Shown one piece after another: positions 1 through 27,684 of a stretch of DNA of 27,684 nt; position 1 is the stretch's first letter; every line of letters begins with the position of its first letter. The DNA lies in the IMG/VR virus record IMGVR_UViG_3300021961_000487, positions 1-27,684 of that record. One strand, 5' to 3'. The position numbers and the translations under genes were made by a program. This DNA is from a virus. The notes beneath the pieces were generated by a model. That model had not been told where the DNA came from. It was given only the letters and a program-made list of their open reading frames with translations, and made no database searches.

Positions 1-291
1 ATACATAGATTTAATTCTAGCGAATTTCATACATGGAGGACTGCTTTTAGAGAATGTGTAAAACTCTCATCTTCTGTGATAAAGAACAGAAATAAGTATG
101 ACGATGAATATAGATTAGATGTATGGTGTGAAAACGCTAACGGAAATGAGTTTTCTCAAGAGTGTTTAAATGGTGCCCGTGCTGGAAGAGAGTACGGATA
201 TAAATTCAAAAACAGTCACGAAGATCTAAGAAAGATAAATGATTTTAATTTTTTAAAAGAACAATATGTTTTGGCGACGAGATCCGAATAA
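1..291 (+). CDS. C-terminal part of a conserved marine-phage protein (5'-truncated)
   Basis: The reading frame is open from base 1, so this is the 3' end of a gene beginning outside the window; the GTG at 76 is not needed as a start. About 96 residues are visible. They include a segment around TWRTAFRECVKLSS, then a WCENANG stretch and a GARAGREYG stretch, and the protein ends with an INDFNFLKEQY motif. This pattern is recalled from a conserved marine phage and bacterial family sometimes linked to glycosyltransferases, but no catalytic domain is visible in this fragment. It overlaps the next gene by 26 bases, so both belong to one rightward unit. Function is unknown. Confidence 0.7.
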   Translation: MHRFNSSEFHTWRTAFRECVKLSSSVIKNRNKYDDEYRLDVWCENANGNEFSQECLNGARAGREYGYKFKNSHEDLRKINDFNFLKEQYVLATRSE

Positions 292-1666
292 AAAGTATAT
301 TAAAATTGCTAATGAACTAGACAAGACCGGAAAAGGATTTTGTCTAGCAAAATGGAATATGGTCACTATCCACCTCCATACGGGCGATAATCATAGTTGC
401 TATCATCCTTCTATGCACAGAGTCAGCGTCGAAGAAGTTAAAGAAAATCCAGCAGCTCTACACAATAGCAAGTATAAAAAACAACAACGCAAAATGATGC
501 TAGAGGGAGAGCGTCCTCAAGAATGTTCTTATTGTTGGGCATTAGAAGATCTAGGGCAGATCAGCGATAGACATTTAAGAAGTTGGGAATTCGAAGAGAA
601 AAATTCCAGTCTCAACGAAATAAAAAATTTGCCATGGGATGCTGATGTTTATCCTAGATACATGGAATTGAGTTTCGGTTCCGAATGCCAAATGAAATGT
701 ATGTATTGTGCTCCTACTATCAGCAGTGCCTGGGAAGGTGAGATCAAAAAACATGGAGAGTATCCTTTAGAATATCTGCCTAACCGTAGACAATATGCTA
801 TTAATCCTAAAGGTCGAACTGTCTATAAAGAAGAAGATAATCCTTATATTGATGCTTTTTGGAAATGGTTTCCTGAATGTTATAAACATCTTAATACTCT
901 TAGAGTCACTGGAGGAGAACCTTTACTCAGTTCTAATTTTATTAAAATGTTAGATTATATAGAGGAAAATCCTAGACCAGATCTTCAATTTGCTATCAAC
1001 AGCAATATGAGTGTTCCTCAGAGAAATTTAGATAGATTTATCGCTCGTGCTAAATCACTGAAAGAAAATAATAAAGTAAAAGAAATAATGTTGTATACCA
1101 GCGTTGACACCTGGGGAGCACAAGCCGAATATATTAGAAATGGACTAGACTTAGAACAATGGGAAAGAAATGTTCATAGATATCTCGACGAAGTACCGAA
1201 TAGTAAATTAGGTTTTATGATAACTGTCAATCTGTTGAGCATTTATAATTTCGAAGAACTGTTAGATAAGATTTTAGAATTACGAGAAAAATACAATACT
1301 ATATTCAATCGACGAATACAGATGGATACTCCGTATCTATTAGAGCCGCCTCATTTAAGTTTACAGATTGCTAATGATGAGCAGATTCAACGGTTATATA
1401 GAGCTATAGATTATATGAATACACAGGTCGATAATCTAAGTTATAAAAAATTTGACAGTACTGAATTGTCTAAATTTCAACGAGTGGCTAAATGGGCAGA
1501 AGATAATAGATATGGCCCAGACCTGTTACCGACTATCCGAAGAGACTTTGTTTCTTTTGTTGACGAGCACGACAAGAGAAGAGGAACGAGTTTTTTAACT
1601 ACGTTCCCCAAAATGGTTAATGAATATAATCGATGGAAATTATTGGCTGATAAAATCGTCAGTTAA
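266..1666 (+). CDS. Twitch-type radical SAM protein
   Basis: The 466-residue protein carries the radical SAM cluster motif CQMKCMYC (Cys141, Cys145, Cys148), which binds a 4Fe-4S cluster and S-adenosylmethionine, followed by a GGEPLL motif near residues 216-221. An extra Cys pair (CSYC, residues 87-90) lies upstream of the core. Such proteins catalyse radical chemistry on peptides, sugars or other metabolites; the substrate here cannot be read from sequence. The start is the ATG overlapping the end of the preceding gene. The 3' end runs 27 bases into the convergent thyX gene. Similar twitch-domain proteins are common in marine phages and often sit near glycan or structural genes. The family call is firm, the role is not. 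Confidence 0.88.
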   Translation: MFWRRDPNKKYIKIANELDKTGKGFCLAKWNMVTIHLHTGDNHSCYHPSMHRVSVEEVKENPAALHNSKYKKQQRKMMLEGERPQECSYCWALEDLGQISDRHLRSWEFEEKNSSLNEIKNLPWDADVYPRYMELSFGSECQMKCMYCAPTISSAWEGEIKKHGEYPLEYLPNRRQYAINPKGRTVYKEEDNPYIDAFWKWFPECYKHLNTLRVTGGEPLLSSNFIKMLDYIEENPRPDLQFAINSNMSVPQRNLDRFIARAKSLKENNKVKEIMLYTSVDTWGAQAEYIRNGLDLEQWERNVHRYLDEVPNSKLGFMITVNLLSIYNFEELLDKILELREKYNTIFNRRIQMDTPYLLEPPHLSLQIANDEQIQRLYRAIDYMNTQVDNLSYKKFDSTELSKFQRVAKWAEDNRYGPDLLPTIRRDFVSFVDEHDKRRGTSFLTTFPKMVNEYNRWKLLADKIVS

Positions 1667-2323
1667 CGGAAATATTTCAGCTATCACTTTAGCACAGGCT
1701 ATGGCCACCTCTTGGTGTTCTTTCTGTGTACCATTAGCACTACGCAATTCGATAAAGTGAATCCAGCTTCGCAGTGTACCATTCATATATAAACGACTTT
1801 CAATAAGTCCTTCTGGTAACACAGCACGAGCCTGCTCTTTAGCTATACCTTTAGAAACAGCCCATTCGTAAACATCCTTGGCCTGATTAACGAGATCACG
1901 CTGTAGATTTTCCCATTGGTAGGCTATCTGGCGATGCTCATCATTTCTTAGATCTAATTCTATACTATTTTGTCGATTCTTGGTATCCTGTAGTCGTGCT
2001 TCTCTAAATACGAACGAGAGATCTTTAGTAGGGTCAGCATATCGCTGACTGAACTCTTGGAATGAGAAACTTCTGTGTCTGAGAATCTGTCTTGCGATGT
2101 CTCGGGTAGTTGTGATTTCGAGGCAGGCTGAGACCATTTCAAGTGGTGACCAGTGTTTGTGTTTGACCAAGTATCTGATGAGTTTTTCGGAGGTGTCTGT
2201 GTTGAGTTGATTGGAGGGATTGCTGACACGGGCACAATACGCGATAAGTTCTTGTGCATCCGAGATGCCCATATCTTTAAATCTACCTGTGGGCTGTGAG
2301 TAGGAAACGAGATTAACATTCAT
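1640..2323 (-). CDS. thyX: FAD-dependent thymidylate synthase ThyX
   Basis: ThyX methylates dUMP to dTMP using methylenetetrahydrofolate and reduced FAD, supplying thymidine for phage DNA synthesis. The signature RHR-x7-S is present as RHRSFSFQEFS (residues 82-92) followed by QRYAD. The C-terminal region has the expected RSWIHFIELR block. At 227 residues it has the usual family length. It is the last gene of the long leftward transcription unit, begins in an ATGA overlap with the upstream gene, and its 3' end overlaps the convergent radical SAM gene. The function is clear from motifs. Confidence 0.96.
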   Translation of the reverse strand: MNVNLVSYSQPTGRFKDMGISDAQELIAYCARVSNPSNQLNTDTSEKLIRYLVKHKHWSPLEMVSACLEITTTRDIARQILRHRSFSFQEFSQRYADPTKDLSFVFREARLQDTKNRQNSIELDLRNDEHRQIAYQWENLQRDLVNQAKDVYEWAVSKGIAKEQARAVLPEGLIESRLYMNGTLRSWIHFIELRSANGTQKEHQEVAIACAKVIAEIFPLTDDFISQ

Positions 2324-2634
2324 TTGTCACCTAATATATTTTGTGTTAAGTTTATAATATCTTGTTTGAGTCTATCGATATCAACCTGAAAATTAATGGT
2401 AATGATTTCTTCTTGAAAATCTCTGATTCCCTCAGAGAGTTTTTCAATGATAGCATCTTCATCGGCGAGATTCAATTGTTCCGGAAGATCGATTTCCCAA
2501 ACTCTACCGTCATTAAAAGTTAGCTCTACTCCATTGATATACTTGATGGGCATTGAGCTCATGTATATCTCTTCAAATACTTCGGGCCACTCTTTTATAA
2601 CATCTTTTGGAGGCTTGAAGTATTTTTTAGGCAC
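2320..2634 (-). CDS. Conserved phage hypothetical protein, 104 aa
   Basis: The product is an acidic 104-residue protein without signal peptide or membrane segment. Recognisable blocks are EWPEVFEEIYM, DGRVWEIDLP and a C-terminal FQVDIDRLKQDI stretch, a pattern recalled from T4-like marine phages but without known function. It overlaps thyX by four bases (ATGA) and the upstream gene by eight, so it is translated as part of the operon. No catalytic motif is seen. Confidence 0.8.
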   Translation of the reverse strand: MPKKYFKPPKDVIKEWPEVFEEIYMSSMPIKYINGVELTFNDGRVWEIDLPEQLNLADEDAIIEKLSEGIRDFQEEIITINFQVDIDRLKQDIINLTQNILGDK

Positions 2635-3247
2635 TAGCTTCTTCTGATACCTTTACCGTCTTTTTCTTCGGCGGATCTAGTTCATCTGCTTGTTTACGTA
2701 ATCTAGCAGCTTCTTTGTACATAGCATCTGCTTGACTGCGATATGATTTAGCTAAATCAGTGTCAGACAATACTCCATCAGTCTTAACTTCGGGAGCCGG
2801 AGCCTGTTCCATTAGATCTTTAACTTTAGCAACTTCTTTTACTTCAGATTTATTTGAACTTGCTGTGATAGCTAGATCTTCAACTTTTACACCTCGCTGT
2901 TCTGCGATTAAATTGTTGAGCTCATCTAAAGAAATAACTGTAGTTGTGCTAGGCGTCATTTCTACATCTTTAGTAGGAACACGGATTAGGTTCCGATTTT
3001 GATGTAAAGCAGCTAACATCGGTTTTCCGTCTGGAAAATATCGAATAGAAAGGATTTCACCGAACTCGAACGTGTCCTGTGCTTGTTGACTTTCGACAAG
3101 GTTGATAATGGAGTTATGATACACATCATCTAAACTCGCTGTACCGACAACAAGACAGTGATCTGAGTCGTTCGGTAACGTTTTGAAAACTACCAAGATT
3201 TTTGCCTTGTTAGACTTCATACGACCTACATGTTTAATATTAGCCAT
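2627..3247 (-). CDS. Conserved phage hypothetical protein with charged C-terminus
   Basis: This 206-residue protein has a folded-looking N-terminal half (about residues 1-110, with strand-rich blocks such as KAKILVVFKTLP and CLVVGTASLDDVYH) and a C-terminal half rich in Lys, Glu and Ala that is probably helical or disordered (residues 125-206, with YRSQADAMYKEAARLRKQADEL as a likely coiled coil). I do not recognise a functional family. It overlaps both neighbours by eight bases and has coding character like them. Confidence 0.8.
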   Translation of the reverse strand: MANIKHVGRMKSNKAKILVVFKTLPNDSDHCLVVGTASLDDVYHNSIINLVESQQAQDTFEFGEILSIRYFPDGKPMLAALHQNRNLIRVPTKDVEMTPSTTTVISLDELNNLIAEQRGVKVEDLAITASSNKSEVKEVAKVKDLMEQAPAPEVKTDGVLSDTDLAKSYRSQADAMYKEAARLRKQADELDPPKKKTVKVSEEASA

Positions 3248-3470
3248 TTTCTTTTTGTCCTTCTGCTTTCGGTGTTACGCTCTCTAGGAATGATGCTAGT
3301 CTGTTATAGACTTTTCCGACTGATTCCATTTCTGCCGCTTTAAAAGCACCACGCTGTGTAGCAACATCGACAATGGTACGTAGAGCTCCGAGATCATTGA
3401 TAGTGAGTTCGGGTGCCTTAGCTTCTGACGGTTGTGCTTGCGGTTGTTCTTGTTTAACTTCTTCTGCCAT
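3240..3470 (-). CDS. Small conserved phage protein, 76 aa
   Basis: The protein has a low-complexity Gln/Ala/Pro-rich N-terminus (residues 1-22), then a compact helical block LTINDLGALRTIVDVATQRG continuing to the C-terminal VYNRLASFLESV. Proteins of this form recur in marine T4-like phages near replication genes; none has a known function that I can cite. Its stop is followed by the start of the next gene within an eight-base overlap, and its own start shares one base with the stop of the gene before it (TAATG). Confidence 0.78.
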   Translation of the reverse strand: MAEEVKQEQPQAQPSEAKAPELTINDLGALRTIVDVATQRGAFKAAEMESVGKVYNRLASFLESVTPKAEGQKENG

Positions 3471-3715
3471 TATATTCTCCTAAAATGTGGACAGGCTAAC
3501 ATAAAATATGTTAGTTCTTTTTCATCTTCAAATCCTATTGTAGCAGTATTATTGTCTAAACTTTGAATGAGACAATATCTACCTCTTAGTTTATATGTTA
3601 TCCAATCTTCGAGATCTTTTTCAAAAAGTTGATGCTTTATTTTGATCCGAGCAAAATGCGGAGGGATCCATGATAAAGATCTTTTGTTCAAGATGTTTAA
3701 CGGATTAAGATTCAT
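3470..3715 (-). CDS. Small conserved phage protein, 81 aa
   Basis: The 81-residue product ends in the block GFEDEKELTYFMLACPHFRR, a pattern recalled from short marine-phage proteins of unknown function. The N-terminal half is basic. Five bases upstream of its ATG lies a TAAATA box resembling a T4-type late promoter, and no convincing Shine-Dalgarno sequence is present, so the message may begin at or next to the start codon. The gene is separated from its upstream neighbour by 33 bases, an unusual gap for this operon. Confidence 0.78.
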   Translation of the reverse strand: MNLNPLNILNKRSLSWIPPHFARIKIKHQLFEKDLEDWITYKLRGRYCLIQSLDNNTATIGFEDEKELTYFMLACPHFRRI

Positions 3716-3720
3716 GCTAG

Positions 3721-3728
3721 TATTTACG
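3721..3728 (-). promoter_or_regulatory. Late-promoter-like CGTAAATA box, 5 nt from ATG
   Basis: CGTAAATA followed by CTAGC and the ATG of the 81-residue gene. It lies in a 33-base gap of an otherwise overlapping operon, which favours a regulatory role. Confidence 0.4.
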
Positions 3729-3748
3729 GTGTTAGGAAGTTCGAGATA

Positions 3749-4138
3749 CTAATCTTGGTTCATTCTTTTTCGTAATGCTTTACCATATCCTAGTTTGCGG
3801 ATATCGCCCGAAAATAGGTAAAGTTCAAAAGCTGCCTTTTCAGCAATAACAGTTATGTCTTTCTTTGTTATATAATACGGGCTTTCAATGAAATTGTCAA
3901 GCCATACAAGTATTTGTGGAGTAATAGTGATTTCGTTTGGGAATTTGATCTTGTAGGTTTTTAGATCGGATTTTTCAATGATGTAGTTTATACCTTCTTC
4001 AGTAAGCCGTAGTCCGCCACTGTCTTTATTTCTTGTACTCCACCACCAAATACTTTTTTTAGAATTTATTATCTCTTCGTTAAATTCTTCTTCAGCAGCT
4101 TTTAGGAATACTTGTGTATAGACATCTTTGTTTTTCAT
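3749..4138 (-). CDS. Conserved phage hypothetical protein, 129 aa
   Basis: The 129-residue protein contains SIWWWSTRNKDSGGLRLTEE, a central hydrophobic ITPQILVWLDNFIESPYYI region, then an ELYLFSGDIRKLG block. This arrangement is familiar from marine phage hypothetical proteins and suggests a small folded domain, possibly winged-helix-like, but that is inference. It starts in an ATGA overlap with the upstream gene. No catalytic residues can be proposed. Confidence 0.78.
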   Translation of the reverse strand: MKNKDVYTQVFLKAAEEEFNEEIINSKKSIWWWSTRNKDSGGLRLTEEGINYIIEKSDLKTYKIKFPNEITITPQILVWLDNFIESPYYITKKDITVIAEKAAFELYLFSGDIRKLGYGKALRKRMNQD

Positions 4139-4428
4139 TTTTTCGACGTGATGATTTCGCCCTGTGTCAATTTGACAACTTGAAAATCTTCTGTCTTAAA
4201 CAGTTTGTTTAATTTTTTTGCTAGGTTGTATGCGTGGCCAGGATTAGAAAAACTTACCTTCTTATATTTAGGTCCAGGGTAACTAGATATCAAGCTACCG
4301 CTTTTTAAATTGAAAGGTTTGCCTAAATAAAAGACAGCCCAAATAGCATCAGACTCGAGAATCTGATCTACCTTAAAATTTTCCTTGTTAGCATACTCTA
4401 ACAGTATCTTTGGCTTGGGTCTACTCAT
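4135..4428 (-). CDS. Conserved phage hypothetical protein, 97 aa
   Basis: The 97-residue basic protein has the block YPGPKYKKVSFSNPGHAYNL followed by AKKLNKLFKTEDFQVV, a combination recalled from marine phage proteins of unknown role. The upstream gap of 38 bases contains a GATAAATA box at 4456-4463, a plausible late promoter about 27 bases before the ATG. It is coupled to the downstream gene by ATGA. Confidence 0.78.
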   Translation of the reverse strand: MSRPKPKILLEYANKENFKVDQILESDAIWAVFYLGKPFNLKSGSLISSYPGPKYKKVSFSNPGHAYNLAKKLNKLFKTEDFQVVKLTQGEIITSKK

Positions 4429-4455
4429 TTATTTCTCTACAATAATACACGCATA

Positions 4456-4463
4456 TATTTATC
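4456..4463 (-). promoter_or_regulatory. Late-promoter-like GATAAATA box with normal leader
   Basis: GATAAATA lies in the 38-base gap upstream of the 97-residue gene, about 27 bases before its ATG, so it would give a short leader of around 20 bases. It is the conventional counterpart to the boxes that touch start codons. Confidence 0.45.
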
Positions 4464-4466
4464 TTT

Positions 4467-4715
4467 TTAAAATATACCCCCATCCATCTGTACTGTTATT
4501 TGCTGTTGTTCGGGAGTCAGTTTGTCCAATTTCGCATGTATTTCTTGGATATGTTTACCTAGTTTAGTTGTTAATAGACTAAGGTCAGTGACGAGTTCAC
4601 GTGCTTCATGAACAGTGATCCGTATTTCTTTTTGATTGGTTTTTTCAGCAGTAACCAACCGTTGTACTAGTCTTTCTACACTAGGTAGTTGAATTGAAAT
4701 TTTATCTTGAGACAC
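4467..4715 (-). CDS. Small helical protein with GTG start, 82 aa
   Basis: The start is a GTG preceded by AGAGG at a seven-base spacing, overlapping the end of the upstream gene by 14 bases. The 82-residue product is predicted to be mostly helical, with heptad-like runs such as VTDLSLLTTKLGKHIQEIHA that suggest a coiled coil. No family is recognised. It is the last gene before a short gap holding a late-promoter-like box. Confidence 0.7.
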   Translation of the reverse strand: MSQDKISIQLPSVERLVQRLVTAEKTNQKEIRITVHEARELVTDLSLLTTKLGKHIQEIHAKLDKLTPEQQQITVQMDGGIF

Positions 4716-5178
4716 TTGATAACCTCTGACGCATTTCTACTTCTGTCTTGAATGGGCCTTCATATTGATACCGTTGTAAAGTAATCAATTTAGGACAGAA
4801 ACTTTTGACCCAACCTTTGTCGAATCGAATCACATAGTAACCGGCACAGTAAAGACTTTTTGAATCCCCGCTCTTGGTAAACAGTGGAAGTTTTTTCTGG
4901 ATGTCGTACATGGCATTGTGTGGTTCGGCACTAGTAGGATATCCGTGAACTTCTAACGGGTCAGCATCACGTGCTTCTTTAAGAATCTTAACTACAAAAA
5001 AATCTTTACCAAATTGATCAGTTAGACTTTTTTTAGTTTCATATATCTTAACGCCCTTTTCATTACTCATAACAAATCGCTCATCCTCATTCTTTCTAAG
5101 GGTCGCGACTTTCTCTCCGTTCTCTTCGATGATCCAAAACTTATTATCGATAATCGGTTTGGCATGTATGTCTGTCAT
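4702..5178 (-). CDS. Conserved phage hypothetical protein adjacent to RNase H
   Basis: This 158-residue protein has an N-terminal strand-rich region (KFWIIEENGEKVATLRKNED) and a conserved C-terminal block CAGYYVIRFDKGWVKSFCPK followed by LITLQRYQYEGPF, which I recall from marine T4-like phages directly beside the 5' nuclease gene. The two cysteines of the C-terminal block are 17 residues apart; no metal site is evident. The start forms an ATGA overlap with the nuclease gene, so the two are translationally coupled and may act together in primer removal, which is inference only. Confidence 0.8.
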   Translation of the reverse strand: MTDIHAKPIIDNKFWIIEENGEKVATLRKNEDERFVMSNEKGVKIYETKKSLTDQFGKDFFVVKILKEARDADPLEVHGYPTSAEPHNAMYDIQKKLPLFTKSGDSKSLYCAGYYVIRFDKGWVKSFCPKLITLQRYQYEGPFKTEVEMRQRLSSVSR

Positions 5179-6161
5179 TGTGTATACCTCGCATTTAATG
5201 GCTCCGAATAACTTTGTGCTTGATCGGAAATCTTTTTAAGGTCGAAAAGATTACAGAACTTCATTAGTCTTATTCCGACCTGGCTAATATTTTTGTTAGA
5301 AGTGATTGCTTGATTGATAGTATCATTGATTACTTCTTTGATGTCGTCGGGTTGATGGCTAAGATCGATTAATCGACGATTGCGTTCATAATCTTCTAAG
5401 ACTCTGTGTTCTTGTCCATTGTGGTCAACCCATCTCTGAAGCATGAGATTGTTCCACGCAAATCCTTTGCTTTTACGATCTTCGAACGCTTCAGTAAGAC
5501 CCACCTTTTTGCTTGTGCCTTTAGTACGCACACCCGGATACGCTGAGAAGACATTATCACTGGTATCACCACGCATACATTTTTCAAACAAGAGCCATTC
5601 TGGATTTGGGGCTGCTTTTTCTTCGCCTGTCTTTTTGTCCTTGACTCTGTTACCTTTGGCATCATAATATCCGTCATGTGTTATGGTAATCTCGCTGACA
5701 CCGTTGTATTGTTTTACATTCGGAGCGATTAACTGCTCAAAGTCGCTGTCAGTGGAGATTATAACGTGTTGTGATTCGGGATGATTCTGTATCCATCCTG
5801 CTATAAGATCATCAGCTTCAAGCCGAGGATTATGTAAAACTGTACAGTTTGTTTTTTCTGACACGAATTCTTTAAATGTGTCAAATGCTTCCCAGAACAG
5901 TTTATCTTCTTCTTGTTCTCTTTCATTAAGAGCTGCTCTAGCATCACTGCGATTGCGTTTGTAAGGCTCGTAGTAGTCTTTACGCCATGAGCGACCTTCT
6001 AAACAGAAGATGACATGAGACCCATTAAAATCTTGCCAAGCCTTGCGTATAGAGTTTAATGTGATGTGAAAAGCCATGCCGATCTTAATATCAGCATCAC
6101 CGCGAATTACGTGTCTAGCACGAAAAAATGTGTTAGCAGTATCGACTAAAATATAGGTCAT
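5175..6161 (-). CDS. rnh: T4 RNase H-like 5'-3' exonuclease (FEN-type)
   Basis: The protein belongs to the FEN/5' nuclease family that removes RNA primers and flaps from lagging-strand fragments. Metal-binding acidic residues are in place: Asp7 (LVDTANTFFRARH), Glu115-Asp117-Asp118 (EADDLIAGW), Asp138 and Asp140 (STDSDFEQL), and the GDTSDN motif at 198-203 that precedes the helix-hairpin-helix region. The basic PYKRNR block near 67-71 fits the arch that threads single-stranded DNA. At 328 residues it is close to T4 RNase H in length. It sits in the replication operon with ATGA overlaps on both sides. Confidence 0.93.
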   Translation of the reverse strand: MTYILVDTANTFFRARHVIRGDADIKIGMAFHITLNSIRKAWQDFNGSHVIFCLEGRSWRKDYYEPYKRNRSDARAALNEREQEEDKLFWEAFDTFKEFVSEKTNCTVLHNPRLEADDLIAGWIQNHPESQHVIISTDSDFEQLIAPNVKQYNGVSEITITHDGYYDAKGNRVKDKKTGEEKAAPNPEWLLFEKCMRGDTSDNVFSAYPGVRTKGTSKKVGLTEAFEDRKSKGFAWNNLMLQRWVDHNGQEHRVLEDYERNRRLIDLSHQPDDIKEVINDTINQAITSNKNISQVGIRLMKFCNLFDLKKISDQAQSYSEPLNARYTQ

Positions 6162-6586
6162 GAAACCTCTGATTTGCCTTTAGAAATTGGTGTAACATTG
6201 ATATAGCCTGCTGGTCTATTAACATCTAGTCCTTCGTCGGAAAGCATCTGTCGAACAATATCTCTAAACCAACGATCGACGATTTCCTCCTCAGGATCAC
6301 CTTCAAAACCATATCCCTCTTGCTTTAATTTTAGCACAAAAAGCTCATTCCAGTCAAGTTCAAAAAAGCCGTTGCGGATGTTATCTGGATTTACTTTGGT
6401 ATCGAGCACAGATACCCAAGCCTCTCCTTTTTTGGTAGCACGTTCTTTTGGTGTTAGTTTGGCTAGTTCTTCGGCTTCTTGTGCTCTAACTGTTTCGGCA
6501 ACTGCTTTATCTCTAGCTTCTTCAAGAGCTTGTTTTTCTTCTTCTAATTTCTTAAGACCTGTAATTCGTTTAATAAAGTCTTTCAT
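6158..6586 (-). CDS. Conserved phage hypothetical protein with coiled-coil N-terminus
   Basis: I place the start at the ATG sharing one base with the queE stop (TAATG) rather than the GTG four codons upstream, giving 142 residues. Residues 10-45 form a Lys/Glu/Ala-rich coiled coil, followed by a globular part with GEAWVSVLDTKVNPDNIRNG and FFELDWNELFVLKLKQEGYG. This family is recalled from marine phages without known function. It is ATGA-coupled to the RNase H gene. Confidence 0.8.
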   Translation of the reverse strand: MKDFIKRITGLKKLEEEKQALEEARDKAVAETVRAQEAEELAKLTPKERATKKGEAWVSVLDTKVNPDNIRNGFFELDWNELFVLKLKQEGYGFEGDPEEEIVDRWFRDIVRQMLSDEGLDVNRPAGYINVTPISKGKSEVS

Positions 6587-7437
6587 TATGTTCCCCACTC
6601 ATTTTTAAATAAAGGTACCTGTAAGCGATCTGAATAGCGTAGGCCTGCTTTCATTGCTAGTTCTGCTACACGGCGATTATTTAATGTATAGACACTTTCA
6701 ACTCCGCCTACGGGCATTAGATAACAAGGACCACTAAATCCTTCTGCTCTATAAATGTCATAAGTTTCGATCGCTTCTTCAGCATCTTCCTCTGTGGCTA
6801 CAACAAATTTCAAATAGGTATAGCCAACTTCTTCATATTCGCAGACAACTTCGGGTCGGATAGCTTCATGCCGCTCCTCACCAGAACAACTTAATTTAGC
6901 ACTGACTGAAAATGTCAATCGATGATACCCTCGATTTTCCATACCCCAGTCTCGCAAGTAATCTTTAAAAGTTGGGGTTAGCTTTTGAGTACCATTCGTT
7001 TCAAATGTAATTTCTTTGAGGTCTTTCATCTTAGGATGATCTAACAGTTCGGGGTAAGCACGTTGCCACCCAAGCAACGGTTCTCCTCCTGTGATGACAA
7101 GGTGCTCGTCTCGCCATTCCTTGAATGGTAGAATTTCAGAGATTCTTTCTGCGATGGCGTCGCTAGTAAGCATTGGGCTAAGATCCTTAAAGCGAGGATC
7201 CCAGCTAGCATAGCTATCACAACCAGTAGAAACCAATGGAAGTTCTTCATATGTTTTAAAATAATGTACTCGAGAAGCTATATCTTCAACTTCTTTGCTC
7301 AGTTCCCCTTTAGGCATACCGAAGCCAGCACATTTAAAGTTACAACCGAATGTACGTAAGAAAACAGAAGGAACGCCCATAAAGCGTCCTTCACCTTGAA
7401 TGCTGTAAAACAGCTCTGCGATTTTTAGTTTACTCAT
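6586..7437 (-). CDS. queE: 7-carboxy-7-deazaguanine synthase QueE (phage type)
   Basis: QueE is a radical SAM enzyme that contracts 6-carboxytetrahydropterin to 7-carboxy-7-deazaguanine. The N-terminal FYSIQGEGRFMGVPSVFLR block (residues 10-28) is the family hallmark, and VITGGEPLL (114-122) is the radical SAM GGEP motif. FETNGT and the late SAKLSC block also fit. The cluster cysteines are unusual: Cys32 and Cys36 (GCNFKC) lack the normal third Cys two residues later; the likely third ligand is Cys73 in STGCDSYASW, after a 36-residue insert. The protein acts with the FolE, QueD-like and DpdA-like proteins of the same strand. It overlaps the MazG-like gene by eight bases. Confidence 0.93.
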   Translation of the reverse strand: MSKLKIAELFYSIQGEGRFMGVPSVFLRTFGCNFKCAGFGMPKGELSKEVEDIASRVHYFKTYEELPLVSTGCDSYASWDPRFKDLSPMLTSDAIAERISEILPFKEWRDEHLVITGGEPLLGWQRAYPELLDHPKMKDLKEITFETNGTQKLTPTFKDYLRDWGMENRGYHRLTFSVSAKLSCSGEERHEAIRPEVVCEYEEVGYTYLKFVVATEEDAEEAIETYDIYRAEGFSGPCYLMPVGGVESVYTLNNRRVAELAMKAGLRYSDRLQVPLFKNEWGT

Positions 7438-7702
7438 ATATGCTTGACCATGTTTTTAATTTTTCGAACTTGGCTTCTTTAGCATCATCAACTGCTTTAG
7501 AAGAAACAACTCCGATGTTTTCTAATAGTTCTATCATAGCCAACACATCACCGAGTTCAACTTCTAGATGTTCTCTATTAGTTAATGGCTTTCCTGGTTT
7601 CTTATTATCAAGACCAAATCGAAAGCACTTCGATACCGCTTGTGTGACTTCGGCGCATTCTTCTTGAAGAATGCTCATAATTTCTTGAGTTTTATTGTTC
7701 AT
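7430..7702 (-). CDS. MazG-like nucleotide pyrophosphohydrolase
   Basis: The 90-residue protein has the MazG/all-alpha NTP pyrophosphatase pattern: EECAE (residues 14-18, the EExxE metal motif) and ELGD (49-52, the ExxD motif). Such enzymes hydrolyse (d)NTPs or related nucleotides to monophosphates and pyrophosphate; in phages they may cleanse the nucleotide pool or alter (p)ppGpp. It is short, single-domain, and precedes queE. No Shine-Dalgarno is visible; instead a near-consensus promoter ends five bases before its ATG, so it may be read from a leaderless message. Confidence 0.85.
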   Translation of the reverse strand: MNNKTQEIMSILQEECAEVTQAVSKCFRFGLDNKKPGKPLTNREHLEVELGDVLAMIELLENIGVVSSKAVDDAKEAKFEKLKTWSSIYE

Positions 7703-7707
7703 AATAT

Positions 7708-7737
7708 ATTATACACTCTTTTCATCGTCGTTGTCAA
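7708..7737 (-). promoter_or_regulatory. Promoter TTGACA-N18-TATAAT ending at the MazG-like start
   Basis: Both hexamers are consensus (TTGACA 7737-7732; TATAAT 7713-7708) with an 18-base spacer. The predicted start of transcription falls within a base or two of the MazG-like ATG at 7702. That gene has no visible ribosome site, which fits a leaderless transcript that would then continue into queE and rnh. Confidence 0.6.
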
Positions 7738-7876
7738 GTTTCTTAGACAATGTCCAAGAACCGTCGCCATTATCTTTCCAAACTAAAACGTCGCCTTCTT
7801 TCCACCCATTCGCTTCTAACAGCTCTGGAGGAAATGTTAATGTACCGTCTTCTTCAACATCTAAAATCCATCTCAT
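7709..7876 (-). CDS. Small AbrB/SpoVT-like protein, 55 aa
   Basis: This short frame is easily missed. It reads MRWILDVEEDGTLTFPPELL, then EANGWKEGDVLVWKDNGDGS, then WTLSKKL and an acidic tail. The pattern (DG.LTFP.ELL...GW.EGD.L.W....GSW.L.K) is that of a swapped-hairpin AbrB/MazE-type domain, usually a DNA-binding or antitoxin fold. It overlaps the upstream SGNH gene by 23 bases and lies six bases from the MazG-like gene. A promoter (7737-7708) lies inside its 3' end. No partner toxin is visible, so a role as transcription regulator or structural element is open. Confidence 0.78.
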   Translation of the reverse strand: MRWILDVEEDGTLTFPPELLEANGWKEGDVLVWKDNGDGSWTLSKKLDNDDEKSV

Positions 7877-8456
7877 TTAATTTCTCCTTGATTCGTTGGG
7901 CAACTATTTTGTTTCCTTCTTCGGTATAGTGATTAACTAATCCTCGATGAAAACTCCAATGATTGCTGAAATTGATATGGCAATCTTCAAATGCTCTTTC
8001 GTAACTAGTTGGACTATGATCTATAGCCAAATATGGAATTTTAATAATAGATTGAATTTCTTTTCTCATCAAATCGTAGATATCTATTTGATATTTTTCG
8101 TCATAATGATATTTGAACCAATTAAACGCAGTGACTACTTTTTCGTCATTGATATTTAGGTTTGATTCTACATCTTTAAAAATTAAATCGCAATCTTTAT
8201 GTAGCTTTGTATTGTGGATAGGATTATTTGTGTGTATTCTAAAAGGACTGGTATGATTTACGATTACTAAATCAAACTTATTTAGATTCTGTGACTTAAT
8301 TTGGTTAAGGATCTTATATTCCCCTACACCGGCTTGAGAAACATTAGTTATGTGAAATTCTTTGGCTAATAGTTGCGGCCAACCGGACGGCCCATCAGGC
8401 CATTTCGCAGAAAAGCTATCTCCTGCTAATAATATTTTTAAATCGTTTTTAGCCAT
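7854..8456 (-). CDS. SGNH/GDSL-like hydrolase family protein, 200 aa
   Basis: The N-terminus has LLAGDSFSAKW (GDS at residues 12-14, block I with the candidate Ser nucleophile). A block II-like SQAGVGEY lies around 40-47, a VIVNHTS near 64-70 resembles block III, and the C-terminal GLVNHYTEEGNKIVA resembles block V with a candidate His. This pattern fits an SGNH esterase or acetyltransferase-like fold acting on glycans or lipids, though the catalytic Asp is not certain. It sits directly after a second, larger SGNH-like gene with a 19-base overlap. The function within a DNA-metabolism operon is unexplained. Confidence 0.72.
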   Translation of the reverse strand: MAKNDLKILLAGDSFSAKWPDGPSGWPQLLAKEFHITNVSQAGVGEYKILNQIKSQNLNKFDLVIVNHTSPFRIHTNNPIHNTKLHKDCDLIFKDVESNLNINDEKVVTAFNWFKYHYDEKYQIDIYDLMRKEIQSIIKIPYLAIDHSPTSYERAFEDCHINFSNHWSFHRGLVNHYTEEGNKIVAQRIKEKLNEMDFRC

Positions 8457-9256
8457 GGTATGAATTTAGTAGCTATTAAATCATGAAATGCTTTGTTATA
8501 ATGTTCTTTGTCTTCTAAAAAATATTTTTTATGATCTATAAATCTCTGTCTAAAGAATGATTCTATTGTTACAGGAGATATTACCGTAGATTTCAGTTTA
8601 GTATAAAAATCAAATCGTTCAGGAAACTGAACTCTATCAGTCATATTGAAAAAATAAATTTTACAACCGTGATCTTCACACATACGATCCATTACTAATA
8701 TATCTTTAAAAAAATCTCGCTGTTCTAGATGCGTGTTTAATTCAAAAAACAGTTTAACTTCCATGTATGAATCTTTTCTAAGATCGGGTTTCATCAGTCC
8801 ATTTTGATAATCAAAATTAATATCAGCAATCTTTCCAAAATCTTCGTATGTTGGTTTGTTTAATAATTGAAATCGATCATCTTTAAAAATTTGATCATAG
8901 TATAGATCGACTAACGGATTCTTTTTCTCGTGTTCTAGTGTAAAAAAGTCTGCCGGCAATATGTCAGTTGAAAGTGTTTCGTTGAAAGCTAACACAAATC
9001 TATTGAAACTGGCCAATAGTACAAACACTTCATCTGTTTCAGGATGTTTATCTAACATTGTGCGTAGCCAATCTGGATATATTCTATTACAAACTCCGGG
9101 TAAAGCATAAACTGAAGTAGGTTTCTGGAATGCTTCAGCATAGCATTCGGCATAGTTATTGTCATTCCACATACTATAGCTGCCAGGACCTAACTTTCCG
9201 GGTTCAGTTACGTATCCGCAGGTATGACTATCACCTAAAAATAATGTTCTACTCAT
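8438..9256 (-). CDS. SGNH-hydrolase-like protein, 272 aa
   Basis: The protein opens with LFLGDSHTCGY, a GDSH block I of the SGNH fold (Ser10 candidate nucleophile). The ALPGVCNRI segment near residues 51-59 could serve as block II, and HYNKAFHDLI near the end could supply the late His. The middle is rich in aromatic and charged residues. Similar proteins occur in marine phages with no tested substrate. It overlaps the 3' SGNH gene and is ATGA-coupled to a small membrane protein upstream. An enzymatic role in cell-surface or modified-sugar chemistry is possible but inferred. Confidence 0.68.
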   Translation of the reverse strand: MSRTLFLGDSHTCGYVTEPGKLGPGSYSMWNDNNYAECYAEAFQKPTSVYALPGVCNRIYPDWLRTMLDKHPETDEVFVLLASFNRFVLAFNETLSTDILPADFFTLEHEKKNPLVDLYYDQIFKDDRFQLLNKPTYEDFGKIADINFDYQNGLMKPDLRKDSYMEVKLFFELNTHLEQRDFFKDILVMDRMCEDHGCKIYFFNMTDRVQFPERFDFYTKLKSTVISPVTIESFFRQRFIDHKKYFLEDKEHYNKAFHDLIATKFIPWLKTI

Positions 9257-9462
9257 GTAATATATCTACTATTCCTATGCTGATCTTCGTAGTACTCTCT
9301 TCTCAGCCTCCGACACTCTTCTTTGACTTCGATGGGGAAATCTGGACTGATTTCAGATATACTACAATCGTAGACTCTAGTCCTAGAATTTCCAAAATCA
9401 GAAAAGAACAGTATACAGATACAGAATATAAGGGCGAGTATTACGATGATTCGATCTCTCAT
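9253..9462 (-). CDS. Small single-span membrane protein, 69 aa
   Basis: I choose the ATG at 9462, which forms an ATGA overlap with the upstream stop and has GAGGAA five bases before it, over a longer start 27 bases upstream. The product begins MRDRIIVILALIFCICILFF, a signal-anchor-like hydrophobic span at residues 5-22, then a polar tail with a conserved-looking VYDCSISEISPDFPIEVKEE segment. Two Cys in the tail could be oxidised outside the membrane. Comparable small proteins occur in cyanophages; function is unknown. Confidence 0.72.
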   Translation of the reverse strand: MRDRIIVILALIFCICILFFSDFGNSRTRVYDCSISEISPDFPIEVKEECRRLRREYYEDQHRNSRYIT

Positions 9463-9653
9463 ATTTCCTCGCTGATCATTAGCTTGCAAAAGAAAGCATC
9501 TTTTTCGTTTTTAAAAAAGAACTTCATATCGTCAGCAGATACTTCAGTAGTGTATTTGTCCCCCGGCAAACCAAAGTGTTCAAGAATTTTGGCACATGTT
9601 TCGTTCCAAAAAACATTACTTTGATTTTTCCAAGGTATTTTAATTTCAGTCAT
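9459..9653 (-). CDS. Small conserved phage protein, 64 aa
   Basis: The 64-residue product contains WNETCAKILEHFGLPGDKYT followed by TEVSADDMKFFF, a block recalled from several marine T4-like phages. No function is known to me. It overlaps the upstream gene by eight bases and the downstream membrane protein by four, so it is a fixed part of the operon. Confidence 0.77.
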   Translation of the reverse strand: MTEIKIPWKNQSNVFWNETCAKILEHFGLPGDKYTTEVSADDMKFFFKNEKDAFFCKLMISEEI

Positions 9654-9849
9654 TAAAATATTTTTCCATTACTTCAAGTTTATCCATATATTCAGCAATC
9701 TGATTAACTTCTTTTTCGATAGCATCCATTAAATCTGTGTGATCGTGAATAGCCATAGGATTGGCTAACATGATATCAACATTCATTTTATGCTTAAGAA
9801 TGTGTGCTCCGAAATGTTGCTTCAATGTTTCTACGATTTCTTTTTTCAT
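9646..9849 (-). CDS. Small conserved phage protein, 67 aa
   Basis: The 67-residue helical protein carries KHKMNVDIMLANPMAIHDHT followed by DLMDAIEKEVNQIAEYMDKL, a conserved pattern in cyanophages and pelagiphages. The Met/His-rich stretch is notable but not a proven metal site. The start forms ATGA with the HIT-family gene. Function is unknown. Confidence 0.8.
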   Translation of the reverse strand: MKKEIVETLKQHFGAHILKHKMNVDIMLANPMAIHDHTDLMDAIEKEVNQIAEYMDKLEVMEKYFND

Positions 9850-10244
9850 TTTGATTTCCTATAATTTCCCTTTTCAGGAATAACATGTCTTACACCCCCT
9901 GTGGGATCTTCCATATCTCCGGTACGCCGGGGAATTAAATGAACGTGTGGCCATGGAACTGTCTGACCAGCTGCCGTGCCATAATTAAATCCAATATTAA
10001 ACCCGTCGCACCTTCCATCTTTAACCATCTTTAATCCGTCTACTACGGCATATTCAAACGCATCCATAAGTACTGCTACCGTGTTATATTTAGGCACAAA
10101 TAAAACGTGACCTTCTGTTACTGGATATTTGTCAGCGAACACTTTAACATGATAATCTTCTTCGATGAGATTGTCCCAGGGAGCATCGCCGTCCTCAATA
10201 AAAGGAGGCTGATCCTTTATAACTTTAACAGTATCGTCGTTCAT
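9846..10244 (-). CDS. HIT-family protein with altered triad
   Basis: HIT proteins bind and hydrolyse nucleotide phosphoramidates or dinucleotides. The YPVTEGHVLFVPK block (residues 40-52) and NIGFNYGTAAGQTVPWPHVH (83-102) with LIPRR after it match the family. In the HxHxH signature the first His is replaced by Trp98 (W-P-H-V-H), while His100 and His102 remain. The middle His, the usual nucleophile, should be His100. The change could alter activity or substrate. The 132-residue length is normal. It is ATGA-coupled on both sides. Confidence 0.85.
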   Translation of the reverse strand: MNDDTVKVIKDQPPFIEDGDAPWDNLIEEDYHVKVFADKYPVTEGHVLFVPKYNTVAVLMDAFEYAVVDGLKMVKDGRCDGFNIGFNYGTAAGQTVPWPHVHLIPRRTGDMEDPTGGVRHVIPEKGNYRKSK

Positions 10245-10468
10245 CGTTGAAATTCCTTACGTTCTTGCGGCAATGAATCTTCTTTAATAACAAATTCTCT
10301 CCCCATAAGGCTTCCGAAGAATACCTTTGTATTTTCTTTGTATACCATACGAAGCTTTACAGTTTGAAATGCTACTTCTAAAAACGCTCGAGGTTTATAA
10401 TTAAGAATATGTGCTTCGACATCTTTACCATTGTCTGTACAGCGAATTTTTATTTTAGCATCTATCAT
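10241..10468 (-). CDS. Small conserved hypothetical protein, 75 aa
   Basis: Two ATGs are possible; I choose 10468 because it forms an ATGA overlap with the phosphoribosyltransferase stop and has GGTGG just upstream, giving 75 residues starting MIDAKIKIRC. The product is strand-rich (ILNYKPRAFLEVAFQTVKLR, then KVFFGSLMGREFVIKE), suggesting a small beta-barrel. Family and function are not recognised. Confidence 0.72.
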   Translation of the reverse strand: MIDAKIKIRCTDNGKDVEAHILNYKPRAFLEVAFQTVKLRMVYKENTKVFFGSLMGREFVIKEDSLPQERKEFQR

Positions 10469-11034
10469 TTTGTCCACCATTCTTCGAAAGGAAACTCAAT
10501 CCATACAGGTTTTTCTGCTTTATTAATTTCTTCACCGACGTAATCCATCTTAACTTCAGACTTGCTGGCTAGATTATCAAATATAGTAGCGAACCGAACG
10601 TTATTGTTCCATATATTGTCCCATTCTGGATCATTGGGGAAGCATCCGCTAGGCCAATCTTTTAAAATCCAATTAATGGTAGCTCCAGTATCGTTAATAT
10701 CGTCGACGATTAATATCTGTTTGGCTGTGTCGTTTTCAAACAAAGACATAGGATTGCCTTCATAGAAATCAACTTCGTGGTGGGGATTTCCGAAAGCATC
10801 TTCAGCCATCCACAGATTGCTTTCAGTAGCATGTTCACCACCGTTGTCTCTGAGACTTACTTTCAATGCTTCGCAAGGTATATTAAAATATTGACTGATC
10901 ATAACAGCAGGAAGAAGACCTCCCCGTGTAATACCAACTACATAATCGGGACGCCAACTACCTAAACTGATATCTCGGCAAATTTTTGAAACTAATCCTT
11001 GGAATTCTATCCAACTAACTTTACGCTTTAACAT
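10465..11034 (-). CDS. Type I phosphoribosyltransferase
   Basis: The PRPP-binding motif ILIVDDINDTGATI (residues 107-120) with its paired Asp residues, plus the N-terminal GITRGGLLPA (35-44) loop, identify a type I PRTase, closest in style to xanthine/hypoxanthine PRTases. These enzymes move a base onto PRPP (or the reverse) and belong to salvage pathways. In this genome it might recycle purines freed from host DNA, or act on a deazapurine, which is speculation. The 189-residue length is a little above the small-PRTase average owing to an insert near 80-105. Confidence 0.88.
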   Translation of the reverse strand: MLKRKVSWIEFQGLVSKICRDISLGSWRPDYVVGITRGGLLPAVMISQYFNIPCEALKVSLRDNGGEHATESNLWMAEDAFGNPHHEVDFYEGNPMSLFENDTAKQILIVDDINDTGATINWILKDWPSGCFPNDPEWDNIWNNNVRFATIFDNLASKSEVKMDYVGEEINKAEKPVWIEFPFEEWWTK

Positions 11035-11485
11035 TAGACTCCTTACGTTGTGCTATATATTTTTCGTTTTGTATCCATTGATCGTTAACAAGAAATCCCC
11101 AATCTCTTTTTTGAGGCCCGGGCATGAATAACGTCCAAGCAGTTACTCCATCTTTTAGCTCGATGCGATGATAACTGTTCGGACTACAAATTCTGAAATG
11201 ACCGGGCCCACGCCAGTATTTTATTTCGTTAATTTTTTTACCTAGGGTGTTAAACACTGGTACCCATTCGTAGTAACCACCAGCGAGAATTAGTGTAGCA
11301 TACGGCCATGGATGATCGTGAACATCATCAGGATCACCTTTTAAGAACTTATGTAAGAATATGTTAAAGGGAAAACGCTCGCGATCTTTAAGAAAAAGAT
11401 AGTAGCGTTCTAGGTAGGGTTCGTTATCGACCCTATCCATGATGATACGTTTACGGCCTAGTCGTTCAAGCAGTTTCAACAACAT
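11021..11485 (-). CDS. Cupin-like metal-binding protein
   Basis: I place the start at ATG 11485, preceded by GAGG at a six-base spacing, rather than a TTG six codons upstream. The 154-residue protein has a DDVHDHPWPYATLILAGGYY block (His56 and His58) and SYHRIEL (His106), the arrangement of a cupin metal site, then WTLFMPGPQKRDWGF. The fold suggests a metal-dependent oxygenase, isomerase or binding protein; no substrate is indicated. A comparable phage family is recalled without function. It overlaps the upstream glycosylase gene by 20 bases. Confidence 0.75.
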   Translation of the reverse strand: MLLKLLERLGRKRIIMDRVDNEPYLERYYLFLKDRERFPFNIFLHKFLKGDPDDVHDHPWPYATLILAGGYYEWVPVFNTLGKKINEIKYWRGPGHFRICSPNSYHRIELKDGVTAWTLFMPGPQKRDWGFLVNDQWIQNEKYIAQRKESNVKA

Positions 11486-11903
11486 TAAATACCTCTTCTT
11501 CAAGATAGCGTTTTAGTTCTTTATCCGTAGGCTCAACGGTGTAGTTTTGTTTGAAAAAGATTTCATAACTATCGCTACCGTATTTGCCAATGCCGTATAA
11601 CATTTTAGCATCGTTTCCGTCCCAAGTCAAGAAATCGGCAGTCATTCGTTTGAGTCTTTTGAAACGAGTGTTATACATTCCTAAAGGCCAAATTACTTCT
11701 TTAACTTCATCTTCCATAGCCCAAAGAAACTCTCCAGGTCCTGGCCAACGATCTAAGAAAAGAGGCAGCACATATTTGACTGCTTTTCGCCCAGTTTGAT
11801 TTAGCATGATAACAGCTACCATATGTTGCCAAGCCCACTCTCGACGATCGGTGGCCGGCAACTGCTGTTGTACCATGAGATCGTCTCTCAGTGCTTGTGT
11901 CAT
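11466..11903 (-). CDS. MBD4-like HhH-GPD DNA glycosylase
   Basis: The protein matches the catalytic domain of MBD4, which removes thymine or uracil opposite guanine. LNQTGRKAVKYVLPLFLDRW (residues 34-53) fits the N-terminal helices, WPLGMYNTRFKRLKR (72-86) follows, and the helix-hairpin-helix GIGKYGSDSYEIF (104-116) is almost the MBD4 sequence. The catalytic Asp is present as Asp127 in PTDKEL. At 145 residues it is a bare catalytic domain. It could repair deaminated bases in phage DNA or act on modified DNA. No Fe-S cysteine cluster (as in MutY/Nth) is present. Confidence 0.86.
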   Translation of the reverse strand: MTQALRDDLMVQQQLPATDRREWAWQHMVAVIMLNQTGRKAVKYVLPLFLDRWPGPGEFLWAMEDEVKEVIWPLGMYNTRFKRLKRMTADFLTWDGNDAKMLYGIGKYGSDSYEIFFKQNYTVEPTDKELKRYLEEEVFNVVETA

Positions 11904-12019
11904 TGGCGTTCTCTTATTATTCCTATTACTGAAAAAATAAGACCTAGTGCTAGTACAACATGATCCATGCTTACTATACTAATGACTCCGCAGATTAGAG
12001 CTAATATATACCAAATCAT
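11900..12019 (-). CDS. 39-residue membrane miniprotein
   Basis: This tiny frame encodes MIWYILALICGVISIVSMDH, then VVLALGLIFSVIGIIRERQ: two hydrophobic segments (about 2-17 and 20-34) separated by Met-Asp-His, with a positively charged tail. Its start forms ATGA with the stop of the upstream gene and its stop forms ATGA with the start of the glycosylase gene, so coding is strongly supported despite its size. It may be a membrane hairpin, perhaps acting on the host membrane; function is unknown. Confidence 0.82.
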   Translation of the reverse strand: MIWYILALICGVISIVSMDHVVLALGLIFSVIGIIRERQ

Positions 12020-12231
12020 GTTTTATCTTGTAGCCACATATCTACTTTTGCTTCTGCTTCTTCCTGCGTAACAGCATACGCATAGATCCAAAAGCAATCG
12101 TCTTTGCCTTTGACATCAAAAGGCACAGGACCATTAAACAGTATACCATCTTCTAGCATACGCTTTACTTCAAACTTTTTTAAATTTTTCGCACGATTAA
12201 TTAGATCGTTAGCCATATCTACAGAATTCAT
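12016..12231 (-). CDS. Small conserved hypothetical protein, 71 aa
   Basis: The 71-residue protein has a helical N-terminal half and a GKDDCFWIYAYAVTQEEAEA C-terminal block recalled from short phage proteins. No domain with known function is recognised. It is coupled by ATGA to folE upstream and to the 39-residue membrane protein downstream. Confidence 0.75.
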   Translation of the reverse strand: MNSVDMANDLINRAKNLKKFEVKRMLEDGILFNGPVPFDVKGKDDCFWIYAYAVTQEEAEAKVDMWLQDKT

Positions 12232-13052
12232 CTCGGGGCAAACTCCTGTTGTAGTTTAATATTGTCAAAGAACTCTTTCTTAGTATCGCCATCTTCTTTG
12301 AAAGCACCTTTTAATACTGTAGTTTGAGTCAATGATGAATGCGCCATGATGCCGCGATTCTCGCAGCATCCATGTACTGCTTGAATATACACGCCTAGGT
12401 CTTTGGCTCCTGTGGCTTTTTCGATTTCCCTAGCAATGTCATTAGCAAGTTCCTCCTGGAGAGTACCTCGACGGGCACACCACTGAGCGATCCTTGTATA
12501 CTTGCTAAGTCCGATGAGTTTCTGAGCCGCAATAATACCAATATAAGCAACGCCACTAACGGGTTGGTGATGATGGCTACACATACTGCGAAGCTCGCTA
12601 CGAACAACCAACATACCTTCATAACGATCCGCCGAATCGTTGGGGAAACTTGTTGCGTCTGGTGCTGGGTCATATCTACCTGCCATTATTTCGTTAAAAT
12701 ACATTTTAGCCAACCGACGTGCTGTGCCCTGACTATTAGGATCGTTTTCTCGATCAATAAGTAACCTATCGAGCACTAGTTCAAATGCTTCGGTTGCTTC
12801 GTCGATTAGCTTTGCTTTATCTTCTTCGCTAATATAGTCACTGATGTTATCGCCTGCCCAGAAACGTTTTTTATCACGTTTCATCTTAAAGCGGATCGCA
12901 TCGCCTAAGTATGCTTCTTGATAGCCTTTATCAGACATCATATCTGAAGCTTTTACATATACTTCTTTACCTAGAGGTTCGTATTCATCTTTCTTAAAGG
13001 ATCTATCGATGGGTTCGTTTATGATAGGATCTGGTTTAAATTCGCTGGTCAA
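12228..13052 (-). CDS. folE: GTP cyclohydrolase I (FolE), N-terminally extended
   Basis: FolE converts GTP to dihydroneopterin triphosphate, the entry step to 7-deazaguanines and folates. Motifs include SMCSHHHQPVSGVAYIGI (residues 156-173; zinc ligands Cys158 and His161), GLSKYTRI (181-188), LQEEL and AVHGCCENRGI (225-235; zinc Cys229 or 230). The usual Glu after the first Cys is Ser here. The start must be TTG at 13052: an in-frame TAA lies directly before it, and GGAG is eight bases upstream. About 80 extra N-terminal residues precede the catalytic domain, making it longer than the bacterial form. Confidence 0.95.
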   Translation of the reverse strand: MTSEFKPDPIINEPIDRSFKKDEYEPLGKEVYVKASDMMSDKGYQEAYLGDAIRFKMKRDKKRFWAGDNISDYISEEDKAKLIDEATEAFELVLDRLLIDRENDPNSQGTARRLAKMYFNEIMAGRYDPAPDATSFPNDSADRYEGMLVVRSELRSMCSHHHQPVSGVAYIGIIAAQKLIGLSKYTRIAQWCARRGTLQEELANDIAREIEKATGAKDLGVYIQAVHGCCENRGIMAHSSLTQTTVLKGAFKEDGDTKKEFFDNIKLQQEFAPR

Positions 13053-13093
13053 TTATTGTTCTCCGAGTTAATGACGTGGATGTCATGTAATAG

Positions 13094-14188
13094 TTATTTT
13101 AACATCTTTAATAGATTGTCGCAACTGAAATAATTCTCAGTTAACGCATGTACCTGTTTATTTAGGCTTGGAAGGAATTTTTCATAATTTTCCATATACT
13201 GGACAATCTTATGACAAACTTCTTTTCTATGAACTTCGTAGGATTCGTAACTCTCCGTCCACTCTGAGGGATATTTAAATGTATCAAATGCCATCTCACT
13301 ATAACTTAGTCTGTCCGGAACCATGGGAATAGCATCAACTATCGCACCTTCATACCAACTGATACCTAGTGTTTCTTGTAGATTAGCACTGAATACCAGT
13401 TTAGATTCACCTAATAGGTTATGATATTCGTTTTTAGTCAGCGGATATTCTTGACATACACGGAATTCATATTGCGGCAAATGCTTTTTAAGATCTTCAA
13501 AGATCGGTAATTGCTTTTCTGGAGCGATGCGATGCGGGAAAAGAATAAGATCACGCTTAGGCATATTCTTATACATCAGCAATGTATCTGCCATATACTC
13601 CATAGGCCATCCTGAGCGGACATATTTTCCACTTTCTAGCATATCTGCTTTATCTTCTTCTTCCCAAGGATTTTCAACAAGCCCGTCATTTAGTAGATTA
13701 TGATGGAACATGTCAATATGAAAGTTAGTGGCAAAGTAATTATGGTCAATGGCTGCGAAGAATGATTTCTCGGCATGCCTAACCCACGGAGCATTACCAA
13801 TAAGTCTTCCTAAGAAGTCTTGAGGATCATAACTACCAGCATGCCATAGAGCATGGATCTTGATCTTAATACCAAGAAGTTCGCTCATGTATTTTAAATT
13901 TATGATGCCAGGATGCCAAGCATCAGTAAAAATAAAATGATCCCCATGCTTAACTGATCCGGATGTAAATAAACGACTGAATTCTTCAACTTGTCGAGAC
14001 TTGTATATATTAGTCCCCCCAAAATTAAGAAAGGCGCCAGGAGTAGTGGCAGCAGGAATATCCTCAGGGCCAGATATAACTTGAACATCGTGTCCTCTCT
14101 TTCGCAGCAAGGCAGGCAAGTGGGATTTCCACTCGCCTGTATATCTTGTTTCAACGGCTTCTAAGTCAACAAGAAATATTTTAGCCAT
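13094..14188 (-). CDS. GT4-like glycosyltransferase
   Basis: The 364-residue protein has a GT-B architecture: an N-terminal Rossmann-like half (MAKIFLVDLEAVETRYTGEW, then GHDVQVISG) and a nucleotide-sugar half with ILFPHRIAPEKQ (215-226) and ANLQETLGISWYEGAI (268-283). The latter contains the E-x7-E motif (Glu272 and Glu280) of retaining GT4 enzymes. Substrate is unknown. Its place between folE and the queD-like gene, in a genome with a DpdA-like enzyme, raises the possibility that it sugar-coats the modified base, but capsid or cell-surface glycosylation is equally possible. It overlaps the next upstream gene by eight bases. Confidence 0.87.
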   Translation of the reverse strand: MAKIFLVDLEAVETRYTGEWKSHLPALLRKRGHDVQVISGPEDIPAATTPGAFLNFGGTNIYKSRQVEEFSRLFTSGSVKHGDHFIFTDAWHPGIINLKYMSELLGIKIKIHALWHAGSYDPQDFLGRLIGNAPWVRHAEKSFFAAIDHNYFATNFHIDMFHHNLLNDGLVENPWEEEDKADMLESGKYVRSGWPMEYMADTLLMYKNMPKRDLILFPHRIAPEKQLPIFEDLKKHLPQYEFRVCQEYPLTKNEYHNLLGESKLVFSANLQETLGISWYEGAIVDAIPMVPDRLSYSEMAFDTFKYPSEWTESYESYEVHRKEVCHKIVQYMENYEKFLPSLNKQVHALTENYFSCDNLLKMLK

Positions 14189-14384
14189 AACGCTTTTGAT
14201 AAGGCTTATAGCCTCGGTTATTATTATCCCAACGTCTTGGTGGACGTTGACTGTTTACGAACGCACGATAATTTTCATTATCTTTGTTATATAGATGTGC
14301 GGGATTAAAATCACGCAACTCAAAACGGCAAAAATCTAAGTAACGGTCGAGATCGTCAAAAATTTTCTCAACTTGCGGTTTCAT
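14181..14384 (-). CDS. Small conserved phage protein, 67 aa
   Basis: The likely start is the ATG at 14384 with AAGGAAA at about seven bases upstream, not one 39 codons earlier that would run deep into the queD-like gene. The product, beginning MKPQVEKIFDDLDRYLDFCR, has an acidic N-terminal helix and a basic, Asn/Arg/Tyr-rich tail that could bind nucleic acid. Such proteins are recalled from marine phages; function is unknown. Confidence 0.75.
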   Translation of the reverse strand: MKPQVEKIFDDLDRYLDFCRFELRDFNPAHLYNKDNENYRAFVNSQRPPRRWDNNNRGYKPYQKRYG

Positions 14385-14403
14385 CGTGATATTTCCTTTT
14401 AAT

Positions 14404-14802
14404 TTAGTATTTGATGAATGAACCATTTTCTCCATCTTCGGAGACCTCAATCCAAACCTCACGGTCTGGATATTTTGCGTGAATCTGAGCGTATAAATCA
14501 TCGCTCATCATCTCACAACTTTTGTAGTCTAGCGACAATACACCTTCGTTGCTAGAATACAGTTTTTCGAGCCATCGCTTGAATTGTATAAATTCCACAT
14601 CTCTGTCATTGTGGGTGACACTAAGCCAAACCCTAAAGTGAAAAATATGGCGATGAGGATTAGCCAAAAACGAAACATCATATTCATCTCCTGTTGCTAG
14701 GTTGGGGTCTGTTGCGGCTGCGGGATACTTGTGGATACCTTCTTTGCGGAAAGTGACCCAAATCATTTTATTGGGTCGAACGTCTTGTCGAATAGTTGTC
14801 AT
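14404..14802 (-). CDS. queD: QueD-like 6-carboxytetrahydropterin synthase family protein
   Basis: The order of blocks matches the QueD/PTPS fold: GIHKYPAA (candidate first metal His24), PHRHIFHFRVWLSV (His50, 52, 55; the HGH-type zinc block), DVEFIQFKRWLEKLY (the DF..LK helix), LDYKSCEMMSDDLYAQI (the LDH..LN..TAE region) and a C-terminal WIEVSEDGENG (the E-containing strand). Several canonical residues differ, so it is a divergent member. In the pathway it would make 6-carboxytetrahydropterin from FolE product for QueE. Assignment rests on motif order and genome context with folE, queE and dpdA. A TTGATT/TATAAT promoter lies 50-75 bases upstream. Confidence 0.6.
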   Translation of the reverse strand: MTTIRQDVRPNKMIWVTFRKEGIHKYPAAATDPNLATGDEYDVSFLANPHRHIFHFRVWLSVTHNDRDVEFIQFKRWLEKLYSSNEGVLSLDYKSCEMMSDDLYAQIHAKYPDREVWIEVSEDGENGSFIKY

Positions 14803-15017
14803 GCTGCTAGAAGGCCTTTACAAAGATTAGCAATTTCGTCTCTAGTCATATTATAACTGTATGTGCTACTAGAATCAACCTCTCCGTCGCTATTTAGGCA
14901 TTCTTGAATGATTTCAATAGAAACCAATCCTTTCGGAGCCAATGCTTCCCAAGATTCAATTCGAACACGATATGCCTTGCTTTCTTTAACAGTATAGGAT
15001 TTAAAATTTTGTTTCAT
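14799..15017 (-). CDS. Small hypothetical protein, 72 aa
   Basis: The 72-residue product contains KESKAYRVRIESWEALAPKG, then a short beta-rich region with Ser-rich SSSTYSYNMT, and ends in NLCKGLLAA. No family is recognised. It overlaps both neighbours by four bases (ATGA), which supports it as a real gene, and contains a promoter-like sequence near its 3' end. Confidence 0.73.
   Translation of the reverse strand: MKQNFKSYTVKESKAYRVRIESWEALAPKGLVSIEIIQECLNSDGEVDSSSTYSYNMTRDEIANLCKGLLAA
14850..14878 (-). promoter_or_regulatory. Promoter-like TTGATT-N17-TATAAT before the queD-like gene
   Basis: TTGATT (14878-14873) and TATAAT (14855-14850) with a 17-base spacer lie inside the 3' part of the upstream 72-residue gene, about 48 bases before the QueD-like ATG. 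It could add transcription to queD-like, glycosyltransferase and folE. AT-rich coding DNA makes chance matches possible. Confidence 0.4.
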
Positions 15018-15364
15018 CTCTTTAGTGCCTCCATCATAACAATTTTACCCAGTGCGTCACCGAGATCTTGATCTTCAGTGATTACATGCATTGAATTAAG
15101 ATTGCGATCCTTGTGATGATCGTAACTACGAGTTTCTACAACATATCCGCCGCTGGCTCTATAAACTTGTAGACGCATACCTTCGCTAGACAGACGATCG
15201 CCTTCTACTAGTTGCGGAATATCTTGTTCTAGCTCATCGCTATTCAACCAATTACGAATGCGTTGTTTAAATGTAAGTTTCACTTTTTCTTTCCTAATTT
15301 TACGAGCAGGCCTAATTGCTGCTTGTTTAGAGCCAACAACATTGGCATATCCCATTGTACCCAT
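15014..15364 (-). CDS. Conserved marine-phage hypothetical protein, 116 aa
   Basis: The N-terminus is basic (ARKIRKEKVKLTFKQRIRNW), suggesting nucleic-acid or membrane contact; the C-terminal part reads GMRLQVYRASGGYVVETRSY followed by DHHKDRNLNSMHVITEDQDL, ending GKIVMMEALK. This block is recalled from many cyanophages. The first ATG lies in a TAATG overlap; a second ATG three codons in (MGYANVV) is an alternative start. Function is unknown. Confidence 0.8.
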   Translation of the reverse strand: MGTMGYANVVGSKQAAIRPARKIRKEKVKLTFKQRIRNWLNSDELEQDIPQLVEGDRLSSEGMRLQVYRASGGYVVETRSYDHHKDRNLNSMHVITEDQDLGDALGKIVMMEALKR

Positions 15365-15921
15365 TATTTTATAATCTCATCTTTGCCATATTGATCCCAA
15401 TCAGTGAAGCGATCTCTTCCTAAAAGGTCCTGTAGGTTATGGCACCATACCCCAGGATTGGTTGCTTTAAAATTTTTGTCGTCTATCTTTAATGTAGCAT
15501 TGTAGCCTAATTGATTTAGATAAGGTAATTTTACACTAATCTGCGGAATAAATCTACGTTTTTCGGTAAGACCGCTCTCAAGTAATCCTTCCGTTTCGCT
15601 GACATCAAAATCTAATGTACACCAAAGATCATATTCGCTGTCTAGGCAAACATAAATCATGTTCTCCCAAGGACGCCATCCTTCGGCATCATTTACACCT
15701 TTAGTATGAAAACTTTGATTAGCACCAAAGTAAATGTGTGTTATATGTTTAGATTGATCAGTATATGATCTAGATTCTTTTACAATATCTAAAATTGTAT
15801 AAGGATCGTGAACTCCGACTACGAACAAAGTCTTCATCCCGTAGGCAGGAGTCTTTTCAATCTCTACCCCTGTAAAGAATGTAATCTCGGAATGAACACC
15901 TTCTTTATAATTACGCTTCAT
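15364..15921 (-). CDS. Conserved phage protein of the 7-deazaguanine neighbourhood, 185 aa
   Basis: The protein has blocks typical of a conserved marine-phage family: SEITFFTGVEIEKTPAYGMK, a TLFVVGVHDPY strand-loop, HITHIYFGANQSFHTKGV, WCTLDFDVSETEGLLESGL, and FIPQISVKLPYLNQLGYNAT. The alternating strands and helices resemble an alpha/beta or TIM-barrel-type fold. No metal cluster or radical SAM motif is present. It lies between queD-like and dpdA, so a link to base modification is plausible but unproven. It overlaps both neighbours (TAATG, ATGA). Confidence 0.82.
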   Translation of the reverse strand: MKRNYKEGVHSEITFFTGVEIEKTPAYGMKTLFVVGVHDPYTILDIVKESRSYTDQSKHITHIYFGANQSFHTKGVNDAEGWRPWENMIYVCLDSEYDLWCTLDFDVSETEGLLESGLTEKRRFIPQISVKLPYLNQLGYNATLKIDDKNFKATNPGVWCHNLQDLLGRDRFTDWDQYGKDEIIK

Positions 15922-16370
15922 CCTTCGAGTCCTTGTTTAAGAAGATTGCGTTCTTGATATTCTTCTTCATGTTTATCACAGAGTGTGCGGATCCAACCAC
16001 CACTGCGATGCTTACCAGGCTGACCGCATTCTTCGCAGGTATGACTTGCCCAGGATTCGGCCATACGCACCATACCTGAAATATTTTCGTCACCGCCCTC
16101 ATAGTAGAAACGAAGACCACCGAACTTTTCCTTAACTTGTACAGCAACTACTTGCGGAACTGGTTTAAAATCTTTGTAGCCTGCTTCAGCACTACGATTC
16201 TTCCAATCAACATAGTGTTGTATATTGCCGCAGAGACTGTCAAGTATCTGATACCATCCATTACCTACATCAAATCCCCAGCACATAGCAGTTTCGGTCA
16301 TAGGCGCATGACGATCTCTAAATATCTTAGGATACTTGGCACAGAGTGCTTCGTCTAATTCTTTTTTCAT
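15918..16370 (-). CDS. Conserved phage zinc-finger protein, 150 aa
   Basis: The N-terminal half contains CAKYPKIFRDRHAPMTETAM followed by CWGFDVGNGWYQILDSLCG; then QVVAVQVKEKFGGLRFYYEG and a C-terminal metal site, CEECGQPG followed about 15 residues later by CDKH, giving Cys-x2-Cys and Cys-x2-His ligands of a treble-clef or ribbon zinc finger. The family occurs in many phages and bacteria as an uncharacterised protein. It may bind nucleic acid. It is coupled by ATGA to both neighbours. Confidence 0.83.
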   Translation of the reverse strand: MKKELDEALCAKYPKIFRDRHAPMTETAMCWGFDVGNGWYQILDSLCGNIQHYVDWKNRSAEAGYKDFKPVPQVVAVQVKEKFGGLRFYYEGGDENISGMVRMAESWASHTCEECGQPGKHRSGGWIRTLCDKHEEEYQERNLLKQGLEG

Positions 16371-16564
16371 GATTGGATTATTTTGTTGTCGTGTGCTAAT
16401 TGCTTTTGTTTAAGTATAACAATTTCATCCTTCAAAGTCAACTTATGTTTCTTCAAATCAGTTAATCGTTGGTCGGTAAAATTGCCAGTTCTTTCCAAAG
16501 TTTCAATCTGTTTATCAATAGCCCTGTGGGCTTCTTCCAAATGCTTAATTCTTCTTTCATACAT
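16367..16564 (-). CDS. DUF465/YdcH-like small helical protein
   Basis: The start is ATG 16564, with a perfect AGGAGG six bases before it, overlapping the dpdA stop by eight bases; an ATG 26 codons earlier lies inside dpdA and is rejected. The 65-residue protein reads MYERRIKHLEEAHRAIDKQI, then LTDLKKHKLTLKDEIVILK, the two-helix hairpin of the DUF465 (YdcH) family. Those proteins have no established function. The strong ribosome site suggests high translation. Confidence 0.8.
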   Translation of the reverse strand: MYERRIKHLEEAHRAIDKQIETLERTGNFTDQRLTDLKKHKLTLKDEIVILKQKQLAHDNKIIQS

Positions 16565-18080
16565 TCTGAGCCTCCTGTTCGTAATAAAGTTCTTCAAGTT
16601 CACGAAGTTTTTCATCTTCGGGATCCATGAAATCTTCGACACTGCCCAATTTTTGTTCTTCTTGGAATAGTGAATTGAAATTATTTTTGGCTACGCCACC
16701 TTTGAGTCGCATACCCATCATATCCGCTAACATAGGTTTAGCATCATCAATCATCTGCATCGGTGTTTCGCTTTTGAACAGCTCTTTAACAAATCGATCA
16801 AAATATAAAACATTTCTAGGAACCCAATCTGAGTATTCGTCACTCATATCAGCATCTTTGATCTTTTTCCATTCTCTCCAATCGGGGGCGAATCTAGTAG
16901 TTTCGATATCAGTGAGATTGTTGGCTCGTTGTACAGCGACAATATGGCAATAGGTGTTATGCGCCATCATTAGAGCATAGCCAAAACTATCCCACGATGT
17001 TTTGCCTTCTTTTCCTACTTTGTTGAGCATTCCTGGTTTGTACCAGCAGATGTCGCCTTGGCTGAGTCTGCGTCCGATCTCTGATTCGAACGGGAATGGG
17101 ACATGAAAAGCCTGGCTAAGGGCTTTGTTGTCTGGGGCTTTGTCCATGATGACTGACCAGCGTTTGTTTGTGTGTTGGGCATTTGTGTAGACGAGTCCGT
17201 GTGCTGTTGCGATAAACGGGCTGGCACAATCAAAAGATATGGTAAAGTTTTCATTGATATGTTCTCTCACTTGTCGTTGAATCGACGTTAAATAACAACT
17301 CCAATCTAACTGGGCTGTACCTAAGAAGTGCATCCAGTTCCTATCATCTAAGAGCTTTTCGTCTCTTAGAATAATAAGCCTTTTTAATGCGACTTCCATA
17401 TCGCACATATTTTTACCACCCATCGCCCAACCTTCGGTGGGCAAATGTTTAACTGCTTCGTACCAAGCCTGTGCTGTTTCCCAGTCACTGCCTTGTAGAA
17501 CATTTAGGAATTTAGTTTGTCCTAATCGATTACGGATGAAGTAATCGTTATTGTGTAGTGTTTTATCTAGACAATCATCAAAACTCTTTAAACCAGTCTT
17601 TGGACTATGAATATGGTCACAGGCCCAAGTAGGAACGTCTAATAACATAGACCAATCAGCAGTTAACTCTAACCAATTAAGAATACTATCACGAGTTTTG
17701 TTGGCACTAGGACCATCAAAGTTTTGCCAGTCAAATTTAAGAACACCTTTACCAATCTGATATCCGCCTGAATCACCGACGATCACTGTATTAGCACGAT
17801 CGCGTTGTTGGATCATGCTGTCTTGTTTCATTGTTTTTTCAAGATCTAACTGTGCGTGACCTGCTGAATATAATCCATATTTGTAAGTAAAGTACCCTTG
17901 TTCAGGATTAAGGAAATTCATGCCCTCAATGCCGCGGTCAAAGCCTTTAGGAATACGATCCTGCGGAACAAATTCTTCGTATCGTTGTTTGCTGACGTAT
18001 GTTGAAAAAAAGCAACTAATCGCAGGCAAATAGACTGCGTAGTCTTTTTGTAATGGTGTTAGGTTAACTGGTTGTTTCAT
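16557..18080 (-). CDS. dpdA: DpdA-like DNA-guanine transglycosylase
   Basis: The 507-residue protein is a distant homologue of tRNA-guanine transglycosylase. Visible motifs, in TGT order, are GDSGGYQIG (residues 102-110; Asp103), LLDVP (146-150; Asp148), NVLQG (193-197; Gln196), GWAMGG (217-222, substrate loop), HFLGT, and SFDCASPF (282-289; Asp284 as candidate nucleophile). The C-terminal zinc motif of tRNA enzymes is not seen. DpdA proteins exchange guanine in DNA for a 7-deazaguanine, protecting phage DNA from host nucleases. The presence of folE, queD-like and queE nearby supports a DNA rather than tRNA role. About 180 residues follow the TGT core. Confidence 0.88.
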   Translation of the reverse strand: MKQPVNLTPLQKDYAVYLPAISCFFSTYVSKQRYEEFVPQDRIPKGFDRGIEGMNFLNPEQGYFTYKYGLYSAGHAQLDLEKTMKQDSMIQQRDRANTVIVGDSGGYQIGKGVLKFDWQNFDGPSANKTRDSILNWLELTADWSMLLDVPTWACDHIHSPKTGLKSFDDCLDKTLHNNDYFIRNRLGQTKFLNVLQGSDWETAQAWYEAVKHLPTEGWAMGGKNMCDMEVALKRLIILRDEKLLDDRNWMHFLGTAQLDWSCYLTSIQRQVREHINENFTISFDCASPFIATAHGLVYTNAQHTNKRWSVIMDKAPDNKALSQAFHVPFPFESEIGRRLSQGDICWYKPGMLNKVGKEGKTSWDSFGYALMMAHNTYCHIVAVQRANNLTDIETTRFAPDWREWKKIKDADMSDEYSDWVPRNVLYFDRFVKELFKSETPMQMIDDAKPMLADMMGMRLKGGVAKNNFNSLFQEEQKLGSVEDFMDPEDEKLRELEELYYEQEAQNV

Positions 18081-18429
18081 GATCTCTCGCTAAAATTGTT
18101 GTAAGTTCTAATCTTGTCTTTGCCTGTTCTAGTTGTTCTAATGCGATACGAACTGCTTCATTAGATGAAGCCAGTTTGTACCAATCATCTTCTTCTTGAC
18201 GTTTTTTACGAGCCCATTGTACAATGTCTAAAACATCTTGATCTAGGCTTACTGTGGCATAGCTGGTAGATATTGTCTGCCAATTGCTACCGTTGAATAC
18301 TTCTAGTTCAGTACCGTTGATACGAATCATTCCAGTCATTGGATTGCTCGTGTTTGGTCCTACATACGGTAGGGAGGTATTGCCGGCACTAACCGTAATA
18401 CCTATTGTGCCTTGTAAACCTTTGATCAT
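18064..18429 (-). CDS. Conserved phage hypothetical protein with fibre-like N-terminus
   Basis: The N-terminal half (IGITVSAGNTSLPYVGPNTS, then GMIRINGTELEVFNGSNWQT) looks like short beta repeats found in phage tail-fibre or structural proteins, whereas the C-terminal half (QWARKKRQEEDDWYKLASSN and following) is a charged helix. It shares a base with the clamp stop (TAATG) and overlaps dpdA by 17 bases. Position inside a replication operon argues against a simple structural role; function is unknown. Confidence 0.75.
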   Translation of the reverse strand: MIKGLQGTIGITVSAGNTSLPYVGPNTSNPMTGMIRINGTELEVFNGSNWQTISTSYATVSLDQDVLDIVQWARKKRQEEDDWYKLASSNEAVRIALEQLEQAKTRLELTTILARDHETTS

Positions 18430-19166
18430 TATTGCTGTTGTGCTGGAATAATGTATTTGTAAACTGCCACACCACTGTCTAGAGTGATCTGTATAGCACC
18501 CTCGTTACTTAGGCTCATCTTTGTATTGTTTACGTCTGCTACTTTTAAGATACTTAGGATTGGTAGCACCGGCCAAGTCCATCCGCGATCAAGTTTACCT
18601 GCTACGTTCTGTGCGAATACAAACTCGCCACCGTGTGTCGACGCATCGCCGAAGATGAACTTTAGGTTACCGCCGTCTGTCTTGGCTAAGAATGTTGGAT
18701 GTTCGCTGTGAGCACCTGCTTGAAAATTGAAACGCTGTACAGATGCAACGCTTGGTTCAACCTCTACGTCCCACTTAACACCACGGAACTTAACAGTCTT
18801 CATCTTTTCATTGATGATTTCCTGATTCATAAAACGATAATCGTTTTTGAAGTCACCGCCTTTATTTTCAAAGTGGATGCCTACTGGAATCGTTTCACCG
18901 TTGCGTTCTGCTGAGATAATATTGATCTTAGCATCTTCTTTGTATTCCGGTCCATCTAGCAGATATTTCAATTTCTGTAATTGAGGCATACCAAAAGTAC
19001 CGATCATATCTGGATATGGATTGTGCGTAGCAGCTTCCATGATCACTGAACGATCATCTGCCATAGAAAAAATGTCTGTGCCTTTTTCAGAGCCTGTTAC
19101 TTTAACTGTAGTTAAGAAGCCTAGGTTTTGTGTATGTGACACGATGTCTTGTAAAATGTCTTTCAT
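18429..19166 (-). CDS. Sliding clamp, gp45-like
   Basis: The 245-residue protein is close to T4 gp45 in length, is strand-rich throughout, and lies directly downstream of the DNA polymerase gene, the expected place for a processivity factor. Blocks include GTFGMPQLQKLKYLLDGPEY (helix facing DNA), SVASVQRFNFQAGAHSE, and NLKFIFGDASTHGGEFVFAQ. Sequence motifs for clamps are weak, so the call relies on size, composition and context, and on recall of marine phage homologues. AGGAG lies nine bases before the ATG, and a TTGCTT/TATAAT promoter lies in the 59-base gap upstream. Confidence 0.68.
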   Translation of the reverse strand: MKDILQDIVSHTQNLGFLTTVKVTGSEKGTDIFSMADDRSVIMEAATHNPYPDMIGTFGMPQLQKLKYLLDGPEYKEDAKINIISAERNGETIPVGIHFENKGGDFKNDYRFMNQEIINEKMKTVKFRGVKWDVEVEPSVASVQRFNFQAGAHSEHPTFLAKTDGGNLKFIFGDASTHGGEFVFAQNVAGKLDRGWTWPVLPILSILKVADVNNTKMSLSNEGAIQITLDSGVAVYKYIIPAQQQ

Positions 19167-19189
19167 TGAAAGTTCTCCTGTATATTAAG

Positions 19190-19218
19190 ATTATATTTAG
19201 ATCTAGAGTAAAAAGCAA
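19190..19218 (-). promoter_or_regulatory. Promoter TTGCTT-N17-TATAAT upstream of the clamp gene
   Basis: In the 59-base gap between polymerase and clamp, TTGCTT (19218-19213) and TATAAT (19195-19190) are 17 bases apart on the minus strand. The expected start is about 17-20 bases before the clamp ATG, leaving room for the AGGAG ribosome site. It would let clamp be made independently of the polymerase. Confidence 0.55.
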
Positions 19219-19225
19219 CCGCAAT

Positions 19226-21892
19226 TTACTCAAAGTCAAACAATTTATTGAATGTATTATCCGACCTTGTACTGCTGATGTCCCATTCCAAAACACCGAT
19301 AAGGTTTTCTAGTTTTTCATCAATGACGGCAGTTTCCATCTCGCCGTCATTAAAGGGCAAGTCTTTGAACCATTGCGGCAACCTAAGTTCATCAACAGGA
19401 TAAGCAACTGATGTATATCCCATTGGATTATCTTTGACCTTACAGACGATGACTTTAGCACCGTCAGTGATGCCCATAGAATATTTGTCATCATGCATAC
19501 GCTTTAAAGTATTCCAATTCAAAGAAGCACGAACGTGACCTGGCATATTTGCCTTGCCTTGTTTCTTTTCCTTGGCCGCATATTCTGTAATATTATTAGC
19601 TCGTTTTGGAGAACCTTTCTCCCAGCCAGGTCTAGTTTTAAATTCAGTTCTGAAATTGGTTATATACTCGAGGATTTCGTCCTTGGGCACACCATTTAGT
19701 ACTTTTTCTAATACTTGACTCAAGAAATCTTGGATGATCACAGGAGTATCGCTACGTTTTAGATCCAAGCCCATGGCCTTGATCTTACCTGGCTTACCAT
19801 CTACGTCTGTTCGTTTACCTTCTTTATCGTAATAAAGAACAGCATACCGTTTCTTTGTAATGAATAAACCTTTTGATGCGACGATTTCACGTCCAGCTTT
19901 AATTACTTCGCCACGGGTCTTTGGACAATGGAATTTATCCTGCATCATCTTAGGAAAGCTGGCATTGACTTCATCTGCGATTTGATCATAGAGTTGTACG
20001 ATCGTTTCTTTAGTCCAAGGAAGTTTGCCAGACTCTATTTCTTTTTTCAGCACAGGATACGCAGAGAAGTAACAAGAGTCAGTATCGCCGTAGATAACTG
20101 CTTTGCCTTTGTAATCGTATTCGCCTGTGGCAATCTCGTTGATCTTACTAGCCATGTGCTTGACAATCTGCCTACCGCTGAGTGTAGTTGATTGGCCGAT
20201 GCGGTTATCAAAGAATCTACAACCGGGATTAAGAATAGCACCATACAAACTGTTCAAGTTAATTTTCTTAACCAATTGCCGCTTGTCCCAATATTCTTCT
20301 TCAACTTTGTTGCCTGCTTGTATACATTCTTTGAGTTTAGCCTGCATCTCTTTACGTTCAGCATACCAACGCTTTAACAGTCCAGGAATGATACCTTCTT
20401 TTTCGTAAGTGAAGATAGTGCCATTAGCACTTAGCATCCAAGGCTGGTTGCTTTCAAATATAAGATCATAGATTTGGGCACCGCTGAGGATATCGCTGCC
20501 GCCACTTTCCCAGTCGATGGTGATTTCCTTAGCGACATTTCGTTCCATAACGAACTCATATTCTAAACTACCAAATACACCTTCCCATGCGGCAGCAAAT
20601 GACTTGCCCTTGCCCATTTCTTGATCAATATAGTTTTTAGTGTAGTCTTGGCGTAATTGACCTATGATGGTCTCGGGCGCCATGTTCAAGGCACGAATAG
20701 CACTAGGATACAGTGAGTTGATGTCAACAGATCCGATCCATTCGTGGATGCCTTTCTTAGGATAGGCAACATACGCACCTGCCGCAGGTTCTGAACCGGG
20801 TTCTCTTCTGATTCGATTGGGTACTATAAAACCTCTGCGATGTGCTTCGTTAATGATGGCCTGTTCAGTAACAGCTACAGCACCCATTGTGGTCTGTAAT
20901 AGAACTGTGTTTTCGTGTGCGATCTTATTGGCAAGATCTAGGAACTGTAGTTTCTTATCGAGATCGTCTAGAAGTTGACAGTCTTGTCTGTTATATTCGA
21001 TGAACTTACGGAAATCATTGTTATACAGTTGATCCAATGTGCCTTCGTATTGTGTTTTAGTCTTTCCCAGCTCGTATTCTGCGATAGCATCTAATCGATA
21101 TGTATGGCGTTCTTCATAAGTATATTTGCGATACAGCTCAAGATAGTCTATATGGACTCTGCCTACGATATCATAGGTTAATGCCGTTCTACCATATTTT
21201 TCATATTCACGCTTTTTAGGATATTGCTCCCAAAGACAGAATCTGCGAGTATCGTCCTTGCTTAATGCTTTGGTAACACGATTAACAGTATAGGGAATAT
21301 CAAAGCCTTCTGAGTTCCAGCCACTTAAGATGTCAGCATCTTGAATCAGATTAAGAAAGTTATCTAACAGCTCTGCTTCGGTTTCGAAAATATATGTATT
21401 AGGAAACTCTTTAACTGCTTCAACGGCCTGCTCCATAGTCATAGTTTTTGGCGGAATAGCCAAGCAGACCATAGTCTCTAACCACTGAAGATAGACAGCG
21501 ATAGCGGTAATCGGCATGAACGCATCCTCCGGGGATGCGTATCCACGTTCGGGATCAAAATCAACTTCAATATCAAAGAACGCTGTATATAATTTAGGGG
21601 AATCTTGATTAAGATATTGATCTTCTAATATTCGATATATCGGATTGATATCGGATTCATACAGCTTCATTCCGCTGTGTATTTTTAATTCTTTGTGTAG
21701 ATCTTTGAGATTCTTACAAGTCACACGGCTTAAAGGATCGCCATTGATGCTTGTGTATTTGCCCTTAGGGTCTTGGAAATAAAAGATATGACGAGCAGGA
21801 TATTCTTTAAAATGCCTATTTCCTTTATCGTCTCGTTCAACGATATGGATAGTATCCTGATCGCGATTGTAAAATGCGTCAACGTAACTCAA
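19226..21892 (-). CDS. Family B DNA polymerase (gp43-like)
   Basis: The replicative polymerase has an N-terminal proofreading exonuclease (FDIEVDF, GWNSEGFDIPY and YNRQD; Exo I-III) and a polymerase domain with motif A (VDINSLYPSAI), motif B (KKINLNSLYGA) and motif C (YGDTDS), then the KKRYAV block. It ends NTFNKLFDFE, resembling the clamp-binding tail of T4-type polymerases. I choose the TTG at 21892 because AAGGAG lies six bases upstream; the product then starts (M)SYVDAFYNRDQ, 888 residues. A hairpin with 8-nt loop abuts this ribosome site, a possible autoregulatory operator. Confidence 0.95.
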   Translation of the reverse strand: MSYVDAFYNRDQDTIHIVERDDKGNRHFKEYPARHIFYFQDPKGKYTSINGDPLSRVTCKNLKDLHKELKIHSGMKLYESDINPIYRILEDQYLNQDSPKLYTAFFDIEVDFDPERGYASPEDAFMPITAIAVYLQWLETMVCLAIPPKTMTMEQAVEAVKEFPNTYIFETEAELLDNFLNLIQDADILSGWNSEGFDIPYTVNRVTKALSKDDTRRFCLWEQYPKKREYEKYGRTALTYDIVGRVHIDYLELYRKYTYEERHTYRLDAIAEYELGKTKTQYEGTLDQLYNNDFRKFIEYNRQDCQLLDDLDKKLQFLDLANKIAHENTVLLQTTMGAVAVTEQAIINEAHRRGFIVPNRIRREPGSEPAAGAYVAYPKKGIHEWIGSVDINSLYPSAIRALNMAPETIIGQLRQDYTKNYIDQEMGKGKSFAAAWEGVFGSLEYEFVMERNVAKEITIDWESGGSDILSGAQIYDLIFESNQPWMLSANGTIFTYEKEGIIPGLLKRWYAERKEMQAKLKECIQAGNKVEEEYWDKRQLVKKINLNSLYGAILNPGCRFFDNRIGQSTTLSGRQIVKHMASKINEIATGEYDYKGKAVIYGDTDSCYFSAYPVLKKEIESGKLPWTKETIVQLYDQIADEVNASFPKMMQDKFHCPKTRGEVIKAGREIVASKGLFITKKRYAVLYYDKEGKRTDVDGKPGKIKAMGLDLKRSDTPVIIQDFLSQVLEKVLNGVPKDEILEYITNFRTEFKTRPGWEKGSPKRANNITEYAAKEKKQGKANMPGHVRASLNWNTLKRMHDDKYSMGITDGAKVIVCKVKDNPMGYTSVAYPVDELRLPQWFKDLPFNDGEMETAVIDEKLENLIGVLEWDISSTRSDNTFNKLFDFE

Positions 21893-21898
21893 ATTTTT

Positions 21899-21923
21899 CT
21901 CCTTGCCACTTGCGGCTGGCAAA
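21899..21923 (-). promoter_or_regulatory. Hairpin at the DNA polymerase ribosome-binding site
   Basis: The minus strand reads TTGCCA (21922-21917), an eight-base loop, then TGGCAA (21908-21903), whose last bases are the start of AAGGAG (21904-21899), the polymerase Shine-Dalgarno. A U-G pair may extend the stem to seven. T4-type gp43 is known to bind a hairpin with an eight-base loop beside its own ribosome site and repress its translation; this structure has the same geometry though a different loop sequence. Confidence 0.55.
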
Positions 21924-21963
21924 CCAAACAGATCATTTATGGCTGACCGAACCTTACTGTATA

Positions 21964-22257
21964 TTAATTAATTATCATTCTTATCAGGCCGAGGCTATCT
22001 ATAGTGACTAGCAAGAGGTAGTTAGCCAACATGCCAAATGATTTCCTAGTATAAGCAGCCCAACCATACATAGCACAGCCGAGGATCCAAATAGGATAAA
22101 GAATGAGCAAAGGTGGAGTTGGGACTGTAAGGGCCATTGTGATTGAACAGCCGATCGATATAGCCCAAGCAAGCAGCTCGATGATAAAACGGAAAGGACT
22201 GCTATGCCAATCATCTTTGATCCATTGTATAGTAGGGCCAAATATTGTATTAATCAT
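21964..22257 (-). CDS. Three-span phage membrane protein, 97 aa
   Basis: Hydrophobic segments at about residues 23-43, 48-68 and 74-95 predict three membrane spans (for example ELLAWAISIGCSITMAL and LLILYPIWILGCAMYG). The RKSFGMLANYLLL region is recalled from conserved marine-phage membrane proteins beside replication genes. Function is unknown; a transport or membrane-anchoring role is guesswork. It is coupled to the DsbA-like gene by ATGA and precedes a 71-base gap before the polymerase start. Confidence 0.82.
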   Translation of the reverse strand: MINTIFGPTIQWIKDDWHSSPFRFIIELLAWAISIGCSITMALTVPTPPLLILYPIWILGCAMYGWAAYTRKSFGMLANYLLLVTIDSLGLIRMIIN

Positions 22258-22514
22258 TCAGGTAACTTTTTAGTAACACCGAGAATCATTTCAATTTCAT
22301 CCCATTCTTCTTCGTGGGCTTTCCAATTATCTTTGTGTGCGATCTTGATCGCTTTGTTAATGATGCTGGGTTTGACTTGAAGTTCGTCTGCTACCGCCTT
22401 AACAGTTTCTTTTAGACCCTCTTGTAAATCTTCAATTTCACGAAGTACGTTTCCGCCTTCGTTGATTAATCTTTCTAGTTTAGCCTTTTCTTCAGGTCCG
22501 TACATTTTTGCCAT
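22254..22514 (-). CDS. dsbA: DsbA-like double-stranded DNA-binding protein
   Basis: T4 DsbA is an ~89-residue helical DNA-binding protein that stimulates late transcription. This 86-residue protein has the same overall pattern: an N-terminal helix, GNVLREIEDLQEGLKETVKA, VADELQVKPSIINKAIKIAH, then HKDNWKAHEEEWDEI. It is the first gene after a strong promoter and has CGGAG seven bases before its ATG. The match is by pattern and length, not by a catalytic motif, so it remains moderate. Confidence 0.65.
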   Translation of the reverse strand: MAKMYGPEEKAKLERLINEGGNVLREIEDLQEGLKETVKAVADELQVKPSIINKAIKIAHKDNWKAHEEEWDEIEMILGVTKKLPE

Positions 22515-22539
22515 TTATTGACTCCGGTTAATAATGTAT

Positions 22540-22568
22540 ATTATATAGTCAATAAAAAAGCCAGTCAA
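22540..22568 (-). promoter_or_regulatory. Sigma70-type promoter TTGACT-N17-TATAAT upstream of dsbA
   Basis: On the minus strand TTGACT (22568-22563) and TATAAT (22545-22540) are separated by exactly 17 bases, an almost ideal host promoter. Predicted start of transcription is near 22533, about 20 bases before the dsbA ATG. The -35 box lies in one arm of the terminator stem, so termination of the upstream unit and initiation of this one share the same DNA. It probably drives early transcription of the replication block. Confidence 0.75.
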
Positions 22569-22585
22569 TGGGTTGACTGGCTTTT
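22556..22585 (-). terminator. Intrinsic terminator hairpin after the accessory block
   Basis: A perfect 13-bp stem (22556-22568 with 22573-22585) surrounds a four-base loop. On the minus strand it is followed by a T run. It lies just after the stop of the large EF-hand/membrane protein gene, so it should end transcription of that block. As both flanks carry A/T runs it could also act in the other direction. Confidence 0.88.
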
Positions 22586-22602
22586 GTTTACCAAATGATA
22601 AT

Positions 22603-24060
22603 TTAGGTAGCGTCGCTCTTGCTCAGACCAACTTGACTTAAAATCATTAATGCTAAAATACCTGGAATAATCAACCATCCTGGCCCTCCAAAGAAACCAG
22701 CGATTGTAGCAGCAGTTCCGCCTAAGGTTCCGGCAACACTAGTTAGTTTATCTCCTAAGGTAGCATCCTTGTGCCAAGCATCAACAGGACCTAAAGTTCC
22801 CTTGCCGCTTTTTGGATCTACTTTCTTTTGACCAAAAAAGTCTTTTACAGCATCTATTGGTCCTTCTTCGATAGATTCAGCAGCAGCAGGTTGTTTAACA
22901 CCTAATGCCTTGGCAACGGCTTTGATATTATCTAATGTAAAGTCCGAAGTATCAGCACTTGGTTTTCCTAGAACTTTTTGTGCAACAGCTTTCATTTGAT
23001 TTTGTTCTTCACTTGAAAACTTAGGAGCAACTTTAGACATAATAAAGGACATGATTTTGTTAATCATGCCCTCGTCGAGAACTTGACTCTCACTTAAAGT
23101 TTTTTTTTGAGTTTCCGTGATAACTTTATGTAGGCCCCACTCACCGCCCATTCTTTCGTAGGTAGCAGCAGCAAATGCCTGTGCTTGAACAGATTCTGTG
23201 AACTTGCTCTTGCCTACACGTTCTGCCCAGGTCCATAGGTTCTTGTCCATAGGATCAATTTGGAATTGACCACGGCTTTCTTTAACGACCTTTAGTGCTG
23301 TTGCGAATGATAGAGATTCTTTAGTTGAACCTTTTTTATCTACAGCTTTTGAAATCGCAGTGCGTCTTGCTTTTAGATATTTGTCAGTCTTGTCTTTTTT
23401 GCCATCGTTATTGATGTCATCATCTTCCTTACCGACTGGATCCATGCCGCCTTCTTTGACGAGTTTACCGTCGACATAGCGTTTTACAGAACCTGGATGT
23501 TTCTTTTCATAATCTTTAGATGCCTTAGACTGCTCTTTGTCTTTGGCCTTTTGCTCACGACGCTCAGCACCAGTCATCGCTGTTTTCTTTTCTTTCTTAG
23601 GTGGAACATAGTCGTCGTCATCTTCTGGCTTATGATCTCTTGTATGTTTAACACCGGTTGATGTCTTGGTCAACGTACCGTGTTGGGTTTTCTTTGTATC
23701 GCCGACTTTCATTTCTTCAGCGATAGCTTCGTCATCTAGATCGACACTTTCAGCTTTCTTTTTAGCGATCTTGGTAGCAGTGGCATGCATAACTTCTTCG
23801 CCACGCTTACCATATCTCTTTTCGAAGCCCTTCTTGTCTTTCTTCATAGACTTAACTACTTCTTCTTTTTTGTCTTTTTCTGCTTTAGACAATTTCTTTT
23901 CCATTAGGTCAGCAGCTTCAGTTAGGGTCTTAGTACCTGCTAACACGTGCATAGCGATATCTTCGTCTAATCTAATCGGATCAGGCAATTTAGGTGCCTC
24001 AACACCTTTTGGTGGAGTAGAAAGAGTGTCTAGTTTATTGAGTATAGATTTAAAATCCAT
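22603..24060 (-). CDS. Large charged protein with EF-hand-like loop and C-terminal membrane segment
   Basis: The 485-residue protein is modular. Residues 78-105 hold a YGKRGEEVMHATATKIAKKK block recalled from other marine-phage proteins. A long Lys/Glu/Asp-rich, probably disordered region follows (120-210). DINNDGKKDKTD at 215-226 fits a calcium-binding EF-hand or dockerin-type loop, followed by KYLKARRTAISKAV. The C-terminus (about 447-478, rich in Gly, Ala and Leu) is a probable membrane segment. Function is unknown. It is the last gene before the terminator at 22556-22585, has AAGGAT upstream of the ATG, and belongs to the accessory block. Confidence 0.8.
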   Translation of the reverse strand: MDFKSILNKLDTLSTPPKGVEAPKLPDPIRLDEDIAMHVLAGTKTLTEAADLMEKKLSKAEKDKKEEVVKSMKKDKKGFEKRYGKRGEEVMHATATKIAKKKAESVDLDDEAIAEEMKVGDTKKTQHGTLTKTSTGVKHTRDHKPEDDDDYVPPKKEKKTAMTGAERREQKAKDKEQSKASKDYEKKHPGSVKRYVDGKLVKEGGMDPVGKEDDDINNDGKKDKTDKYLKARRTAISKAVDKKGSTKESLSFATALKVVKESRGQFQIDPMDKNLWTWAERVGKSKFTESVQAQAFAAATYERMGGEWGLHKVITETQKKTLSESQVLDEGMINKIMSFIMSKVAPKFSSEEQNQMKAVAQKVLGKPSADTSDFTLDNIKAVAKALGVKQPAAAESIEEGPIDAVKDFFGQKKVDPKSGKGTLGPVDAWHKDATLGDKLTSVAGTLGGTAATIAGFFGGPGWLIIPGILALMILSQVGLSKSDAT

Positions 24061-24064
24061 GTTC

Positions 24065-24412
24065 TTATCCTTGTGTCTTAAATTTTTTCCATTGATCGAC
24101 GAGATTTTCAGCTACTTCAGCAGTTAATGATTCGTCAGGCTTGTCGTCCAAAGACATATCAGACATTTCGTCGTCTGCCTTTGGTTCTTCAAATTTCTTT
24201 TGATATTCCATATAATGTGCTACGGAATCAAGATAATCTGCTGCTTTAGTGATTTTAGCAGAGACCCAGCCTTCTAAATTATCACCGGGCTGGATCATAT
24301 GGAAGATTTTAATGGCATATTCAGCAGATTTGTAAAGCTCTGCTCTAGCCATAGAAGCTTCGTGGTCCTGAGGACCTAGATCGTTATCTTCATTAAACAC
24401 ATTGTTTTTCAT
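24065..24412 (-). CDS. Conserved marine-phage protein, 115 aa
   Basis: The block DHEASMARAELYKSAEYAIK, then GDNLEGWVSAKITKAADYLD followed by SVAHYMEY, is a recognised pattern across marine phage proteins, often as a stand-alone or fused helical module of unknown role. The tail is acidic. Five bases before the ATG is GATAAATA, a late-promoter-like box, and no ribosome-binding site is evident, so a leaderless message is possible. The box overlaps the stop codon of the preceding gene. Confidence 0.8.
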   Translation of the reverse strand: MKNNVFNEDNDLGPQDHEASMARAELYKSAEYAIKIFHMIQPGDNLEGWVSAKITKAADYLDSVAHYMEYQKKFEEPKADDEMSDMSLDDKPDESLTAEVAENLVDQWKKFKTQG

Positions 24413-24417
24413 AGTAG

Positions 24418-24425
24418 TATTTATC
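24418..24425 (-). promoter_or_regulatory. Late-promoter-like GATAAATA box, 5 nt from ATG
   Basis: The box GATAAATA matches the NATAAATA late promoter of T4-like phages and is followed by CTACT and the ATG of the 115-residue gene. A late promoter at this spot would start RNA at or beside the A of ATG. Confidence 0.5.
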
Positions 24426-24612
24426 TTTTTACCAAAGACCCGCCCGAAAGCAGATTTCCGCCTTTTATATCTAGGGCGTTAGGAGCAGTTCCGTCTTTGC
24501 GTTTTTTAGGCTGTTTTCCTTTGACGTTAGGGTAAACTACGCCTACTGTAACATTAGCTGCTGATGTAGATCCTGCTGTTGCTGATTCTTGTACGATATC
24601 TTTGATTTTCAT
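24421..24612 (-). CDS. Small conserved marine-phage protein, 63 aa
   Basis: The 63-residue protein begins MKIKDIVQES and continues with a Gly/Ser/Ala-rich ATAGSTSAANVTVGVVYPNV segment and a basic middle, a composition shared by short marine-phage proteins, perhaps structural or capsid-associated. No function can be named. It is ATGA-coupled to the gene upstream. Confidence 0.72.
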   Translation of the reverse strand: MKIKDIVQESATAGSTSAANVTVGVVYPNVKGKQPKKRKDGTAPNALDIKGGNLLSGGSLVKR

Positions 24613-24794
24613 TTTATTTCTCTAACATTACTGACCAGTGCTGTTTTTCCGTATTGTGCTTTGATCAACCTTCTTGCCATCTCTTGATTTTTAGCAGTTA
24701 CCGTAGTATCAATAACCTGACTGTAATTAGTCTGCTTTACCCGTACTTTGGCAGCAAAAAATTTGAACTGATTAGTAAACTCTTCAATTCTCAT
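24609..24794 (-). CDS. Small conserved marine-phage protein, 61 aa
   Basis: The product reads MRIEEFTNQFKFFAAKVRVK, then a QTNYSQVIDTTVTAKNQEMA segment and RRLIKAQYG, a beta-alpha pattern recalled as a stand-alone module in marine phages. Five bases separate its ATG from a GGTAAATA box, the third case of this layout in the window. It is unassigned functionally. Confidence 0.75.
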   Translation of the reverse strand: MRIEEFTNQFKFFAAKVRVKQTNYSQVIDTTVTAKNQEMARRLIKAQYGKTALVSNVREIK

Positions 24795-24798
24795 AGTA

Positions 24799-25962
24799 TT
24801 ATTTACCGCGTCCGCTTTTCATGTTAGCACACCAGTGATACATCTTGGCTTTTTCTCCGCTAGCATTTTTAGCACGTTGTCGGAGATCAGTTACTGAGCC
24901 GTCACAGCTGGCACCACTGCGTTTGACACGCCCAGGTCGGCTTTTTCCCTTGACTTTCCCGTCAGCAAAATTTTCTACATTATATGTAGGATCTGTTTTT
25001 TGACGTTTCATATTCTTTGGTTGTTTAGGATCAACCGGATCAATATCAGTAGTAGTCAACCCGGTTTTCATTAGGTTTTTAATATACTCGTGTTCTTCTT
25101 CTTCACTGCCGAATGACATAATAGCACTTGGTGGTCCTTTGCCGAAGTCGTGCTTACCGAGACCTTTTAAATTGCTAATATGCTGACCTAACTTGTACCA
25201 ATCATAGACATCGCTGACATCTACACGAACAGTACCTCTAGGCATTGTCGGCTTAGTTTCTGGACCTGGTGGAGGATCGTTGATATCGTAATCCTCTCCG
25301 ACGTCTCCTCCGTCACCGCTGTAGCCTACTGCTGTGCCATAGTACCCATATGGACCGGGCCCATATGCGGCCCATCTACTGCGTCTTTTTTTCTTTTTAG
25401 CTTCTTCTATGCTTTCTGTAGGTTCATTTGCTAGGATATCTTTAGCATCTCTGAGACCGTCGAGAACTTTCTTAAGACTATCTTCGTCTGCTTGATATTT
25501 GATAGCTATTCCGCCAGCAGCTTGCCACTTTCTGATATTAACACCGTAGTCGTCGATTAGGATGTTAGGCACGCCGTTGGTGTTGGCATATATCTGTTTC
25601 TCGTGTTCAAATATCCATGCATCAGCAGGTACATTGATATGCTTTGCCAACCATTCTTTTTTGCCTTTGATACTACCAGCTTTATCAAAGTTTAAAGGAC
25701 TGCTAAGGATCTTATATCCGCCTGCGAAATTTTTAACAATTGATAATAATTTATTAGCTGTTGGAAATGCTGGAAGATTCTTAAACAGTTCGTAGGCATT
25801 AGAATCCTTAAAGAATTTTTCCCATTGATCCGGAGTCATTTTATTATAATGTTCTACGTTATTAATTTCACCGGCGTAGTTAAACAAGTCTGCGAGAACA
25901 CCGTCCATATCAACATAGACAGTAACTCCTTGCGGTAATTGATTTAATTCTTTCGCTCTCAT
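24799..25962 (-). CDS. HAD-superfamily phosphatase fused to a basic C-terminal module
   Basis: The N-terminal half is a HAD phosphatase of the deoxyribonucleotidase type: VYVDMDGVLADLF (Asp18 nucleophile and Asp20), ILSSPL (motif II Ser near 87), a KK pair near 101 and ILIDDYG (Asp137-138). A Gly/Tyr/Pro-rich linker (about 195-240) and a middle domain follow. The C-terminus, GRVKRSGASCDGSVTDLRQR then AKNASGEKAKMYHWCANMK, is a Cys-containing basic module found alone or fused in marine phages. The likely substrate is a nucleotide monophosphate. Its ATG shares one base with the stop of a 25-residue gene. Confidence 0.85.
   Translation of the reverse strand: MRAKELNQLPQGVTVYVDMDGVLADLFNYAGEINNVEHYNKMTPDQWEKFFKDSNAYELFKNLPAFPTANKLLSIVKNFAGGYKILSSPLNFDKAGSIKGKKEWLAKHINVPADAWIFEHEKQIYANTNGVPNILIDDYGVNIRKWQAAGGIAIKYQADEDSLKKVLDGLRDAKDILANEPTESIEEAKKKKRRSRWAAYGPGPYGYYGTAVGYSGDGGDVGEDYDINDPPPGPETKPTMPRGTVRVDVSDVYDWYKLGQHISNLKGLGKHDFGKGPPSAIMSFGSEEEEHEYIKNLMKTGLTTTDIDPVDPKQPKNMKRQKTDPTYNVENFADGKVKGKSRPGRVKRSGASCDGSVTDLRQRAKNASGEKAKMYHWCANMKSGRGK
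24800..24807 (-). promoter_or_regulatory. Late-promoter-like GGTAAATA box, 5 nt from ATG
   Basis: GGTAAATA followed by ATACT and the ATG of the 61-residue gene repeats the spacing seen before two other genes. The first two bases are less like the T4 consensus, so confidence is lower. Confidence 0.4.
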
Positions 25963-26039
25963 TAATGTTGTCCGTAGGGATTAATAGGACGATCTGTTCC
26001 GTCGTCTTCGGGGTATACTGGATATTGATTCTCGTTCAT
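25962..26039 (-). CDS. 25-residue mini-gene between IscA-like and HAD genes
   Basis: A 78-base frame encodes [20 protein letters not shown] then PYGQH. Its ATG forms ATGA with the Fe-S carrier stop and its TAA forms TAATG with the HAD gene ATG, so the frame exactly fills the interval. The Pro/Tyr/Asp composition is like short linker peptides in phage proteins. No function is known; it may work only to couple translation. Confidence 0.6.
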
Positions 26040-26362
26040 ATTGAAAAACTACTTCCACACCCACAGGTTGTTTGGGCGTTGGGATTTTTAATAGTAAATT
26101 GACTACCGTTGAGATCTTCTTTATAATCAATCTCGGCACCTGCGAGATACTGCATGCTCATAGCATCGATGACAACTCTCCAACGATCGTCGAGTGCGAT
26201 TTCAAAATCATCATCATTCTGTTCTTCATCGAAGGTAAACCCATATTGAAAACCAGAGCAGCCGCCGCCCTGGACGAATGTACGCAACATCAAACCGGGA
26301 TTATTTTCTTCGTTTAGAAGATCGATTACTTTAGCTTTTGCTGATTCTGTTATCTCAACCAT
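26036..26362 (-). CDS. A-type iron-sulfur carrier (IscA/ErpA-like)
   Basis: The 108-residue protein has the three conserved cysteines of A-type carriers: Cys35 in [11 protein letters not shown] and Cys100/Cys102 in [11 protein letters not shown]. These proteins carry and hand over 2Fe-2S or 4Fe-4S clusters. The length and spacing are normal. The phage genome encodes at least two Fe-S enzymes (QueE and the radical SAM protein), which are plausible recipients. The gene overlaps the upstream one by 13 bases. Confidence 0.95.
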
Positions 26363-26577
26363 TCGTCTTTTCCTACAGGTTTTTCTCCTGTCATATACGG
26401 TAAACTAAACCACAATTTAAACCATTCAGGTGTTCCTGGTCTAATATTGTGTTTCTTCATTAGTTCGCCTTTTTCATTTCCGGTCAAACTGATATTGCTG
26501 CCTTGCTCAATGGTATACGGAGTGAATCCTTTGAATTCTGTAATACCAGCGAGACGTTTTAAATCTTTGATATCCAT
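26350..26577 (-). CDS. Small conserved marine-phage module protein, 75 aa
   Basis: It starts [12 protein letters not shown] and contains [20 protein letters not shown], a module seen often in marine T4-like phage proteins, alone or fused to others. No biochemical role is known. Its ATG shares one base with the stop of the preceding gene (TAATG). Confidence 0.78.
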
Positions 26578-27482
26578 TATGCTGTAGGAGGTTCACCGGT
26601 AATAGAAACAGTCCACTTTTTACCAGTGGCGTCGGATTTACGTTGAGCCCACGCTCTAAGATCATAATACTGTTTTCTTTCTCTTTCGTCATCGGCATAG
26701 GTTCCACGCCCTGCGAACACTTTCCACTTCTTGCCGTTAATATAAACAGCAAAGTTATTTGGAGGTTCTGTATTGCCTTCATCCCAATCTTCTGGATCTC
26801 TATATCTTTCCATGTTAATGCTTTCGTCGTAATCATCTGCTTTTAGGTTTACAGCATACTTGATATGTTTAGGATTGTCTTTTAACAAAGACTTTAGTTT
26901 TTCTAAGCCGTCGGACGTAAATGTCTGAGCAGCATGATCCCACATGCCTGGAATATCGCTAAGTTGACTAACAACATTTTGAATAGCGCCTTTAGTTCTA
27001 GAGTCGATACCAAACACACCTTCTTCTACGTCTTGATCTCTATGCTTTCTATAAGGGTCCATGAAATCTTCTTCCCATGTTCCTTCTTTAACTGCCCAAG
27101 CAAAATCTATAATGCGTCCCATACCGCCACCTATCTCGCTAAACAGATCGCTGAGCTTTAGAACTTCATCAAATGTAGCACCAGTTCCGTCCTGTATTAA
27201 ACTAATGATCCAATCAGGATCTCCACTATTGTTTTCTTCTTCGTATCTGTCCCAAAGTTTAGGATTCTGTACAATGCGTTCACCTAATCTACCTAACTTT
27301 TTAACTAGAGAAAATTCACGATCCATTGGCTCAGCATCTTCAAACTGTTTTAGTTTGTGTTTGACATTGCCTTGTTTCTCAGCTTTCTTTTTATCTTTGT
27401 GAGCTCCGGCACCTGCGGTCTTTTGATTCTTGGCTACAAAGTTTCTAGGTTTGCTTGCTGGTATAATTTCTTTGGCTTTCAT
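26577..27482 (-). CDS. Multi-module conserved marine-phage protein, 301 aa
   Basis: The protein seems to be built from modules: a basic N-terminus (KPRNFVAKNQKTAGAGAHKD, then KKKAEKQGNVKHK), a helical middle with GTGATFDEVLKLSDLFSEIG, and a C-terminal NNFAVYINGKKWKVFAGRGT block followed by YADDERERKQYYDLRAWAQR and WTVSITGEPPTA. The last block is recalled as a repeated module in marine phages. No enzyme motif is seen. AAAGGA is the ribosome site about six bases before the ATG. Confidence 0.8.
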   Translation of the reverse strand: MKAKEIIPASKPRNFVAKNQKTAGAGAHKDKKKAEKQGNVKHKLKQFEDAEPMDREFSLVKKLGRLGERIVQNPKLWDRYEEENNSGDPDWIISLIQDGTGATFDEVLKLSDLFSEIGGGMGRIIDFAWAVKEGTWEEDFMDPYRKHRDQDVEEGVFGIDSRTKGAIQNVVSQLSDIPGMWDHAAQTFTSDGLEKLKSLLKDNPKHIKYAVNLKADDYDESINMERYRDPEDWDEGNTEPPNNFAVYINGKKWKVFAGRGTYADDERERKQYYDLRAWAQRKSDATGKKWTVSITGEPPTA

Positions 27483-27484
27483 GA

Positions 27485-27682
27485 TTATCCTTTATGCTTG
27501 AAGTACTGAACCTGGCGTTCACGTTTTTCGGCTCCGGCTCTGGTAGGATAAGTACCTAAATTTTTACCTCCGGATTTAGAATATAATCTATAACCGCCTT
27601 GTACTTTGCCAATATGTTCATCAGCATATTCTTCTGATTTAATATTTTCCTCTATCCATGGCTCTAAATATTTTCTAAGCAT
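27485..27682 (-). CDS. Small conserved marine-phage module protein (may extend past window)
   Basis: The block GGYRLYSKSGGKNLGTYPTR then AGAEKRERQVQYFKH is a very common short module in marine phages, basic and possibly nucleic-acid binding. An ATG lies two bases from the window edge, so the gene either starts there or continues upstream outside the window. It is two bases from the next gene. Confidence 0.78.
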   Translation of the reverse strand: MLRKYLEPWIEENIKSEEYADEHIGKVQGGYRLYSKSGGKNLGTYPTRAGAEKRERQVQYFKHKG

Positions 27683-27684
27683 AG

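Follow-up and report, generated by a model that had tools for sequence, protein, structure and literature searches.

The first SELEX experiment was reportedly directed at the RNA operator of the bacteriophage T4 DNA polymerase, whose spread beyond close T4 relatives was, to our knowledge, unclear beforehand. In bacteria, the leader of the Escherichia coli rpsO gene (coding for S15) contains an H-type pseudoknot at the Shine-Dalgarno (SD) sequence that mediates autogenous repression. The DNA polymerases (gp43) of T4 and RB69 bind a hairpin in the leader of their own mRNA and repress its translation when they are not engaged in replication; this operator is described as one hairpin, with -UAAC- in its loop and no evidence of a pseudoknot (PMC3014915). 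The gene 32 operator of the same phages, on the other hand, includes a leader pseudoknot that serves autogenous translational repression (PMC3014915).

Here we describe the leader of a phage polymerase gene contained in a window of 27,684 nucleotides (the whole stretch of DNA that was analysed, positions 1 to 27,684 of the IMG/VR record IMGVR_UViG_3300021961_000487). This gene (19226..21892, minus strand), the one under regulation, codes for a gp43-like family B DNA polymerase of 888 aa, which is proposed to act as the repressor. It was identified by Pfam (DNA_pol_B, E=1e-36), by its assignment to PHROG 262 (DNA polymerase) and by matches to solved structures, RB69 gp43 (residues 33-833, E about 6e-64) being one of the closest. 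Its start codon is a TTG (21890..21892, minus strand), the position at which homologues begin with ATG or TTG, and it is preceded by the SD sequence AAGGAG (21899..21904, minus strand), the order on the minus strand before the start being GGTTTGCCA-GCCGCAAG-TGGCAAGGAGAAAAAT-TTG. A longer start given by the ORF finder, a TTG at 21922 (minus strand), falls within the hairpin described below and was rejected, as relatives begin at the 21892 position; gene callers may misannotate the start of this polymerase. Two genes lie just upstream of the leader on the same strand, one for a 97-aa protein that appears to be membrane-bound (21964-22257) and one for a DsbA-like transcriptional regulator (Pfam PF11126; 22254-22514), and in related phages without the element a gene whose C-terminal ending is the same runs directly into the polymerase start. 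Elsewhere, the window encodes a 507-aa protein (16557-18080, minus strand) with a DSGGYQIGKG motif, which resembles tRNA-guanine transglycosylase/DpdA and has no PHROG or Pfam match, as well as a QueE-like radical SAM protein (6586-7437) and FolE (12228-13052); together, these three proteins suggest 7-deazaguanine DNA modification.

The polymerase leader contains, on the minus strand, two tandem copies of GG(U/C), a short linker and a 5-bp stem with the loop GCCNNAAN, the second copy adjoining the SD sequence. Unit 1 (21931-21953, AAGGTTC-GGTCA-GCCATAAA-TGATC) contains a hairpin (21931..21948, minus strand) with the stem GGTCA/TGATC, which includes one G-U pair, and the loop GCCATAAA (21936-21943). 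A few bases 5' of this stem stands a GGU (21951..21953, minus strand), the 5' strand of a second stem (S1) that pairs with the loop GCC at 21941-21943. Unit 2 is arranged in the same way, with its GGU at 21923..21925 (minus strand) pairing with the loop GCC at 21914-21916, and a hairpin (21904..21921, minus strand) formed by the stem TGCCA/TGGCA and the eight-base loop GCCGCAAG (21909-21916). This second hairpin had been reported in the initial annotation as a stem with an eight-base loop ending on the SD of a TTG-initiated polymerase gene, a description that proved accurate: the stem has 5 bp (6 with an outer U-A pair) and its 3' strand stops at 21904, the A with which AAGGAG begins, an arrangement that relatives share. 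The outer pair (U21922-A21903) is possible only without the pseudoknot; as a pseudoknot, unit 2 of the window has a 5-bp stem and a one-base linker. The unit at 21931-21953 and the GG upstream of each stem, which pairs with the loop, had been overlooked, and the hairpin reported earlier is half of a larger element.

A protein search of IMG/VR with the polymerase retrieved 80 close relatives, whose leaders show the series GG(U/C), stem, GCCNNAAN, stem two times, with the copies 26-30 nt apart and the loop of the second one beginning 22-31 nt upstream of the start codon, followed by GGAG. A unit is present in every one of the 51 distinct leaders that belong to polymerases of 75% identity or higher, and in these the loop positions GCC and AA are invariant; the compensatory stem changes that the initial annotation had proposed to look for in such a comparison were found. 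Of the stem cells in alignment A1, which comprises 49 distinct tandem leaders, 95.6% are paired (74% in shuffles); two-sided changes occur at 9 of the 10 stem pairs, including all five of unit 1, and the covariation score of 0.643 drops to 0.03-0.14 after the partners are shifted by one to three columns. On this conservation, the leader element is judged to be far beyond chance. The stems also contain G-U pairs, which argues for an RNA rather than a DNA element. Tandem inverted repeats close to replication genes could be a replication-origin repeat or a cruciform acting at the DNA level, but such a role is very improbable given these G-U pairs, the location on the strand of the gene, the constant spacing from the start codon and the co-switching of the two S1 strands described below.

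The pairing of S1 became visible in a wider sample including more divergent polymerases (62-71% identity), in which the loop GCC is replaced by GCU in several divergent clades and the upstream GG is there AG. GG[UC] precedes 330 of 330 GCC loops and AG[UC] precedes 46 of 46 GCU loops, where GG[UC] is never found, with no mixed case (173/173 and 46/46, respectively, counting protein-found loci only and leaving out those fetched by pattern), and one sequence with an ACU loop retains the complementary AGU. These counts come from a script, because the alignment of single-unit leaders (A3) leaves the 5' strand of S1 unaligned. On the polymerase tree, at least two joint switches of both S1 sides are counted in unit 2 and at least four in unit 1, with no one-sided switch. 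The AG/CU form is limited to a few clades, with about six independent switches, and S1 has three pairs only; since the independent pairs are too few for a sign test to reach significance, the evidence for S1 rests on the absence of one-sided switches. In three leaders (L255, L461 and L465), unit 1 carries AG/CU while unit 2 carries GG/CC, so S1 pairs within each unit, and a cross-unit pairing between the GG of unit 2 and the loop of unit 1, hinted at by the minimum-energy fold, was rejected. In each unit, therefore, two stems interleave and both show compensatory changes (in S2 from the alignment, in S1 from the co-switches), and the geometry of the unit (a 3-bp S1, a linker of 0-4 nt under the stem limits of the script, a 4-6 bp S2 and about five A-rich loop bases) is probably that of a minimal H-type pseudoknot.

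A lone short hairpin could arise by chance, and the thermodynamics of the window leader are not decisive. When this leader is folded alone, the minimum-free-energy structure differs from the two hairpins (-16.3 vs -12.4 kcal/mol, hairpin-only folding), and its folding z-score (-0.8) is not significant; in a set of 133 tandem leaders, folding favours the stems, with median pair probabilities of 0.82 and 0.77. Small stems at the SD (HP2, -7.0 kcal/mol) could work on their own, as a ligand-free structure setting the translation level, the stability of the mRNA or a temperature response. This explanation is improbable, because both the loop sequence and the tandem copy, at its spacing of 26-30 nt, are kept beyond what folding needs.

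The element seems dedicated to a single gene. IMG/VR was scanned for the tandem motif only, without a protein query, and, among the matches listed, all of the readable sites (119 of 119, at least 119 being readable) precede a polymerase of this type, 117 of them directly; in L159 a short ORF stands between the element and the polymerase, and in L173 they are parted by an HNH-endonuclease-like insertion (identified by eye) at positions 134-1000, on the opposite strand. A covariance model, run on eight tandem-clade contigs of 128–270 kb, found exactly one site per contig, with E values from 6e-14 to 2e-19 and the next match at E>1. Three whole contigs (two of these eight and one with a single unit) were also scanned piecewise with a pseudoknot descriptor, which gave 5 matches (two of them the operator) where 1.4 were expected, 1 where 2.2 were and 3 where 4.2 were, so that matches other than the polymerase leader are at or near chance. 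With one site per contig and the rest at or near chance level, these whole-contig scans led us to reject a global regulon. A weak match in G009, with E 0.006, falls within a tail-like gene and is attributed to chance, and the one match in GTDB genomes (L595) falls in an unrelated coding region. Rfam 15 gave no match to the window at the gathering score, none to the leader at E<=5 and no credible one to seven relatives; full-text literature searches found no description of the element.

Specificity for one gene also fits any regulator dedicated to the polymerase gene, and the covariation and the SD position require only some ligand. Another phage or host protein could bind the operator instead of the polymerase, such as a single-strand binding protein, a RegA-like repressor or a clamp-like product of the downstream gene, which codes for a 245-aa protein and matches the position of a gene annotated as sliding clamp in phage Phosso. 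We consider this unlikely, though it is the least improbable of the alternatives. The element is found at no other gene in the scanned genomes, making a general regulator unlikely, and the sites of T4 RegA are unstructured and spread across about 30 mRNAs (PMC3014915).

Among distinct protein-fetched leaders, a unit was found in 51/51 with polymerases at least 75% identical, 61/82 at 65-75%, 46/90 at 60-65% and 0/17 below 60%, the middle bands being lower bounds because leaders of class C (3-bp stems) are missed by the script; many polymerases at 60-67% identity are without the element. It is also absent from the named jumbo phages that were searched, whose polymerases are 32-51% identical (Phosso, Atu_ph07, Munch, 121Q, RaK2, CBB, GAP32, XaC1, Vibrio 2.275, SCTP-2, Paride, XacN1 and CM1). 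Scans of T4 and RB69 gave no match, blastn of the leader against cultured phages gave chance-level matches only, and in the sampled cyanophages the polymerase start adjoins or overlaps the preceding gene.

The architecture varies among relatives. In 61 of the 111 single-unit leaders scored, unit 1 is replaced by an ordinary stem-loop followed by CAUGUAGA. This second architecture occurs about 30-60 nt upstream of the polymerase start (in L305, L325, L352 and L377-L447); its stem-loop covaries (at least 21 stem sequences), CAUGUAGA is conserved and a single pseudoknot lies downstream. In four loci (L381, L384, L398 and L159), the element stands ahead of a short ORF that precedes the polymerase. 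This ORF is Cys-rich and codes for about 50 aa in L381 and L159, where its stop codon and the start of the polymerase share the sequence ATGA, an overlap that suggests translational coupling between both genes. In one clade (L353, L361), the SD lies within the stem of the unit, CCG[GCCATAAA]CGGAG. Such a location, together with the fact that H-type pseudoknots beside the SD are a known riboswitch design, would suit a tandem metabolite riboswitch in which two mini-pseudoknots close over the SD upon binding a nucleotide-like ligand. That is improbable, because beyond S1 and the loop AA almost nothing is invariant, leaving little for a binding pocket, metabolite switches usually control several genes and this element is found at just one, and it has no Rfam match.

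The initial annotation had proposed a gp43-style translational operator with the same geometry as those of T4 and RB69. The first part is strongly supported by the SD position, the covariation, the conserved loop and the exclusive association with the polymerase gene, whereas the geometry was wrong, since the units are supported as pseudoknots and are found in tandem here and as a single unit with a different hairpin in relatives. What is shared with the T4/RB69 gene 43 operator, a system under autogenous control, is a leader RNA structure with an eight-base loop, placed by the SD of a family B polymerase of the gp43 type. That operator has one hairpin with a -UAAC- loop (-UAAA- in RB49); here there are two tandem units with an RGY/GCY pseudoknot and a 3' stem touching the SD, and the loop, as claimed in the initial annotation, differs from that of T4 (GCCNNAAN here, AAUAACUC in the T4 leader). 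The element is not classifiable as a T4-type gp43 operator, since loop and fold were both tested and differ, although it would in all probability work like one. The gene 32 operator of T4/RB69 is also a pseudoknot in the leader of a phage replication gene, but it involves another gene and another protein, with one pseudoknot upstream of an unstructured cooperative site instead of a tandem at the SD. The rpsO leader shares the H-type pseudoknot at the SD but is a single unit, and its sequence, protein and organism are unrelated.

The pairs of the stems, the S1 pairing, the position at the SD and the single site per genome before the polymerase are all shown by comparison, and translational control by the leader element is well supported. 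The polymerase is the likely ligand, considering the specificity for its gene and the T4 precedent, and we infer cooperative binding at the twin units and a repressive effect of the structure on translation. Autogenous repression is the simplest reading, because the element is placed on the SD of a single gene, that of a gp43-like polymerase, and because of the T4/RB69 precedent; we give a probability of roughly 0.6 to the leader being an autogenous translational operator bound by the phage DNA polymerase. In the proposed mechanism, each unit of ~23 nt would fold as an H-type pseudoknot, in which the 5' RGY triplet would pair with the first three loop bases (GCY), the stem of 4-6 bp would stack beside S1 and the A-rich remainder of the loop would cross the short stem. 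Free polymerase would bind the SD-adjacent unit, plus its upstream twin in the tandem clade, blocking the binding of the 30S subunit; once engaged on DNA, the polymerase would release the leader and translation would resume.

On balance, we slightly favour the view that these leaders represent an uncurated RNA family of ~23-nt H-type pseudoknots, tandem or single, dedicated to the polymerase mRNA in a large group of uncultivated phages with jumbo-phage-like polymerases, and read by the polymerase as a two-site operator. If true, this would be a two-site design not known to have been described for phage polymerases, and cooperative self-repression would be directly testable. Hundreds of environmental phage contigs carry, in their polymerase leaders, a gene-dedicated RNA element with a different fold, and among them they offer a natural series of variants in stem, S1 and copy number, which makes it possible to ask how a DNA polymerase recognizes a particular RNA and in what way the operator and its polymerase diverge jointly. 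It would also be a very small tandem protein-responsive RNA switch, useful for design work.
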